Shown piece after piece: positions 1-64,000 of a DNA stretch of 64,000 nt. The notes under the pieces were generated by a model. That model saw only the letters and a program-made list of their open reading frames with translations, was not told where the DNA came from and made no database searches. The stretch lies in NCBI GenBank assembly GCA_900468535.1, contig UBTY01000017.1, positions 1-64,000 on the forward strand, in the 5' to 3' direction. A program made the position numbers and the translations under genes. Source of the stretch: Hyphomicrobiales bacterium. Lineage in GTDB: Bacteria > Pseudomonadota > Alphaproteobacteria > Rhizobiales > Rhizobiaceae. Within the stretch, counting starts at the first letter, position 1. Every line of letters starts with the position of its first letter.

Positions 1-290
1 GGCTCGACACCTCGAAGGTTCGTTCGGCGGTCTATCGCCCGTGGTACAAGATGGCCTACTGGCTGTTCGTGATCAACGCGATCCTTCTCGGCTGGCTCGG
101 TTCGCAGCCGGCGGAAGGCCTCTACACCACGATCTCGCAGATCTGCACGCTGCTTTACTTCGCCTTCTTCCTGGTCGTCATGCCGGTGCTTGGTCTCGTT
201 GAGACGCCGCGCCGTGTGCCGAACTCGATCACGGAAGCCGTGCTTGAAAAGCGCAACAAGACTGCCTCGGCCGCAACGGCCAAGGCATAA
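1..290 (+). CDS. petB: Cytochrome b of the bc1 complex, C-terminal part (cut by window edge)
   Basis: The frame is open from base 3 and encodes LDTSKVRSAVYRPWYK, the usual C-terminal cytochrome b stretch, followed by two hydrophobic helices and a short charged tail. Cytochrome b carries the two b hemes and the quinol sites of complex III in the inner membrane. The heme-binding histidines lie upstream of the window. petC starts 25 bases after the stop, so the two are cotranscribed, as in the rhizobial petABC (fbc) operon. Identity rests on this tail plus the following cytochrome c1. Confidence 0.93.
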   Translation, partial: LDTSKVRSAVYRPWYKMAYWLFVINAILLGWLGSQPAEGLYTTISQICTLLYFAFFLVVMPVLGLVETPRRVPNSITEAVLEKRNKTASAATAKA

Positions 291-315
291 GCGGGCGACG
301 AGAGGGAATAAGAAC

Positions 316-1185
316 ATGAAAAAGCTTGTTGCAAGCATTCTGTCGCTCGCAGTTGTCGCCGGTCTCGGAACCGCAGTTCTCGCTGAGGAGGCTGCAAGGC
401 CTGCTGAGCACCATGAAGCCGCGACCCCGCACTATCCGCTGAAGGAGCCGAAGGAGGTCGACTGGACCTTCGCAGGCCCGTTCGGCACCTATGACAAGGG
501 GCAGTTGCAGCGCGGTCTGAAGGTGTACACGGAAGTCTGTGCCGCCTGTCATTCGATGAAGCTGGTGCCCTTCCGCATGCTGGGCGAGCTCGGCTACTCG
601 GACGCGCAGGTCAAGGCCTTCGCGGCGAACTACGAAGTACAGGATGGCCCGAACGCCAGCGGTGACATGTACACCCGCAAGGCAGTACCATCCGACTACT
701 TCCCGTCGCCGTTCCCGAACGCCGAAGCGGCTGCTGCGTCCAACAACGGTGCCGCACCGCCTGACATGTCGCTGCTCGCCAAGGCGCGCGAAGTCGAACG
801 CGGTTTCCCGCGCTTCATCTTCGATATCTTCACGCAGTACCAGGAAGGCGGACCGGATTATATCTATTCGCTGCTGACCGGCTACGAAGAGCCTCCGGCT
901 GGCTTCCAGGTTTCGCAGGGACAGCACTACAACCCGTACTTCCATGCTGCCGCCGTTCTGGCCATGCCGAAGCCGCTGTCTGACGGTCAGGTGACCTATG
1001 ATGATGGCTCGCCGGCAACCGTCGACCAGTATGCCAAGGACGTCTCGTCCTTCCTGATGTGGGCCGCAGAGCCGCATTTGGTCGAGCGCAAGCACACCGG
1101 CTTCATGGTCATGGTGTTCCTGCTGATCTTCTCTGTACTGATCTACCTGACGAAGCGCTCGGTTTACGCGAACAAGGAACACTGA
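316..1185 (+). CDS. petC: Cytochrome c1, complex III
   Basis: A 289-residue precursor. An N-terminal signal segment (MKKLVASILSLAVVAGLG...) is followed by the c-type heme site CAACH at about residues 75-79. The axial-ligand region AMPKPLSDG lies near residue 215, and one C-terminal membrane anchor (about residues 260-280) holds the protein on the periplasmic side. It passes electrons from the Rieske protein to soluble or membrane-bound cytochrome c. I chose the ATG at 316 because AGAGGGAA lies just upstream and the signal peptide begins there; a longer open frame starting at 190 would overlap petB. A strong terminator follows. Confidence 0.96.
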   Translation: MKKLVASILSLAVVAGLGTAVLAEEAARPAEHHEAATPHYPLKEPKEVDWTFAGPFGTYDKGQLQRGLKVYTEVCAACHSMKLVPFRMLGELGYSDAQVKAFAANYEVQDGPNASGDMYTRKAVPSDYFPSPFPNAEAAAASNNGAAPPDMSLLAKAREVERGFPRFIFDIFTQYQEGGPDYIYSLLTGYEEPPAGFQVSQGQHYNPYFHAAAVLAMPKPLSDGQVTYDDGSPATVDQYAKDVSSFLMWAAEPHLVERKHTGFMVMVFLLIFSVLIYLTKRSVYANKEH

Positions 1186-1207
1186 GGGTTTTGCTCTCAT
1201 GTTGCGG

Positions 1208-1235
1208 AAAAGGCGGCCTGGTGGCCGCCTTTTTT
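1208..1235 (+). terminator. Rho-independent terminator after petC
   Basis: AAAAGGCGGCC, a TGGT loop and GGCCGCCTTTTT form a near-perfect stem that ends in a T run, 22 bases after the petC stop. It closes the petABC operon before apt. Confidence 0.9.
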
Positions 1236-1301
1236 GTTGGTTCCATCTGTCGCAATTGATAGGGTGCGCCAACTTTCGACCCCTGCAGATATGGATTTTC
1301 C

Positions 1302-1844
1302 ATGAACGACAAGACCTCGGAGCTTGCAGCCAGCATTCGCTCCATTCCGGACTATCCCAAGCCCGGCATCATCTTTCGCGACATCACCACGCTTCTCGGC
1401 AATGCGCGCGCTTTCCGCCGCGCCATCGATGAGCTTGTCCAGCCGTATGCCGGCATGAAGATCGACAAGATCGCCGGAATGGAAGCGCGCGGCTTCATTC
1501 TCGGCGGCGCCGTGGCGCACCAGCTGTCGGCCGGCTTCGTGCCGATCCGCAAGAAGGGCAAGCTGCCGCACGACACCGTGCGGATTGCCTACAGCCTCGA
1601 ATACGGGGTCGACGAAATGGAGATGCATCGCGATGCGGTGCAGCCCGGCGAGAAGGTCATTCTCGTTGATGACCTCATCGCTACCGGGGGTACCGCCGTC
1701 GGGGCGACGCAACTGCTTCGCCAGATTGGGGCAGAGGTCGTGTCAGCATGTTTCGTGATAGACCTGCCGGATCTCGGCGGTCGCAAGAAGCTCGAGGAAC
1801 TTGGCGTCGACGTGCGCACGCTTGTCGAGTTTTCCGGCCACTGA
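1302..1844 (+). CDS. apt: Adenine phosphoribosyltransferase
   Basis: A 180-residue protein of normal Apt length. It converts adenine and PRPP to AMP and pyrophosphate (purine salvage, cytosol). The N-terminus has the Apt-typical [19 protein letters not shown], the middle has [11 protein letters not shown], and the PRPP-binding loop [14 protein letters not shown] lies at about residues 121-134. The gene follows petC in the same direction but beyond a terminator, so it probably has its own promoter in 1236-1301. Confidence 0.97.
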
Positions 1845-1849
1845 GGCCG

Positions 1850-2317
1850 TTACTCGAACTCGATGACGGTGCTTTCGAAGCGGACGACCACCGTGCCGTC
1901 CGCGATCGTGCCTTCGCAGAGAATAGTGTTCAGCCTTCGCCCTGGACGTGACGCAAGGGCGCGGCTGGACAGGAACGTCACGGTGTAGGTGACTTCCTCT
2001 CCGGCAAACACCGGTCGTATCCACTGAAGCGTACGAAAGCCGGGTGAGGGGCCGAGTTTCGGGGGCTCGATGCCTTCCGACGAGAGCCGGGCGCATTCCC
2101 GCTCCCAATAGGCGACAAAGGTGCGCATCCAGGCCGCGCAGGTATGCCAGCCGGATGCACAAAGACCGCCAAAGAGCGATTGCTCTGCCGCCTCCACGTC
2201 GAGATGGAACGGCTGCGGGTCGAAGCGCTCGGCGAAGTGAACGATCCGTTCCGGTGTGAAGAGATAGCTGCCGATTTCGACCTTTTCGCCGACGGCGTAG
2301 CGCTCCGCCATGATCAT
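1850..2317 (-). CDS. MaoC-family (R)-hydratase-like protein
   Basis: A 155-residue single hot-dog domain. FAERFDPQPFHLD near residues 28-40 and GGLCASGWHT near 50-59 match the MaoC/(R)-specific enoyl-CoA hydratase pattern, in which Asp and His activate water to hydrate enoyl-CoA thioesters. The start overlaps the stop of the upstream paralogue at 2314-2796 by four bases (ATGA), so the two are translationally coupled and may form a heterodimer. The true substrate cannot be told from sequence. Confidence 0.85.
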   Translation of the reverse strand: MIMAERYAVGEKVEIGSYLFTPERIVHFAERFDPQPFHLDVEAAEQSLFGGLCASGWHTCAAWMRTFVAYWERECARLSSEGIEPPKLGPSPGFRTLQWIRPVFAGEEVTYTVTFLSSRALASRPGRRLNTILCEGTIADGTVVVRFESTVIEFE

Positions 2318-2796
2318 GCCGGCTTCTCCTGTGGCTCTCGCAGGACAAACATGATCGAGTTCTCGGCTAGGCAGACAAGCTCGCCCTTCTGATTTTCGAC
2401 CTCGTGGCGGAACTTGACCATGCCGATACCCGGTCGCGAGCGGAGCGGGCGTGCTTCCAGCACCGTCGAATATCCGGAGATGGTGTCACCCGCCAGAACA
2501 GGCCTGCGCCATTCCATGAAGTCGACGCCCGGAGCGCCTTGTGAGTTGGAGCGAAGGAGGAAGCTCTCCGCCATCATCCGCATGAAAAGAGCTGAGGTGT
2601 GCCAGCCGGAGGCGGCGAGGCCGCCGAGGATGCTTGCGCGGCCGGCGGTCTCGTCGACATGCATCGGCTGCGGATCGAATTCTTTGGCAAATTCGATGAT
2701 CTCCGCCGCAGTTACCGTTTTCGGCCCCAGCGGGAAGCGCCTGCCGGGCTGAAAGTCCTCGAAGGCAAGTTTGGGATCGGACAAATTCGTCTGCAC
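2314..2796 (-). CDS. MaoC-family (R)-hydratase-like protein, upstream paralogue
   Basis: A 160-residue MaoC domain with FAKEFDPQPMHVDE and GGLAASGWHT, closely parallel to its downstream neighbour. It probably acts on acyl-CoA thioesters; the pair may be an obligate dimer. The assigned start is a GTG at 2796 without a clear Shine-Dalgarno sequence, so the exact N-terminus is uncertain. Only 69 bases separate it from the divergent membrane-protein gene at 2866, which must hold both promoters. Confidence 0.85.
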   Translation of the reverse strand: MQTNLSDPKLAFEDFQPGRRFPLGPKTVTAAEIIEFAKEFDPQPMHVDETAGRASILGGLAASGWHTSALFMRMMAESFLLRSNSQGAPGVDFMEWRRPVLAGDTISGYSTVLEARPLRSRPGIGMVKFRHEVENQKGELVCLAENSIMFVLREPQEKPA

Positions 2797-2865
2797 CTCA
2801 TAGGAGTTTCATATCGATTACAATAGCATGGCGTAAGTTACAACGATTCCAGCGAAAACTCGTCC

Positions 2866-3945
2866 ATGACCGAACTGAAGCAGATACTCGACGATGCCGC
2901 GCGTGAAGGCATCATGCCGATGCAAACAGTAGATCGCCTCCTGCCATTCCTCGTGGCGCGCGGCGTGAAGGTTGATATGCAATCGGCTGCTACGCGCGCT
3001 GCCGCGGGGCCGTTTTCGGATACGGAAACGCCGAGCTTCGTGCGCGGCTTCCATGATGTATTGATTACGATCGGCATCGTCGTAGCGCTCGCGGGGCTCT
3101 GGGGGCTGGCTTCTACCTATGCCGTCCTGCCGGCGATCGTGGTGCTTGCTGAGATCCTTGTCCGGCGGCAGAGGCTGGCCTTGCCGGCTGTCGTCCTCAG
3201 CCTCGCGCTTGCCGTTTGGACGGCGGTGATGTCGGCAAGCTGGGTCGGGAGCGGTATCACCAGCATAAACATTGGCGGCAGCGATACACTGCAGTTCACC
3301 CTCGCGTTTCCCATCGTGATGGGGCTTTTCTATCTGGTCTATCGTGTTCCGCTTTCGCTAGCGCTGGCGATCATGGGAGCGGCCGTGGTCCTGTTGCAGC
3401 TCATCCTTTACGCACTGGCGTGGCTCTCCGGCGATGCTTTCTTCGCGCTCAACCACCCGGCTGTCCTGTCGATCATCGCGATCGTTTGCGCCGTCGGGCT
3501 TTTCGCGCTGGCTATGAGTTTCGATCTGAAGGATCCGATGCGTCGGACCGTCAGTTCCGATGTCGCTTTCTGGCTGCATCTCGGGGCTGCGCCTGCCTTG
3601 CTCTACAGCGTGCTGTCGCTCCCGGGGCTTGCCGGCGGCACGCTCAGCGTTCTGCAGACCATGTCGGGGCGGACGCCGCTCGTCGTTGCAACGGTCGTGG
3701 CGCTGATGCTCATCGGCCTGATTATCGACCGCCGGGCCTTCGTGACGTCGGGATTGCTGTCGCTGGGTTTCGCGCTTTACGGCATTTTTCGCCGTGGGGA
3801 CGCAAGTATCGATACCTACGTCTTCATCACGCTCCTGACGGTCGGCGTGATCGTGCTTATCATCGGCACCGGATGGATGCCGCTTCGGCGTTTCGTCATG
3901 CGCCGTCTGCCTGAGGGTATGCAGGCAAGACTGCCGCCCGCGTAG
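2866..3945 (+). CDS. Polytopic inner-membrane protein, DUF2157-like
   Basis: A 359-residue protein. A soluble N-terminal segment of about 60 residues (MTELKQILDDAAREGIMPM...) precedes roughly ten hydrophobic helices. The arrangement of a short helical head and a multi-helix tail resembles DUF2157 proteins, whose function is not known. No catalytic motif is visible. It stands alone: divergent from the MaoC pair and convergent with ychF. I place it as a conserved membrane protein without assigning a function. Confidence 0.75.
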   Translation: MTELKQILDDAAREGIMPMQTVDRLLPFLVARGVKVDMQSAATRAAAGPFSDTETPSFVRGFHDVLITIGIVVALAGLWGLASTYAVLPAIVVLAEILVRRQRLALPAVVLSLALAVWTAVMSASWVGSGITSINIGGSDTLQFTLAFPIVMGLFYLVYRVPLSLALAIMGAAVVLLQLILYALAWLSGDAFFALNHPAVLSIIAIVCAVGLFALAMSFDLKDPMRRTVSSDVAFWLHLGAAPALLYSVLSLPGLAGGTLSVLQTMSGRTPLVVATVVALMLIGLIIDRRAFVTSGLLSLGFALYGIFRRGDASIDTYVFITLLTVGVIVLIIGTGWMPLRRFVMRRLPEGMQARLPPA

Positions 3946-3956
3946 GCGGCAGTCCG
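3931..3956 (+). terminator. Terminator overlapping the stop codon of the membrane-protein gene
   Basis: CTGCCGCC, a six-base loop containing part of the TAG stop, and GGCGGCAG form an 8-bp stem followed by TCCGTTTT. The convergent ychF gene ends just beyond it. Confidence 0.65.
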
Positions 3957-3969
3957 TTTTGTCGTTGGA

Positions 3970-5073
3970 TCAGGTGTTGAAGCGGAAGTGGATGACGTCG
4001 CCGTCCTGAACGACGTATTCCTTGCCTTCGTCGCGGCCCTTGCCGGCTTCCTTGGCACCGACCTCACCCTTGAAGTTGATGTAGTCGTCGTAGCCGATGG
4101 TGAAGGCTCGGATGAAGCCGCGCTCGAAATCGGTGTGGATGACGCCGGCCGCCTGCGGGGCCTTGGTGCCGCGTACGATCGTCCAGGCGCGGGTTTCCTT
4201 GGGGCCGACGGTGAAATAGGTGATCAGGTCAAGCAGGTGGTAGCCGGCGCGGATCAGACGGTCGAGACCGGCTTCTTCCAGGCCGAGCGCGGAGAGGAAC
4301 TCCGTTGCTTCTTCTTCCGGAAGCTGCGCCACTTCGGCTTCGATCGCGGCCGAAATGATGACGCATTCGGCACCCTGCTTCTCAGCCATGGCGGCGACGG
4401 CCTTGGTGTGCTCGTTGCCGGTGGAAGCGTCGCCTTCGGCGACGTTGCAGACGTAGAGGACCGGATGCGAGGTCAGGAGGTTCAGACCCTTCAGGATCTC
4501 GATCTCTTCAGGCGCCAGCGTCTTCAGGAGCAGGCGAGCAGGCTTACCCTCGTTCAGGAGCTTGATGACGGCTTCCATGACCGGCAGCTGCGCCACAGAA
4601 TCCTTGTCCTTGCTGGTGGCGCGCTTGCGCGTCTGCTCGACGCGGCGCTCTAGGCTCTCAAGATCGGCGAGCATCAGCTCGGTCTCGATCGTGTCGGCAT
4701 CGCCGACCGGGTTGATACGGCCTTCGACGTGGGTGATGTCATCATCCTCGAAGCAACGCAGCACGTGCACGACGGCATCGACTTCACGGATGTTGGCGAG
4801 GAACTTGTTGCCGAGGCCTTCACCCTTGGACGCGCCGCGGACGAGGCCGGCGATGTCGACGAAAGAGATGCGGGTCGGAATGATTTCCTTGGAGCCGGCG
4901 ATAGCAGCCAGCTTCTGCATGCGCGGATCCGGAACCGCGACTTCGCCGGTATTCGGCTCGATCGTGCAGAAAGGATAGTTTGCCGCCTGCGCCGCCGCCG
5001 TCTTGGTCAGCGCGTTGAAGAGTGTCGACTTGCCGACGTTCGGCAGACCGACGATACCGCATTTGAAGCCCAT
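3970..5073 (-). CDS. ychF: YchF/Ola1-type P-loop ATPase
   Basis: A 367-residue protein of full family length. Walker A (GLPNVGKST) lies near residues 8-16 and the G3-like DIAGLVRGASKGEGLGNKFL near 72-92; a C-terminal TGS domain ends in the typical YVVQDGDVIHFRFN. The family binds ATP rather than GTP, associates with ribosomes and affects the oxidative stress response. The gene is monocistronic here, convergent with the DUF2157-like gene and divergent from clpS2. Confidence 0.96.
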   Translation of the reverse strand: MGFKCGIVGLPNVGKSTLFNALTKTAAAQAANYPFCTIEPNTGEVAVPDPRMQKLAAIAGSKEIIPTRISFVDIAGLVRGASKGEGLGNKFLANIREVDAVVHVLRCFEDDDITHVEGRINPVGDADTIETELMLADLESLERRVEQTRKRATSKDKDSVAQLPVMEAVIKLLNEGKPARLLLKTLAPEEIEILKGLNLLTSHPVLYVCNVAEGDASTGNEHTKAVAAMAEKQGAECVIISAAIEAEVAQLPEEEATEFLSALGLEEAGLDRLIRAGYHLLDLITYFTVGPKETRAWTIVRGTKAPQAAGVIHTDFERGFIRAFTIGYDDYINFKGEVGAKEAGKGRDEGKEYVVQDGDVIHFRFNT

Positions 5074-5253
5074 GGCCTGAAACCTGCTGTTCTTGAATTC
5101 GTTGGTGCTGGCTATGGGGTAAAAGGCGCCTTGCGGTCAAGCTTTTCACGCAAGTCTCTTGCATTCGCAGGGTTGAACCTCAGCCTTTGCAGCGCGATAT
5201 AGGTATCGGCGAGCCATTCTCGCCTCTCCATGTCATCAACGGGTGGGTTTGCG

Positions 5254-5565
5254 ATGAGTGATAACGATATTGCTCAGAAACCGAAGACCAAGTCGAAACC
5301 GAAGCTGGACCGGCCGAAGCTCTACAAGGTCATCCTCTTCAACGACGACTACACGCCGCGTGAGTTCGTGGTGATGATCCTGAAGGCGGTCTTCCGGATG
5401 GGCGAAGAAACTGGCTATCGCGTCATGATGACCGCGCACAAGCTCGGATCGAGTGTGGTGGTGGTTTGCACGAAGGATATCGCCGAGACCAAGGTCAAGG
5501 AGGCGATGGATTATGCCAAGGAGGCCGACTTCCCGCTGATGTTGACGGCAGAGCCGGAAGAATAG
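5254..5565 (+). CDS. clpS2: ClpS adaptor, ClpS2-type
   Basis: A 103-residue N-recognin adaptor that delivers N-degron substrates to ClpAP. The core YKVILFNDDYTPREFVVMIL is the ClpS N-terminal-residue pocket, followed by MMTAHKLGSSVVVVC and ETKVKEAMDYAKEADFPL. The lysine/proline-rich head and the SVVVVC segment look like the ClpS2 paralogue of Agrobacterium rather than ClpS1. No clpA is adjacent, unlike the usual clpS1-clpA arrangement. I use the ATG at 5254, preceded by GGGTGGG; an in-frame ATG at 5230 would add eight residues but has no ribosome binding site. Confidence 0.88.
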   Translation: MSDNDIAQKPKTKSKPKLDRPKLYKVILFNDDYTPREFVVMILKAVFRMGEETGYRVMMTAHKLGSSVVVVCTKDIAETKVKEAMDYAKEADFPLMLTAEPEE

Positions 5566-5568
5566 CCG

Positions 5569-6024
5569 TCAGCGCCGGATCTGGTAGCCGGTCTTGTCCT
5601 GGGTAAAGCCGCAGTTCTCGTAGAAGCGCAGGGTCGCAGGATCCTTCGAGCCTGTAAGAAGCATGACCTTGTAGCAGCCCGCTTCCCAGGCGACCTTGAC
5701 GGCATGATCGATCAGGGCTCGTCCGTAGCCCCGCTGCCTATGGGCCGCAGCGGTCACCACGTTTTCGATCACCGCATATGACGCGCCGTTTCTGGTTAGG
5801 TTGGGAATGACGATCAGCGTTACCGACGAAGCGGCAGATTCGCCGGCATGGCCGATGAAAACCGTCATGCCGGGCTGTGAGAGGATTGCTTCGAAGCGTT
5901 CCTCTGCCTGCGCGCCGTCGATGACAGGGTCGGCGGGGTTAAGCTCGCGGTAAAGGGCAAGCAGGCCCGGCAGGTCGCCAGGCTCGGCGGCGCGGATGAC
6001 GAGTTCCCCGGCGGACATCGTCAA
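5569..6024 (-). CDS. GNAT-family N-acetyltransferase
   Basis: A 151-residue Gcn5-related acetyltransferase. The acetyl-CoA pyrophosphate loop [10 protein letters not shown] lies near residues 96-105 and the C-terminal [17 protein letters not shown] is typical of motif B. The substrate is unknown. The start overlaps the pth stop by four bases, so it is translated together with pth. It converges with clpS2, leaving three bases between the stop codons. Confidence 0.85.
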
Positions 6025-6737
6025 TCGCTCTTGTTGCCGAACATCTTCTTCAGCATTTCAGCCATCGGCCCTGTTGCCGGCAGCTTCGGCTGGCTGTTGT
6101 TGCGCGCCTGATGGATGTGAGACTTGGCAGCCGGTTTCTTCTCGGCTTTCGGCTTCTCGTCCTGCGAGGTGCCGCCGAGGGCAAGCGCCAGCTTGTTCAT
6201 CAACTGCGAGTCTTCGTTGCGGACGAGCATGTCGGCATTGTCCGCTAGCGTGTCGAGCAGGGGCTCAAGCCAGCTCTGGTCGGCCTTTGCAAAGTCACCG
6301 AGCACGTGATGCTGCACCAGTTCCTTGACGCCCGGATGGCCGATGCCGAGGCGCAGGCGCCGGTATTCCTTGCCGCAATGGGCGTCGAGCGACTTGATGC
6401 CGTTATGGCCGCCATGGCCGCCACCGGTCTTCAGCCGCGCCTTGCCGGGTGGCAGGTCGAGTTCGTCGTAGATGGCGACGATATCGGAGGGTTGAAGCTT
6501 GTAGAAGCGCATCGCCTCGCCAACGGATTCGCCCGAGAGGTTCATGTAGGTCTGTGGCTTGATCAGCAATACCTTCTCGCCGCCAAGCTCGCCTTCGGAG
6601 ATCTCGGCCTTGAACTTCTTCGACCATGGCGAAAAGCTGTGGCGCCGGTGGATGGCGTCGACGGCCATGAAGCCGATGTTGTGTCGGTTGCCGGCATACT
6701 TGCTGCCGGGGTTGCCGAGGCCGGCGATGATCAGCAT
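6021..6737 (-). CDS. pth: Peptidyl-tRNA hydrolase
   Basis: Pth releases peptides from drop-off peptidyl-tRNA in the cytosol. The start [10 protein letters not shown], catalytic His19 in [16 protein letters not shown] with the catalytic-site Asp near residue 93, and [11 protein letters not shown] are all present. The protein has 238 residues, about 45 more than E. coli Pth, because of a lysine/glutamine-rich tail (about residues 195-238), an extension common in rhizobia. The ATG at 6737 is preceded by AGGAA at proper spacing. It is coupled to the downstream acetyltransferase gene. Confidence 0.97.
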
Positions 6738-6821
6738 GGGTATTCGTTCCTTGCGAGGTCGGTTGCCTGTCACCACCGCGAAACGGCGCCGGTGTCAAGC
6801 ATTCCGTGCTGCTTGGCAGCC

Positions 6822-7544
6822 TTACTCGGCCGTATGTAGGCCGTACCGCGCGAAAATCTCTTTCTGCGTGCCATCGGCAATGAGCTTGTTCAAGGCGTCT
6901 TGCATTTTCGCACGCAGGTCGTCCGGAAAGCTCTTTTCGCAGGCAATGCCCATCGACTGCGATGCCAGCAACGCCACACGCCGCAGCGGCTGCTCCGCCT
7001 TGATCTTCTCGAAGTAGGGCTCCGAAATCGGCATTAGATCCACCCGACCGTTGAGCAGTTTGCGCAGGGTGCCGTTGAAGTCGCTGGCGAGATCGATCCG
7101 GGTGAAGCCTTTTTCCTTGAGAAGGGTCTCGGTGTAGTCGCCGCGATGCGTGCCAATCGTATACTTCTTCGCATCCTCGAGATCTGTTGCGGAAACGCTC
7201 GATCCGACCTTGGCGACGAGGATATTTCGATCGACCAGAAGCGGTTCGATCCACTTGAAGATCTGATCGCGCTGCGGGCTGTGAGCCGTCGTGAAAACGC
7301 AGCTCATCGGTGTGGTCTGAGCCTGGCTGTAGGCGCGTGTCCAGGGCACCATCTCGATCGAATAGTCGATGCCGGCTGATGTCATGATCTTCTCGACCTG
7401 CTCGATCGAGGCACCTTTCAACACTTTGCCTTCGCGATAGCTGAAGGGCGAGTACTCCTCGGTCAGAAGCGTGACTGTTGCGGCATGCGCCGCGGCGAGC
7501 GAGGGAAGGCAAAGCAGAGTGAGGAGCATCAAGCGTTTGATCAT
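6822..7544 (-). CDS. Periplasmic solute-binding protein, family 3 (amino-acid type), without a transporter
   Basis: A 240-residue protein with a clear signal peptide (about residues 1-22, ending AAAHAA) and a bac_3-type fold: TLLTEEYSPFSYREGKVLKGASIEQV, then WTRAYSQAQ and a C-terminal LIADGTQKEIFARYG. No permease or ATPase gene is nearby. It lies 18 bases downstream of the HAMP-PAS-GGDEF-EAL gene on the same strand, so the pair is probably an operon and this protein may supply ligand information to that membrane enzyme. That role is inference. Confidence 0.82.
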   Translation of the reverse strand: MIKRLMLLTLLCLPSLAAAHAATVTLLTEEYSPFSYREGKVLKGASIEQVEKIMTSAGIDYSIEMVPWTRAYSQAQTTPMSCVFTTAHSPQRDQIFKWIEPLLVDRNILVAKVGSSVSATDLEDAKKYTIGTHRGDYTETLLKEKGFTRIDLASDFNGTLRKLLNGRVDLMPISEPYFEKIKAEQPLRRVALLASQSMGIACEKSFPDDLRAKMQDALNKLIADGTQKEIFARYGLHTAE

Positions 7545-7562
7545 CTGGCCTTCCCCGGTTTG

Positions 7563-9920
7563 TCAGGATGCGCGCGCCACAGGCGTTACATCAGCGAGTA
7601 TCTCGATCAACCGATCGGCGTTCTGCGGGCGATGGAAGAGATAGCCCTGACCGAAGTCGAGGCCCATGTCATGCAGCGTACGGCATTCCTCTTCGGTCTC
7701 GATGCCCTCGGCAATAACGCTGCAGCCCATCCTGTGGGAGAGCGTCGTAATGCTCTCGACCAGCGTTCTGCTCTTGTGACGCACTTCCTCGTTCGCATCG
7801 TTGATCGATCGCGTGAAGGACTGGTCGACCTTGATGATATCGACCGGGAAACGGTTCAGGTAGCTCAGTGACGAATATCCCGTGCCGAAGTCGTCGAGCG
7901 CGATGCGGCAACCAAACCGGCGCATCTCGCCAAGGATCGTTCGGATCTCCGGGTTGTTGTGCATGAGAACGGCTTCCGTGATCTCCACGACAATCCGCTC
8001 CGGACGGATGCCGTGACGTCCGAGCAGTGAGGCGAGGCGCGCGGGGAGGGCCGCTTCGAACTGCAAGGGCGAGAAATTGATGGCGAGGTAGCTGTCCTGC
8101 ATGCCCGGCAGCCGCGATATGCGGGCCAGGTGCGAGATCGCCTTTTCCATGATCGCATTGCCGACGCGCACGATCCTGGAGGTCTCTTCCGCGACTTCGA
8201 TGATTTCGGCCGGAGCCATCAGCCCCTTCTGCGGGTGGTTGAGACGCATCAGCGCCTCGAAGCCAGCGATGCCACGACCGTTCAAGTTCACGATCGGCTG
8301 CAGGTAGGCGTCGAACCAGTTTTCTGCCAAGCCGGTTTCGATGCAGGTCTCGATCTCGGCACGTGCCCGGGCGTGATCGAGCATGCTGTTGTCGAAGAGC
8401 TGCGCGCCGTTCTTTCCGTCGCGCTTCTTTGCGTACATCGCCATGTCGGATTTCTGCAGCAGTTCGGCGGCATTCACGGCATGATGCGGGTAGATCGCAA
8501 TGCCGACGCTGGCGCTGAGGTGCAGGTCGGAACCAAAGGGGTCGTGGAAGACGGATGCGATCTGCTCGGCCATCGCGGTTGCGCGGCGCACGGCGTCCTT
8601 TGCGGGCAACAGGATGGCGAACTCGTCGCCGCCGAGCCTTGCTGCCTCGTCCGAAGGCGCCAGATGCATCTTCAGCCGCTCTACGAACTCGCGCAGCGCG
8701 TTGTCGCCCTCTGCATGGCCGAGATTGTCGTTGATCCACTTGAAGCGATCGAGGTCCACGAAGAGGCAGGCAAGCTCGCTGCTGGTCTGGTCCGCCTGAC
8801 GGATCTTCCTGTCGAGCACCGCTTCGAAGCCCTGGCGGTTCAGCAATCCGGTGAGGTGATCGCTGATGGCCTGCTGATGGTTCCGCGCTTCCGAGGCCTT
8901 CAGGTCGGTGACATCGGTCATGACCGATAGCGAGAGCAGATCGTGGCCACCCGTCGCGGCCTTCGATTCCAGGATCAGAACGTCCATCAAGCGATCGTCG
9001 GCACAGATGAACTTGACGGTAACGCCCGAGGCGGTGGCGCTGTCGCCACGTGCGTTGCGGTCTAGGAAGAGGTCGCGCGTTTCGGCGGTGACCAGATCGA
9101 TAAACCGCTTTCCGATGACGTCGCGCCTCAGGTAGCCGGTCGCAAACAACCAATAGTCGCTGACGGCGGTGATCCGGTTTTCCTCGTCGAGCGAGAACAG
9201 CATCGCGGGCGTCAGGTCGTATATGTCGATCGCGCGCCTGTGGGCCAGCTTGAGTTCGCGTTCCTCGCTCTCGAGTTTCGACTGCATTTCATTGAAGCTG
9301 CTGGCCAGGCGACCCATTTCGTCGTTCGAACGCCAGTCGACGTGATGGCGCGAGCCGAGTTGACCGGTGGCTTCAATAGCCGCGATCAGGCGCATCAGCG
9401 GGCGAATGACGAAGATGCGGTTGCCGATCAGGGCGGCGCTGAAGACCGTGAGCACGGCGAAGACGAAGATCGCCATGAAGACGATCTCTTCATGCTTCAG
9501 GCCGCCGAAGAGACCGAGCGCGGGATAGAATACGGAGATGGTGCCGAGGTTCTTGGGGCCATCCACGGTGTTGTAGATGATCGCGCGGGACACCTGGATG
9601 AGTTCGCCGCGGAAGGACTTCGGGATTGTTGATTGAGTAACATCGAGCTGGCCGGACTGATCGCGGACCTGAACCTTGACGATCGCGCCCTGCGAAACGA
9701 CGGTGGCGCTGATCTGGGCGACGCTATCGTCATCCAGGTCCCACAGCGGCTTGGCGAGCGCCTGCGCATTGGCGACGAGAAGGACCGAGATGTGATCGCG
9801 AATTTCCTTGTCGGCTCTTTCGGAGGACAGAAAAAGGAACAGCACAAAAAGGGGCGCAACGAAGAGAAGCAGTGCTCCGCAGACGATTGCGAGAAATCTA
9901 TTCTGAACGGAATTGTGCAT
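7563..9920 (-). CDS. Membrane HAMP-PAS-GGDEF-EAL c-di-GMP enzyme
   Basis: 785 residues. TM1 lies at about 8-29, a periplasmic sensor region at about 30-148, TM2 at about 150-172, HAMP at about 172-225, PAS at about 230-345, GGDEF at 430-434 and EAL at 555-557. The EAL half keeps its catalytic set (EALMRLNHP, INFSPLQ, VEITEA, DDFGTGYSS, KVDQSF, AEGIET, QGYLF), so phosphodiesterase activity is likely. The GGDEF motif is intact but the RxxD inhibitory site is absent. The periplasmic part starts with a WDLDD-containing motif seen in sensors of this type. The downstream solute-binding gene is a candidate partner. Confidence 0.92.
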   Translation of the reverse strand: MHNSVQNRFLAIVCGALLLFVAPLFVLFLFLSSERADKEIRDHISVLLVANAQALAKPLWDLDDDSVAQISATVVSQGAIVKVQVRDQSGQLDVTQSTIPKSFRGELIQVSRAIIYNTVDGPKNLGTISVFYPALGLFGGLKHEEIVFMAIFVFAVLTVFSAALIGNRIFVIRPLMRLIAAIEATGQLGSRHHVDWRSNDEMGRLASSFNEMQSKLESEERELKLAHRRAIDIYDLTPAMLFSLDEENRITAVSDYWLFATGYLRRDVIGKRFIDLVTAETRDLFLDRNARGDSATASGVTVKFICADDRLMDVLILESKAATGGHDLLSLSVMTDVTDLKASEARNHQQAISDHLTGLLNRQGFEAVLDRKIRQADQTSSELACLFVDLDRFKWINDNLGHAEGDNALREFVERLKMHLAPSDEAARLGGDEFAILLPAKDAVRRATAMAEQIASVFHDPFGSDLHLSASVGIAIYPHHAVNAAELLQKSDMAMYAKKRDGKNGAQLFDNSMLDHARARAEIETCIETGLAENWFDAYLQPIVNLNGRGIAGFEALMRLNHPQKGLMAPAEIIEVAEETSRIVRVGNAIMEKAISHLARISRLPGMQDSYLAINFSPLQFEAALPARLASLLGRHGIRPERIVVEITEAVLMHNNPEIRTILGEMRRFGCRIALDDFGTGYSSLSYLNRFPVDIIKVDQSFTRSINDANEEVRHKSRTLVESITTLSHRMGCSVIAEGIETEEECRTLHDMGLDFGQGYLFHRPQNADRLIEILADVTPVARAS

Positions 9921-10040
9921 TTGTTCCGTTTTTCCCCTTGCCGCATTCTAGCCGTTTCCTGGTGCCCTCGGCATCCTCCGGACGGTCCCTGAATGCTTCC
10001 CCGAAATGTATTAAATGTTGCTGAAACGGCTCCTTTCGCC

Positions 10041-10075
10041 AAAATGAAAAAGCCCGCCTTCGTGAGAAAGCGGGC
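10041..10075 (-). terminator. Terminator of rplY
   Basis: Read on the minus strand, GCCCGCTTT, a six-base loop and a GGCGGGC-type arm form a stem (one mismatch), followed by TTTTCATTTT. It lies about 30 bases beyond the rplY stop. Confidence 0.8.
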
Positions 10076-10103
10076 CGTATGCTTTACAAATTATGGAAGC
10101 TTA

Positions 10104-10715
10104 TCAGGCTTCGGAGTCGCCAGCTTCTGCGGCGCTTTCGTCAACGCCACCGGCCGGAGCAACGATCGTTGCGATCGTGAAGTCGCGGTCGATAACCGTC
10201 GTCACGCCCTTCGGCAGGGTGACTTCCGAGATATGGATGCTGTCGCCGATCTTCTTGCCGCTGAGGTCAATGTTGAAGAATTCCGGGATAGCGTCTGCCG
10301 GGCAATGAACTTCGATTTCGTGACGAACGATGTTCAGAACGCCGCCGACCTTGAGGCCCTGGGACTTCTCTTCGTTGATGAAGTGAACCGGGATCTCAAC
10401 GGTAACCTGGGTGTTGCCGGATACGCGCAGGAAGTCCACGTGCATCGTGAAATCACGGACGGGATCCAGCTGGTAGTCCTTCGGCAGAACCTTGTACTTC
10501 TTGCCGTCGACGTCGATCGTCGCGATCGTGGTCATGAAACCACCGGCATGAATGCGCTTCGTCACCTCATTGGTGCTCAGCGAGATAGAAATGGGGGCCT
10601 GCTTGTCACCATAGATGACAGCCGGGATAAGACCATTGCGGCGAAGTTCACGGGCGGACCCCTTACCAACCCGTTCGCGCGCCTCGGCCTTGAGCTCGTA
10701 GCTTTCGTGGCTCAT
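10104..10715 (-). CDS. rplY: 50S ribosomal protein L25/general stress protein Ctc
   Basis: A 203-residue two-domain L25 (TL5/Ctc type). The N-terminal 5S rRNA-binding part begins [20 protein letters not shown] and includes [12 protein letters not shown]. The C-terminal beta domain carries [20 protein letters not shown]. An alanine/glutamate tail follows, common in alphaproteobacteria. A longer open frame upstream is not used: ATG 10715 is preceded by GGAAGGAAA at ideal spacing and begins the conserved sequence. Monocistronic with its own terminator. Confidence 0.96.
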
Positions 10716-10835
10716 GACTTTTCCTTCCGAGGTTATTTGGAGAGCTCGGCGCAGGCATTGCCTGTCGCTGAACTGGAGGCGGGTTTCCCCATCCTCATCC
10801 GCATTGCCTCCAAGGGTGTCTGTGCGGACGCGTGC

Positions 10836-10864
10836 GCTATAGTATAGATGGCTCACAAAGGCAA
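10836..10864 (-). promoter_or_regulatory. Candidate rplY promoter
   Basis: On the minus strand, TTGCCT (-35, 10864-10859) and TATAGC (-10, 10841-10836) are 17 bases apart and preceded by C in both boxes, matching the rhizobial CTTGAC-N17-CTATAT pattern. The rest of the 330-base gap (10716-11045) shows no gene; its right half must contain the promoter of the MHYT gene. Confidence 0.45.
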
Positions 10865-11045
10865 GGCAGTATGACTGCGCGATGTTGGTCCGACCGGCAA
10901 GCTCCCGGCGAGTTGCGGGCTGGCTCAGGAATTCGAGGTTGCGGCGCGTCGCCAACACTTAACCATATGGCTGGAATTCGTCACGCATTAATGAATGCTA
11001 ATGTCGCGATGAATATAAGGAAGCTGTCTCAATACGGTTCCTCAT

Positions 11046-13139
11046 ATGCTCCGCCTCATCACCTGCATCGGCATCGAACACAGCGCGCTGCACCTCCTCT
11101 TTGCTACCGTCATCTGCATCTCAGGTTCGCTGCTGACCGTGCGGCTGTTTTCAAGGGTGCGGCGAACGCAGGCGCTGCAGCGGATCAACTGGCTGTTCCT
11201 GTCGGGGTTCGTCGGCGGATCGACGATCTGGACGACGCATTTCATCGCGATGCTCGGCTATCAGAGCCCCGTTTTGTCCGGCTACGAGGCGGACCTGACG
11301 CTTCTCTCACTGTTCATCGGCATCACCTCGGCGATTGCGGGCTTTGCCGTTGCCTCGCTGGGGCGGGACAAGAGCGCGTTTATCGAAGCCGGCGGTGCAA
11401 TCGTCGGTCTCGGCGTTGCGGCGATGCATTATGTCGGCATTTCCGGCTACAAGATCGCGGGCGAGATCCAGTGGAACCAGGCCTATGTGATCTGCTCACT
11501 CTTGGCCGGTGGCTTCTTCGGAGCCCTGGCGACCAACCGCGTCGTGCGACCGAGCCGGCGCCTCAGCAAATGCGGTGCGGCCATTCCGTTGCTGCTCGCG
11601 ATCGTTTCCACGCATTTCATCGGCATGGCCGGGATGACGATCGTTCCTGACGTGGGTGTTTCTGTGCCTCCTGAGATATTGTCAGTCGGTATCATGACGG
11701 GTCTCGTCGGGGCGGTTATGATCGTGATCCTGCTTCTCGGCGCCTCAACCTATATCATCGACATGCAATCGACCGTCGCGGCCGTCGCCCGCTATCGTCA
11801 TCTTTCCCTGCATGATCCGTTGACGAACCTCGCGAATCGGGCCGCTTTGAACGAGCATCTTCCGGCGCTGATAAAGAGCCTCAACGACTTGACCAGCAGC
11901 ATCGCGGTTCTCTGCTTCGATCTCGATCGCTTCAAGGAGATCAACGACGTGCACGGCCATGCGGCGGGCGATGCCGTGTTGCGGGCGATCGGCGAACGAT
12001 TGGCGTCAGTGACCGGGCCAGAGCGGTTTGCAGCGCGTGTCGGCGGCGACGAGTTCGTCGTCGTCATTCGCGACCACATCGCTCGCCCGGAGGCGCGCAA
12101 CCTGGCGCAGCGCCTGCTGGACGAGATCGAGCGTCCCGTCGAATGGAACGGGCAATCCCTCTGCGTTGGCTCCAGCATCGGCATTTCGAGCTTCCCCGAT
12201 CGGGCACGGACGATCGACGATCTGCTGTCACAGGCCGATGTCGCCATGTACCGTGCCAAGTCGACGATCGGCGGCAGCATATGCTTCTACGATCCCTCGA
12301 TGGACGAGGCTGCCCGCGCCCGCAACGCGCTCGCCATCGAGATGCGCGACGGCCTCAAGCGTGGCGAGTTCCTGCTTTTCTACCAGCAGCAGAACGATAC
12401 GGTGAGCCGTGAGGTCGTCGGTCTGGAAGTTCTCCTGCGCTGGCAGCATCCGACGCGCGGATATGTACCGCCGACCGAATTCATTCCGATTGCTGAAAAG
12501 ACCGGCTTCATCATGGAGCTGGGCGAGTGGGTGATGCGGACGGCCTGCGCGGAGGCTGCCACCTGGCAAAACCCGCTGCGCATCGCCGTCAACGTTGCGG
12601 CTCAGCAGCTTGCCGACAGCCGCCTGCCGCAGATCGTCCATCAGATCCTGATGGACACCGGCCTTGCGCCTGCGCGCCTTGAAATCGAGATCACCGAATC
12701 CGGCATCGTTGCCGATCATGTGCATGCCTTGAACGCGATCCGTCGCCTCAAGGGGCTGGGCGTGCGGATAGCGATGGACGATTACGGAACGGGCTATTCC
12801 TCGCTTTCGACGTTGCAGAGTTTCCCCTTTGACAAGATCAAGATCGACCGTGCCTTTGTCGAGGGTGTTACCAACAACAAGCAGTCGGCGGCAATCGTTC
12901 GATCGACGCTTATCCTGGCGCAGAGCCTCGACATTCCGGTTCTCGCTGAAGGCGTGGAGCGGGAGGAGCATGTCGATTTTCTGCGGCGGGAAGGGTGCCC
13001 GCAGGTGCAGGGCTTCCTGTTCAGCAGGCCGGTTCCGCGTCATGAGATCGAAGAACTTGTCGGCAGACCGGCTTCAAAATCCCCCGCGAACGAGCAAGTG
13101 CCGACCAGCATCGACGGTTCGCGCGGCGCGGCGGCGTGA
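11046..13139 (+). CDS. MHYT-GGDEF-EAL c-di-GMP enzyme
   Basis: 697 residues. The N-terminus is a seven-helix MHYT sensor with its three repeats (THFIAMLGY, MHYVGISGY, THFIGMAGM), proposed to bind copper and sense a diatomic gas or redox state. GGDEF follows at 333-337 (ARVGGDEF, no RxxD inhibitory site). The EAL domain has EVL at 461-463 with the catalytic Glu kept, as are LEIEITES, DDYGTGYSS, KIDRAF and LAEGVE, so hydrolysis of c-di-GMP is plausible. The GGDEF half may synthesise c-di-GMP or bind GTP. It stands alone, divergent from rplY. Confidence 0.93.
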   Translation: MLRLITCIGIEHSALHLLFATVICISGSLLTVRLFSRVRRTQALQRINWLFLSGFVGGSTIWTTHFIAMLGYQSPVLSGYEADLTLLSLFIGITSAIAGFAVASLGRDKSAFIEAGGAIVGLGVAAMHYVGISGYKIAGEIQWNQAYVICSLLAGGFFGALATNRVVRPSRRLSKCGAAIPLLLAIVSTHFIGMAGMTIVPDVGVSVPPEILSVGIMTGLVGAVMIVILLLGASTYIIDMQSTVAAVARYRHLSLHDPLTNLANRAALNEHLPALIKSLNDLTSSIAVLCFDLDRFKEINDVHGHAAGDAVLRAIGERLASVTGPERFAARVGGDEFVVVIRDHIARPEARNLAQRLLDEIERPVEWNGQSLCVGSSIGISSFPDRARTIDDLLSQADVAMYRAKSTIGGSICFYDPSMDEAARARNALAIEMRDGLKRGEFLLFYQQQNDTVSREVVGLEVLLRWQHPTRGYVPPTEFIPIAEKTGFIMELGEWVMRTACAEAATWQNPLRIAVNVAAQQLADSRLPQIVHQILMDTGLAPARLEIEITESGIVADHVHALNAIRRLKGLGVRIAMDDYGTGYSSLSTLQSFPFDKIKIDRAFVEGVTNNKQSAAIVRSTLILAQSLDIPVLAEGVEREEHVDFLRREGCPQVQGFLFSRPVPRHEIEELVGRPASKSPANEQVPTSIDGSRGAAA

Positions 13140-13218
13140 TCGCGGCAACCCGTCGGGGTTGACATAACCCCATCGCACACTTCACATGGCCCACCAAATG
13201 AGGCAGGAGAAATTCGTT

Positions 13219-14676
13219 ATGCGTCTCAACGCCATAGTTCTCGTTTGTGCTGTCGTTGCGGGCCTGGCAGAGCCGGCCCTTGCCGCCGACATCACCCAGC
13301 AGGGCGCTGACAACCTCAAGCGCGACCTGACGCGCCTCCTGCCGAAAGATGCGCAGAAGAACGGCAGCATCAAGGTCAATCCGGCGGGTGAGCGCTACGA
13401 GATCATCTACGACCTCGACAAGATGCTGAAGGCGTTCGGCAGTCATACCGGCCTGTCGGTTGCCGGCCTGACCCCGTGGTCGATATTTGCAACGCCGGAG
13501 GACGGCGGGCTTTGGAAGCTTGAGGGCGACAACTCGCTCGACGTTTCCGGAACCATCAAGGCCGAAGGGCAGCCGACGACGGATTTCTCCTACGGCATCG
13601 ATTCCTACGTCTTCAACGCTCTGTTCGATCCCGCGATCAGCTATCTCCGGTCCGGCGACTTCTCGACGAAGGCGATACGGCTTACCTCCAAGACGGACAA
13701 GGAAGAGGTAAAGGTCACCGCCGCGAATTCCACGACGAAAATGACCTCGTCGGACAACGAGCAGCCCGGCAGGACGAATTTTGCCGCCAGCGGAAGCATG
13801 ACGCAGCTGCTCGAGAGCGTCAGCGGCGCCGATATGCCGCTGGTCGAAATCCGGGCAGACGCACTGGATTTCGCTGCGGCGGTCAACGGCGTTGCGGCCA
13901 AGGAACTCCGCGAGATCGTGGCCTTCGTCATCGCCCATGCCGACGACAAGAAACTGCGGCGGGCGGACAGCGAAAAGCTCAAGTCGCTGCTGCGTGATGC
14001 GTTCCCGCTGGTAACCAGCCTGAACGAAACCATCAGCTTCAACAACGTGACCGTTTCGGCCAAGGACGGCAGCGGCGGTGCCAAGAGCATCGACTACAAC
14101 ATTGCCATGGCCGGCCCAACCAACGCGACCCGGTTTGACGTCGGCGTCACGGCGCAGGGGATCACGCTCGACAGCGCGCTCGTTCCCGCAGCTTATTCTG
14201 CGTTCCTGCCGCAATCCTTCAGCATGCAGTTCTCCATGCCGGATATGGATTTTGCCACCTTCGGCGATGAGCTGTTGAAGATGGACTTCACGAAATCCAA
14301 GGGTTCTGACGAGGCGGGCAAGAAGGCGTTCGAGAAGCTCTTCAAGGACGACAATCTGGTGATTGGTTTCCCGAAAATCTCCGCCGTTTCCAGCATGTAT
14401 GATGTCGATCTCTCCGGCGAATTGCGCGGGCACTCGACCTCACAGAACGACTACTCGCTCGACGCATCGATCCTCGTGCGGGATTTCGACAAGACGATCA
14501 CTGCAATCCAGGATCTCGCCAAGACCAACCCAGACCTGAACCAGGTCTCGTTCGGGCTGATGATGGCGAAGGGCTTTGCGAAGACCGATGCCGACGGGCG
14601 CCAGCGTTGGGACATCAACGTCGCCAAGGACGGCGCCGTGACGATCAACGGTCAGGTCGTCAAAGGCGCCGACTAG
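13219..14676 (+). CDS. Secreted protein of unknown function
   Basis: 485 residues with a signal peptide (RLNAIVLVCAVVAGLAEPALAA). The rest is soluble and beta-rich by appearance, with repeated VSGTIKAEG-, DYNIAMAG- and DVDLSGELRG-like strands. This layout recalls periplasmic DUF2125/DUF945-type proteins, but I cannot place it firmly. ATG 13219 is preceded by AGGCAGGAGA. It begins 79 bases after the MHYT gene and may be cotranscribed with it, although no functional link is visible. Confidence 0.7.
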   Translation: MRLNAIVLVCAVVAGLAEPALAADITQQGADNLKRDLTRLLPKDAQKNGSIKVNPAGERYEIIYDLDKMLKAFGSHTGLSVAGLTPWSIFATPEDGGLWKLEGDNSLDVSGTIKAEGQPTTDFSYGIDSYVFNALFDPAISYLRSGDFSTKAIRLTSKTDKEEVKVTAANSTTKMTSSDNEQPGRTNFAASGSMTQLLESVSGADMPLVEIRADALDFAAAVNGVAAKELREIVAFVIAHADDKKLRRADSEKLKSLLRDAFPLVTSLNETISFNNVTVSAKDGSGGAKSIDYNIAMAGPTNATRFDVGVTAQGITLDSALVPAAYSAFLPQSFSMQFSMPDMDFATFGDELLKMDFTKSKGSDEAGKKAFEKLFKDDNLVIGFPKISAVSSMYDVDLSGELRGHSTSQNDYSLDASILVRDFDKTITAIQDLAKTNPDLNQVSFGLMMAKGFAKTDADGRQRWDINVAKDGAVTINGQVVKGAD

Positions 14677-14786
14677 CATTTCGACGGCCTCTTGCGTGTC
14701 TCTCGACGCAGGTTCATTCTGGCCTAGCCTTGGTGCTCAATTGAGCCGGGCCTGCCAGCTTGTGGACTGGCGTAAGGGCGGCTGCG

Positions 14787-17700
14787 ATGAACTGTGCGGC
14801 CTGCGGTTTTGTGATCCAGAGCGGCTTTGCGTTTTGTCCCAAATGCGGCGCAAAGCAACCGATCTCTTGTGCCGCCTGCGGCCAGCAATGCGCTCCCGAC
14901 TTTCTCTTTTGTCCCCGTTGCGGGAAGCCACTCGGCGACAGTTCCACTGTACGCCCGGAACCGGCTGTCCCGGAGAGTTTACCCGCCCCGCGTAGTCCGG
15001 ATGACGCTGCCGCTGACCGGCGGCCGCTGACGGTATTGTTCGCGGACCTCTGCGGTTTCACGACGCTCAGCGAGAAGTTCGATCCAGAACTGATGCGCAG
15101 CCTGCAGAACGAGCTTTTCGATGAGCTCAGCCGTTGCGTCGTTGCCTATGGCGGCTTCGTCGACAAGTTCGTCGGCGATGCGCTCCTGGCACTGTTCGGT
15201 GCTCCGACGGCCCATGAGGACGATCCGCACCGTGCTCTCTGCGCGGCAATGGATATGGAAAGGGGCGTCGCCGAGCTCGGAGCCCGCAGACGTGAGTTTG
15301 CCGGAATTCCGCTTCAGCTTCATATCGGCATCAATACCGGTCCTGTGGTGACCGGCAGCTTCGGGACAGGCGGTGCGCGCTCCTATTCGGTAACAGGCGA
15401 TACGGTCAATACAGCTCAGCGCCTGCAATCCCTGGCCGCGCCGGGCGAAATTCTCGTTGGTCCGGTAACGCACCGGCTCACCCGCCATGCCTTCGGGTTC
15501 GAAAACCTCGGGACACAGGAGTTGCGCGGCAAGAGCGGTATCGTCGCCGTGCACCGCCTCATCGGCGCGCTGGAAACGCCGCACGCCGCTCGCGGTCTGG
15601 AAAGCCTCGGCCTGCGGGCCGAAACGATCGGCCGCGATGCAGAACTGGCACGAATGACCGGCTGCCTCGAGCTTGCCTGCGCCGGCAGCGCGCAACTGGT
15701 GCAGCTCGTCGGTGAGGCGGGGATCGGGAAGTCGCGCCTCGTTCGCGATTTCCTGACCCGGATCGAGGAGGGCGATGCATTCACCGACCTCGTGGTGCGT
15801 TGCGCGGTCTGCTCGCCGCTCGGCGATCAATCCTATGGCACGCTGGCCTCGGTGCTGCGCAGTGCCTACGGGATTGCAAATCGCGAGAGTGCGGCCAAGA
15901 CCGTCGAGCTTCTGACCGCTGGTCTGAGAGGACTGGGATTTCCCGAGGAGAACGTCGCGGAGCTTTCGCCGCTTCTGTTCTGCGTATTCGGTTTCGGTGA
16001 TCCTGGCGATGCGCTTCGCCATCTCGAACCAGAGCAACTGCGGCGGCAGATTTTCTATGCGACGCGCACGATCATCGAGCGCCGCCTGGCGATCAGTCCG
16101 CTCGTGCTCGTCGTGGAGGACATGCACTGGGCCGATGCCGCCTCGATCGATGCCCTGCGGTTCGTACTGGATCGGCTGGAGCGGGCGCGGTTGATGATGC
16201 TGACAACCGCACGGTCCTCGGAAGAGGGCGAGGGACTGGCATCGAATCGAACCAACCGCACGATCCTCCGGCTGTCGCCGCTGTCGCTTGCCGATGGAGA
16301 ACGGCTGCTGTCGCAGTTCTTCGGAGCCGAGCCTCCCACGGGTATCCGCACCGGAATTCTCACGCGGTCGGGTGGCAATCCGCTGTTCATCGAGGAAATA
16401 GTCCGCAGTCTCATCGATACCGGAATGGTGGTTTCTCGTGACGGTGCCTGGGCTTTCTCCATCGGAGATGGCGGGGCGGAGATCCCGATGAGCCTGCAGG
16501 CTATGCTGCTTGCGCGCATCGATCGGTTGCCCGCCGACATAAGGCGGTTGTTACAGGAAGCCGCTGTTGTGGGGCCGCGTTTTGAAGCCGTTCTGCTGCA
16601 GGCGGTGGCGTCGGATCGGGCAAATGTCGAAGCTGGCCTCGATGCGCTTTGCTCGGCGGAAATTCTGGTCGAGGAGATGAGAGGGCCGTCGGGCGGAACC
16701 TATGCTTTCACGCAAACCCTGCTGCACGACGTCGTTTATCACAATCTGCTGCTGCAGCGGCGCAAGGAACTGCATGGCCGGATCGGGATCGCGATGGAAC
16801 GGCTGCTGCCGGCCAGCTTGCCGCGGCTCGAGGATGTCGCGTTGCTGGGACACCACTTCTGTCAAGCCGATGAGGTTGCCAAGGGCGCCCACTATCTGAC
16901 CGAAGCGGGTGACCTGGCCGGAAAGGCCTACGCCAATGACGACGCGATGCGGCTCTACCTCGAAGCCTTCGCCGCGATAGGCGAACGGAGCGATATGCTG
17001 CGACAGAAGCTGACGCTCTGCGAGCGCTTGGCCGATCTCTGCATTGCTGCAGGCGACCGCACCGCTGCACTCGGCTATTGCGAGGAAGCGCTGGCGGCAT
17101 ATCGAGCCGGTAACGACCGGTCGGCGGCGGCGCGGATGCTGCGAAAGCTCGGCCGCCTCAATGTGAATGCCGGCAGGCGTGACCTCGCGGATGCCTTCTT
17201 CGTGGAGGCCAGCACCTGCCTGGAAGGCATGCCCGCATCCATCGAACTGGCCCATCTGCTGCAGGAACGAGGGCATCTCGCCTTCAGGCAGGGCGACCAT
17301 CAGGCGGCGGCGCGCTGGGCCGATGAGGCCCTGGCGTGCCTCGCGGACGTGAACCTCACAAATGCGGAAGCGGCGCAGGCGAGAGCAGAAGCGCTGAACA
17401 CCAAGGGCGTTGCTCTTGCGCGCCTGGGCTATCATCGGCAAGCGGTGGGGGAGGTCGAGGCCAGTCTTCGGGTTGCCGAGCAGGCGCAACTGCTTCGCGC
17501 GGCATGCAGGGCCTACTCCAATCTCGGCGTGCTCTACGCCATCGTCGATCCCGCCAGCGCCATCAAGGTTTGCCGGCGCGGGCTCGATCTGGCGATCGGG
17601 ATCGCAGACCTTGGTTTCCAGGCAAGGCTCCACGCCAACCTTGCGGTCGCTTGCTGCACGTTCACCGACCGATGCGCGAGCGAAGGGTTACCGGCAGCGG

Positions 17701-18014
17701 AGCGGGCGATCGAGATCGACCGTGCGCTCGACCAGCGCGACCACCTTGCCGTGCCGCTCATCGTTCTCGGTCAGATCCATCAATGCCACGGCGAGCTGCG
17801 GTCGGCGCGGCGATGCTATCAGGAAGCGCTTCAGCTTGCGATGGAGATTGGTGAGCCGCAGCTTCTGTTTCCATGCTATGATGGACTGGCGACACTGGAT
17901 CTCGAGACAGACGACATGGCGAGCGCGGAGCACAATTTCGCGTTGGCAAAAGACGTTTGTGCCCGCCATGGCCTGGATCCCGATGCACTCGTCGTGTTGC
18001 CTTTTCTGGATTGA
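14787..18014 (+). CDS. Zinc-ribbon/class III adenylate cyclase/AAA ATPase/TPR protein
   Basis: 1075 residues. Two CxxC zinc ribbons lie at 3-45 (CAACG...CPKCG, CAACG...CPRCG), then a class III cyclase domain at about 78-255. Its metal Asp87 (FADLCG) and Asp131 (FVGDALLALFGAP) and its transition-state Asn208/Arg212 (GDTVNTAQR) are all present, so cAMP synthesis is likely. A STAND-type ATPase follows (Walker A GEAGIGKS 309-316, Walker B VLVVEDMHW), and TPR-like helices fill roughly 640-1075. I chose ATG 14787, preceded by AAGGG, because the zinc ribbon starts there. A peroxiredoxin-like gene follows after 91 bases. Confidence 0.93.
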   Translation: MNCAACGFVIQSGFAFCPKCGAKQPISCAACGQQCAPDFLFCPRCGKPLGDSSTVRPEPAVPESLPAPRSPDDAAADRRPLTVLFADLCGFTTLSEKFDPELMRSLQNELFDELSRCVVAYGGFVDKFVGDALLALFGAPTAHEDDPHRALCAAMDMERGVAELGARRREFAGIPLQLHIGINTGPVVTGSFGTGGARSYSVTGDTVNTAQRLQSLAAPGEILVGPVTHRLTRHAFGFENLGTQELRGKSGIVAVHRLIGALETPHAARGLESLGLRAETIGRDAELARMTGCLELACAGSAQLVQLVGEAGIGKSRLVRDFLTRIEEGDAFTDLVVRCAVCSPLGDQSYGTLASVLRSAYGIANRESAAKTVELLTAGLRGLGFPEENVAELSPLLFCVFGFGDPGDALRHLEPEQLRRQIFYATRTIIERRLAISPLVLVVEDMHWADAASIDALRFVLDRLERARLMMLTTARSSEEGEGLASNRTNRTILRLSPLSLADGERLLSQFFGAEPPTGIRTGILTRSGGNPLFIEEIVRSLIDTGMVVSRDGAWAFSIGDGGAEIPMSLQAMLLARIDRLPADIRRLLQEAAVVGPRFEAVLLQAVASDRANVEAGLDALCSAEILVEEMRGPSGGTYAFTQTLLHDVVYHNLLLQRRKELHGRIGIAMERLLPASLPRLEDVALLGHHFCQADEVAKGAHYLTEAGDLAGKAYANDDAMRLYLEAFAAIGERSDMLRQKLTLCERLADLCIAAGDRTAALGYCEEALAAYRAGNDRSAAARMLRKLGRLNVNAGRRDLADAFFVEASTCLEGMPASIELAHLLQERGHLAFRQGDHQAAARWADEALACLADVNLTNAEAAQARAEALNTKGVALARLGYHRQAVGEVEASLRVAEQAQLLRAACRAYSNLGVLYAIVDPASAIKVCRRGLDLAIGIADLGFQARLHANLAVACCTFTDRCASEGLPAAERAIEIDRALDQRDHLAVPLIVLGQIHQCHGELRSARRCYQEALQLAMEIGEPQLLFPCYDGLATLDLETDDMASAEHNFALAKDVCARHGLDPDALVVLPFLD

Positions 18015-18105
18015 GGAATGCGGCGGTTCGAGGCCGTCGGATAAAGCGGCGTACCGAGTTTCGTTGCCGGCGGACTGCGCCGGCGGACAAGCGAAGGAGG
18101 AGATC

Positions 18106-18783
18106 ATGCCGGAGACCCAGACTGACAGACCCCTGAAACCAGGCGATCGCGCCCCCAATGTCGTGCTCGACGCGATCACCCGCCAAGGGAAGATAGCCAT
18201 TGATGATTTTCGTGGCCAGAAACCGGTTCTGGTCGGCCTCTTTCGCGGATTGCATTGTCCCTTCTGTCGTCGCCAGATTGCGGCCATGGCGAACCTTGCC
18301 GGCGAGCTGCAGCAGAAGGGTATCGAGAGCCTGACCGTCGTCAACACGCCGACCGAGCGGGCAAGGCTGTATTTCCGATATCACCCTTTGCCGAACCTGC
18401 TGGCCGCTTCCGACCCGGACAGGATTTCGCACCGTGCATTCGGACTCCCCAATGTGGAGTTCACGGAATCGGAAACCGCATGGCCCTACAAGGTTGGGCT
18501 CAACGTGGTGAACTCGATGCGCGTCGACATGCCCGAACTGCCACGGCCAATGGATCCGATGGCGGCGACGGAATACCTCGACAAGGCCGACGGGTACGAA
18601 TTCAACGATGACGACAGGCGGATGATCGCCGGAGGCGAAGGACAGCTCGTCGGTGAATTCCTCCTCGACCGAGATGGCTTTGTCCGCTGGTGCTTCACCG
18701 AGGTGGCGGATGACGGACGCCACATGTTCGGCGTTCCGGCACCTCAGGAAGTGATGTCGGCGGCATCTCATATCGCCGCGTGA
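18106..18783 (+). CDS. Peroxiredoxin-like (AhpC/TSA-fold) thiol protein
   Basis: 225 residues. The thioredoxin-fold start GDRAPNVVLDAITRQGKIAIDDFRGQKPVLV... leads to FRGLHCPFCRRQ, giving Cys51 and Cys54 where classical peroxiredoxins have a single peroxidatic Cys (PxxxTxxC) at this place. The CxxC arrangement resembles redoxin-family proteins used as reductase-like or peroxidase-like thiol enzymes. AAGGAGGA precedes the ATG at 18106. It follows the cyclase gene by 91 bases on the same strand and is likely cotranscribed. The substrate is unknown. Confidence 0.82.
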   Translation: MPETQTDRPLKPGDRAPNVVLDAITRQGKIAIDDFRGQKPVLVGLFRGLHCPFCRRQIAAMANLAGELQQKGIESLTVVNTPTERARLYFRYHPLPNLLAASDPDRISHRAFGLPNVEFTESETAWPYKVGLNVVNSMRVDMPELPRPMDPMAATEYLDKADGYEFNDDDRRMIAGGEGQLVGEFLLDRDGFVRWCFTEVADDGRHMFGVPAPQEVMSAASHIAA

Positions 18784-18789
18784 CGGGCA

Positions 18790-19260
18790 TCAGGGCCGGC
18801 ACTCTCCCTGGCCGATGATACGGAAGCCGCCGTTGCCGGCCTCGCATGCATTCGGGAAGGTGCGCATCTCAGGCCCACGCTGGCCGCAGACGGGGCGGTA
18901 TTCGCGCGTGCAGATGCCTCCTGGCCTTTGCGGGCGATCTGGCTCGGGCGATGGTGGACGTGGTGGTCTCGGCTGCGGCGGCATTGGCGTGACGGGCGGT
19001 TGGCGGCGGCACTCGCCCCGGGCGACGATGGCAAAGCCGTTGGCGCGAGCCTGGCAGGCATTGCCGAACGTCTGGGTTCGTCCGCCCCGTTCGCCGCAAA
19101 CAGGGGCGTATTCCATCGTACACATCTGCTGTTGTGGCGGGCGAGGGCGCGGAGGTGGTCGAGAGTAGCCGGGATCGGTCTCGACCGTGCAGGCTGAGAG
19201 CACCGGCGCAATCAAGATCAGTGCAAGCTTTTTCGCGGATAGGAACCGGGCGTGTCGCAT
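18790..19260 (-). CDS. Lipoprotein with two Kazal-type domains
   Basis: 156 residues. A lipoprotein signal ends in the lipobox VLSAC (about residues 20-24). Two near-identical Kazal-like modules follow, CTMEYAPVCGERG...CQARANGF...GEC and CTREYRPVCGQRG...CEAGNGGF...GEC, separated by a proline/arginine-rich linker of about 35 residues. Kazal domains are compact serine-protease inhibitors. The predicted site is the outer membrane or periplasm. It converges with the peroxiredoxin-like gene, six bases apart. A protease-inhibitor role is inference from the fold. Confidence 0.85.
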   Translation of the reverse strand: MRHARFLSAKKLALILIAPVLSACTVETDPGYSRPPPRPRPPQQQMCTMEYAPVCGERGGRTQTFGNACQARANGFAIVARGECRRQPPVTPMPPQPRPPRPPSPEPDRPQRPGGICTREYRPVCGQRGPEMRTFPNACEAGNGGFRIIGQGECRP

Positions 19261-19359
19261 CTGCGTCCTCGACGTTGAAGAATGTCGAGGAATTCTAGCG
19301 GAAGCTGCACGTCGGAAAAAGACCCCGGCGTGCAGATGCTATTTTCGATTGTCGTTCGA

Positions 19360-20292
19360 TCAGTCGAAGAGACTGGAGACCGACTCTTCCTGGCTGGTGC
19401 GGTTGATGGCTTCGCCCATGAGGCTCGCCGTGCTGACCACACGGATGTTATGCGCCGACTGGACGGCCGTGGTCGGCTGAATGGAGTCGGTGATGACAAG
19501 CTCGCGAAGCTTCGATGATGTGATACGGGTAACCGCACCGCCCGAGAGCACGCCATGAGTGATATAGGCGGTGACGCTGGCGGCGCCCTGCGCGAGTAGC
19601 GCGTCGGCGGCGTTGCAAAGCGTGCCGCCGGAGTCGACGATATCGTCGATCAGCAGGCAGTCCTTGCCCGTTACGTCGCCGATAATGTTCATCACTTCGG
19701 ATTCACCGGGGCGGTCGCGACGCTTGTCGACGATCGCCAACAGACAGTCCAGGCGTTTCGCGAGCGAGCGAGCGCGCACGACACCGCCGACGTCGGGCGA
19801 AACGACCATGACATTGCCGAGATTGTAGTTCGCCTTGATGTCGCGTGTCAGGATCGGCACGGCATAGAGGTTGTCTGTCGGGATATCGAAGAAGCCCTGG
19901 ATCTGGCCTGCATGCAGATCAAGCGTGAGAACGCGATCGGCGCCAGCTTCGGTAATGAGGTTCGCGACGAGCTTGGCCGAGATCGGGGTACGGCCGGAAG
20001 CGCGGCGATCCTGGCGGGCATAGCCGAAGTAGGGAAGGACCGCCGTGATGCGACGTGCCGAAGAGCGGCGCATCGCGTCGATCATGATCAGCAGTTCCAT
20101 CAGATGGTCATTCGTCGGGAAGGACGTCGACTGTACGAGGAACACATCCTCGCCGCGCACATTTTCCTGGACTTCGACGAAGATTTCCTGATCGGCAAAT
20201 CTTCGGACGGTGGCTCTGCCTAAGGGCACATTGAGATAGTTGCAGATCGCTTCGGCGAGATGCCGGTTCGAATTGCCTGCGAAAACCTTCAT
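19360..20292 (-). CDS. prs: Ribose-phosphate pyrophosphokinase (PRPP synthase)
   Basis: 310 residues, normal length. It makes PRPP from ribose 5-phosphate and ATP for purine, pyrimidine, His and Trp synthesis. Visible motifs are MKVFAGNSN at the start, [18 protein letters not shown], the ATP-site FGYARQDRR, the metal-binding [22 protein letters not shown] signature, and the PRPP loop [12 protein letters not shown]. It stands alone, with about 100 bases on each side. Confidence 0.98.
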
Positions 20293-20398
20293 CTTGGTCC
20301 GCCTGTTACCTGCTGATAGCCGCGCTTTTTAGCCAGCTTCTTCGTGAATGCAAGCGTAAAGGCGCCTCACGCTTCCATATTTCTGAAAAGCTTGTGGC

Positions 20399-21244
20399 TT
20401 AGCCGCCACGCGTCTCGCGCCACGTCGAAAACTCGCTGATCGTTCGCGATGCGATCTGCTGCATCACGGATGCCGGAACGCCTGCCCACGGGTCCTTGGC
20501 AGAAGACGGCACCTGTTCCTGTCCCTGTATGCGGTGGAGGCGGGCGCCACTGTTATCAAGCACGTCCCAGACGTATACCACGGTGACATTTCCGCTGTCG
20601 GTGAAGGCGGAGAGATAGCCCTTCAGGATATAGGCGGTGCTGTTGTCGTTGGAGCTCTTGATCGAAAGGCCGTGGGCGCGCGCTTCATTGCCGAGCTGCC
20701 TGGACAATGGAGTGACCGCCTGGACCGGGGCGCCGATGATCGGAAGGAAGCGCACCGTCGCGCCACCCTGTGCCGGAGCAGACCGTACCATTGCCGTCTG
20801 TTCGGGTTTCGCCGCGGGCTGCTCGACCATATCCTCTTCTTCGGCCTGCGCGTTCGATACCGGCTCGGAGAGCGGCTGGTTCTGGATCGGCGCTGAAACC
20901 GCGGGCGAGCGGGTTTCGCTCTGCAGCGCCAGTGCCTGTTCGTCCATGGTCGTCGGCGGGGCGCCGCTTCCCGGCCTTGGCTGCTGAACGTAGGCCGGTT
21001 GTTCGACATAGGCCGGATGATAGCCGCCGCTATTCTGCCGAGACTCGACTGCAAAGGCCTGTCTGTGTGAGGGTGCGCCAGCCATCCGCTCGGCTTCGCC
21101 CTGGCTGACGGGGGATGAGCGCTGTGCGCTCGAGGTTTCGCCGATGTCGACGAGAGGCGTCAGCGTCAGTGCATCCGTGGTGTTGCAGGCAGAGAGCAGG
21201 GCAAGGCATGCAAAAATCGTGGATGCTGTCGCAAGTCGCGTCAT
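20399..21244 (-). CDS. Conserved rhizobial-type lipoprotein, unknown function
   Basis: 281 residues. The signal MTRLATASTIFACLALLSAC ends in a lipobox with Cys20. A low-complexity Pro/Gln/Ser-rich stretch (about 40-150) is followed by a folded C-terminal part (VRFLPIIGAPVQAVTPLSRQLGNEA...) with beta strands that read like ...AYILKGYLSAF...VVYVWDVLD. No catalytic motif is visible. It lies between prs and the M24 gene on the same strand, 98 bases from the latter. Confidence 0.7.
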   Translation of the reverse strand: MTRLATASTIFACLALLSACNTTDALTLTPLVDIGETSSAQRSSPVSQGEAERMAGAPSHRQAFAVESRQNSGGYHPAYVEQPAYVQQPRPGSGAPPTTMDEQALALQSETRSPAVSAPIQNQPLSEPVSNAQAEEEDMVEQPAAKPEQTAMVRSAPAQGGATVRFLPIIGAPVQAVTPLSRQLGNEARAHGLSIKSSNDNSTAYILKGYLSAFTDSGNVTVVYVWDVLDNSGARLHRIQGQEQVPSSAKDPWAGVPASVMQQIASRTISEFSTWRETRGG

Positions 21245-21342
21245 CCCTCGTGTCGTCCTTCCCGCATGCGCGTACAGCCCCGGCTGACTTTATGACGGCG
21301 CGGGTCGGTCCGTGTCAATTGCGGATTGTCGTCGATCAAGGC

Positions 21343-22494
21343 TCAGACGTTGAGGAAGTCGAGCGGATGCCGGGAAAGGGCTCGCGGTGCGCCATCGGTG
21401 GTCAGATAGGTCTGGCCAAGCGTCATCGCGGCACCGCTGTCGGAGTCCATGATGATCATATGGAGGAAAAGCGACATGCCGGGCTCTATCGGCTGCGGGT
21501 TGCCGACATGGAACATCTGGTGCTCCATCCACGAGGGGGAGAAGCGGGCACCCAGCGAGTAGCCGCAGGCGTTTAGGCGATGGCGTGCCAGTCCGCGCTC
21601 GTCCATGATTTTGGCGTGCATGTCGAAAACATCGCCAAAAACCTTGCCTGGCGTGAGGACGGTTTCGGTCGCCTGCATGGTCTCCAGGCAGGCATTGTAG
21701 AGCTCGCGATGGCGATAGCTCGGCTCTCCGATCACGATCGTTCGCATCATGGCCGCATGATAATGCGCATAGGCGCCGGCCCATTCGAGCGTCAGCTGGT
21801 CGTTTGCGTCGAGCTTGCGACGACCTGCCTTGTAGCGGCAGAGCAAGGCGTCCTGCGCGGAGCCGACAATGAACTCGTTGGCGGCGTAGTCGCCGCCGCC
21901 GGCGAGCACAGCTCCCTGCATCGCGGCCAGGATTTCAGCTTCGTCAGCGCCGGGCTTCGTCAGGGCGAGGGCAGCGTCAAGTGCGTCGTCGGCAAGCGCT
22001 GCTGCCTTCTCGACATAGGCGATCTCGGCGTTGCTTTTGATCAGCCGCAGCCGGCTGACGAGGTAGGACGCATCGATGATCTGGCCGAACGTGGTCAGTT
22101 GCGTATCCAGCTGGCGGGCAACGCGTCCGGTCATTCCATGCGTGTCGTACTCGACCCCGATGCGGGCGCCGAGCAGGTCCATATCGACCAGCATGTTCTT
22201 CAGGTCGACCGTTGGATCGGCGTTCACGCGGTCGACCCAGATCTGGATATTGTCGAGGATCGAGGTGTGGCGCGCCTGCCTGAGGTCGGCCGATCGCGTC
22301 AACAGCGCCATCGTACCGTCGGCCTTCACGACGAGCGTCTGGAAGAAGCAGTAGCCAAAGGTGTCGTATCCGGTCAGCCAGTACATGCTTTCCTGCGCGA
22401 ACAGCAGGACCGCATCCAGCTTTTCTTCCTTCATCCCGTCCGTCAGCCGTATCAGGCGATTTGCGAATTCGGTCTTTTCGAAATGAAGGGCCAT
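21343..22494 (-). CDS. M24 (Xaa-Pro peptidase/creatinase-fold) homologue lacking the metal ligands
   Basis: 383 residues with the two-domain pita-bread architecture of Xaa-Pro dipeptidases: an N-terminal creatinase-like domain (KEEKLDAVLLFAQESMYWLTGYDT) and a C-terminal M24 domain. The metal-binding positions are altered. The usual DxG strand reads LTLEWAGAY, the sDiTRT strand reads YHAAMMRT, and the GHGIG histidine is a Tyr in GYSLG. A metal-independent, creatinase-like hydrolase or a non-peptidase role is therefore more likely than an active dipeptidase. A longer frame exists, but ATG 22494 is only five bases from the pgeF stop and starts the fold. Confidence 0.83.
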   Translation of the reverse strand: MALHFEKTEFANRLIRLTDGMKEEKLDAVLLFAQESMYWLTGYDTFGYCFFQTLVVKADGTMALLTRSADLRQARHTSILDNIQIWVDRVNADPTVDLKNMLVDMDLLGARIGVEYDTHGMTGRVARQLDTQLTTFGQIIDASYLVSRLRLIKSNAEIAYVEKAAALADDALDAALALTKPGADEAEILAAMQGAVLAGGGDYAANEFIVGSAQDALLCRYKAGRRKLDANDQLTLEWAGAYAHYHAAMMRTIVIGEPSYRHRELYNACLETMQATETVLTPGKVFGDVFDMHAKIMDERGLARHRLNACGYSLGARFSPSWMEHQMFHVGNPQPIEPGMSLFLHMIIMDSDSGAAMTLGQTYLTTDGAPRALSRHPLDFLNV

Positions 22495-22499
22495 GTCGT

Positions 22500-23300
22500 T
22501 CAAACCTCCCTGATGGCAATCGCCGAGATCTGCCGGCCGTAGTCCGGTTCGCGATTGTGCGTCGTTCGGCGATAGGAGAAGAAGCGTTCGTTGTCGGGAT
22601 AGGTGCAGATGCCGAGGCTTTCGGCACGAATGCCGGCTGCCCGCAGTCTGTCGACGGTCAGCGTCGGAAGATCGAACATCGCGTGGCCGGGTTTCGACGA
22701 CGGGGTGAAATAGCGTTCGTAAGCCGGGTCGTAGGCGAGGAAGCGATCGACAAATTCCGGGCCGACCTCGTAGCTGCTTCTGCTGATCGAAGGGCCAAGG
22801 CACGCGACGATCGTCTGGCGTGTGGCGCCGAGTTTCTCCATCGCGTCGATGGTGTTTTCGAGAACGCCCGTCAGCGCGCCCTTCCAACCGGCGTGGGCCG
22901 CACCGATGATGCGGTGTTCGGGATCGGCGAAAAGGATCGGGCCGCAATCGGCGGCGAGCACGCCCAGCACAACGCCCGGCGTCGCCGTCACCATCGCATC
23001 GGCTGCGGGGCGGGTGCCGTCATATCCGGGCTTGATGACCACGACATCCGGCGAATGGACCTGATGAACGGTGGCAAGACTTGCCTCCGGTAGATCGAAC
23101 CATTCGGCGACGCGCCTGCGGTTCTCGACGACCTTTTCACGCGCGTCGTTCGAGCCGAGGCCGACATTCAGTCCTCGATAAATTCCCTCGGACACGCCGC
23201 CCTGCCGGGTGAAGTATCCATGGCGAATGGCCTCGCCCGTCGCCTCTGTCAGAAGGGCGCTTTGGAGGGGTGCCGGGGAGGGCGTGTCAGTCATCAGCAA
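22500..23300 (-). CDS. pgeF: Peptidoglycan editing factor/multicopper-like laccase-domain protein
   Basis: 266 residues. PgeF (YfiH) proteins are cytosolic; in E. coli they remove wrongly incorporated amino acids such as L-Ser from UDP-MurNAc intermediates, and homologues act on purine nucleosides. The metal-site set is present: His79/His82 in VHQVHS, Cys119 in AADCGP and His136 in AHAGWKG. It starts with RHGYFTRQGGVSEGIYRGLNVGLGSND, the family signature. It sits in a run lgt-midA-pgeF-M24 on the minus strand. Confidence 0.93.
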   Translation of the reverse strand: MLMTDTPSPAPLQSALLTEATGEAIRHGYFTRQGGVSEGIYRGLNVGLGSNDAREKVVENRRRVAEWFDLPEASLATVHQVHSPDVVVIKPGYDGTRPAADAMVTATPGVVLGVLAADCGPILFADPEHRIIGAAHAGWKGALTGVLENTIDAMEKLGATRQTIVACLGPSISRSSYEVGPEFVDRFLAYDPAYERYFTPSSKPGHAMFDLPTLTVDRLRAAGIRAESLGICTYPDNERFFSYRRTTHNREPDYGRQISAIAIREV

Positions 23301-23374
23301 TTCCGAGATTTGTATGGGCTTCTTTCGAAACGGTCTTCAGCAAGGGCGAATGTTGGTCAGTCGAAAACATCCTG

Positions 23375-24475
23375 TCAATCTACTGGTCGAAACGGCATGA
23401 GATCGACCGCCGGATAGGAAACGGCCATGACCTTGAACAGTTCCCCCATCTTGCCTTCGCCTTCACCGGCCAGTCGATCGACTGCCGCCTGGATCATCTG
23501 CTGGGTATTCGGCTGGCGATCGCGGCCGAGAGCAGCAGCGCGCTCCAACAGGCCAAGACCGACGAGAAAATCGCCCTGATGGAGCAGCCCGTTCAGATAG
23601 AGGCCTGATGCCTGGGCGGTTTCCGCAAGTGCTTGAAAATCGACATGGCTGGTCAGGTCGGCTTCACCGGGATGCGCCAGCGGCGGGTCGAATTCATGCA
23701 TGCGGACGGCCTGAAGCGTGTCGCCGAAACCTGTGATCAGGTGGCCGTAGTCGATCGCAAGCGCGGTGCCGCCGAACTGCATCAGGCGGTTGCCGATCGC
23801 CGTCATCACAGACTGACGCGCAGGCGAGATCTCGAACAGCGTCCCGACCGGAACCGACGAGGCTTGAGCGGGCAGCAGGGATGGGTCGATGCCGGCGACG
23901 CCGACGCCGAACGACAATTCGTCCTGCGCATCGACGCCCACCATCCGCTCGCGGAAGCCGGTCGGCGTCTTGATGAACTGCCGTATCGGGATCGCATCAA
24001 AGAGCTCGTTGGCAGCGATCAGGGTGAAGCCCTGCGGTACTTCGTCGAAGCTGTCGTGCCAGTTGATCCTGCCCTCGTGCGCCACAAGTGTTTCCTGCTG
24101 GACATCCCGCAGGCGTTCGCTCGTTTCGACCAGATGAATGCTCATCGCATCGAAAAGAGGCGGCGCGAGGCGCTCGATGACGCGAAGCATGTCGGCCATC
24201 ATGGTCCCGCGGCCGGGTCCGATTTCCACCAATCTTGCATCGGCAGGCGCACCGTGGCGCTGCCAGGCATGGACAATGAAGACGCCGATCATTTCGCCGA
24301 AGAGCTGGCTGACTTCAGGGGCGGTCACGAAATCGCCCGAACGGCCGAAGGGTTCGCGTGTCCTGTAGTAGCCGTGATCCGGGTCAGCCAGGCAAAGCGA
24401 AAAGTAATCCGTTACGCTGATCGGACCGTTGGCCTGGATGATCGTCTTGATCTTTTCCGCGAGAGCAGTCGTCAC
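23375..24475 (-). CDS. MidA/NDUFAF7-family protein arginine methyltransferase
   Basis: 366 residues. It contains the class I methyltransferase loop VEIGPGRGTMMADMLR (about residues 94-109), preceded by YYRTREPFGRSGDFVTAPEVSQLFGEMIG, the MidA family signature, and followed by IAANELFDAIPIRQF. In mitochondria the orthologue dimethylates an arginine of the complex I subunit NDUFS2; bacterial relatives are assumed to act on NuoD. It starts at GTG 24475 with GGAGGAG at good spacing. It follows lgt by 23 bases and precedes pgeF by 74. Confidence 0.92.
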   Translation of the reverse strand: MTTALAEKIKTIIQANGPISVTDYFSLCLADPDHGYYRTREPFGRSGDFVTAPEVSQLFGEMIGVFIVHAWQRHGAPADARLVEIGPGRGTMMADMLRVIERLAPPLFDAMSIHLVETSERLRDVQQETLVAHEGRINWHDSFDEVPQGFTLIAANELFDAIPIRQFIKTPTGFRERMVGVDAQDELSFGVGVAGIDPSLLPAQASSVPVGTLFEISPARQSVMTAIGNRLMQFGGTALAIDYGHLITGFGDTLQAVRMHEFDPPLAHPGEADLTSHVDFQALAETAQASGLYLNGLLHQGDFLVGLGLLERAAALGRDRQPNTQQMIQAAVDRLAGEGEGKMGELFKVMAVSYPAVDLMPFRPVD

Positions 24476-24498
24476 GGGCTCCTCCGTACCGGCACAGG

Positions 24499-25347
24499 TC
24501 AGCTTTGCAGGGCTGCGCGGCTGCGGGCACGGACGATCGCCCACAGGCCAAGCAGGACCATCGGCGAGGAAAGAACCATTCCCATGGTCAGCCAGTTGGT
24601 TCCGAGCAGATAGCCAAGCTGCGCATCGGGCTCGCGGAAGAACTCGACGAAGATTCGCGACAGCGCATAGCCGCAGACGAATACGCCGGTAACCAGCCCC
24701 GGTGTCTTCAACGCGCGGAAGACGTAGATCAGGACCGTCAACACCAGCAGGAGAACGATGCCTTCGAGGCCCGCTTCGTAAAGCTGGCTCGGATGGCGGG
24801 CGAATGGACCGCCGTTCGGGAACACGAACGCCCACGGCACATCCGTCAGGCGGCCCCAGAGTTCGCCGTTGATGAAGTTTGCGATGCGGCCGCAGAACAG
24901 GCCGATCGGAACGACGGCCGAGACGATATCGAAGAGGTTCCAGAGCGGAATGCCGTTTCGCCTGGCGAAGATGATCATCGCAATCGTGGTACCAGTCAGG
25001 CCGCCGTGGAACGACATGCCGCCGTTCCAGATCTGAATCGCTCGGATCGGGCTCTCGATGACGGCAGGCATGTCGTAGAAGAGAATGTAGCCGATGCGGC
25101 CGCCGAGAACGATGCCCAGTGCCACCCAGACAATGAAGTCGTCGAGTTGGGTCTTGGAGATGGGCGAGACGTTGCCCGGCCAAAGGGCGTCATTGCCGGC
25201 AATCAGGCGCGCGTAGTACCAGCCGAGCATGATGCCCGCGACATAGGCGAGGCCATACCAGTGAATGGCGATGGGGCCGATCGAAAAGGCGATCGGATCG
25301 ATATTAGGAAAAGGCATGATTGCCAGGAGGTTGGCTACTGTCGGCAA
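24499..25347 (-). CDS. lgt: Prolipoprotein diacylglyceryl transferase
   Basis: 282 residues, seven membrane segments. Lgt moves diacylglycerol from phosphatidylglycerol to the lipobox Cys of prolipoproteins, the first step of lipoprotein maturation. The motifs [38 protein letters not shown] and the signature [13 protein letters not shown] are present. The listed start is a TTG (25347) with GGGGA upstream; an ATG at 25317 (MPFPNIDP) is an alternative that lacks a ribosome binding site. It likely heads the lgt-midA-pgeF-M24 operon. Confidence 0.96.
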
Positions 25348-25641
25348 GGTGTCCCCATCCGCTGGCGCACAGACCTATCGAGGGCTGAAAGACTCAATGT
25401 CCGTACGCGTCTTCGAAGTGCAAAGGCATCCGATCCGCGTCTTTTTCAAGGCGCTCGGCACCCAAGGTTGGCGGAAGATGGCCCTGCGCCGACGGGCGGT
25501 CAAGTCGATTGTGAGCGATGGGTCACGCGGGCTGCTCCTTATCCAGCGCAAAGCGCTTGCATCCTTAACGGCGAAGCCCTACCTCATTTCCGAGGGCCAC
25601 CGATGGCCGGAATTCAAGTGTTTCAAAGGGAGTAGTCCGCC

Positions 25642-25902
25642 ATGACGACAGGGACAAACCGCATCATGGACGAGTTCGCCAAGCTCATGACCGATGCGGC
25701 TGGCGCAGCCCAGGGCGTGCGCAAGGAAATCGAAACGGCTTTCAGTGCGCAGGCCGAGCGCTGGCTCAACAGCCTTGACGTCGTCAAGCGTGAGGAATTC
25801 GAGGCTGTTCGCGAGATGGCCATCAAGGCTCGCGACGAAAACGACGCGCTGCTGGCGCGCATTGCTGCTTTGGAAGAGAAGCTGGCAGCAGCCGGCAAGT
25901 AA
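25642..25902 (+). CDS. ubiK: Ubiquinone biosynthesis accessory factor UbiK (BMFP domain)
   Basis: 86 residues: an amphipathic first half (MDEFAKLMTDAAGAAQGVRKE...) and a C-terminal coiled coil (EFEAVREMAIKARDENDALLARIAALEEKLAA). This is the UbiK/BMFP pattern of a trimeric, membrane-associated protein that assists aerobic ubiquinone synthesis with UbiJ. AAAGGGAGTA precedes the ATG. It is divergent from lgt across 294 bases that show no other gene. Confidence 0.88.
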   Translation: MTTGTNRIMDEFAKLMTDAAGAAQGVRKEIETAFSAQAERWLNSLDVVKREEFEAVREMAIKARDENDALLARIAALEEKLAAAGK

Positions 25903-26295
25903 TCCCGTTCTGACACAGGTCGCGGTGTGACCTTTAAGAGACACGCCGCGGCTACGCCCAAAAAATCAGGTGTGCTTATCCACCTGTGGACACTGCCAAA
26001 AAAGCCAATTCGCAGAGTCGTTTAATCCCTCCTCCTGAATGCAAATCCGAAGACCTTTCCACAGTGGCGTTCCCTAAAAGGCCTCTCATGGGGCTGGCAT
26101 ACCCCCGGACGCATTATACACTGATTTTAAATGATGATTCGAAGCGGTTGGTAAGCTCCAGGCAGGGTAACTGCGTAAGTCTGGTAGCGGTTCAACGGTC
26201 ATCTGGGTTGGTGGTTTCCGGTAGCTGCGTGTGTTCTTGCTTGCGTCGTGTTTGACGTAGTTGGGCCGCATTCACTCCGGTCAAGAAGGTGCTGC
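25903..26295. other. Intergenic region without a recognisable gene
   Basis: 393 bases between ubiK and the ybjN-like gene. I see no convincing open frame. A short inverted pair of DnaA-box-like sequences occurs at about 25974-25992 (TTATCCACC followed by TGTGGACA). The last 100 bases are T/G-rich and must carry the ybjN promoter. Confidence 0.5.
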
Positions 26296-26796
26296 ATGAG
26301 CCTTATGGAATTGGAAGTCGAGCGTCAGTCGAACCCGGTCGATATGATCGAGTACGTCGCCGCCAATAACGACTGGGCTTTCGAGCGGTCTGGCGACGAT
26401 GAAATCGCGATGACGGTCGAAGGCAAATGGACGGACTACCACGTCTCCTTTTCCTGGATGGAAGAGTTCGAAGCGTTGCATCTTGGATGCGCGTTCGACG
26501 TCAAGGTTCCGGAACAGCGGGTCAACGAGGTGACGAAGCTTCTGGCCGGCATCAATGGCCAGGTGCTGATGGGGCATTTCGACCTCTGGCGCCAGGAAGA
26601 TGTCATTATTTTCCGTCAGTCTCTTCTACTTGCTGGTGGCGCAGAGCCGACGAACCGTCAGGTCGAGGTGTTGCTTGCGAGCGCGCTCGATACTTGCGAG
26701 GCCTATTATCAGGCCTTTCAGTTCGTGATCTGGTCCGGCATGGATGCTGCCCGCGCCATGGAAGCGGTTCTGTTCGAAACGGTAGGCGAAGCGTAA
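26296..26796 (+). CDS. YbjN-domain protein
   Basis: 166 residues of YbjN type: an alpha/beta fold like type III secretion chaperones, with MIEYVAANNDWAFERSGDDEIAMTVEGKWTDYHVSFSWMEEFEALHL in the first half. E. coli YbjN is linked to motility and stress regulation; the molecular role here is unknown. I chose ATG 26296, where the conserved sequence starts and AAGAAGGTG precedes. It ends one base before proC, so the two are cotranscribed, a common arrangement in rhizobia. Confidence 0.85.
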   Translation: MSLMELEVERQSNPVDMIEYVAANNDWAFERSGDDEIAMTVEGKWTDYHVSFSWMEEFEALHLGCAFDVKVPEQRVNEVTKLLAGINGQVLMGHFDLWRQEDVIIFRQSLLLAGGAEPTNRQVEVLLASALDTCEAYYQAFQFVIWSGMDAARAMEAVLFETVGEA

Positions 26797-26797
26797 G

Positions 26798-27622
26798 ATG
26801 ATTTCAGGTGTTTCGGCGTCGGCGCCCATCGTTCTTGTGGGCGCCGGTAACATGGGCGGCGCAATGCTGGCAGGCTGGCTGAAGAGCGGCGTTGCCGGCG
26901 GTTCTGTCGTCGTTGTCGATCCCGGCCCGTCCGAGAAGATGATGGACGCAATCCGGGATGCCGGCGCAACGCATGTTACGGCGGTTCCCGCGGACCTCAA
27001 GGCGGGTGTGCTTTTCATCGCCGTCAAGCCGCAGGTCATGGAAACGGTGTTGCCGGCTGTCAAAAGCGCCGTCGGCGCCGGGACGGTGGTCGTTTCGGTT
27101 GCTGCCGGCAAGACGCTGAAATTCCTTGAAACGCACCTTGGCGAGGCGGCGATGGTTCGCGCCATGCCGAATACGCCCGCCATGGTCGGGCGCGGCGTTA
27201 CCGGCGCTTTTGCCAATGCAAAAGTAACCGAACAGCAGCGTGACCAGGTACAGGCGCTGTTGCGTGTTTCGGGTCCTGTGGAATGGGTGCCAACAGAAGC
27301 GGACATCGATTCCGTCACGGCTCTCTCGGGCAGCGGCCCGGCGTATGTGTTCTATCTCGTCGAGTGTATGGCAGAAGCAGGCCGTAAACTTGGCCTGCAG
27401 GCGGACCTTGCCATGCGCCTCGCACGGGAAACTGTCGCGGGGGCTGGTGAACTCTTGCACCAGTCCCCCGACGACGCCTCGCGTCTGAGGCAGAACGTGA
27501 CGTCGCCCGGCGGCACGACAGCAGCGGCATTGTCGGTCCTGATGGCCGAGGATGCGATGCAGCCTTTGTTCGACAAGGCGCTCGAGGCAGCCCGCAAGCG
27601 TGCCGAAGAGCTTGCCGGCTGA
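26798..27622 (+). CDS. proC: Pyrroline-5-carboxylate reductase
   Basis: 274 residues. It reduces P5C to proline with NAD(P)H, the last step of proline synthesis. The Rossmann loop VGAGNMGGAMLAGWL lies at about residues 13-27, and the P5C reductase signature is in the C-terminal part (GAGELLHQSPDDASRLRQNVTSPGGTTAAAL). It lies one base after the ybjN-like gene and 12 bases before csaA, forming a three-gene unit. Confidence 0.97.
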   Translation: MISGVSASAPIVLVGAGNMGGAMLAGWLKSGVAGGSVVVVDPGPSEKMMDAIRDAGATHVTAVPADLKAGVLFIAVKPQVMETVLPAVKSAVGAGTVVVSVAAGKTLKFLETHLGEAAMVRAMPNTPAMVGRGVTGAFANAKVTEQQRDQVQALLRVSGPVEWVPTEADIDSVTALSGSGPAYVFYLVECMAEAGRKLGLQADLAMRLARETVAGAGELLHQSPDDASRLRQNVTSPGGTTAAALSVLMAEDAMQPLFDKALEAARKRAEELAG

Positions 27623-27634
27623 GGGAACCCATTT

Positions 27635-27976
27635 ATGGCCGAAGAAATAACCTATGCCGATTTCGAGCGCGTCGAAATCCGGGTCGGGACGATCGTCGAG
27701 GCAAGCCCGTTTCCGGAAGCACGCAAGCCGGCGTTCAAGCTGCTGATCGATTTCGGACCGGAGATCGGCCTGAAGAAATCGTCGGCACAGATTACCGTCC
27801 ACTACACGCCGGAGAGCCTTGTCGGTCGACAGGTCCTCGGCGTCGTCAACTTCCCGCCACGGCAGATCGGCCCGGTCCGCTCGGAAGTGCTGACCCTTGG
27901 TTTTGAGGACGAGGCCGGTGCGATCGTGCTTGCCGCGACCGACAAGCAGGTGCCAAACGGCAAGAAGCTGATGTGA
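27635..27976 (+). CDS. csaA: CsaA-like tRNA-binding domain protein
   Basis: 113 residues, a single EMAP-II/OB-fold domain: FERVEIRVGTIVEASPFPEARKPAFKLLIDFG near residues 8-40 and VVNFPPRQIGPVRSEVLTLGF near 72-92. CsaA proteins bind tRNA or act as export-related chaperones. It is third in the ybjN-proC-csaA unit. The stop codon abuts that of the convergent DUF1349 gene with no base between them. Confidence 0.9.
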   Translation: MAEEITYADFERVEIRVGTIVEASPFPEARKPAFKLLIDFGPEIGLKKSSAQITVHYTPESLVGRQVLGVVNFPPRQIGPVRSEVLTLGFEDEAGAIVLAATDKQVPNGKKLM

Positions 27977-28561
27977 TCAGTGGATGTCTCGCGACAGCGG
28001 ATCTGTCAGCGTGAAATCATGAAATGTTGCCTCGAAGCCGGCGCGCTGCGGGGAGCAAAACACCGGGCCGACATCGAGTTCGTCGAACTGCGGGTCGAAC
28101 CATGCGAGCCGCGCCATGCGCCAGTCGGCCATTCCGTCCGTTCTGTACTGGATGAAAAGCGCATCGCCATTTCTCGTTACCCTGACGTTTATCCGGTCGA
28201 AGGCATGATCAAGGCGAAAGGCTGACCAGTCTGAACGCTTGTTCGTGACGACGACGCTGAAATGCTTGGCACCGTCGGTGTATTCGATGCCGCATTTCAT
28301 CCAGTTCGTTTCGTCGGCTCGCACCATGAGCCCTGCCTGGTCATAGAGCGCCTGATAGTCGGCGGAAAAGCAGACCTCGGCGGTGAAGTCGCCGCGACGT
28401 CTCATGTGGAGGAAATGTCCATCGTCGCGATGGAAGCCGTAGTAGGTTTCCTGCCAGAAATCAGTGTTCTCGCCGGAGCGGACGAGCAGCGAGCCGTCAG
28501 GCTGCTCTTTGGCGAGCGGCGGCGGGTTGAACCATTTCATTCCAGAGGAAACGAAGGCCAT
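27977..28561 (-). CDS. DUF1349 (YesU-like) protein
   Basis: 194 residues of the DUF1349 family, a concanavalin-like beta-sandwich. ENTDFWQETYYGFHRDDGHFLHMRRRGDFTAEVCFSADY, then QAGLMVRADETNWMKCGIEY, are characteristic. No enzymatic activity is established for the family. It starts six bases after the stop of the EnvZ-like kinase gene, so it appears to be the last gene of the petP-petR-kinase transcript. An internal ATG at 28540 is an alternative start. Confidence 0.82.
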   Translation of the reverse strand: MAFVSSGMKWFNPPPLAKEQPDGSLLVRSGENTDFWQETYYGFHRDDGHFLHMRRRGDFTAEVCFSADYQALYDQAGLMVRADETNWMKCGIEYTDGAKHFSVVVTNKRSDWSAFRLDHAFDRINVRVTRNGDALFIQYRTDGMADWRMARLAWFDPQFDELDVGPVFCSPQRAGFEATFHDFTLTDPLSRDIH

Positions 28562-28567
28562 CGGTCC

Positions 28568-29944
28568 TCACGCCGGTACGCGGATCGTTGCGCGCAGCCC
28601 GCCGAGGGGACTGTCGCCGAGCGTGACATTGCCGCCATGGCTGCGGGCGATGTCGCGAGCGATCGCCAAGCCGAGTCCCGTGCCTGAGGCATCGAGATTG
28701 CGCGCTTCGTCGAGCCGGAAGAAAGGCTTGAAGACATCCTCGCGGTTCTTCTCGGGAATTCCTGGGCCATCGTCATCGAAGGTGACCGTCAGCCATTTCG
28801 CGCTGTGCTTGGCATCGATCTTGAGCGTATTCGCATAGCGGCGGGCGTTCGACGCAAGGTTGGTAACGAGGCGTGTAAAGGCGTTTGGCCGGACGGAGAT
28901 AACGTCTTCGCCCTCGATCGAATAGGCGAGGTTCTTTCCGTTCAGGGTGAAGTCCGGCTCGAGTTTTTCGAAAAGGTCGCTGAGTTTCAGTTCGCCGACA
29001 TCTTCTTCGACTTCGGTTCGCGCAAAGGCCATGTAAGCCTCGAGCATCGACTGCATGTCGTTGATGTCTTCGTTCAAGCCCTGAAGGTCCGGATGATCGC
29101 CGGCAAGCGCAAGCTGCAGTTTGAAGCGCGTCAGGATGGTGCGCAGGTCGTGGCTGACCCCCGTCAACATCGCGGTGCGCTGCTCGATCTGGCGTTCGAT
29201 GCGCTCGCGCATGAGAATGAAGGCGAGGCCGGCGCGGCGCACTTCGTCCGCGCCACGCGGATAGAAGTTGTCGGCTTTCTGTCCCTTGCCGAAACTCTCG
29301 GCGGCAGCCGCCAGCGCCTGGATCGGTCGGATCTGACCGCGCAGGAAGAGGATTGAGATGCCGATCAGGACGAGCGATGCGCCGACCATCCAGACAATGA
29401 AGATATGGGTATTCGAGGCGTAAGTCTGGCTGCGCCGCGCAAGCACGCGCAGGATCTTGTCCGCGAGCTTGACGCGGATTTCGACCAGATTTGAATCGCC
29501 GACCGTATCGATCCAGAAAGGTCGCTTGATCTGGTCGGTGAGTTCATCGCTGAGAATGCCGTCGAGGATGGAGAAGAACGGCTTGATCCGGGGCGGCGGC
29601 AGCTCGCCATCAGGCTCGACGGAGATCTGCAAGCCGAGCTGATCGCGCGCGATGCGCGTGACTTCGCTGTAGTCGGTATCCTGCGGATAGGTTTCGATGA
29701 TCTGGATGATCGCGGCGATGTCGCGCGTGACGGCCATGGAAAGCCGCTGCGTGACCATCTGCCAATGCCGTTCCATAAACACGGCCGCCACCACCGACTG
29801 TAGCAGCACCATTGGAATGATGATGATGAGAAGGGAGCGGACATAGAGGCCCGTCGGGAGATAATGGCGCAATCTGCGGGTTATCAAGCGCCAGCCATGC
29901 GCAGGCCCGCGGTCCTCGCGCCGCAAAGAGTCGAATGTCACCAT
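28568..29944 (-). CDS. EnvZ-like sensor histidine kinase
   Basis: 458 residues. TM1 lies at about 34-56, a periplasmic domain of about 120 residues at 57-178, TM2 at about 181-201 and HAMP at about 202-250. The H-box MLTGVSHDLRTILTRFKLQL has the phospho-acceptor His265; the ATPase boxes NLASNARRYA, DDGPGIPEKNREDVFKPFFR and GTGLGLAIARDIARSHGG are intact. It lies 28 bases downstream of the OmpR-type regulator and is its likely partner. The signal is unknown. Confidence 0.93.
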   Translation of the reverse strand: MVTFDSLRREDRGPAHGWRLITRRLRHYLPTGLYVRSLLIIIIPMVLLQSVVAAVFMERHWQMVTQRLSMAVTRDIAAIIQIIETYPQDTDYSEVTRIARDQLGLQISVEPDGELPPPRIKPFFSILDGILSDELTDQIKRPFWIDTVGDSNLVEIRVKLADKILRVLARRSQTYASNTHIFIVWMVGASLVLIGISILFLRGQIRPIQALAAAAESFGKGQKADNFYPRGADEVRRAGLAFILMRERIERQIEQRTAMLTGVSHDLRTILTRFKLQLALAGDHPDLQGLNEDINDMQSMLEAYMAFARTEVEEDVGELKLSDLFEKLEPDFTLNGKNLAYSIEGEDVISVRPNAFTRLVTNLASNARRYANTLKIDAKHSAKWLTVTFDDDGPGIPEKNREDVFKPFFRLDEARNLDASGTGLGLAIARDIARSHGGNVTLGDSPLGGLRATIRVPA

Positions 29945-29972
29945 CTAAACCGCCGGTCCTGACATTGGGCGT

Positions 29973-30674
29973 TCAATCGATGCTCAGCCGGTATCCTATA
30001 CCACGAACCGTCTGGAGCCAGACCGGATTTGCCGGATCGTCTTCGATTTTCCTGCGCAGGCGATTGATCTGCACGTCGATCGTCCGTTCGCCGACGTCCA
30101 CGTCGTTGCCGATCAGTTCGTGGCGCGGGATCGTGTCGCCGGCGCGTTTTGCGAAGAGCAGCATGATTTCCTGCTCCCGGTCGGTGAGGCGCACGACTTC
30201 GGACGCCTTCTTCAGTTCCTTGCGGGTCAAAGAGAAGGTATAGGGCCCGAACATCACCTGTTCGATCTTCGGCGTGTCGTTGGAGGCGTTGCGGCGCAGG
30301 ATGTTGTTGATGCGCAGAACGAGCTCGCGCGGATCGAAGGGCTTCGACAAATAGTCGTCCGCGCCGGCCTCCAGACCGGCAATCCTGTTGCCGGATTCGG
30401 CGAGCGCCGTCAGCATGATGATCGGCACGTTCTTGATTGAACGCAGCCCCTTGGTCACGTCGATACCGGACTCGCCGGGCATCATCACGTCCATCACGAT
30501 GAGGTCGAAATCGAGACCGGCCAGTTTGCGCCGTGCTTCGGCGCCGTCGGCGGCCACCGTCACCCGGAAGCCGTTCTCCGCCAGATAGCGGTTGAGAAGG
30601 GCGCGGATACGGGTGTCGTCGTCCACAACGAGCAGATGAGCCGCATCGTCCGAAATCACTGTCTTTGGCGCCAT
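29973..30674 (-). CDS. petR: OmpR/PhoB-type response regulator, PetR-like
   Basis: 233 residues. The receiver domain has phospho-acceptor Asp62 (LIVMDVMMPG) and Lys111 (LSKPF); a winged-helix DNA-binding domain ends with IDVQINRLRRKIEDDP...VRGIGYRL. Its position 18 bases downstream of a MarR-type gene reproduces the petP-petR pair of Rhodobacter capsulatus, where PetR is needed for bc1 and cytochrome c2 expression. The same role here is inference from synteny. It is followed by the EnvZ-like kinase. Confidence 0.88.
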   Translation of the reverse strand: MAPKTVISDDAAHLLVVDDDTRIRALLNRYLAENGFRVTVAADGAEARRKLAGLDFDLIVMDVMMPGESGIDVTKGLRSIKNVPIIMLTALAESGNRIAGLEAGADDYLSKPFDPRELVLRINNILRRNASNDTPKIEQVMFGPYTFSLTRKELKKASEVVRLTDREQEIMLLFAKRAGDTIPRHELIGNDVDVGERTIDVQINRLRRKIEDDPANPVWLQTVRGIGYRLSID

Positions 30675-30692
30675 TCAGTCCGCTTTCGAATT

Positions 30693-31172
30693 TTATGTGT
30701 TCCGCATGCCCCTCAGGAAGGCTTTGACACCCTCCCGCATTTCGGCAGAAGCCCCGTCGAATGCCTTCTCAATACGGCGCGATTGCGGCTCCGCGAGTGC
30801 GAAGGCCAATTCGCGGCCTGCTTCGGTCGGATAGAGCTTGCGTTGCCGCCTGTCTTCCGGACCAGCAATCTGGCGAATATACCCCGAATCGATAAGTTGT
30901 TTGAGTACCCTTGCAAGACTCTGCTTGGTTATCTTCAACGTATCGAGCAGATCGGCAACGGTCATGCCCGGGTTTCGGTTAACGAAATGCACCACGCGGT
31001 GGTGGGCGCGCCCGAAGCCACTTTTCGCCAGGATGGCATCCGGATCGGAAACGAAATCGCGATAGGAGAAAAACAGCAGCTCTATGATGTCAAAGTCGAT
31101 GATACCGGTGCTTTCCATCGGCATTTTCAGCGGTTCGGGCTTTGTCGCTGCTGGGCTGGTCTTCCGTGCCAA
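30693..31172 (-). CDS. petP: MarR-family regulator, PetP-like
   Basis: 159 residues. A winged helix occupies about 60-130: VVHFVNRNPGMTVADLLDTLKITKQSLARVLKQLIDSGYIRQIAGPEDRRQRKLYPTEAG, with the DRR wing typical of MarR proteins. It is the first gene of the petP-petR-kinase-DUF1349 run. PetP and PetR are cotranscribed in Rhodobacter and act together. The 322 bases upstream (31173-31494) hold its promoter and a 14-bp perfect palindrome at 31295-31308, but no other gene that I can see. Confidence 0.85.
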   Translation of the reverse strand: MARKTSPAATKPEPLKMPMESTGIIDFDIIELLFFSYRDFVSDPDAILAKSGFGRAHHRVVHFVNRNPGMTVADLLDTLKITKQSLARVLKQLIDSGYIRQIAGPEDRRQRKLYPTEAGRELAFALAEPQSRRIEKAFDGASAEMREGVKAFLRGMRNT

Positions 31173-31494
31173 TTTGGCATTTCCTCTCTTCGGGTGGCAT
31201 CCAATGCGGGGTGCTGCTGGTGCCGTCCTATCGCTATTTTAGGGGTAGGCCATCCGGCCGGGTAGGGCTGTAACCTCGCTTGATTCGCAAACGTTCTGTC
31301 GCGACAGACTTCCCCACAGATATTCCCCGTTCCAGTGGATAGAACGCAATCGGGACAACAATCAACAGGGATGGCGCAGAACAGATGCAAGGCAACGGGT
31401 GTCCGCTGCAGATGGTTCTGCCAGAGTCCGGGAATTTGTTGATGGCGGGAGCCGGCGGCTGGCCGGGATCAAGACGCGACCAGCCGCCTGCTGC

Positions 31495-31761
31495 TTACCG
31501 TGCTTTCGCTGCGACGGCGCCGACGATGGTCGACAGGATGCCGCCGCCGATCAGGCCACCGATGCCGTCGGCCACGAGGCCGGTCATCGCAGCTTCGCCG
31601 CCGAACATGCTGAGCAGCATGCCGCCGCCGATGCCGCCGATCGCACCGACAATCGTGCGGGCGACGACGCTTATCGCCACCTGCTTCAACGCACCACTCG
31701 CGGCATTCCCGCCGACCGCGCCGGCGATTACTTGTGTCAGGATTGGTATGAGTGCTTCCAT
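31495..31761 (-). CDS. Small glycine-zipper membrane protein
   Basis: 88 residues, almost entirely hydrophobic and glycine-rich: QVIAGAVGGNAASGALKQV, then TIVGAIGGIGGGMLLSMFGG and GLVADGIGGLIGGGILSTIVGAV. Three helical hairpin-like segments with GxxxG spacing suggest an oligomeric membrane protein. The function is unknown. ATG 31761 follows AAGGAGGG; the longer upstream frame has no such support. A 9-bp stem (31454-31462/31480-31488) lies just downstream and may end transcription. Confidence 0.7.
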   Translation of the reverse strand: MEALIPILTQVIAGAVGGNAASGALKQVAISVVARTIVGAIGGIGGGMLLSMFGGEAAMTGLVADGIGGLIGGGILSTIVGAVAAKAR

Positions 31762-31940
31762 GATTTTCCCTCCTTCGCGTTTCCTCAAACGCCGTTGCCG
31801 GCTGCGCGATCGTCTGCGGATGGCGAGCCACACAGGCGATCCGAAGTCCGATGAGGTCATGGATGTCGTCTGAATATCAGGATGTTATCATATGGTGAAT
31901 GGAAAATAAACGGATGGCAACCCATGCGGGAGACGATAAA

Positions 31941-31969
31941 GCAAAGGCAGCGTCGAGCGCTGCCTTTGC
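31941..31969 (-). terminator. Terminator of the SH3b/DUF1236 gene
   Basis: GCAAAGGCAGCG, a five-base loop and CGCTGCCTTTGC form a perfect 12-bp stem. On the minus strand it is followed by TTTATC. Confidence 0.8.
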
Positions 31970-31984
31970 TTGTTGATCAGTCCA

Positions 31985-32596
31985 TCACTGATAGACGTAG
32001 ACGATCCGGCGCGTGCCTGGATCGACCAGCACGGGACGGTCGTTGATCCTCACATAACGATACTGGTAGTCAGGAATTTCCTCGAAGGCCACGTCGCCAG
32101 GTACCGTTGCACCGACGACGACGTCGCCGCCGAGGCTGACGGTTTCGCCGGGGTTGGTTTCAACGTAGGTCGTCACGGTCTCCGGCGGGGAGATTGCTTC
32201 CACGGATCCGACCGGTCCAAGCAGTTCGTCACCGGGGTTGGGTTCGGTCTGCGCAACACTTGCCGTCGTTTCATATGTCACGACCGGAACGCCGAGATCC
32301 TCGCGGTTCTGATCCACGACCACCTGCGCTCCACCCTGATCGACCTGAAGATATTCAGCGTAGACCCAGCCACGCATCCCGTTCACGTCAACCCGGCACC
32401 AGCGGCTTCCGGCGACGCAACCATCCAACAAAGTCTGTGAGCCGCGCGTTGCCACGCCGACTGACGGATATTGAGTGCCCGGACCAGCGCGAACATTCAG
32501 GTCGTTGATGGCCGTCGCGGTCATTTCCGCCCTGGCAAGACCGGCGCTCGCCGCCACGATCACGCCAGCCAGGAAAAGATTTCGTTTCAAGGTCAT
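31985..32596 (-). CDS. Exported SH3b and DUF1236 domain protein
   Basis: 203 residues. A signal peptide (about 1-23, ending GLARAE) precedes an SH3b domain (AINDLNVRAGPGTQYPSVGVATRG...WCRVDVNGMRGWVYAEYL, about 28-85) and a C-terminal DUF1236 segment (YRYVRINDRPVLVDPGTRRIVYVY). Bacterial SH3b domains often bind cell-wall peptides. This architecture is frequent in Rhizobiales. The precise role is unknown. It has its own terminator. Confidence 0.85.
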   Translation of the reverse strand: MTLKRNLFLAGVIVAASAGLARAEMTATAINDLNVRAGPGTQYPSVGVATRGSQTLLDGCVAGSRWCRVDVNGMRGWVYAEYLQVDQGGAQVVVDQNREDLGVPVVTYETTASVAQTEPNPGDELLGPVGSVEAISPPETVTTYVETNPGETVSLGGDVVVGATVPGDVAFEEIPDYQYRYVRINDRPVLVDPGTRRIVYVYQ

Positions 32597-32778
32597 CTCG
32601 CTTTTCTCCTTGTATTGGATGCTCGTTAACGTGCGGGAAGGGATCCGGTTCCGGATTCCGGACGTGTGGCTAGTGGAGCGGAGAGGTCGCCGAGAACGCA
32701 GTGTTCGAAAAAATACGGCTGCACGCGCGGGCGTTTCTGACTATACCCATGCTCTCTCAGAGACGAAGCGAGGCACAT

Positions 32779-33426
32779 ATGGGCATGCTCCAGGCCGGGA
32801 TCGTACCGGTAACCGCGTTCCAGCAGAACTGCACTATCCTTTTCGATCCCGACACCAAGGAAGGTGTCGTCGTCGATCCAGGCGGGGATGTCCCTATCCT
32901 CCTGCAGGCGATCAAGGAAAATGGCTTCGTCATCAAGGAAATCTGGCTGACGCACGGGCATCTCGATCATGCCGGCGGCGCCAAGGAGCTGAAGGAAGCG
33001 CTCGGCGTCGATATTGTCGGACCGCACGAAGACGATCTCCCGCTTCTGCAGCGCATCGAGACGCAATCGCAGAAATACGGGTTGCCGCCCGGCATGCAGA
33101 ACGTCGTTCCCGACCGGTGGTTGAAGGACGGCGACACCGTCTCCTTCGGCAATCATAGTTTTGAAGTATATCATACGCCGGGGCACGCGCCCGGACATGT
33201 GATATACTTCAATCGTGCGCAGAACTTCGCTCACCTCGGCGATGTTCTATTCAATGGGTCGATCGGCCGAACGGATCTTCCCGGCGGCAATCATCAACAG
33301 TTGCTCGATTCCATCCGCGACAAGGTGCTGCCGCTCGGTGATGACGTCGGCTTCATCTGCGGTCATGGCCCGGGCAGCCGCATCGGCGACGAGCGTCGAA
33401 GCAACCCCTTCCTGCAGGGAATCTGA
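32779..33426 (+). CDS. Metallo-beta-lactamase-fold hydrolase, glyoxalase II-like
   Basis: 215 residues. The dinuclear metal motif THGHLDHAGG lies near residues 56-65, further ligands are in YHTPGHAPGHV and HLGDVLF, and the C-terminal His is in CGHGPGS. The family includes glyoxalase II and persulfide dioxygenase-like hydrolases of thioesters. The start MGMLQAGIVPVTAFQQNCT is typical for this subgroup. GAGG precedes ATG 32779; longer upstream starts lack conserved sequence. Confidence 0.9.
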   Translation: MGMLQAGIVPVTAFQQNCTILFDPDTKEGVVVDPGGDVPILLQAIKENGFVIKEIWLTHGHLDHAGGAKELKEALGVDIVGPHEDDLPLLQRIETQSQKYGLPPGMQNVVPDRWLKDGDTVSFGNHSFEVYHTPGHAPGHVIYFNRAQNFAHLGDVLFNGSIGRTDLPGGNHQQLLDSIRDKVLPLGDDVGFICGHGPGSRIGDERRSNPFLQGI

Positions 33427-33437
33427 TCGTATCAAAC

Positions 33438-33465
33438 AAAAAGCGCCGCGAGACGCGGCGCTTTT
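33438..33465. terminator. Bidirectional terminator between MBL hydrolase and BA14K genes
   Basis: AAAAAGCGCCGCG, an AGA loop and CGCGGCGCTTTTT form a perfect 13-bp stem with T runs on both strands, between two convergent genes. Confidence 0.9.
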
Positions 33466-33489
33466 TCTAGTTCGGATAGATGCTGGAGA

Positions 33490-33906
33490 TCAGCTGGCGA
33501 CGCAGAAATGGCTGCGGCCGTCGTTGCCGATGAACGTTCCGCTGCGCGGATCGAAGGTGCGGTAACGGTACGAGCAATAGCGCTCCCATTGCGGCGTCCA
33601 AGGCTCGACCTCAGCGCGAACCGGTACCGGGCGATAGTAGTAACGCGGAGGAGGGGCGCGGTAGACTGGCGCATCCTCATACTCATAAGGCGGGTCGATG
33701 TAGCGCGGTTCATCGTAGCGCGGGGCGCTGGCGATAGCCGATCCGACGATCAGGCCAGTCGCAAGGCCGACGGCACCGCCTACCAGCGCATCGTCGTTGT
33801 GGTTATGGCGATAGCGCCAATCGTCAGCCGAAGCCGTGGCGATCGACGAGAAGGTGATCGCAGCGGCTGTCGCCGTCAAGAAGAGGGTTTTAGCGAGGCT
33901 GTTCAT
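33490..33906 (-). CDS. BA14K-family exported protein
   Basis: 138 residues. A signal peptide (about 1-27) is followed by a glycine-rich hydrophobic stretch (ALVGGAVGLATGLIVGSAI) and a Tyr/Pro/Arg-rich middle. The C-terminal signature YCSYRYRTFDPRSGTFIGNDGRSHFC is that of BA14K proteins, first described as lectin-like immunoreactive proteins of Brucella and common in rhizobia. The predicted location is the cell envelope. Confidence 0.88.
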   Translation of the reverse strand: MNSLAKTLFLTATAAAITFSSIATASADDWRYRHNHNDDALVGGAVGLATGLIVGSAIASAPRYDEPRYIDPPYEYEDAPVYRAPPPRYYYRPVPVRAEVEPWTPQWERYCSYRYRTFDPRSGTFIGNDGRSHFCVAS

Positions 33907-33991
33907 CGTGTTCTGTCCTGTTTAGTCCGATCACCGGTGTTGCACTCTGATGATGGCAACGTAAGGGCCGGCTCGTGAATACAGGCTGAAC

Positions 33992-34016
33992 AACAAAACC
34001 CGGCATTCCTGCCGGG
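33992..34016 (-). terminator. Terminator of cspA
   Basis: On the minus strand CCCGGCA, a GGAA loop and TGCCGGG are followed by TTTTGTTG, 33 bases after the cspA stop. Confidence 0.85.
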
Positions 34017-34049
34017 CTTCAACTCGAATTGACAGCGTTGGCTGGAGGC

Positions 34050-34265
34050 TCAACCTGCGATTTGCAGGTTTACAGCCTTGGGGCCCTTGCCGCGGCGGTC
34101 CGGCTCCGTGTCGAAGCTTACCTTCTGGTTTTCCGTCAGTCCGGCGAGGCCCGAAGCCTGCACGGCAGAAATGTGAACAAAGATGTCGGCGCCGCCCTTG
34201 TCCGGCTTAATGAAGCCGAAGCCTTTGTCGGTATTGAAGAATTTTACAGTGCCAGTCTCGGCCAT
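34050..34265 (-). CDS. cspA: Cold-shock-domain protein
   Basis: 71 residues, one cold-shock domain. RNP1 (KGFGFI) and RNP2 (IFVHIS) are both present, so it binds single-stranded nucleic acid as an RNA chaperone. The family in rhizobia includes both cold-induced and constitutive members. A ribosome binding site (AGGA) lies eight bases before the ATG. A 13-codon open frame with its own strong Shine-Dalgarno sequence ends three bases before this ATG. Confidence 0.95.
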   Translation of the reverse strand: MAETGTVKFFNTDKGFGFIKPDKGGADIFVHISAVQASGLAGLTENQKVSFDTEPDRRGKGPKAVNLQIAG

Positions 34266-34268
34266 GCG

Positions 34269-34310
34269 TCAGGTCCTTTTATCTCTGCCCACCATCCACA
34301 CGGGCAGCAT
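34269..34310 (-). CDS. Candidate leader peptide upstream of cspA
   Basis: On the minus strand GAGGAGG lies nine bases before an ATG that opens a 13-codon frame, MLPVWMVGRDKRT, stopping three bases before the cspA ATG. The near-perfect Shine-Dalgarno sequence and the tight spacing suggest translational coupling to cspA. It may instead be only the leader part of the cspA mRNA. Confidence 0.35.
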   Translation of the reverse strand: MLPVWMVGRDKRT

Positions 34311-34729
34311 TACACTTTGCCTCCTCACGGAGACGCTTGGCAGGCAATTATTGAATTGTGAGAAAAAGGTCCCCTCTATCTCAATCAGGCTCACCGCGAG
34401 ACTTTCGCTCGCTTTATCGGAACCGACCGACCGGAATATTAGCGTCTCCGGCGCGCACATTATTAAGGACTTCCCATGCTCGCAAAATGCCCGAACGCAG
34501 TGAGAGTGCTGCGATTATTAGAATTTGGCAAGTAAAAGTTTTTTTTACGGCAGTGCCTCGCGGCACGCGCAAAGCTGCTTCAAGATGCGTTTTGCGCAAA
34601 AAAAAGCTCACTGGGCGTTGCGACAGACGGTTTTATATCGTCGGCAATATAGTTTCGGGGCAGATTTTCCCAAAAATGCAACGTTAACGCGATCTGCCTC
34701 GCGTTATCATTTTCTTAAATTTTTCGCTT
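34311..34729. other. AT-rich intergenic region, likely cspA promoter and 5' leader
   Basis: About 420 bases between the EamA gene and the cspA leader. The part at 34500-34730 is distinctly A/T-rich compared with the surroundings and contains long A or T runs. Long untranslated leaders are usual for cold-shock genes. I could not assign -35/-10 boxes with confidence, and I see no coding frame. Confidence 0.5.
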
Positions 34730-35644
34730 TCAACCCAATTTTGGGCTTGCTGAAAGGCGATTTGTGGCACGTCGGCGCGCCAATTCGGGCACCAGCTCAA
34801 CCACAAGCATGGCGAAAAACATTAACGCGCATCCCACGTAACCGATGGGCCGCATCGTCTCGTTCAGCAGCAATGCGCCGAGCGATGCGCCGAAGAGCGC
34901 TTCCGAGGACAGGAAGATCGCGGCTTGCGACGATGTCGTATATCGCTGGCCGATGATCTGCAGGGAAAAGGCGATGCCGGACGAGAAGAGACCGACGTAG
35001 AGGATTTCCGGAGCCGCACCGAAGATTGCGTCCCAGCTGATCGGCTCGTTGACCAGCGCAACGGCGAGGGCGCATACGCCTGTTATCGCGAACTGCGCAG
35101 TGGACAGCGCGAGCGGACGCTCGGTTTCCGAAACGGCGATGCCGGCAAGCGTGATCTGGCAAGCCCAGAATACCGCGCATACCACGGTAAGGAGATCGCC
35201 TGTCGATAGAGCGGACAGTTCGCCGCCCGACAGCAGGTAGATCCCCGTCAATGCCATCAGCGAACCCGGCCAAATCACCCAGTGCGGCGTGCGACGGAGA
35301 AAGACGACAGCGATGAGCGGGACGAAAACGACGTAAAGGCCTGTGATGAAGCTGGAATTCGTTACCGTGGTCGTCTGCAGGCCCAACTGCTGGGTGGCCG
35401 CGCCGCCAAACAGGGCAAGGCCGGTGAGAAGGTAAAGCTTGAAATGGCGAGGCGTGGTCTTGAGCTTAGCCTTGCGGCTTTCCATCAGCGCGAACGGCAA
35501 GACCGCCATTGCCGCAATGACGAAGCGGAGGCCGATGAACCAGAACGGACCGATCGCCTTCATCGCCGTCGACTGCGCAACGAAGCCACCACCCCAGATC
35601 GCTGCTGCAAGCAACAGAAGTAGGTTCGCCTGAATGCGCGTCAT
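34730..35644 (-). CDS. EamA/DMT-family transporter
   Basis: 304 residues with ten predicted helices arranged as two EamA repeats: LLLLLAAAIWGGGFVAQSTAM near the N-terminus and VVCAVFWACQITLAGIAV in the second half. The family exports amino acids or other small metabolites; the substrate is not evident. It lies 85 bases downstream of the sugar-dehydrogenase gene on the same strand. Confidence 0.9.
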   Translation of the reverse strand: MTRIQANLLLLLAAAIWGGGFVAQSTAMKAIGPFWFIGLRFVIAAMAVLPFALMESRKAKLKTTPRHFKLYLLTGLALFGGAATQQLGLQTTTVTNSSFITGLYVVFVPLIAVVFLRRTPHWVIWPGSLMALTGIYLLSGGELSALSTGDLLTVVCAVFWACQITLAGIAVSETERPLALSTAQFAITGVCALAVALVNEPISWDAIFGAAPEILYVGLFSSGIAFSLQIIGQRYTTSSQAAIFLSSEALFGASLGALLLNETMRPIGYVGCALMFFAMLVVELVPELARRRATNRLSASPKLG

Positions 35645-35729
35645 GTCGTCCTCGAATGGGGGGAAACGGCTTGTTGTCGGCGAGCGTTAACAGTTGCCTT
35701 TCGTTTGGGCAAGGGCATGCGATGGGCAA

Positions 35730-36872
35730 TCATTCCGCCGGAGCGCGCGAAACGCGCAGCAATGCGCCGTCGTCTTCGTCCGTCACGATCAGCAACGCAC
35801 CATCAGGAGCGACCACGATATCGCGCATGCGACCGTAAGCTCCGTCGAACATTCTTTCCTCCGCTACGAAGGCGCCTTCTGTGTCGCGCTGCATGCGCGA
35901 CAGAAGCTGGAACTTCAGTGCCGCGACGAGGAAATCTCCGTCCCACTCAGGAAACATCTTTCCCCGGTAGACCGCCACGGCGCCGGGTGCGATCGACGGA
36001 TCCCAATAGTAGAGAGGTTGCTCCAACCCTTGCTTCGAGGTGCCTTCGCCGATCTCGGCTCCCGAGTAGTCGCGGCCATAGGTGATGATCGGCCAGCCGT
36101 AGTTCTTGCCGGGCTCTATGAAGTTGATTTCATCGCCGCCGCGCGCACCGTGCTCGACCGTGTAGAGCTTGCCGTCGGCACCGTCGAAGGTGATGCCCTG
36201 GGGATTGCGGTGCCCCTTCGACCAGATCTCAGGCAGGGCTTTGCTGCCGTCCTTGAACGGATTGTTGGCGGGGATCGTGCCGTCGGCGTTGATGTGGATG
36301 ATCGCGCCGGCATCGTCTTTCCAGTCCTGGGCGCGATCCCGGTCGCCGCGATCGCCGATGCTGACGAAGAGGGAGCCGTCCGGAGCAATCGCGATGCGCG
36401 AGCCGTACTGGATGTTACCGCTGGTGTAGCGGTTCATCCGGAAAATTGAGGTGACGTCTTCAAGCTTCGTGCCGTCTGTCGAGAGTTTCGCCCGGAAAGC
36501 TTCGGTGCCGGATCCACCTTTATCGACAGTGGCCGCAGTGAAGTAGAGTGTTCGGCTGACCTGGAAATCGGGAGCGAGTTCCACATCGAACAGGCCGCCC
36601 TGACCCGCGCCATGAACCTTCGGAACGCCTGATATCGGATCGGAGGTCTTGCCGTCGCGGATGATGCGCATCCGGCCGGGGCGCTCGGTGACGAGATAGG
36701 CGCCGTCCGGGAGAACTGCGACCGCCCAAGGGTGTTCAAGGCCGGCGGCTATGGTATCGACCTGGACTGCGACCTTCTTGGTCTCGACGGTGTCGGCGGC
36801 ACGGACGGGAGACGAGAGAATGGCGGCGGCAGACAGTGCCAATGCTAAGTTAAGTCTCTGAAGTTGCTTCAT
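35730..36872 (-). CDS. PQQ-type soluble aldose/sorbosone dehydrogenase (YliI-like)
   Basis: 380 residues. A signal peptide (about 1-26, ending PVRAAD) directs it to the periplasm. The six-bladed beta-propeller pattern is clear: GLEHPWAVAVLPDG, TERPGRMRII, FDVELAPDF, GHRNPQGITFD, EHGARGGDEINFIEPGKNYGWP and YGRMRDIVVAPDGALLIVTDE. Relatives such as E. coli Asd/YliI oxidise aldoses with PQQ. Two small membrane-protein genes precede it on the same strand. Confidence 0.93.
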   Translation of the reverse strand: MKQLQRLNLALALSAAAILSSPVRAADTVETKKVAVQVDTIAAGLEHPWAVAVLPDGAYLVTERPGRMRIIRDGKTSDPISGVPKVHGAGQGGLFDVELAPDFQVSRTLYFTAATVDKGGSGTEAFRAKLSTDGTKLEDVTSIFRMNRYTSGNIQYGSRIAIAPDGSLFVSIGDRGDRDRAQDWKDDAGAIIHINADGTIPANNPFKDGSKALPEIWSKGHRNPQGITFDGADGKLYTVEHGARGGDEINFIEPGKNYGWPIITYGRDYSGAEIGEGTSKQGLEQPLYYWDPSIAPGAVAVYRGKMFPEWDGDFLVAALKFQLLSRMQRDTEGAFVAEERMFDGAYGRMRDIVVAPDGALLIVTDEDDGALLRVSRAPAE

Positions 36873-36929
36873 TGGCGGCCTCGTCCCCTTTTTCCTGAAC
36901 GTGGCGCGGCATCCTTAACGCTTCAACCC

Positions 36930-37265
36930 CTACGAGGCGCGCGATAACGGTTTTGTGTTCTCATGGTTCAGTCCCGAGACCGAGGGCCACTTCAGGGGGA
37001 TGTGCGAAAACTCAGAGGCGGTTTTCAGGTAGAGACCGTGGCCGATCAGAAGCAGGCCGTAGACGATGAGCATTGCGATAACGCTTGCGACCGCTTTCTC
37101 GATCTTCGTCAGACGTGCGAGCGACCACCGGCCGTTCCGGGCCTGAGCGGGATCGTGGACATTGGCGGCAGCGGTTGCCATCGCCAGCTCCAGATACGTC
37201 GGCAGGGGGCCGAACTCGTCGGCGTCCTCATCGCGAATGCGCGCGTTCTGCTTCGCGGTCATCAT
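36930..37265 (-). CDS. Small membrane protein, unknown
   Basis: 111 residues with one clear membrane helix at about 60-80 (AVASVIAMLIVYGLLLIGHGLYL) after an acidic N-terminal half (DEDADEFGPLPTYLELAMATAAANVHDPAQARNG, split for reading). I do not recognise the family. Its ATG overlaps the stop of the upstream gene by four bases, so the two are translated together. It ends 57 bases before the sugar-dehydrogenase gene. Confidence 0.6.
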   Translation of the reverse strand: MMTAKQNARIRDEDADEFGPLPTYLELAMATAAANVHDPAQARNGRWSLARLTKIEKAVASVIAMLIVYGLLLIGHGLYLKTASEFSHIPLKWPSVSGLNHENTKPLSRAS

Positions 37266-37666
37266 GCATGGCCTCCGGAGAACAGCCCATAGAGGCGGCG
37301 GCGCCAGACGGCCATTCCGCTGGTTACTGTCAAGGCGAGGAGCAGCGCGGTCAGGCCGTGCAGGATCTGCTGATCGGCCGGCGACTGGAAGGTTGCGGTG
37401 GTAGAGGCTGCGAGCAGCCGTTTGTCCGTATGGACTTTCTCAGTGGCTGCAATCTTGAGCACAGGCTTTGGACCATGGAGGGCGGTGTTTAAATCGGCAG
37501 TCATTGCCCTCAGTTCAGCCCGCGGCGGTTCGCCTGCATAGGCTGCCGTCACCAGGCCGAAGGTCGTGACCAGCGATGCCGTCACGGCGACAACCGCAAC
37601 CATCAGCGAAATGCAAACCCGTCTTGCGCGGAGGCGGCCAGCGGCCAATTCGTCGTTCAGAAACAT
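37262..37666 (-). CDS. Small membrane protein, unknown, coupled to the next gene
   Basis: 134 residues. Two hydrophobic segments, about 17-45 (ISLMVAVVAVTASLVTTFGL) and about 103-120 (ILHGLTALLLALTVTSG), flank a soluble part of about 55 residues that is probably periplasmic. The protein ends in a basic tail. No family was recognised. It overlaps the following gene by four bases and may form a complex with its product. Confidence 0.6.
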   Translation of the reverse strand: MFLNDELAAGRLRARRVCISLMVAVVAVTASLVTTFGLVTAAYAGEPPRAELRAMTADLNTALHGPKPVLKIAATEKVHTDKRLLAASTTATFQSPADQQILHGLTALLLALTVTSGMAVWRRRLYGLFSGGHA

Positions 37667-37951
37667 GGTATACCCTCAATAACCAGTGCCCATGCCTAAA
37701 GATGCGATGGTGATGGCGGCGCGCTCACGTCCGAATTGCGGCATGCCGCGGTATTTGTTGCGGCCAATTCATGGCAAAGGCCGGTTATCTCGAAACTGTT
37801 GATTTTAGGATACAAATCCGGCGCTCTTCAGAAACCGATTCAAGTGCTTCAGAAGCTGATTCAACGACGATCATGCACATATGCGGCGAATCGCGAGCGC
37901 GGGAGGGCCGATCTATCACGAAGAATCATTGGCCCCATCACGCGTTTGGCC

Positions 37952-37980
37952 TTGAAAAGCCTGCTTACATTGGACATAGA
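37952..37980 (+). promoter_or_regulatory. Candidate promoter of the aspartate aminotransferase gene
   Basis: TTGAAA (-35) and CATAGA (-10) are exactly 17 bases apart, about 60 bases before the start codon. The rest of the 374-base gap (37667-38040) shows no gene that I can support. Confidence 0.45.
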
Positions 37981-38016
37981 CCTTAGCGCAGATTTCTGGC
38001 CTCGGCCGTCTGCTAA

Positions 38017-39243
<1,227 letters not shown>

Positions 39244-39271
39244 GCGTCTGATCCTACTGGTTATCCAACAG

Positions 39272-39301
39272 GAACCCGCCGGAAACGGCGGGTTCTTTTT
39301 T
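39272..39301 (+). terminator. Terminator of aatA
   Basis: GAACCCGCCG, a GAAA tetraloop and CGGCGGGTTC make a perfect 10-bp stem followed by a run of six T. Confidence 0.93.
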
Positions 39302-39376
39302 GCAGGTTGGCAATTTAATCTTCGCTAATAACTGTCGCTTATCTGTCGCCCGCAATTCCTCTCACTGCGATGGCTT

Positions 39377-40531
39377 ATGAACGTTCATCTCGATCTGGCG
39401 ACAGTTCTGCTGCTGCACCAATGCTCCTTCCTGGTGGGCGCATTGTGCTTCGTTTACATGCGTCTGCAGTCGCGTAATGGTGAGGGATTGGGTGCGCTCG
39501 CAACGGGGTATCTGTCGCTGGCCCTGGCATCGGCATTTGCCGGATTGGGCGAACAGCACCGGTTGACGGTTGCCGTTTGGGGACCCGGCAGTATTATCAT
39601 GGGCGCCACCGGGTATGCGCTCTTCTGGATCGGCATTCGCCGGTTAAGCAGCGGTAGGCTGCGGCGCACGGATTGGTGGGTTCTGGTCATTCCGGTCATT
39701 GCTGCCGCTCTCACGTTTGCAACGCAGTTTTATCTCATCAGCCCTGTGCGCAGCAGTGTCAGCAACGCACTGGCATTCACGTCGCTTGCGGTATCCGCCG
39801 TTTGCGTGTTGAAGGACCGTTCGCGTGAACGATTGCCGGCGCGCATACTTCTCGCCGTCTCGATTGGACTGGGCGCGCTCCTGGCCTTCCTTGTAATCCT
39901 TGGTCTTCTTGCTCCCGACATTGCGCCGATGCCGCCGATATGGGCTTTCTTTCTGCGCATCATGTGCCAGTTCGGAGTCGCGCTGTTCGTTGTCATTCTC
40001 GTGACCGAGCGAACCGAAGCCGAGTTGCGATGTGTCGCCGACACGGACATGCTGACGGGTATCGGCAACCGGCGCTGGTTCATGTCGCGCCTTCCGCGTA
40101 CCGCCATCGAAGGCAACGCGCTGCTGTTGATGGATCTCGACTTCTTCAAGCAGGTGAACGATCGCTTCGGCCATGATGCCGGTGATGCGGTTCTTGTGTC
40201 CTTCGCCGAAGCGATCAGCCGCAATCTGCAGGCGGATGCGAGCTTCGGCCGATTGGGCGGTGAGGAGTTCGGACTGTACCTGCCGAGGATCACGGCAAGT
40301 GAAGCGCTTGCCATGGGCGAGAGCCTGCGTAACGTCGTGCGCGATCTTACCGTCGAGCATTGCGGTGAACGGATACCGCTGACTGTGAGTATCGGTGTCG
40401 CAGCGGTCGCGCAGCCGCAATGCTCACTGGCCGATCTCTTCAAGATGGCGGATGCAGCACTTTACGCGGCAAAGGATTCCGGCCGCGATCGCGCTGTTCT
40501 GTTCGAGCCAAGCATTCGCATCGCTGCCTGA
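39377..40531 (+). CDS. Membrane-bound diguanylate cyclase
   Basis: 384 residues. Six or seven N-terminal helices (about 8-215) precede a GGDEF-family domain with an active GGEEF motif at 294-298. TDMLTGIGNRRWFM and LLLMDLDFFKQVNDRFGHDAGDAVL upstream are complete, so synthesis of c-di-GMP is expected. The inhibitory RxxD site is absent. No partner EAL domain is fused. It converges with the ChaA-type gene, seven bases apart. Confidence 0.92.
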   Translation: MNVHLDLATVLLLHQCSFLVGALCFVYMRLQSRNGEGLGALATGYLSLALASAFAGLGEQHRLTVAVWGPGSIIMGATGYALFWIGIRRLSSGRLRRTDWWVLVIPVIAAALTFATQFYLISPVRSSVSNALAFTSLAVSAVCVLKDRSRERLPARILLAVSIGLGALLAFLVILGLLAPDIAPMPPIWAFFLRIMCQFGVALFVVILVTERTEAELRCVADTDMLTGIGNRRWFMSRLPRTAIEGNALLLMDLDFFKQVNDRFGHDAGDAVLVSFAEAISRNLQADASFGRLGGEEFGLYLPRITASEALAMGESLRNVVRDLTVEHCGERIPLTVSIGVAAVAQPQCSLADLFKMADAALYAAKDSGRDRAVLFEPSIRIAA

Positions 40532-40538
40532 CGATCCG

Positions 40539-41660
40539 TCAGAGGCCGAGGAATGTCAGCATCAGGAACGTCGTGAAGAGGATGAAGTGGGTCATCCCTT
40601 CGATCGCATTCGTTTCCCCGTCGTTCAGATTGATTGCCGCTGCAATCAGCGTGATCGTTACCATCACGGTTTGAACCGGCGTCATCGCCATGACGAAGGG
40701 CTGCCCGGTGTAGAGCGCGATGCCTTCCATGACGGGGACGGTCAGAATGACGGTCGAGAGCGATGCTCCCATCGCGATATTGACCGTTGCCTGCATGCGA
40801 TTGCGTAAGGCGGCGCGCAAGGCGGTGAGGATTTCCGGCGCTGCCGAGATCGCGGCGACGACGATCGCGGTAAGGGCGACCGGAGCGCCAAGATCCTTCA
40901 GGCCCTCGTTCATGAAACTGGACATGAACTCGGCCAGCAGGCCGATCAGCACCACGCCAATAAGGATCACCACAATAGACTCGGCCGTGGATCCCTCGCC
41001 ATGCTCGGTGTCAGTGGCATCCTTGCGTTTTTCTGAACGCGGATAGCTGTAGCTGAAGAAGTAACTGTGCTGGCCGACCTGCATGCGCAGGAACAGACCA
41101 TAAAGCGCGATCATCGCGACGATCGTGAAAGCGGAGTAATAGTGCCACTTATCGTCCGGAACGAATTCCGGGACGATCATCGAAATGCCCATGGCGGTCA
41201 GGATCATCACGCCGTAGGTCTTTCCGGAGTTGTCGTTGTACGGCTGCTCGCCGTGCTTCAGGCCACCGAGCAGGGCGGCGAGCCCGAGGATGCCGTTTAT
41301 ATCCAGCATCAGGGCGGCGTAGATCGTGTCGCGCACCAGGGTTGGCGAGCTTTCGCCGCTCATCATGATCGCGAGGATGATGACCTCGACGGCAACTGCG
41401 GACAGGGTGAGGATCATCGTGCCGTAGGGGTCGCCGACCTTGATCGCGAGCAGTTCGGCATGATGCGCCACCCGCATCGAGGCAAGCACGATGGTCGCGA
41501 CGAGGGCTGCCGCCGCAACAAGCGCCGGTCCACGCCCCATCGCCATGATGGTGTGCTCCGAGGCGTAGGCGGCGATGCCGACGAGAAGCGCCAGCACAAG
41601 ATATTTCTCGTCTTTCAGACGTGACGCGATTGCCAATGCCGGGCTCCCGTGGTGATTCAC
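40539..41660 (-). CDS. chaA: ChaA-type calcium/sodium:proton antiporter
   Basis: 373 residues with about eleven helices. Two cation-exchanger repeats are visible through the acidic signatures VAVEVIILAIMMSGE in the first half and AAISAAPEILTALRAALRN in the second. ChaA exchanges Ca2+ (or Na+, K+) for protons at alkaline pH. It stands alone in its orientation. Confidence 0.9.
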   Translation of the reverse strand: MNHHGSPALAIASRLKDEKYLVLALLVGIAAYASEHTIMAMGRGPALVAAAALVATIVLASMRVAHHAELLAIKVGDPYGTMILTLSAVAVEVIILAIMMSGESSPTLVRDTIYAALMLDINGILGLAALLGGLKHGEQPYNDNSGKTYGVMILTAMGISMIVPEFVPDDKWHYYSAFTIVAMIALYGLFLRMQVGQHSYFFSYSYPRSEKRKDATDTEHGEGSTAESIVVILIGVVLIGLLAEFMSSFMNEGLKDLGAPVALTAIVVAAISAAPEILTALRAALRNRMQATVNIAMGASLSTVILTVPVMEGIALYTGQPFVMAMTPVQTVMVTITLIAAAINLNDGETNAIEGMTHFILFTTFLMLTFLGL

Positions 41661-41864
41661 AAAATAAGTCTAAGGCAATGATTTTGCATATCAAGTGACG
41701 CAACGGAGGCTGCGGTTTGCAGTCTCGCCGATTTAATGGAATACTAACGCATCGGTCAGCCGGAAGCATATCGCGGCGCCCTCGTTTTTCTTGCCCAACG
41801 GCCCGCGGCGGAACTGGATTAGTCCGGTCGGTTTCGGGTGCGTAAACAAGAAGGAGTGAGATGC

Positions 41865-42146
41865 ATGGTCAAGGTGGTCTACGAAGTCGTTCCGCATGAC
41901 GGAGGCTGGGCCTACCGGCTGGACAATGTCTATTCCGAAGCATTCCCGACGCATTCCGAAGCTCTCGAGGCGGCCAGGATCGTGGCTGCCGAGCAGCGGG
42001 TCGGTGGCGACTCGTCGGAAATCAGCTGGCAGGACGAGAAGGGCAGATGGCATGAGGAGTATGCCGAGGGCGGCGACCGACCGGAGACCGAAGTGGTCGA
42101 CGGCAACTGGCGGACGCGCTCGTCGGATGCATCCCCACGTGCTTAA
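41865..42146 (+). CDS. DUF2188-like small protein
   Basis: 93 residues. VYEVVPHDGGWAYRLDNVYSEAFPTHSEALEAARIVAAEQ is the DUF2188 pattern, a small alpha/beta fold of unknown function. ATG 41865 follows AAGGAGTGAG, a strong ribosome binding site. It stands alone, divergent from chaA and convergent with the LysR gene, seven bases from its stop. Confidence 0.75.
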   Translation: MVKVVYEVVPHDGGWAYRLDNVYSEAFPTHSEALEAARIVAAEQRVGGDSSEISWQDEKGRWHEEYAEGGDRPETEVVDGNWRTRSSDASPRA

Positions 42147-42153
42147 GGTGTGC

Positions 42154-43083
42154 CTAGGATGGCATATCCGCTCTTTGTGAAGGTCCGGAAGTTTCTCTCC
42201 TGACATAGTCTGTCAGGCCGTTCACCAGTGCATCGAAGGTGGCGCGGTATCGCGACGAAGTCTTGATGCCCTCGTGCATGACGACCCAGGTTTCCAACTG
42301 AATTTCAAAGGCATCGGCCAGGATGTGAACGAGGCCTGGATCGCGACGTCCAAGGCCGGTCTGGCAAATTCCGATGCCGAGCCCAGCCCTGATCGCGGCG
42401 AGTTGCACGAGCGGGTTGTCCGCCTTGAAACCGAAGGCGATGTTATCTGGGATCGGGAAACGATCCAGCATCGCCCTGATATAGGCGGTCTGCCTGTCGT
42501 AACCGATGATCCGGTGCCCGGCGAGATGCTCCATCGCCTGCGGCGTGCCATTCCGTTCCAGATATCGTCGATGTGCATGGAAGCCGAGCGGGATGTTTCC
42601 GATGCGCTTTGCGACGAGCGCGTCTTGCGTCGGCTGCGTCATCCGTACTGCGATGTCCGCCTCCCGGTGCAGCAGGTCCTCGACTTCGTCCGACGCCGAG
42701 ATTTCAATCCGCAGGGCAGGGTGCTCTTCCATCAGCGGCGCGAGGATGGATGGCAGCACCTCCACGGCGATGATTTCGCTGGCGCTGATGCGAACGGCGC
42801 CGGAAATGCGATCGCGTTCGCCCGTCGCGGTCCGCATGAGCGCTGCGGCCGTCGAGGCGAGGGTTTCCGCGTAGGGCTGCAGGTCCCGGGCTGCGTCCGT
42901 CGGCAGCAGGCCGTTCGGCGAGCGTATGAAGAGTTGCGCACCGATCGTTTCCTCGAGGGCGTCGATGTGACGTCCGACTGTCGGCTGCGTCAAGCCGATC
43001 TCGCGCGCGGCCGCAGAGAGTGAACCGTGGCGCAGCACCGCGAGAAGCGTTCGATAGTAGTCCCAATTCGACTCCCGAGTCAT
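42154..43083 (-). CDS. LysR-family regulator divergent from the epimerase-like gene
   Basis: 309 residues. The N-terminal winged helix (YRTLLAVLRHGSLSAAAREIGLTQPTVGRHIDALEE) is followed by a substrate-binding-like effector domain. It lies back-to-back with the NAD(P)-binding gene at 43175 across 91 bases, the usual layout for a LysR regulator and its target. The effector is unknown. Confidence 0.9.
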   Translation of the reverse strand: MTRESNWDYYRTLLAVLRHGSLSAAAREIGLTQPTVGRHIDALEETIGAQLFIRSPNGLLPTDAARDLQPYAETLASTAAALMRTATGERDRISGAVRISASEIIAVEVLPSILAPLMEEHPALRIEISASDEVEDLLHREADIAVRMTQPTQDALVAKRIGNIPLGFHAHRRYLERNGTPQAMEHLAGHRIIGYDRQTAYIRAMLDRFPIPDNIAFGFKADNPLVQLAAIRAGLGIGICQTGLGRRDPGLVHILADAFEIQLETWVVMHEGIKTSSRYRATFDALVNGLTDYVRRETSGPSQRADMPS

Positions 43084-43174
43084 GCAATTATGTATATCTG
43101 CGATATTAATTTAGTCAATTTTGTTTATCGCGATGCTGCTGCACAGTCTCTCCATCGAAACGATGGAGGCTCTC

Positions 43175-44170
43175 ATGAGCATGGAAAGCAAGCAGATCGC
43201 ACTGGTGCTGGGTGCAACGGGAGGCATTGGCGGCGCGGTCGCGCAGGTGCTGGCCTCAAGGGGATGGCATGTCAGGGCATTGAGCCGGAATGCGAATGCC
43301 GGCCGCGGCGACAGCGCGTTTGAATGGCTGCGCGGCGACGCGATGCGCGCAGCGGACATCCTGGCGGCTGCAGAGGGAGCTGACATCATCGTTCACGCCG
43401 TCAACCCGCCGGGCTACCGCGATTGGGAGACGCTCGTTCTGCCCATGCTCGACAACACGATCGCGGCGGCAAAGGCCGTCTCCGCATCCGTCGTCCTGCC
43501 CGGCACGATCTACAACTTCGGTCCGGATGCCTTCCCCCTTCTTCGCGAGGAGAGCCCGCAGCATCCGGTGACGAAGAAGGGCGCAATCCGCGTGGAAATG
43601 GAGAAACGCCTGGCTGCAGCGTCGCGCGATGGCGTCGGCGTCATCATCGTGCGTGCCGGGGATTATTTTGGCCCTGGCGCGGGGAACAACTGGTTTGCCC
43701 AGGGGATGATCAAGAAGGGTCAACCGGTGAAGACGATATGGAACCCCGCTGCGCGCGGTGTCGGTCACCAATGGGCTTACCTGCCTGACGTTGCGGAAAC
43801 GATGGTGCGTCTGGTGGAGATGCGTGAGGAGCTACCGGCCTTTGCCGTCTACCACATGGACGGCTTTTGGGACGGCGACGGTCGTCAGATGGCCGAGGCG
43901 ATCCGGCGCGTTGCAGGACGCGACGCGAAGATCCGCTCGTTTCCATGGTGGGTCGTGCCGATCGCCGCGCCCTTCAACAGGTTCATGCGTGAGGTGCTGG
44001 AAATGCGCTATCTCTGGCGTGAACCGCTGCGCATGACCAACGCCCGTCTCGTCGCCACACTCGGAAGCGAGCCGCATACGCCGATTGATCAGGCTGTGCT
44101 GGTGTCTCTGACATCGCTTGGATGTGTCGGTCAGGCGCAACAGCGGTCGTTGTCGGCGAAGCCCGCCTGA
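43175..44170 (+). CDS. NAD(P)-binding epimerase-like oxidoreductase
   Basis: 331 residues with an extended-SDR Rossmann start, ALVLGATGGIGGAVAQVLASRGW (about 8-30), then ADIIVHAVNPPGY and VVLPGTIYNFGPDAFP. The usual YxxxK pair is not obvious, so this may be an atypical SDR (NmrA/epimerase type). GGAGG lies five bases before ATG 43175, which I prefer to earlier starts. The divergent LysR gene is the likely regulator. Confidence 0.85.
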   Translation: MSMESKQIALVLGATGGIGGAVAQVLASRGWHVRALSRNANAGRGDSAFEWLRGDAMRAADILAAAEGADIIVHAVNPPGYRDWETLVLPMLDNTIAAAKAVSASVVLPGTIYNFGPDAFPLLREESPQHPVTKKGAIRVEMEKRLAAASRDGVGVIIVRAGDYFGPGAGNNWFAQGMIKKGQPVKTIWNPAARGVGHQWAYLPDVAETMVRLVEMREELPAFAVYHMDGFWDGDGRQMAEAIRRVAGRDAKIRSFPWWVVPIAAPFNRFMREVLEMRYLWREPLRMTNARLVATLGSEPHTPIDQAVLVSLTSLGCVGQAQQRSLSAKPA

Positions 44171-44176
44171 TCGGCG

Positions 44177-44974
44177 TCAACCCAGTTCGGCGACGGCGAT
44201 GCGGGCGATGGCGAGGGGCGCTTCCGCCGAGAGCGTTGCTCCATCTCCGAGAAACCAGGCGGCGGAAAGCCCGGAATAGGCTGCGATCCATTGCAGAAGG
44301 CGTCGGGGTTCGAGATTCGCCGCTGCCGATACGATGCCCAGCTGTCGGCGCAGTCTGTTGCTGTCCGCGATGGCCGCGAGATCGTGATTGGCGAAGATAT
44401 TCGCGTAATCGTAGCCGCGTTCTCCAAGGAGAGCCTTGGGGTCGATCGCGCGCCAGCCATGGGTGCGGAAATCCAGGATGTTCGAATGATGGATATCGCC
44501 ATGGAGAACCGTCCGGTCGCGAGGGTCGGACAGCAGGGCTGCGGCGATCCTGTCGCAATCTGAGAGTATGCCGCCATAGGTTTGTGCTGCCGGGGCGAGC
44601 GCTCGAAACCATTCATGAAGTTCGATCAGCGGCGGGTGAGGTTTGCTGCGTGGCGCGTGAAGCTTTGCGACAGTGGCGCAGATGATGCGGCTTGCTTCGT
44701 CGTCCTCTCCGTTCATCGCCATGGTCAGAAGCGATCTGGGTCCCAGCGCTCTTTCCAGCAACACGGCTTCGCAGCTGCAGGCAAAGACCGTTGCCGCGCC
44801 GTCACCATCCCACCATTGCATCAGTTGACCGCCTGCCATCTCGGAGGCGTCGCGAGCGATCTTAAGGACTGCCGGCTGGTCCTGCCAAATGACGGGAAGG
44901 AGATTGCTGGAATGGGTGACGATGGGGTCGCCGTCCGGCACGAGATGCCAGCGGTCCAGGTAGGTCTTGAACAT
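44177..44974 (-). CDS. APH(6)/streptomycin 6-kinase-like phosphotransferase
   Basis: 265 residues. It shows the kinase-like fold of APH(6): the Brenner-type loop HGDIHHSN at 158-165 with catalytic Asp160 and metal Asp178 in AIDPKALLGERGYDYANI, the form seen in streptomycin and hydroxyurea phosphotransferases. A chromosomal member like this may confer low aminoglycoside resistance or act on another hydroxylated compound. ATG 44974 is chosen because the conserved fold starts there; a longer frame exists upstream but runs into the nemA terminator. It converges with the epimerase-like gene. Confidence 0.8.
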   Translation of the reverse strand: MFKTYLDRWHLVPDGDPIVTHSSNLLPVIWQDQPAVLKIARDASEMAGGQLMQWWDGDGAATVFACSCEAVLLERALGPRSLLTMAMNGEDDEASRIICATVAKLHAPRSKPHPPLIELHEWFRALAPAAQTYGGILSDCDRIAAALLSDPRDRTVLHGDIHHSNILDFRTHGWRAIDPKALLGERGYDYANIFANHDLAAIADSNRLRRQLGIVSAAANLEPRRLLQWIAAYSGLSAAWFLGDGATLSAEAPLAIARIAVAELG

Positions 44975-45006
44975 GGGCCGATCGTAGCGGCCTTGCCGGA
45001 AAAAGA

Positions 45007-45030
45007 AATCCCGCCAAGTGGCGGGATTTC
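45007..45030 (-). terminator. Terminator of nemA
   Basis: On the minus strand AAATCCCGCC, a four-base loop and GGCGGGATTT form a perfect 10-bp stem followed by CTTTTT. It separates the arsR-MFS-nemA unit from the APH-like gene. Confidence 0.9.
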
Positions 45031-45050
45031 CGTTACTTAACCTGAAAGGC

Positions 45051-46172
45051 TCAGGCTGCCTTTTCGAGGGCAGGATAGTCGACGTAGCCCGTCGATCCAC
45101 CGCCGTAGAGCGTTGCCTGATCGAGCCCTGCGAGGGGCGCATTGTCCTTCAAGCGCTGCACGAGATCGGGGTTGGAGATGAAGGGCTTGCCGAAGGCGAC
45201 GAGATCGGCTTCGCCGCTTTCGACCACGTCGATCGCCATCTGACGATCGTAACCGTTGTTGACCATCCAGCTCGCCTTGCCACCAGCCTTTTCGTAGGCC
45301 GTTCGCAGCGCCTTGTAGTCGAAGGGCTTTTCACCCTGCTGATAGTTGCGATCGCCGCCCGTCGCACCTTCAATGATGTGGATGTAGGACAGATCGTACT
45401 TTGCCAGGCCTTCCACGACATAAGTGAAGATCGGCTGCGGATCGGTGTCGGCCGAATCGTTGGCGGGGGTGACGGGTGAAATGCGGATGCCGGTGCGGCG
45501 CGCGCCGATTTCCTCGGTGATCGCATCGACGACCTGGAACAGGAAGCGGGCACGGTTCTCGATCGAGCCACCGTACTGATCGGTGCGATCGTTGATGCCG
45601 CTGCGCAGGAACTGATCGATCAGATAGCCGTTTGCCGCGTGGATCTCGACGCCGTCGAAGCCTGCCTCGATCGCTGCGCGGGCTGCCTTGCGGTAATCCT
45701 CGACGATGCCGGCGATTTCGCCGGTCTCAAGTGCACGGGGCTCGGACGTTGGTGCGAATGCGCCGCTGCCGTCGGGGTTGACCAGATAGGTCTTGGACTT
45801 TGCAACCTTGTTCGTCGAGGAGACCGGCTTGCCGCCATTCGGCTGCAGCGTGTCATGGGAGATGCGGCCCACGTGCCACATCTGGACGACGATCTTGCCG
45901 CCCTGCTCGTGCACGGCGTCCGTTACGCGCTTCCAGCCGGCAATGGCTTCCTCGGAATAGAGACCGGGAACGTCCGCGTATCCCTGACCCTGATGGGTGA
46001 TCGCGGTGGCCTCGGTGATGATGAGGCCGGCGCTCGCACGCTGGCGATAGTATTCGACATTGAGGTCGTTCGGAACGGCTCCAGGCGAACGATTGCGCGT
46101 CAGCGGGGCCATGACGATGTGGTTCTTGAGCGTCAGGTCGCCAACCTGCGTCGGTTCGAAAAGCTTACTCAT
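45051..46172 (-). CDS. nemA: Old Yellow Enzyme-family alkene reductase
   Basis: 373 residues, a TIM-barrel FMN enzyme. The start LFEPTQVGDLTLKNHIVMAPLTRNRS, the substrate-binding HAANGYLIDQFL near residues 177-188 with the conserved His/Asn pair, and DQYGGSIENRARF are all present. It reduces activated alkenes such as enones and N-ethylmaleimide, and often nitroesters. It follows the MFS gene by 27 bases, in a unit headed by an ArsR regulator. Confidence 0.94.
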   Translation of the reverse strand: MSKLFEPTQVGDLTLKNHIVMAPLTRNRSPGAVPNDLNVEYYRQRASAGLIITEATAITHQGQGYADVPGLYSEEAIAGWKRVTDAVHEQGGKIVVQMWHVGRISHDTLQPNGGKPVSSTNKVAKSKTYLVNPDGSGAFAPTSEPRALETGEIAGIVEDYRKAARAAIEAGFDGVEIHAANGYLIDQFLRSGINDRTDQYGGSIENRARFLFQVVDAITEEIGARRTGIRISPVTPANDSADTDPQPIFTYVVEGLAKYDLSYIHIIEGATGGDRNYQQGEKPFDYKALRTAYEKAGGKASWMVNNGYDRQMAIDVVESGEADLVAFGKPFISNPDLVQRLKDNAPLAGLDQATLYGGGSTGYVDYPALEKAA

Positions 46173-46199
46173 GGGAGTCCTTTCTCTGAGTTTAAGAGG

Positions 46200-47366
46200 T
46201 CATTCGGCCAGAGCAGGGTCTGGCTGCTCTTTGGTGGAAAGATAGGTGAGGGCGGTTGCGCCGAGGCCGAGCAGGGCCATCAATGCCGCAGCGACGGGAA
46301 CGCGGGTCATCTCGAAACCTGCATCGATGACCATTCCGCCTGCCCAGGCGCCGAGCGCGTTGCCTGTGTTGAAGGCGCCGATGTTGATCGTCGAGACAAG
46401 GTTTGGCGCATTCTTGCCGAAGCGGACGACACCGACCTGCAGGGCTGGCACTGCGGCAAAAGTGGCCATTGCCCACAGGAACAAGGTGATCTCAGTCGGG
46501 ATAAGCGAGCGCATGGTGATGCTGAAGGCGATGGACGTCAGCGCGATCAGACCGAACATAACCGCGAGCGTCGGGCCGAGTTTCCAGTCCGCAAGCTTGC
46601 CGCCGACCAGATTGCCGATCGTCAGGCCGAGGCCGATCAGGAAGAGCGTCCAGGTCACGCCATCAGGCGTCAGGCCGGTCACATCGCGCAGGAGCGGTGC
46701 GATATAGGTGAAGAGAGCGAACATCGATGCGGCGAAGAACACCGTCGTCGATAGGGCGAGCCAGAGGCGCGCATTTCTGAGCGCAGCGATTTCGCTGCGC
46801 AGGCTTCCCTGCTGTTCCTGGCTGTCCTTCGGAAGCACCGCGATCAGGCCGACAATGGTGACGATGCCGATTACGGTGACGATCGCGAAGGTGGAGCGCC
46901 AGCCGTAGGCCTGGCCGATGGCCGTTCCGAGCGGGACACCGAGAACGTTGGCGAGCGTCAGGCCGGTGAACATCAGCGCGACGGCGCTGGCTTTGCGGTC
47001 GGGCGTCACAAGATTTGCCGCGACCACGGAGCCAATGCCGAAGAAGGCGCCGTGGCAAAGGGCGGTTACGATGCGGGCGACCATCAGGACCCAGTAGTTC
47101 GGAGAGATCGCGCACAGCAGATTGCCTATGATGAAGAAGCCCATCAGGCTGATCAGCGCCGTACGGCGCTTCAGGCGCGAGGTCGATACCGCCATGATCG
47201 GGGCGCCGATGGCGACCGCGAGCGCGTATCCCGTCACCAGCCAGCCCGCCTGCGGAATGGAGACGGCGAGATCGGAGGCGACCTCCGGCAGGAGGCCCAT
47301 GATGACGAATTCGGTGGTGCCGATCGCGAATGAGCTCAGGGCGAGAACGAGAAGAGCAATAGGCAT
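46200..47366 (-). CDS. MFS drug/arabinose-efflux-type transporter
   Basis: 388 residues with twelve predicted helices. The start LLVLALSSFAIGTTEFVIMGLLPEVASDL is the DHA1/YdhP-AraJ signature, and the cytoplasmic loop after helix 2 (STSRLKRRTALI) is basic as expected. It exports small molecules, probably electrophilic or toxic compounds given its neighbours. It starts one base after the arsR stop and precedes nemA by 27 bases. Confidence 0.92.
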   Translation of the reverse strand: MPIALLVLALSSFAIGTTEFVIMGLLPEVASDLAVSIPQAGWLVTGYALAVAIGAPIMAVSTSRLKRRTALISLMGFFIIGNLLCAISPNYWVLMVARIVTALCHGAFFGIGSVVAANLVTPDRKASAVALMFTGLTLANVLGVPLGTAIGQAYGWRSTFAIVTVIGIVTIVGLIAVLPKDSQEQQGSLRSEIAALRNARLWLALSTTVFFAASMFALFTYIAPLLRDVTGLTPDGVTWTLFLIGLGLTIGNLVGGKLADWKLGPTLAVMFGLIALTSIAFSITMRSLIPTEITLFLWAMATFAAVPALQVGVVRFGKNAPNLVSTINIGAFNTGNALGAWAGGMVIDAGFEMTRVPVAAALMALLGLGATALTYLSTKEQPDPALAE

Positions 47367-47367
47367 C

Positions 47368-47661
47368 TCAGAGATCCTGTGAGAGCTGCTTCAAAAAGGC
47401 GGCTATGGTCTCTTCGTTGCGTTTGTAGAAGATCCATTGTCCGACACGGCGAGTGGTTACGAGATCTGCCCGGCTGAGCGTGCCGAGATGGGCGGATACG
47501 GTCGATTGGGACAGGCCGCAGCGTTCGAACTGGCTGGCGCAGACGCCCATCTCCAGCGGATGCTCTTGCGAGGTGAAATGCTCCTCCGGCTTCTTCAGCC
47601 AATTGAGGATCTCCATCCTCTTCGGATGCGAGAGAGCCTTGAGGATCTCGTCCTTATCCAT
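47368..47661 (-). CDS. ArsR-family repressor of the MFS-nemA unit
   Basis: 97 residues with a winged helix: ALSHPKRMEILNWLKK, then CGLSQSTVSAHLGTLSRADLVTTRRVGQWIFYKR. Two cysteines sit just before the recognition helix (GVCASQFERCGLSQ), where ArsR-family thiol or metal sensors often have their ligands. ATG 47661 starts the conserved sequence; a longer frame upstream would run through the promoter. It is the first gene of the arsR-MFS-nemA run. Confidence 0.9.
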   Translation of the reverse strand: MDKDEILKALSHPKRMEILNWLKKPEEHFTSQEHPLEMGVCASQFERCGLSQSTVSAHLGTLSRADLVTTRRVGQWIFYKRNEETIAAFLKQLSQDL

Positions 47662-47675
47662 CGTCGTTTCCCGAA

Positions 47676-47723
47676 CTATAAATCGATGAAAGGCGATATA
47701 TGGATAGACAGAATTCGATTCAA
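47676..47723 (-). promoter_or_regulatory. arsR promoter with overlapping candidate operator
   Basis: On the minus strand TTGAAT (47723-47718) and TATATC (47700-47695) are 17 bases apart. An imperfect inverted repeat, CATATATCG-N8-CGATTTATAG (about 47676-47703), covers the -10 box and the start site, a position suited to ArsR repression. Confidence 0.55.
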
Positions 47724-47772
47724 GGCCGGCAACCGACGCAACGGTCGATTTTTGCATGGTTAAATTTTAAGC

Positions 47773-47888
47773 AAAAAAAGAGGGCCGCCGAATGAACGGG
47801 GCCCTTTAAGGTGTGAAGGTCAATAAACCTCCAGAGGGGAACAGCTAACGCGGTGGCACTGGGAGAGAAGCCACCATGTGCATCAGCT
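47773..47888 (-). ncRNA. abcR: AbcR-type (alpha-r15) small RNA, downstream copy
   Basis: A predicted transcript of about 116 nt. It contains CTCTCCCAGTGCCACCGC and GTTCCCCTCTGGAGGTTTA (minus strand), the two unpaired anti-Shine-Dalgarno-like modules of AbcR RNAs. It ends in a GGGCCCC/GGCGGCCC hairpin followed by CTTTTTTT. AbcR RNAs are Hfq-dependent repressors of ABC-transporter mRNAs in Rhizobiales and lie in tandem beside lsrB in Sinorhizobium and Agrobacterium, as here. I cannot say which copy is AbcR1 or AbcR2. Confidence 0.87.
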
Positions 47889-47894
47889 GAGATG

Positions 47895-47923
47895 GATATG
47901 ATGCTTTGGCAGGCAGAATTCAA
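47895..47923 (-). promoter_or_regulatory. Promoter of the downstream AbcR copy
   Basis: TTGAAT (47923-47918) and CATATC (47900-47895) on the minus strand, 17 bases apart, about seven bases before the predicted RNA start. Confidence 0.6.
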
Positions 47924-47929
47924 CGCCTG

Positions 47930-47955
47930 TTTGCGCATGCCTGCTATGCATTGCA
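47930..47955. promoter_or_regulatory. Degenerate inverted repeat upstream of the downstream AbcR copy
   Basis: TTTGCGCATG, five bases, then TATGCATTGCA. The left arm is identical to that upstream of the other copy; the right arm is degenerate. The centre is about 54 bases before the predicted transcript start. Confidence 0.5.
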
Positions 47956-47987
47956 GCATTTTTTGTTGCGCTGCGAAAAAAACGGGC

Positions 47988-48101
47988 AAAAAAAGAGGGC
48001 CGCCGGAAAGCCGGGGCCCTTATAGGTGTGAAGGTATAAACCTCCAGAGGGGAACAGCTAATGCGGTGGAACTGGGAGGAAAAGCCACCGTGTGCATCAG
48101 C
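47988..48101 (-). ncRNA. abcR: AbcR-type (alpha-r15) small RNA, upstream copy
   Basis: A predicted transcript of about 114 nt, closely similar to the copy at 47773-47888, with CCTCCCAGTTCCACCGC and GTTCCCCTCTGGAGGTTTA. The terminator is GGGCCCCGGCTTTCCGGCGGCCC followed by TCTTTTTTT on the minus strand (the stem arms given here as one hairpin). The shared parts are the two C-rich modules and the terminator; the middle and 5' end differ more. It lies 98 bases after the lsrB stop on the same strand. Confidence 0.87.
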
Positions 48102-48108
48102 TGAGTGC

Positions 48109-48137
48109 GATATGGTGCTTTATTGGGCAAACGGCAA
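48109..48137 (-). promoter_or_regulatory. Promoter of the upstream AbcR copy
   Basis: TTGCCG (48137-48132) and CATATC (48114-48109) on the minus strand, 17 bases apart; the -10 hexamer is identical to that of the other copy. Confidence 0.6.
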
Positions 48138-48140
48138 CCC

Positions 48141-48171
48141 CATTTTGCGCATGCCAGTCATGCGCAAAATG
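48141..48171. promoter_or_regulatory. Perfect 13-bp inverted repeat, candidate LysR-type activator site
   Basis: CATTTTGCGCATG, CCAGT, CATGCGCAAAATG: a perfect palindrome with a five-base centre, three bases upstream of the -35 box and centred about 54 bases before the predicted sRNA start. Size and place fit a LysR-type activator site. VtlR/LsrB-type regulators are known to control abcR genes in Brucella and Agrobacterium. Confidence 0.6.
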
Positions 48172-48198
48172 CACGGCTTGCATTTCCTGATGCCGCAA

Positions 48199-49095
48199 CT
48201 AGAAGTTCCAGTTGCGCGCCTTGCTGACGATGAAGTCCCGGAAGGCCTTGAGTTTGGCCGCATTTTTCATTTCATCCGGGTAGCAGAAGTAGGTGTCGAA
48301 CGACGGAACATCGGCGTTTATCGGTAGCTGAATCAGGCCCGGGTCACGACCGACGATGTAATCCGGCATGCAGGCGACGCCCATGCCGAGCAGGCAGGCG
48401 CGCTTGATAGAGGTCTGGCTGTTGATCTGCAGATGCGGAATGCGCTTGTTGTCGGACGAGCGTCCGGCGACCTCCAGCCAGTTGACGTCGAGGAGATAGT
48501 TCGGTGCCGGTTCGCCGAAAGTGATGATGCGGTGGTTGTCGAGATCCTCCACCGTCTGCGGTTCCCCGTGCCTGTTGATGTAGGAGGGGGCCGCATAGAC
48601 GTGCATGTGCACGGTGAACAGCTTGCGCTGGATCAGATCCGATTGCACCGGCTGGCGGAGCCGGATGGCGCAATCGGCGTAGCGCATGTTGACGTCCACT
48701 TCCTCGTTGTCGAGGATCAGCTGGATCTGGACGTCAGGATAGAGCTGCATGAACTCCTGGATCTTGTCGGTCAGCCAGCCCTGGCCGAGGCCGACGGTCG
48801 TCGTGACACGCAGCTTGCCGGTCGGCGTTTCCGTCGTTTCGGTGAGTTGCATCTTCACCGTTTCGAGCTTCAGGAGAACGTCGTGCGCGGTACGATAAAG
48901 CAGCTCGCCCTGTTCCGTCAGGATCAGGCCGCGGGCATGGCGGTGGAACAGCTTGGTGCCGACATCCTGCTCAAGAGCGCTGACCTGGCGGCTGATGGCG
49001 GATTGAGACAGATGCAGCTTGTCGGCCGCATGCGTAAACGAGCCCGCTTCGGCAGCTGCGTGAAAAATACGCAGCTTGTCCCAATCCAATGGCAT
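48199..49095 (-). CDS. lsrB: LysR-type regulator LsrB (VtlR-like)
   Basis: 298 residues. A winged helix (KLRIFHAAAEAGSFTHAADKLHLSQSAISRQVSALEQD) is followed by an effector domain with Cys142, Cys234, Cys242 and Cys271. In Sinorhizobium LsrB is a redox-responsive regulator of symbiosis, lipopolysaccharide and glutathione genes; its Brucella and Agrobacterium relatives (VtlR) activate abcR. GGGGG precedes ATG 49095; a longer frame runs into trxB. It follows trxB by 23 bases and lies directly upstream of the AbcR genes. Confidence 0.92.
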   Translation of the reverse strand: MPLDWDKLRIFHAAAEAGSFTHAADKLHLSQSAISRQVSALEQDVGTKLFHRHARGLILTEQGELLYRTAHDVLLKLETVKMQLTETTETPTGKLRVTTTVGLGQGWLTDKIQEFMQLYPDVQIQLILDNEEVDVNMRYADCAIRLRQPVQSDLIQRKLFTVHMHVYAAPSYINRHGEPQTVEDLDNHRIITFGEPAPNYLLDVNWLEVAGRSSDNKRIPHLQINSQTSIKRACLLGMGVACMPDYIVGRDPGLIQLPINADVPSFDTYFCYPDEMKNAAKLKAFRDFIVSKARNWNF

Positions 49096-49118
49096 TCCCC
49101 CACCCCTCATGGCCGATC

Positions 49119-50093
49119 CTACTCCGCGGCAACGGCGACGGGCATATGGCCCGTCAGATAACGTTCGGCTTCCAGGGCGGCCATGCATCCCATGCCGGCA
49201 GCGGTGATCGCCTGACGGAACGTATCGTCCGTCACGTCACCAGCGGCATAGACCCCCTCCAGGCTGGTCGCGGTCGAGTCCGGCGCGGTCCAGAGATAGC
49301 CGTTATCCTTGAGCTTCAGCTTGCCCTTGAAAAGTTCGGTGGCAGGCGCGTGACCGATCGCGACGAAGACGCCATCGACAGCAACCTCGGTAATGGCGCC
49401 GGTACGAGTGTCGCGCAGACGCGCGCCACTGACGGACGGCGGCATCGGCGGCTTCGCCGGCGCGCCGGTGATTTCCGCAACTTCCGTGTTCCACAGCACC
49501 TTGATATTCTCCTTGGAGAAAAGGCGCTCCTGCAGGATCTTTTCCGAACGGAAGCTGTCGCGGCGGTGCACGACGGTGACCGACTTCGCGATATTGGAAA
49601 GGTAAAGTGCTTCCTCGACGGCGCTGTTGCCGCCGCCGACGACGATCACGTCCTTGTTGCGATAGAAGAAGCCATCGCAGGTGGCGCAGGCCGAGACGCC
49701 GAAGCCCTGGAAATGCTGCTCGCTTTCGATGCCAAGCCACTTGGCCTTGGCGCCGGTCGCTATGATCAGCGTGTCAGCCGTCCAGACTTGTCCGCTGTCC
49801 GTATGGGCAACGAAAGGACGCTGGTTCATGTCCACTTCCGTCACGATGTCGTTGACGATCTCGGCGCCGACATGCTTTGCCTGCTGCAGCATCTGATCCA
49901 TCAGCCACGGGCCCTGGATCGGATCTGCAAAGCCCGGATAGTTCTCCACGTCGGTGGTGATCATCAGCTGTCCGCCTTGCTCCATGCCTGCGATCAGCAC
50001 GGGCTTCAGCATTGCGCGAGCCGCATAGACGGCAGCCGTGTAACCGGCGGGCCCGGAGCCGATGATGAGCACCTTTGTGTGGCGGGCGGACAT
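49119..50093 (-). CDS. trxB: Thioredoxin-disulfide reductase
   Basis: 324 residues. FAD-binding GSGPAGYTAAVYAARA lies near the N-terminus, the redox-active CATC at 136-139 (SACATCDGFFY), the NADPH loop GGGNSAVEEALYL and the C-terminal VYAAGDVTDDTFRQA. It reduces thioredoxin with NADPH. It probably shares a transcript with lsrB, linking a thiol reductase to a redox-sensitive regulator. The divergent lrp gene lies 232 bases away. Confidence 0.97.
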   Translation of the reverse strand: MSARHTKVLIIGSGPAGYTAAVYAARAMLKPVLIAGMEQGGQLMITTDVENYPGFADPIQGPWLMDQMLQQAKHVGAEIVNDIVTEVDMNQRPFVAHTDSGQVWTADTLIIATGAKAKWLGIESEQHFQGFGVSACATCDGFFYRNKDVIVVGGGNSAVEEALYLSNIAKSVTVVHRRDSFRSEKILQERLFSKENIKVLWNTEVAEITGAPAKPPMPPSVSGARLRDTRTGAITEVAVDGVFVAIGHAPATELFKGKLKLKDNGYLWTAPDSTATSLEGVYAAGDVTDDTFRQAITAAGMGCMAALEAERYLTGHMPVAVAAE

Positions 50094-50325
50094 AGATATT
50101 TCCTTTCAACTGTCAGGAGGCGGCGGCTAAAAGGCGAATGCGGCCGTTTCGCGATCCATTCGCCATTTATGAACGTCCAATGCTTTTATTCAAGGGCAGC
50201 CTTGCGTTACCAACAAGGCATTCCGGTTTGGATATGCAAGATTCCGTCATACTGGGGAAACATTCTTGCGTATTGCGTTGCTTTATATAGAAGCTGCCCA
50301 GAGCAAATTAAAGAAAGGCACTCGC

Positions 50326-50793
50326 TTGGTCCGCGCTGAACTCGACGCCATCGACATCAAGATACTGCGTGAACTGCAGGTCGACGGTCGCATGACCAAT
50401 GTCGAGTTGGCCGACAGGGTCGGTATATCCGCGCCACCGTGCCTGCGTCGCGTTCGAAAACTCGAGGAATCGGGGATCATCGAAGGCTATCACGCCATGC
50501 TGAACAGCCCGAAGCTCGGCTTCGATCTGGTGGCGTTCTGCATGGTCGGCCTCAAGCACCAGTCCGAAGCCAATCTCAAGGCCTTCGCCGCCGCCACCGC
50601 TGAGTGGCCGCTGGTCCGGCAGGCATGGATGGTGTCCGGCGACAGCGATTTCCTGCTTCATTGCGTCGCCGAGAACCTGACGCGCTTCCAGGATTTCGTC
50701 ATCGAAGTGCTGACAGCCAATGAGCACGTCGACACGGTTCGCACCATGCTGACGATCCGTCAGGTCAAGCGGCTGGGTCTGGTCGAAGTCTGA
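50326..50793 (+). CDS. lrp: Lrp/AsnC-family regulator
   Basis: 155 residues with the Lrp layout: a helix-turn-helix in LDAIDIKILRELQVDGRMTNVELADRVGISAPPCLRRVRKLEESGII and a C-terminal RAM ligand domain. The TTG at 50326, preceded by AAGAAAGG, gives the usual family length. An ATG at 50266 would add 20 residues unlike the family and would run through the TATATA element at 50284-50289. It probably responds to an amino acid. Confidence 0.9.
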   Translation: MVRAELDAIDIKILRELQVDGRMTNVELADRVGISAPPCLRRVRKLEESGIIEGYHAMLNSPKLGFDLVAFCMVGLKHQSEANLKAFAAATAEWPLVRQAWMVSGDSDFLLHCVAENLTRFQDFVIEVLTANEHVDTVRTMLTIRQVKRLGLVEV

Positions 50794-50798
50794 GCGGA

Positions 50799-51884
50799 TC
50801 AGGCTGCTGAGAACAGCCGGTTATAGACCGCGCCGAGTTTCTGCGCTTCGCCATCGATGCTGAACGACTGAAGTGCATGTGCGCGTGCATGGTCCGCCGC
50901 CGTGTCGCGTCTTGCCGTATCGTCCATCAACTGGGCAGCAGCGTCGACCATTGCGTCGATATTGTCGCGCGCGATGATGATGCCTGTTTCTCCGGGGCCG
51001 GTGACCAGCAGTTCCGGAAAGGCGCCGACATCGGTTGCGACGACAGGCACGGCTGTCGACATGGCTTCCAGCGGCGTCAGGCCAAAGCCTTCCCAGCGCT
51101 GTGGCGCGATGAAAAGATCCAACGCCTTGTACCAGTCGTCGATATTGGTGTGCTCTCCAACAAAGAGGATGCGATCGGAAAGGCCTGCTGCCGCGACACG
51201 CTGTTTCAGGTCGTTTTCGAAGCTGATGTGCTGCGGCGTTGCCCGCCCGGCAACGATCGCGTTCCAATCGGGGCGGCCGGGAAGCAGCCGGATCATGCTG
51301 TCGACGAAGAGATCGGTGCCCTTCTGGTGTCGAACGCGTCCAAAACAGCCGACTGTCTTCTTGGTCTCGTCGAGCCCGCAGGCGCGCTTGGCAGCGGCCT
51401 TCTCGGCTGCCGGCGCAAAGCGATGCGTATCGATCCCATGCAGCACGACATTGCTCGGCACCTCGAGATAGCCGGCGGTCTTGCCGCTGGTCGCGATCAC
51501 CGCGTCCATTCGGGAAATCAGCCACTTCGTCCAGCCGCTATGCTTGCGCTGCGAAGCCGAGGTGAAAACGATCTTGAGCGGCATTCTCAGCAGATCGCGC
51601 AGGATGATCGCCGGCAACATCTCGATGTTGCGGCGCGCATGCCAAATGCGGAACGGCTTTCCTTCAGGCGGTCGCCACAGGCGCGTCAGGTCGGAAAAGC
51701 GGATATGCGGCAAACGGCCGGGCAGGCCGGGCCCCAGGGCGGCAACCTTTTGTCCGAGGTTGCGCTGAATGGGGACCAGCTGAATGATGGTGGAGGTAAC
51801 GCCCGACAGGCGCTTCTTGAAGTTCGGCGCTATGACCTCGACGTCCTTGACGTCGACGATTGCGGTTTGGCCGCGGTCCGCCAC
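50799..51884 (-). CDS. lpsB: Lipopolysaccharide core glycosyltransferase (LpsB/LpcC-like)
   Basis: 361 residues, GT4/GT-B fold. The N-terminal VEVIAPNFKKRLSGVTSTIIQLVPIQRNLGQKVA and the donor-site EGFGLTPLEAM near residue 262 match the rhizobial core glycosyltransferase LpsB (LpcC in Rhizobium, a mannosyltransferase acting on Kdo). It starts at a GTG six bases after the greA stop, an arrangement also found in Sinorhizobium. It acts at the cytoplasmic face of the inner membrane. Confidence 0.88.
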   Translation of the reverse strand: MADRGQTAIVDVKDVEVIAPNFKKRLSGVTSTIIQLVPIQRNLGQKVAALGPGLPGRLPHIRFSDLTRLWRPPEGKPFRIWHARRNIEMLPAIILRDLLRMPLKIVFTSASQRKHSGWTKWLISRMDAVIATSGKTAGYLEVPSNVVLHGIDTHRFAPAAEKAAAKRACGLDETKKTVGCFGRVRHQKGTDLFVDSMIRLLPGRPDWNAIVAGRATPQHISFENDLKQRVAAAGLSDRILFVGEHTNIDDWYKALDLFIAPQRWEGFGLTPLEAMSTAVPVVATDVGAFPELLVTGPGETGIIIARDNIDAMVDAAAQLMDDTARRDTAADHARAHALQSFSIDGEAQKLGAVYNRLFSAA

Positions 51885-51890
51885 AGTCCG

Positions 51891-52367
51891 TCAGCCCCAG
51901 CTGATGGACAGTACTTCGTAGGCCTTGGAGCCCCCAGGCGCATTCACTTCGATGGAATCGCCGACTTCCTTGCCGATCAGCGCGCGGGCGATCGGGGAGG
52001 AGATGGAGATGCGGCCCTGCTTCACGTCGGCTTCCTGATCGCCAACAATCTGGTAGGTCTTTTCTTCCTCGGTGTCCTCGTCGACCAGCTTCACCTTGGC
52101 GCCGAACTTGATCGTGCTGCCGGACATTTTCGAGAGGTCGATGACTTCGGCGCGAGCTGTCAGATCTTCCAGTTCGGCGATCCGGCCTTCGTTGTGGCTC
52201 TGCGCTTCCTTGGCGGCATGGTACTCGGCGTTTTCGGAAAGGTCACCGTGGGCGCGAGCTTCGGCGATCGCCTCGATGATTCGTGGGCGCTCTTCCTGCT
52301 GACGCCAGCGCAGTTCTTCCTGCAGCTTGACGAAACCACCCTGCGTCATCGGTACCTTATCAACCAT
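51891..52367 (-). CDS. greA: Transcription elongation factor GreA
   Basis: 158 residues. A coiled-coil N-terminal half carries the catalytic tip ([24 protein letters not shown], with the acidic D/E pair) and a C-terminal FKBP-like half ends [22 protein letters not shown]. It stimulates RNA cleavage by backtracked polymerase. ATG 52367 follows AAGGA; the longer frame upstream lacks support. It is followed directly by lpsB. Confidence 0.97.
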
Positions 52368-52570
52368 TTTTCTGTCCTTCACTCCCCGTATCCGCTTAGC
52401 CGCAGACACAAAAGAAAACAGGTCCCGAAGAGGAAACTTCGGAACCGTGCAACAATTCTGATTAGCTGGGTTATAGCAGATCGCCCCCGCGAATTTCCAT
52501 AAAATTCGTATCGCCTACCGTGAGCGCCGGCCAAGCCCGACAATCTTGACTTTTATCTCTGGAACATATA

Positions 52571-53815
52571 GTGAACACAAGGATGAGGAAGTCACTTAAA
52601 GAACGACTGGCCATTCTTTCCGATGCCGCAAAGTATGATGCTTCCTGCGCCTCAAGCGGGACAACGAAGCGCGATTCGGGAGCATCCGGCGGCCTTGGCT
52701 CGACGGAAGGATCCGGCATCTGCCACGCTTACGCACCCGACGGGCGGTGTATTTCCCTGCTCAAGATCCTGCTGACCAATTTCTGCATCTATGACTGTGC
52801 GTACTGCGTCAATCGCTCGTCGAGCAACGTGGAGCGCGCACGCTTTACGCCGGAAGAAGTCGTCTGGCTCGTGCTGGAGTTCTATCGCCGCAATTATATC
52901 GAGGGCCTGTTCCTGTCGTCGGGGATCATCCGGTCGTCGGACTATACGATGGAGCAACTCGTCAGGATCGCGCGGGAACTGCGAGTAACACATAATTTTC
53001 GCGGCTATATCCATCTCAAGGCCATCCCCGAGGCCTCGCCGCAGCTGATCGAGGAGGCGGGTCTTTATGCGGACCGGCTCTCGCTCAACATCGAGCTGCC
53101 TACCGATGCCGGCGTGGCGCGGCTCGCGCCGGAAAAGAAGCCGTCCGGAATCCGTCGCTCGATGGCTGATCTCCGCCTGAAGATAGAGGCGGCGGGCGAG
53201 CCGACATTGCAGACAAAGCGTCGCAAGCGGTTTGTTCCGGCGGGACAGAGCACGCAGATGATCGTCGGCGCTGATGGTGCCAACGACGCCGCCATCCTCG
53301 GCTGCAGCGCCAATCTCTACGGAAGCTATGGCCTGCGCCGCGTCTACTATTCGGCCTTTAGCCCAATTCCAGACTCGTCCAGCACCTTGCCGCTCATCAA
53401 GCCGCCCTTGATGCGGGAGCATCGGCTGTACCAGGCCGATTGGCTTTATCGCTTTTACGGCTTCGGTATCGATGAGATCACCTCGTCTGAGACCGACGGG
53501 ATGCTCGACCTCGATCTCGATCCGAAGCTTTCCTGGGCGCTTCGCCATCGAGGCGAGTTTCCAGTCGATATCAACAAGGCCGATCGGGAGAGGCTGCTTC
53601 GGGTTCCGGGTTTTGGAACGAAGACGGTGAAATCCCTGCTGTCGGCGAGACGCTTCCGCCGATTGCGGATGGATGACCTTTCGCGTCTCGGGGTTTCGAT
53701 CAAGAAGGTGCAGGCATTCATCATTGCCGAAGACTGGTCGCCGCGGCGACTGATCGATCGGCCCGATCTTCGCCAGATGTTCGAGCCGCAGCCGGAGCAA
53801 TTGAGGTTGCTGTGA
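52571..53815 (+). CDS. Radical SAM protein with C-terminal HhH, putative DNA repair or modification
   Basis: 414 residues. The radical-SAM cluster CIYDCAYC gives Cys72, Cys76 and Cys79; an upstream Cys-rich head (KYDASCASSG, GICHAYAPDGRC) and a C-terminal helix-hairpin-helix (VDINKADRERLLRVPGFGTKT, about 336-356) point to DNA binding. This is the family annotated as putative DNA modification/repair radical SAM protein. Start GTG 52571; an ATG at 52583 is possible. It overlaps the UdgX gene by four bases. Confidence 0.9.
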   Translation: MNTRMRKSLKERLAILSDAAKYDASCASSGTTKRDSGASGGLGSTEGSGICHAYAPDGRCISLLKILLTNFCIYDCAYCVNRSSSNVERARFTPEEVVWLVLEFYRRNYIEGLFLSSGIIRSSDYTMEQLVRIARELRVTHNFRGYIHLKAIPEASPQLIEEAGLYADRLSLNIELPTDAGVARLAPEKKPSGIRRSMADLRLKIEAAGEPTLQTKRRKRFVPAGQSTQMIVGADGANDAAILGCSANLYGSYGLRRVYYSAFSPIPDSSSTLPLIKPPLMREHRLYQADWLYRFYGFGIDEITSSETDGMLDLDLDPKLSWALRHRGEFPVDINKADRERLLRVPGFGTKTVKSLLSARRFRRLRMDDLSRLGVSIKKVQAFIIAEDWSPRRLIDRPDLRQMFEPQPEQLRLL

Positions 53816-55308
53816 TGCGACACATAACGTTGCGCGGGCGAGGGGATCTGGAGGAATGGCGGATTGCGGCCCGCGCCTTGGCCACCGCCGGCGTAGCCTC
53901 CGAGGAGGTCGAGTGGCATGCGGAAGCGGAGGACGGCGGGCTTTTTCGGCATGACGGCGAAATGCCGCTACCTACGCCGTTGCCGGACGCGGCGCCATTG
54001 ACGGTGCCGCCGGCCTTTATCGAACTGGCCAATGCTGTCATCTGTCACAGTGATCCGGCGCGCTTCATGTTGCTTTACAGGCTTCTCGTTCGCTTGCAGG
54101 CCGACCGACGGCTTCTGGAACAGCCTTCGGACGAAGACGTGGTGCGCGCGCGCCTGATGGAGAAAAGCGTTCGGCGCGACGCACACAAGATGACGGCGTT
54201 CGTTCGGTTCAAGGAAGTCGGCAGCGGGATTTCCGTGAACGGACGGCGCAAGTTTCTCGCCTGGTTCGAGCCTGATCACTACATCGTCGGGCGGAAGGCA
54301 CCGTTCTTCCAAAGACGCTTCAACGATATGGACTGGATCATTCTCACGCCGAAAGGCTCGGCGGGCTGGGATGGCAAGACGCTGACGATCGGCGACGAGG
54401 CCTGCGAAAAGCCTGATCTCTCCGACGCAGCCGATGAACTGTGGCGCACCTACTACGCCAATATCTTCAATCCGGCGCGTTTGAAGGTGAAGGCGATGCA
54501 GGCGGAGATGCCGAAGAAATATTGGAAGAATCTGCCCGAAGCGGACCTCATTCCCGGTTTGATCGCAAATGCAGAGAGCCAGGTACTGGCAATGGCGAAG
54601 CGGGAGGCAACCCGTCCGCTGCCATTTCACGAGCGCCTGCAGGATGCGGTGAGAAACGCGCCCGGCGTGCCAGCTGCGGCAGCTGGAACTTTGGAATCGC
54701 TTCGAGAGGCAGCCGCGACCTGCACCCGCTGCCCATTGCATGGCCCTGCGACACAAACGGTGTTCGGTGAGGGGCCGCGCGATGCCGTGGCGGTTTTCGT
54801 CGGCGAGCAACCGGGCGATCAGGAAGATCTGGCTGGCCGACCTTTCGTCGGCCCGGCGGGCTCGATTTTCGATCAGGCATTGGTTCACGCGGGCATCGCG
54901 CGAACGACAATCTACGTCACCAATGCGGTGAAACACTTCAAGTACGAACCTCGAGGCAAACGACGCATCCACCAGCGGCCGAACATGGGCGAGGTGAAAC
55001 ATTGTCGTTGGTGGCTCGAGCAGGAACTGGAGCTGATCGCTCCAAAGCTTGTTGTCGCGATGGGGGCAACAGCGGTTGCGTCATTGACCGACGGAAAATA
55101 TCGCTTCTCGGATATCAGGGGCGAGGCACTTGCGACCCCGGATGGCCGCGTGCTGTTTACGACGGTGCATCCGTCCTATTTGCTGCGCCTGCCGGATCCC
55201 GCCAAGAAGGCGGAGGAAACGGATCGGTTTCTGCAGGATATGGTGAAAATACAAGAACTTATTGAATCGATCTCGCAAAGAGATTCAATCGCATCGATTG
55301 GGCGATGA
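53812..55308 (+). CDS. UdgX-family uracil-DNA glycosylase with N-terminal DUF4130 domain
   Basis: 498 residues. An N-terminal DUF4130 domain occupies about 75-250. The C-terminal UdgX domain (about 290-485) has the motif GEQPGDQEDLAGRPFVGPAG, the Fe-S ligands CTRC and HC near 404, and the R-loop KRRIH with His387. In Mycobacterium smegmatis UdgX the equivalent His makes a covalent bond to the abasic site after uracil removal. The His-containing loop is intact. It is translationally coupled to the radical SAM gene (GTGA overlap). Confidence 0.93.
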   Translation: MMRHITLRGRGDLEEWRIAARALATAGVASEEVEWHAEAEDGGLFRHDGEMPLPTPLPDAAPLTVPPAFIELANAVICHSDPARFMLLYRLLVRLQADRRLLEQPSDEDVVRARLMEKSVRRDAHKMTAFVRFKEVGSGISVNGRRKFLAWFEPDHYIVGRKAPFFQRRFNDMDWIILTPKGSAGWDGKTLTIGDEACEKPDLSDAADELWRTYYANIFNPARLKVKAMQAEMPKKYWKNLPEADLIPGLIANAESQVLAMAKREATRPLPFHERLQDAVRNAPGVPAAAAGTLESLREAAATCTRCPLHGPATQTVFGEGPRDAVAVFVGEQPGDQEDLAGRPFVGPAGSIFDQALVHAGIARTTIYVTNAVKHFKYEPRGKRRIHQRPNMGEVKHCRWWLEQELELIAPKLVVAMGATAVASLTDGKYRFSDIRGEALATPDGRVLFTTVHPSYLLRLPDPAKKAEETDRFLQDMVKIQELIESISQRDSIASIGR

Positions 55309-55314
55309 GCAGTC

Positions 55315-55344
55315 ATCGCAACCCGCGACAATGCGGGTTGCGAT
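55315..55344. terminator. Hairpin between UdgX and carB genes
   Basis: ATCGCAACCCGC, a six-base loop and GCGGGTTGCGAT form a perfect 12-bp stem between two convergent genes. No T run follows on the plus strand, so its strength as a terminator is uncertain. Confidence 0.6.
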
Positions 55345-55356
55345 CACGCATGAGGA

Positions 55357-58300
55357 TCAGGCGAAGTAGCTCTGCAGCGGGCGGACTTCGAGGTTTCCGG
55401 CGCGGAGCGCCTTGATTGCCTGGGCCGCGGCCTCGGCGCCGGCCATCGTCGTGTAGTACGGCACCTTCTGCATCAGCGTGGCGCGGCGGAGCGACTTGGA
55501 GTCAGAGATCGCCTTGTTGCCATCCGTCGTGTTGATCACCAGCTGGACCTGACGGTTGCGGATTGCGTCTTCAATATGCGGACGGCCTTCCAGAACCTTG
55601 TTGATCTTCGTGGCCTCGATGCCGTTTTCGGCGAGGAAGCGCTGGGTGCCGCCGGTTGCCAGAACCTTGAAGCCTTCGCCGACGAGAACGCGGATTGCCG
55701 GCAGCACGCGCGGCTTGTCCGCGTCGCGGACCGACACGAAGACCGTTCCGTCACGCGGCAGTTCGACGCTGGCGCCGAGCTGCGACTTGGCGAAGGCCAG
55801 CGCGAAATCGGTGTCGAGGCCGATGACTTCGCCGGTCGAGCGCATTTCCGGGCCGAGCAAAGTGTCGACGCCGGGGAAGCGCGCAAACGGGAAGACGGCT
55901 TCCTTGACGGCGATATGCTTCAGGTTGCGCGGATCGGGCTTCTCGCCATAGGCGGCGAAGAGCGGATCGAGCTTTTCGCCGGCCATGGCACGGGCGGCGA
56001 TCTTGGCGATCGGGGCGCCGATGGTCTTGGCGACGAAGGGAACCGTACGCGAGGCGCGCGGGTTCACTTCGAGCACGTAGACGGTGCCGTCCTTGATGGC
56101 GAACTGAACGTTCATCAGGCCGACGACGTTGAGCGCCTTGGCCATCGACTTCGCCTGGCGCTCGAGCTCGTCGATCATCTCGCTCGAAAGAGTGCGCGGC
56201 GGCAGCGAGCAGGCCGAGTCACCGGAGTGGATGCCGGCTTCCTCGATGTGTTCCATGATGCCGGCGATGAAGGCGTCCTTGCCGTCGGAGAGGCAATCGA
56301 CGTCGACTTCGATGGCGTTGGAGAGGTAGCTGTCGAACAGCAGCGGGTTCTTGCCGAGCAGCGTGTTGATCTGGCCGGTCTTGTCGTTGGGGTAGCGCTG
56401 CTTGATGTCTTCAGGCACCAGTTCCGGAACCGTGTCGAGCAGGTAGGTCTGCAGCTGGCTTTCCGAGTGCAGGATCTGCATGGCGCGGCCGCCGAGGACG
56501 TAGGATGGGCGCACGACCAGCGGGAAGCCGATTTCGGTCGCGACCAGGCGGGCCTGCTCGACCGAGTAGGCGATGCCATTGTTCGGCTGCGTCAGGTCGA
56601 GCTTGATCAGGAGCTTCTGGAAGCGGTCGCGGTCTTCGGCAAGGTCGATCATATCAGGCGCAGTGCCGAGGATCGGGATGCCGTTCTTCTCGAGTGCTTC
56701 GGCAAGCTTCAGCGGCGTCTGGCCGCCGAACTGCACGATGACACCGACGACTTCGCCCTTTTCCTGCTCCGCGCGCAGGATTTCGATCACGTCTTCGGCC
56801 GTCAGCGGCTCGAAGTAGAGACGATCTGATGTGTCGTAGTCGGTCGAGACGGTTTCCGGGTTGCAGTTGATCATGATCGCTTCATAGCCGGCGTCGCGAA
56901 GCGCGAAGGCGGCATGGCAGCAGCAATAGTCGAACTCGATGCCCTGGCCGATACGGTTCGGGCCACCGCCGAGGATGACGACCTTCTTGGCGGCCGAGAC
57001 TTCGGCTTCGGAGCGCAGTTCGCCGACGAAAGGCGTTTCGTAGGTCGAATACATGTAGGCGGTCGGCGAGGCGAATTCGGCGGCGCAGGTATCGATGCGC
57101 TTGAAGACCGGGCGGACGTTCAGGCTGTTGCGGAGTTCGGCCACTTCCTTCGGGCGCTTGCCCGTCAGCGTGGCGAGGCGGGCGTCGGAGAAGCCCATTG
57201 CCTTCAGCTTACGCAGGTTCGCGGCATCTGCAGGCAGGCCGTGCTCGCGGATGCGGGCTTCCATGTCGACGATCGCCTTGAACTGGGCGATGAACCACGG
57301 ATCGATCTTGCAGCCTTCGTGGACTTCTTCCGGGCTCATGCCCTGGCGAAGCGCCTGGGCGACCATGCGCAAGCGATCCGGGGTCGGTGTGCCGATCGCG
57401 GCGCGGATGGCGTTCTGGCTGGATTCGCCTTCCTCGACGCCGGGGATTTCGATTTCATCGAGACCCGTGAGGCCGGTTTCGAGGCCACGCAGCGCCTTCT
57501 GCAGCGATTCCGCAAAGGTGCGGCCGATCGCCATGACTTCACCGACCGACTTCATGGCGGTGGTCAGGACCGGCGAGGCGCCCGGGAACTTCTCGAAGGC
57601 GAAGCGCGGGATCTTGGTGACGACGTAGTCGATCGACGGTTCGAACGAAGCAGGCGTTGCGCCGCCGGTGATGTCGTTGTCGAGTTCGTCGAGCGTGTAA
57701 CCGACGGCGAGCTTGGCGGCGACCTTGGCGATCGGGAAGCCGGTGGCCTTGGATGCCAGAGCGGACGAGCGCGAGACGCGCGGGTTCATCTCGATGACGA
57801 CGAGGCGGCCGTCCTTCGGGTTGACGGCGAACTGAACGTTCGAGCCGCCGGTTTCAACGCCGATCTCGCGCAGAACCGCGATCGAGGCGTTGCGCATCAT
57901 CTGGTATTCCTTGTCGGTCAGCGTCAGGGCCGGCGCGACAGTGATCGAATCGCCCGTGTGGACGCCCATCGGGTCGATGTTTTCGATCGAGCAGATGATG
58001 ATGCAGTTGTCCGCCTTGTCGCGGACGACTTCCATTTCATATTCCTTCCAGCCGAGAACCGATTCCTCGATCAGCACTTCGGTGGTCGGGGAGGCATCGA
58101 GGCCGCCGCCGATGATCTCGAAGAACTCCGAGCGGTTGTAGGCAATGCCACCGCCGGTGCCGCCCATGGTGAAGGAGGGGCGGATGATGGCGGGCAGGCC
58201 GACGACGTCGATCGCCTGGGCGGCAATCGCCATGGCGTGGCTGATATAGCGCTGCTTGCGGTCGGTCTCGCCGAGGTTCCACTGGTTTTCCAGTTCGTCG

Positions 58301-58845
58301 AGCGCCTTGTCGAGCTCGGCACCGGAGAGGCTTTCCTTCAGCTTGTTGCGCTCGGCTTCATGCGTCTTGCGGTCGGCATCCTTGATGTCGGTGGCGTTGG
58401 CGAGCATCGAGCGCGGGGTTTCCAGGCCGATCTTTTCCATCGCCTCGCGGAAGAGGGCGCGGTCTTCGGCCTTGTCGATGGCGGCCGGCTTGGCGCCGAT
58501 CATCTCGACATTGTAGCGGTCGAGAACGCCCATGCGCTTCAGGGATAGCGCGGTGTTGAGCGCGGTCTGGCCGCCCATGGTCGGGAGCAGCGCGTCGGGG
58601 CGCTCCTTGGCGATGATCTTGGCGACGACTTCGGGGGTGATCGGCTCGACGTAGGTGGCGTCGGCGAGGCCCGGGTCGGTCATGATCGTTGCCGGGTTGG
58701 AGTTGACGAGGATGACGCGGTAGCCTTCCTCCTTCAGCGCCTTGCAGGCCTGGGTGCCGGAGTAGTCAAATTCACATGCCTGGCCAATGACGATCGGTCC
58801 TGCGCCGATGATGAGGATCGATTTGATATCTTGGCGCTTCGGCAT
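55357..58845 (-). CDS. carB: Carbamoyl-phosphate synthase, large subunit
   Basis: 1162 residues, about 90 more than E. coli CarB (1073). Two ATP-grasp halves and a C-terminal allosteric MGS-like domain are clear: [21 protein letters not shown] at the start, [16 protein letters not shown] opening the second half. Part of the extra length is an insertion near residues 165-205 ([23 protein letters not shown]...), usual in alphaproteobacteria. It makes carbamoyl phosphate for arginine and pyrimidines with CarA, which is not in the window. Confidence 0.98.
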
Positions 58846-58869
58846 GGGCGTTTTCCGTTTCCTAGCTGC

Positions 58870-58904
58870 GCAGAAAGCCGGCCAGGGTGGGAGGCACCGG
58901 CCGG
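58870..58904 (-). promoter_or_regulatory. Stable hairpin in the carB leader
   Basis: On the minus strand CCGGCCGGTG, a CCTCC loop and CACC-CT-GGCCGG form a 10-bp stem with a two-base bulge, then CTTTCTGCG. It ends 33 bases before the carB start. It could be an attenuator or just a terminator-like structure in the leader. Confidence 0.4.
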
Positions 58905-59016
58905 GTCGCGCATATGATGGTCTTTTCAGGCTAGAAGCGGCTTATAGGCAAATGTATTTGTAAACGGAACCCCATAAATTACGGAATCGACAGGAATTGG
59001 CGGCTCCTGCCGGACC

Positions 59017-60045
59017 CTAGCCGACGCCCGGCACCACAAGCGCCCTGATCTCGCCTTTTCGGGCAGGATTGGAGATGGCTTCGACGGCCTCCTCAAGGCC
59101 GATTCGGCGGGAGATCAGCGGTTCGACCTTGATGGTGCCTGTCGCAATGAGATCGGCGGCCCGCCGGTGCGTGAATGGGTTGATAAACGAGCTTATCAAC
59201 TTGATCTCGCGAAACAGGAGGTCGAACGGCTCGATGGCGACCTTCACCCCTTGCGGCATGACCCCGAGGATCACGACCGTACCGCCGCGGCGTGCGAGGC
59301 TCGGAGCCTGCTCGATCGTTTCGGCAACGCCGGCGCATTCGATCACAACGTCGGCGCCGCCGGCCAGCAGGCCGTCTGCCGCCGTCAGGCGAGCGGCAAT
59401 GTCCCCGGTGGAGGGATCTGCACTGTCGGTCGCTCCAAGCTCCTCGGCGAGCCGCCGCTTCTCCTCGCTGCGGGTCACGAGAACCACCGTGGTCGCCCCT
59501 GCCAGTCGCGCCAATTGGACGACCAGCAGGCCGATCACGCCCCCACCAAGCACGACGACGGAAGAACCGGTGCGGATTTCGGCGAGGTCTATCCCGTGGA
59601 TGCAACAGGCCAGCGGTTCGCAAAAGGCACCGTGCAGGGGAGGCAGCGCATCGGGCAGCTCGAAGGCCTGCTGCTGTGGGATGCAGACATACTCGGCAAA
59701 GCCGCCGTCGCGGTGAATGCCGATCGCCCGAAGGTTTTGGCAGAGATTGACGCGACCGCGCTGGCATTCGGGGCAGCGACCGCAGGCGATGTTCGGGTCG
59801 CCGGTGATGCGCATGCCTTCGCGAAAATCGCTGACGCCGTTCCCGATCTTCTCGATGATGCCCGTAAACTCGTGACCGAGTGTGACAGGCGGTTTGGAGG
59901 GGAACTCGCCATGAAACAGATGGCGATCAGTCCCGCAGATCCCGCATGCTTCAACGCGAACGAGCAGCTCACCGACGCCCGGTTCCGGCCTCTCCACGTC
60001 GCGCAGGCCAAGTTTTCCGGTTGCTTCCAGACGTACTGCCTTCAT
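59017..60045 (-). CDS. Zinc-dependent medium-chain alcohol/polyol dehydrogenase
   Basis: 342 residues. Catalytic zinc ligands Cys37 and His58-Glu59 (CGICGTD, GHEF) and the structural-zinc cysteines 88, 91, 94 and 102 are present, followed by the NAD loop VVVLGGGVIGLLVVQLA. The sequence looks like threonine/sorbitol-type dehydrogenases; the substrate is unknown. GGGAGGAGA precedes ATG 60045. Monocistronic, divergent from the metallopeptidase gene. Confidence 0.92.
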   Translation of the reverse strand: MKAVRLEATGKLGLRDVERPEPGVGELLVRVEACGICGTDRHLFHGEFPSKPPVTLGHEFTGIIEKIGNGVSDFREGMRITGDPNIACGRCPECQRGRVNLCQNLRAIGIHRDGGFAEYVCIPQQQAFELPDALPPLHGAFCEPLACCIHGIDLAEIRTGSSVVVLGGGVIGLLVVQLARLAGATTVVLVTRSEEKRRLAEELGATDSADPSTGDIAARLTAADGLLAGGADVVIECAGVAETIEQAPSLARRGGTVVILGVMPQGVKVAIEPFDLLFREIKLISSFINPFTHRRAADLIATGTIKVEPLISRRIGLEEAVEAISNPARKGEIRALVVPGVG

Positions 60046-60334
60046 CCCCGTCTCCTCCCAGACTTTATACAAGGAGGCCTGATCGCGGATGTCTCGTCAA
60101 GCGAATGAGCCGCTTAGCTATGTTGACTGCGGATCAGCTTGCGAGGGAAGGCGCCCGTTGCTGTCGCATGCTCCGACAGCGCGATCCCGGCACCGAGTTT
60201 GGACGCCTGTCGGTCCCTCAATTTCCGAGGTTCTCCTCCGCTGCGACTTGCCTCTTTCAGCCGCTGGAATTTCCCGGCTGTCGAGATATATAAATGAACC
60301 AACAGCGACCGAGGTTTAGCTCTAGGGGACCGTT

Positions 60335-61255
60335 ATGGAGTGGAAAGGCCGGCGTCAGTCCGACAACATTGAGGATCGCCGTGGCGATCCTTCCATCGGC
60401 GGATTGGGCCGAGGAGGAGGCTTCAGCTTCCCATCCGGTGGCGGCATGGGTCGCCGTGGCGGCGGCCTCAGCATCGGCACGATCATTTTCCTCGTGGTGA
60501 TCTACCTCATCTTCAAGGCGATGGGGATCGATCTCCTGCAAGTGATGGACGGTGGGATGTCGACCGGCGGCTCCGGTTACGAGCAAAGCGATTCCAGCAG
60601 CAGCCGCCAGCCAGCCGACGATGAAATGACCGCTTTCGTTCGCACGGTGCTGGCGGAGACGGAAGACACCTGGAACGGCATCTTCCAGTCGATGGGACGG
60701 CAGTATGAGGAGCCACGCCTTGTGCTGTTCAACGGCCAGACCCAGTCCGCCTGCGGCTTTGCCTCGGCGGCGACAGGTCCGTTCTATTGCCCGAGCGACC
60801 ACAAGGTCTATCTCGACACGGCCTTCTTCCAGCAGCTCAGCAAACAGTTCGGTGCATCCGGCGACTTCGCGGAAGCCTATGTGGTCGCCCACGAGGTTGG
60901 CCACCATGTCCAGAACCAGCTCGGCATCTTGCCGAAGTTCAATGAAGCTCGGCAGCGCATGAGCGAGGCCGATGCCAACAAGATGTCCGTCAGGGTCGAG
61001 CTCCAGGCCGACTGCTTTGCCGGCATCTGGGGCAAGTTCACGGAACAGAAGGGCATCCTCGAAGCCGGCGACCTCGAAGAGGCACTCAATGCCGCGCAGC
61101 AGATCGGCGACGACACGCTGCAGAAGCGCAGCCAGGGTTATGTCGTGCCCGAGAGTTTCAATCACGGGACCTCGGCACAGCGCGCGCGGTGGTTCAAGCG
61201 TGGCTTCGACAGCGGCAAGCTTTCGGATTGCGATACGTTCTCCGGCCCTGTCTGA
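60335..61255 (+). CDS. ypfJ: YpfJ-type neutral zinc metallopeptidase
   Basis: 306 residues. A Gly/Arg-rich cytoplasmic head (to about residue 45) and one membrane anchor (about 48-62) precede a zincin domain with HEVGHH at 186-191 and Glu and Asp further on in RVELQADCFAGIWG. YpfJ-family proteins are uncharacterised membrane-anchored peptidases. It is followed by a terminator and converges with the aldo/keto reductase. Confidence 0.9.
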   Translation: MEWKGRRQSDNIEDRRGDPSIGGLGRGGGFSFPSGGGMGRRGGGLSIGTIIFLVVIYLIFKAMGIDLLQVMDGGMSTGGSGYEQSDSSSSRQPADDEMTAFVRTVLAETEDTWNGIFQSMGRQYEEPRLVLFNGQTQSACGFASAATGPFYCPSDHKVYLDTAFFQQLSKQFGASGDFAEAYVVAHEVGHHVQNQLGILPKFNEARQRMSEADANKMSVRVELQADCFAGIWGKFTEQKGILEAGDLEEALNAAQQIGDDTLQKRSQGYVVPESFNHGTSAQRARWFKRGFDSGKLSDCDTFSGPV

Positions 61256-61261
61256 ACAAGT

Positions 61262-61285
61262 ATCGGCCTCCATCGGGAGGCCGAT
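61262..61285. terminator. Bidirectional hairpin between ypfJ and aldo/keto reductase genes
   Basis: ATCGGCCTCC, an ATCG loop and GGAGGCCGAT form a perfect 10-bp stem between two convergent stop codons. Confidence 0.75.
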
Positions 61286-61292
61286 CGAGTTC

Positions 61293-62288
61293 CTACTTTT
61301 CGCTGTCCATATGCCTGAGTTGGGCGTCGGGATAGCGCGCGCCAGCGGCGGCATCCTTCGGGACGGCTCTTTCGATCGCCGCCATGTCCTCGGCGTCAAG
61401 GCGTACGGCGCGTGACCCGAGCGCTTCCGTCAGCCGGTCACGCCTGCGCGCGCCGATGAGAGGCACGATATCCGTCCCTTGGGCGGCGACCCAGGCGATC
61501 GCGATCTGGGCGACTGACACCCGCTTCGCATCCGCGATCTTGCGCAGTTCTTCGACGAGAGCGAGGTTGCGATCGATGTTGCCGTCCTGGAAACGCGGGC
61601 TCATGCCGCGGAAATCGCCGCTTGTGCCGCCTTGTCCCTTCTGCCAGTGACCGCTGATCAGGCCGCGGGAGAGGACGCCGTAGGCGGTGATGGAAATTCC
61701 GAGCTCGCGGCAGGTGGGCAGGATCTGCTTCTCTACACCGCGCGAGATCAGCGAGTATTCGATCTGCAGGTCGCAGATCGGATGTGTACTGGCTGCACGG
61801 CGAATGGTTTCCGCGCCGACTTCGGACAGCCCGACGTGCCTGATGTAGCCCGCCTTGATCAGGTCACCGATCGCGCCCACCGTTTCCTCGATCGGGACAT
61901 TGGGATCGAGGCGGGCAGGGCGGTAGATATCGATGTAATCGACGTCGAGTCGCTTCAGCGTATAGGCGAGGAAGTTCTTGATCGCGACCGGCCGCGAGTC
62001 GTAGCCGCTCCAGTTGCCGGACGGATCGCGCAGGGCGCCGAACTTGACGCTGATGACCACGTCCTCCCGCTTGCGACCCTTGAGAGCCTTGCCGATCAGC
62101 ATTTCGTTATGGCCCATGCCGTAGAAGTCGCCGGTATCAAGCAGGTTGATGCCGACATCGAGAGCGGCGTGGATGGTCGCGATGCTCTCGTTCCTGTCGG
62201 ATGGGCCGTACATGCCGGACATCCCCATGCATCCAAGGCCGATCGCCGAGACCATCGGACCAGTCTTCCCCAAAGGGTGCGTCTCCAT
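61293..62288 (-). CDS. Aldo/keto reductase
   Basis: 331 residues, NADPH-dependent TIM barrel. The start [24 protein letters not shown], catalytic Asp/Tyr in [15 protein letters not shown], and the C-terminal [16 protein letters not shown] are typical of the AKR11-13 group. It reduces aldehydes or quinones, substrate unknown. The divergent LysR gene (62390) lies 101 bases away and is the likely regulator. Confidence 0.93.
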
Positions 62289-62389
62289 ATGCTTCTCCTG
62301 ATGAAGTGTCTGTGCTGGGTGGTTCTACCGCGCCGCACTTCGTGCGATAATCCGGGCGAATTCGAACGGGCCGTACGGAAAAGCGCACA

Positions 62390-63295
62390 ATGGACGATCT
62401 TCCCCTCAATGATCTGGATGCCTTCACAGCCATTGCAAGGGAGCGAAGCTTTCGTGCCGCGGCGCGCAAGCGTGGCGTCTCCGCTTCTTCGCTTAGCGAT
62501 TCGCTGCGACGCCTCGAGGAACGCGTCGGCGTCCGTCTGCTCAATCGGACGACCCGCAGCGTGACGCCGACCGAGGCGGGGCAGAGGCTGCTCGAACGGC
62601 TCGCGCCGGCCTTGGGAGAGGTCTCGCAGGCGCTTCAGCAGCTTGATACGTTCCGGGACAGCCCCAGCGGAACACTTCGTCTGAATGTGCCGATCATTGC
62701 CGTGCGACTGTTTCTGCCCGATATCGCCAACCGCTTCCTGAAGCGCTATCCGCAAATCTCGCTCGAGATCGTCGGCGAGGATACGTTCGTCGATGTGCTT
62801 GCGGCGGGCTACGATGCCGGCATCCGCTACGACGAGCGGCTGGAGCAGGACATGATCGCGGTGCCGATCGGGCCGCGCCGGCAACGATACATAACCGCCG
62901 CATCGCCGGACTATCTGGAACGACGTGGTGTGCCTCGCCACCCGCGCGAACTGCTGGAGCACGACTGTATCCGACACCGCTTCCTGAGCAGCGGCGCCCT
63001 GGCGTGGGAATTCGAGCGTGGAGCGGAAACGCTCACGATCATGCCGAAGGGGCCGATCATCGCCAACGCGATCGACATGGAAGTGTCTGCCGCCGTCGCC
63101 GGGCTCGGCGTTATCAGAACCTTCGAGGAGGTCATGCTGCCTGCGATCGAGAGCGGATCGCTGGTGCCGATCCTCGAAGAGTGGGTAACGGAATTCTCCG
63201 GGCCGTTTCTCTACTATGCGAGCCGCCGCCACATGCCGGCCGCTCTGCGCGCCTTTGTCGATTTCGTCAGGGAAGATCAGCGACGGGGAGGCTAG
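62390..63295 (+). CDS. LysR-family regulator divergent from the aldo/keto reductase gene
   Basis: 301 residues. The winged helix (DLDAFTAIARERSFRAAARKRGVSASSLSDSLRRLEER) is of the PecT/AaeR-like subgroup, often paired with dehydrogenases or aldo/keto reductases. The effector domain is complete. The 101-base space to the divergent reductase should hold the shared operator. Confidence 0.9.
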   Translation: MDDLPLNDLDAFTAIARERSFRAAARKRGVSASSLSDSLRRLEERVGVRLLNRTTRSVTPTEAGQRLLERLAPALGEVSQALQQLDTFRDSPSGTLRLNVPIIAVRLFLPDIANRFLKRYPQISLEIVGEDTFVDVLAAGYDAGIRYDERLEQDMIAVPIGPRRQRYITAASPDYLERRGVPRHPRELLEHDCIRHRFLSSGALAWEFERGAETLTIMPKGPIIANAIDMEVSAAVAGLGVIRTFEEVMLPAIESGSLVPILEEWVTEFSGPFLYYASRRHMPAALRAFVDFVREDQRRGG

Positions 63296-63451
63296 AATCC
63301 GCCTTTGTTCCGCTTCTCCATCAAGATAAGTCGTGTGCCTATCAAAAGATTTGAAATGTTCACGGATTGTTTCGCTAATATGCGTGGGCTATGTAACAAA
63401 CCCGGCGACGAGATCGTCTTTCCAGAAAACAACCTGCTGTAGAGACGTCTC

Positions 63452-64000
63452 ATGCTCGATCCGAAATTTGTTCGCCGCGGTCTTTTCCTCGTCTTCATGA
63501 TCCTGTTTCTCGACGTCATCGGGATCGCGATCATCATGCCGGTGCTGCCTGCCTATCTGGAGCAACTGACCGGTGGCTCGGTGAGTGATGCGGCCCTTGA
63601 TGGCGGCTGGCTGCTTGTCGTTTACGCCGGGATGCAGTTTCTCTTCGCGCCGTTCCTCGGCAATCTCAGCGACCGCTTCGGGCGTCGGCCGATCCTGCTT
63701 CTGTCCGTGCTGACATTTGCGATCGACAACTTCATCTGCGCCGTTGCCACGAGCTTCTGGATGCTCTTCATCGGGCGCGCGCTTGCCGGTCTCAGTGGCG
63801 GCAGCTTTGCAACCTGCTCCGCCTATATCGCCGATATCAGCAATGACGAGAATCGCGCCAAGAATTTCGGATTGATCGGCATCGCTTTCGGCGTCGGCTT
63901 CACGGTCGGGCCCGTAATCGGCGGGTTTCTCGGCGAGTTCGGGCCGCGGGTGCCGTTCTTCGGAGCCGCCGCGGTGTCGTTCCTCAATTTCGCAGCTGCC
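63452..64000 (+). CDS. TetA-like MFS transporter, N-terminal part (cut by window edge)
   Basis: 183 codons are inside the window. The first helix LFLVFMILFLDVIGIAIIMPVLPAYLEQL and the MFS motif A GNLSDRFGRRPILL are the TetA/DHA1 signature, followed by GRALAGLSGGSFATCSAYIADISND. Chromosomal rhizobial members of this group are mostly of unknown substrate; tetracycline export should not be assumed. The C-terminal half is outside. Confidence 0.9.
   Translation, partial: MLDPKFVRRGLFLVFMILFLDVIGIAIIMPVLPAYLEQLTGGSVSDAALDGGWLLVVYAGMQFLFAPFLGNLSDRFGRRPILLLSVLTFAIDNFICAVATSFWMLFIGRALAGLSGGSFATCSAYIADISNDENRAKNFGLIGIAFGVGFTVGPVIGGFLGEFGPRVPFFGAAAVSFLNFAAA

Follow-up and report, generated by a model that had tools for sequence, protein, structure and literature searches.

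A putative LsrB/VtlR activator site before tandem AbcR small RNA genes in Rhizobium

The lsrB-abcR locus

The window (the whole 64,000-nucleotide stretch analysed) carries, on the minus strand and read from right to left, trxB, lsrB, an inverted repeat, two AbcR small RNA (sRNA) copies and an ArsR-type gene. Since the closest named lsrB loci are those of Rhizobium, this was taken as the genus of the window. The features are given below, with promoter positions counted from the ar15 model start, a predicted 5′ end in the window organism.

50093-49119, minus strand: trxB
49095-48199, minus strand: lsrB/vtlR, LysR-type regulator of 298 aa (start codon chosen)
48171-48173, minus strand: upstream half-site TGC, -71 to -69 (TGC-N7-GCA, LysR T-N11-A register)
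48141-48171, no strand given: perfect 13-5-13 inverted repeat, from an arm search
48149-48163, minus strand: core of the putative LsrB/VtlR dyad, GCATGACTGGCATGC, -61 to -47 of proximal AbcR, containing the published box GCAT-N3-TG-N3-T (PMC7486931, PMC8844928)
48143-48147, minus strand: conserved CAAAA tail, -45 to -41, in the interval between dyad and -35, from the promoter profile
48132-48137, minus strand: proximal -35 hexamer TTGCCG (TTG at -35 to -33, 1.65-1.86 bits in the profile)
48127-48129, minus strand: further conserved TGC, -27 to -25, within the promoter spacer, from the promoter profile
48109-48114, minus strand: proximal -10 hexamer CATATC, from sequence and alignment
48102-47991, minus strand: AbcR (ar15) sRNA, lsrB-proximal copy (Rfam RF02345, 121.2 bits)
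47935-47949, minus strand: distal core dyad GCATAGCAGGCATGC, whose reverse complement GCATGCCTGCTATGC fits the published box
47918-47923, minus strand: distal -35 hexamer TTGAAT
47895-47900, minus strand: distal -10 hexamer CATATC
47888-47776, minus strand: AbcR (ar15) sRNA, distal copy (Rfam RF02345, 105.9 bits)

The sRNAs themselves are ordinary, two full-length tandem ar15 members that both exceed the RF02345 gathering score of 40. A promoter scan with an E. coli-type consensus called no promoter in the abcR region. By comparison with the S. meliloti locus (L114), the proximal copy appears AbcR1-like by position and promoter, and the distal copy AbcR2-like by position. The window LsrB is 87% identical to the LsrB of L114, with two of the 60 positions of its HTH (residues 5-64) differing, and the published S. 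meliloti locus is arranged likewise, the tandem abcR genes lying between an ArsR gene and lsrB (PMC8844928).

The published LsrB/VtlR box, GCAT-N3-TG-N3-T (PMC7486931), is found at -61 to -49 in S. meliloti PabcR1, as in the window, with a sigma-70 type promoter downstream (PMC8844928). For S. meliloti abcR1 there is LsrB EMSA and loss of reporter activity, abcR2 is RpoH1-dependent, and no further conserved motif was found in abcR2 promoters (PMC8844928). A. tumefaciens VtlR, whose targets include abcR1 and the small protein Atu1667, binds abcR1 in EMSA, and abcR2 promoter DNA did not compete (PMC7486931). LsrB also binds and activates S. meliloti nfeR1, where it was recovered by promoter pull-down (PMC10746234), and B. 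melitensis VtlR controls AbcR2 and three DUF1127 proteins (PMC12595884); targets in relatives are AbcR, NfeR1 and DUF1127 proteins (PMC8844928, PMC10746234, PMC12595884). The A. tumefaciens/Brucella VtlR box has the same core sequence as the window site, with an AbcR sRNA and small DUF1127 proteins among its targets (PMC7486931, PMC12595884). In-vitro binding has been published for S. meliloti abcR1 and nfeR1 and for A. tumefaciens abcR1, atu1667 and vrsA. Earlier conserved motifs in AbcR promoters are cited by PMC3712013 (its reference 26), and the available part of a 2025 paper on A. tumefaciens LsrB (PMC11975290) makes no mention of AbcR, a binding motif, a consensus or a palindrome.

The inverted repeat has arms of 13 nt (48141-48153 and 48159-48171) that are 100% complementary about a 5-nt loop, just as the first-pass annotation described it; read towards the sRNAs it is CATTTTGCGCATG-ACTGG-CATGCGCAAAATG. 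The same annotation had both dyads centred about 54 bases before the predicted sRNA start, and the centres do lie 54 bp before the ar15 model start at each copy (48156 versus 48102; 47942 versus 47888). Its description of the repeat as common to both AbcR promoters holds for the inner dyad (GCAT-N7-ATGC) and for the arm on the sRNA side, CATGCGCAAA, TTTGCGCATG being located at 47930-47939 before the distal copy, and not for the full 13-bp palindrome. Perfect inverted repeats with arms of at least 13 and a loop of 3-20 number three in the real window versus none in each of 12 window shuffles (two-letter blocks); conservation is the better test for the repeat than such shuffles. The other two perfect repeats of the window lie at 31939-31971 and 33438-33466, with arms of 14 and 13 bp, and the latter, flanked by A and T runs, resembles a two-way terminator.

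Conservation of the AbcR promoters

We compared 80 named lsrB loci, two loci from a plasmid collection and 28 ar15 loci that a search of 121 family genomes supplied; lsrB adjoins 22 of these 28. The sRNA starts were placed by profiles and the 100 bases upstream of each were aligned, so that 105 proximal and 89 distal entries gave 102 and 87 distinct promoters, the window included. Published-motif counts use promoters distinct over the last 85 bases (99 proximal, 85 distal), and pairing counts leave out promoters with fewer than seven of the eight dyad letters (101 proximal, 77 distal retained). Where a second copy had no matched 5′ end (L064, L066-L069, L071, L073, L075, L082, L152, L154 and L167), its promoter was not entered among the distal ones, and loci L085-L113, except L101, were left out of the counts. 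A set of deeper homologues comprises 20 regions hand-picked among lower-scoring family-search matches.

At least seven of the eight letters of GCAT-N7-ATGC are present in 101 of the 102 distinct proximal promoters, at -61 (97) or -62 (4), as against 0.9% of shuffled promoters; the exception, L154, has six. Both window dyads start at -61, matching the published position of about -61 to -49. The proposal of the first-pass annotation that an LsrB/VtlR site stands before abcR, adjoining lsrB, is thereby sustained, the core being the published box at the published position (PMC8844928). The profile of 49 non-redundant proximal promoters reads GCATGnCTGnCATGC at -61 to -47, with 1.2-1.9 bits outside the two n, and gives TGC at -71 to -69 1.35-1.65 bits; the CAAA tail, the TTG of the -35 and the TGC at -27 are also conserved. 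The proximal copy has the T-N11-A register with a flanking inverted repeat, as TGC-N7-GCA at -71 to -59, and TGC at -71 occurs in 42 of 48 non-redundant proximal sites. The same register is seen in the S. meliloti nfeR1 site, TGCA-N6-GCAT, upstream of the NfeR1 sRNA; that site was described by its upstream register (PMC10746234), and the two registers overlap in the proximal abcR site. The dyad is also kept, with at least seven letters, in seven of eight unlinked ar15 copies and in 17 of 21 deeper homologues, among which its position scatters from -54 to -62 because the 5′ ends are uncertain there.

Searched with the published box, the 99 proximal promoters fit on the sense strand in 76 cases and on the other strand in 10 (either, 86), the window site fitting GCAT-N3-TG-N3-T on the minus strand. 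Nine of the 13 that fit on neither strand have the dyad. The VtlR box was published as one-sided, whereas in the alignment it is two-sided, a GCAT-N7-ATGC dyad of which a form with the centre base swapped also exists.

This swapped form is found at the distal copy. The window's distal dyad does not match the published motif when read on the sense strand, but its reverse complement, on the plus strand, does, and the 85 distal promoters divide similarly (sense 20, other strand 52, either 72). At least seven dyad letters are present in 77 of the 87 distal promoters; the other ten are that of S. meliloti (L114) and nine drawn from the family sample. In S. meliloti the abcR2 promoter lacks the dyad, unlike the second copy in the window and its genus. 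TGC at -71 is found in one of the 27 non-redundant distal sites that have the dyad, and the distal copy of the window lacks the LysR register. The first-pass annotation took the distal right arm for a degenerate one, a view we abandon: judged by the alignment, the distal site is not a decayed palindrome, relatives keeping that form. A scoring profile built from 48 relatives' proximal promoters, and favouring proximal sites by construction, gave 30.3 bits for the proximal site and 11.4 (plus strand) or 9.1 (minus strand) for the distal one. Three chance matches of at least 9 bits, two of them of at least 12, turned up in 256 kb of shuffled window; the distal site scores no better than these, and the evidence for it is position and conservation. 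It is a candidate and, because of its different form (centre base swapped, no -71 half-site), probably a weaker LsrB target. A stronger response of the lsrB-side copy, as first suggested, is plausible through the TGC at -71 and the profile scores, though the reason then given, a perfect versus a degenerate repeat, falls away.

The outer left arm of the repeat spans -69 to -62, its first base belonging to the TGC half-site. In the 49-promoter profile -67 to -63 are unconserved (0.04-0.09 bits) and -68 and -62 partly conserved (0.75 and 0.57 bits). Only one of the 101 scored proximal promoters, the window's own, has all 13 pairs; it alone has all eight outer pairs, of which four relatives have six. 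Pairing frequencies are near those expected from column composition, with the largest excesses at inner pair 1 (87 versus 79.6 expected), where A-T replaces G-C in five promoters, and at outer pair 7 (46 versus 37.9 expected). We read this pattern as no clear selection for a stem; the excess at pair 1 may reflect a two-sided protein site, and most of the outer left arm probably adds nothing. The window differs in this respect from S. meliloti abcR1, its site sitting inside a 13-bp palindrome that is complete nowhere else in the comparison. The first-pass annotation had looked to conservation of the palindrome across relatives; the alignment keeps the core and loses the outer arms in the relatives compared, a result that tells against the outer arms alone.

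That the whole palindrome is the functional unit, its symmetry giving a higher-affinity LsrB site readable on both strands, is accordingly improbable, and this part of the first-pass annotation was given up. The long core does match on both strands only at this site in the window's own genome, and several relatives keep 9-11 of the 13 pairs (11 in L005, L006, L009 and L012). However, the middle of the outer left arm carries almost no information, the outer pairs, even at pair 7, are about as frequent as the columns predict, and the core is kept in relatives without the arms; on the profile and the pairing counts the outer arms were set aside as a functional element. A hairpin terminating the lsrB mRNA or stabilising its 3′ end would suit a repeat that starts 27 bp past the lsrB stop codon and whose RNA strand forms a 13-bp stem. 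The 121-nt region there has a z-score of -2.62 (three of 200 shuffles as stable), to which a second predicted hairpin over the lsrB stop codon (about 48192-48219, minus strand) adds, and the innermost pair has the A-T replacements and the excess noted above. Yet the repeat has no U-tract and no terminator call and does not qualify as an intrinsic terminator, its outer stem is mostly broken in relatives with no clear covariation, and the same core stands before distal and unlinked AbcR copies and ar14 genes where lsrB does not directly precede. Because clear covariation and a U-tract are missing, we regard the hairpin as extremely improbable, and it was set aside on the pairing counts, the fold and the terminator scan.

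Related LysR proteins can share half-sites. LsrB binding in the window organism is itself predicted, and some other regulator could be using the dyad. We think this very improbable, since the core coincides with the published LsrB/VtlR box in both sequence and position, lsrB lies next to it, and EMSA results exist for S. meliloti and A. tumefaciens (PMC8844928, PMC7486931). An explanation that we take seriously without favouring it concerns the distal copy, whose dyad could be a relic of duplication, with distal AbcR independent of LsrB and transcribed, for example, through RpoH1, the case known from S. meliloti. The RpoH1 consensus is CTTGAA-N16-CCTATAT (PMC8844928), and a TTGAA -35 is commoner in distal (61 of 87) than in proximal (13 of 102) promoters; 26 of the 27 non-redundant distal sites with the dyad have no TGC at -71, the profile score is low, and A. 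tumefaciens abcR2 DNA did not compete for VtlR (PMC7486931). Against a relic stands the retention of the dyad in 77 of 87 distal promoters, and the window's distal promoter (GTTGAA-N16-ATCATAT) agrees with RpoH1 in nine of 13 letters by eye, hardly above the proximal one (eight of 13). A double input of LsrB and RpoH1 at the distal copy is possible.

Related sites in the genome and on plasmids

The window's own genome (6.18 Mb, 96 contigs) was scanned for further sites. GCATNNCWGNCATGCRCAAA matched exactly at three places in the whole genome, both window promoters and one before a tRNA gene on C31, and within the genus 29 of 31 genomes had a match. In the own genome GCATNNCNGNCATGC with one mismatch was too loose and was dropped (203 and 231 matches); its reversed-pattern control gave 37 and 32, but differs in composition. 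At C31:7908-7927 the start of the exact long core lies 117 bp upstream of a tRNA-Lys(CTT) gene. Its dyad is kept in 12 of the 30 genus loci opened, is gone in several near relatives, and stands, by eye, some 32 bp more distant from the -10 than the abcR dyads do. A family-wide scan for this form of the site matched 12 of 151 genomes, some of the matches being abcR promoters. The tRNA-Lys(CTT) gene is not claimed as an LsrB target.

TGC-N7-GCAT-NNCWG-NNN-TGC occurs at seven places in the whole genome: at proximal AbcR, directly upstream of three ar14 sRNAs (C25, C56, C66), at C45:70505 beside 6S RNA, and at C62:75272 and C80:139009, which are unexplained and have no known LsrB link. The box followed by a -10 at a set distance (49 bases, or 48 on C65) is found at six places, namely both window promoters, a third AbcR (C62), an ar14/NfeR-family sRNA (C65), a DUF1127 gene (C45) and a LuxR-type gene (C59). 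Our own estimate of the chance expectation, which assumes 60% G+C, is about 1.5 matches, and a reversed-pattern control gave none.

The third AbcR (C62:75972-76080, 91.8 bits) is unlinked to lsrB and has its own box, GCATAGCTGCATTGC. A class similar to it is present in other genera of the family sample. The fourth ar15 match is weak (C54:31948-32050, 44.1 bits) and has a different 5′ end, and the profile and motif scan found no LsrB box before it or before the weak ar14 matches on C83 and C80. Five ar14 copies lie above the cut-off; four fit the published motif, with site profile scores of 14.2 (C56), 19.4 (C66), and 23.0 and 21.0 (both on C65), and the copy on C42 has an imperfect site. The ar14 match on C25 has 56.5 bits, below the family cut-off of 58.8; an Atu_At1 sRNA there is divergent to a weak ar14-like sRNA with an LsrB-like box (L269 1291-1398 and 1567-1653).

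Downstream of 6S RNA, at C45:70738-70790, an LsrB-like box and TATATT at the standard spacing precede a DUF1127 gene, one of nine DUF1127 genes found in the own genome and the only one with box and -10. DUF1127 genes also adjoin ar14 sRNAs at C65:41555-42000 and C42:36277-37259. The box and -10 at C59:97032-97084 precede a gene of LuxR type, with autoinducer-binding and GerE domains, that lies beside a DUF1153 gene; similarity of the LuxR-type gene to VisR/VisN is far below the cut-off, and this site may be due to chance.

In the plasmid collection, 391 records match window positions 47700-48300, of which 273 are typed conjugative, suggesting that AbcR-like copies are common on plasmids. The lsrB-abcR locus is also carried by a record labelled S. 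meliloti pSymB (CP090106.1, 3.7 Mb).

Proposed mechanism and significance

The repeat, in our judgement, probably marks an activator site at an AbcR promoter for LsrB (VtlR), the product of the neighbouring gene, and we hold this with good confidence. The basis of this reading here is sequence, position, conservation, spacing and genome-wide specificity; that LsrB binds and activates in the window organism, or in any organism at the distal copy, would follow by analogy with the published systems. LysR regulators usually have an upstream anchoring dyad and activation contacts that reach the -35 box. In the proposed mechanism the recognised element would be the inner dyad GCAT-N7-ATGC at -61 to -47, anchoring LsrB, with the TGC half-site at -71, and possibly the TGC at -27, helping recognition, and with activation contacts reaching the -35 box. 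Once bound, LsrB would assist sigma-70 RNA polymerase at this promoter, whose -35 box is poor, and AbcR would therefore be made when LsrB is active. In Rhizobium the distal copy would be a weaker target through a separate conserved dyad, equally far from its start, that carries the box in reverse orientation and has no TGC at -71.

More tentatively, and as a reading slightly more likely wrong than right, we propose that LsrB reads a two-sided dyad (GCAT-N7-ATGC with a TGC half-site a turn further upstream), the published motif being half of it, and that it serves a battery of Rhizobium sRNAs in one geometry, comprising the three strong AbcR genes, four of the five ar14 (NfeR-type) genes above the family cut-off and a DUF1127 gene. 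If so, the split in S. meliloti, with LsrB acting on abcR1 and RpoH1 on abcR2, would represent a different state of the locus, one whose distal copy is without the LsrB box. We found no description of LsrB sites at both Rhizobium abcR copies, or of a two-sided box, in the literature searched, which took in few of the subscription journals.

The link between regulator and sRNA was known from published work on relatives, so that the present result largely confirms it for one more genus. What the comparison adds is a more precise definition of the site, drawn from about 100 promoters, and a caution that the striking palindrome is not the conserved unit. A further, testable claim is that in Rhizobium the two adjacent AbcR genes, together with several more sRNAs, may answer to LsrB, unlike the situation in S. 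meliloti.
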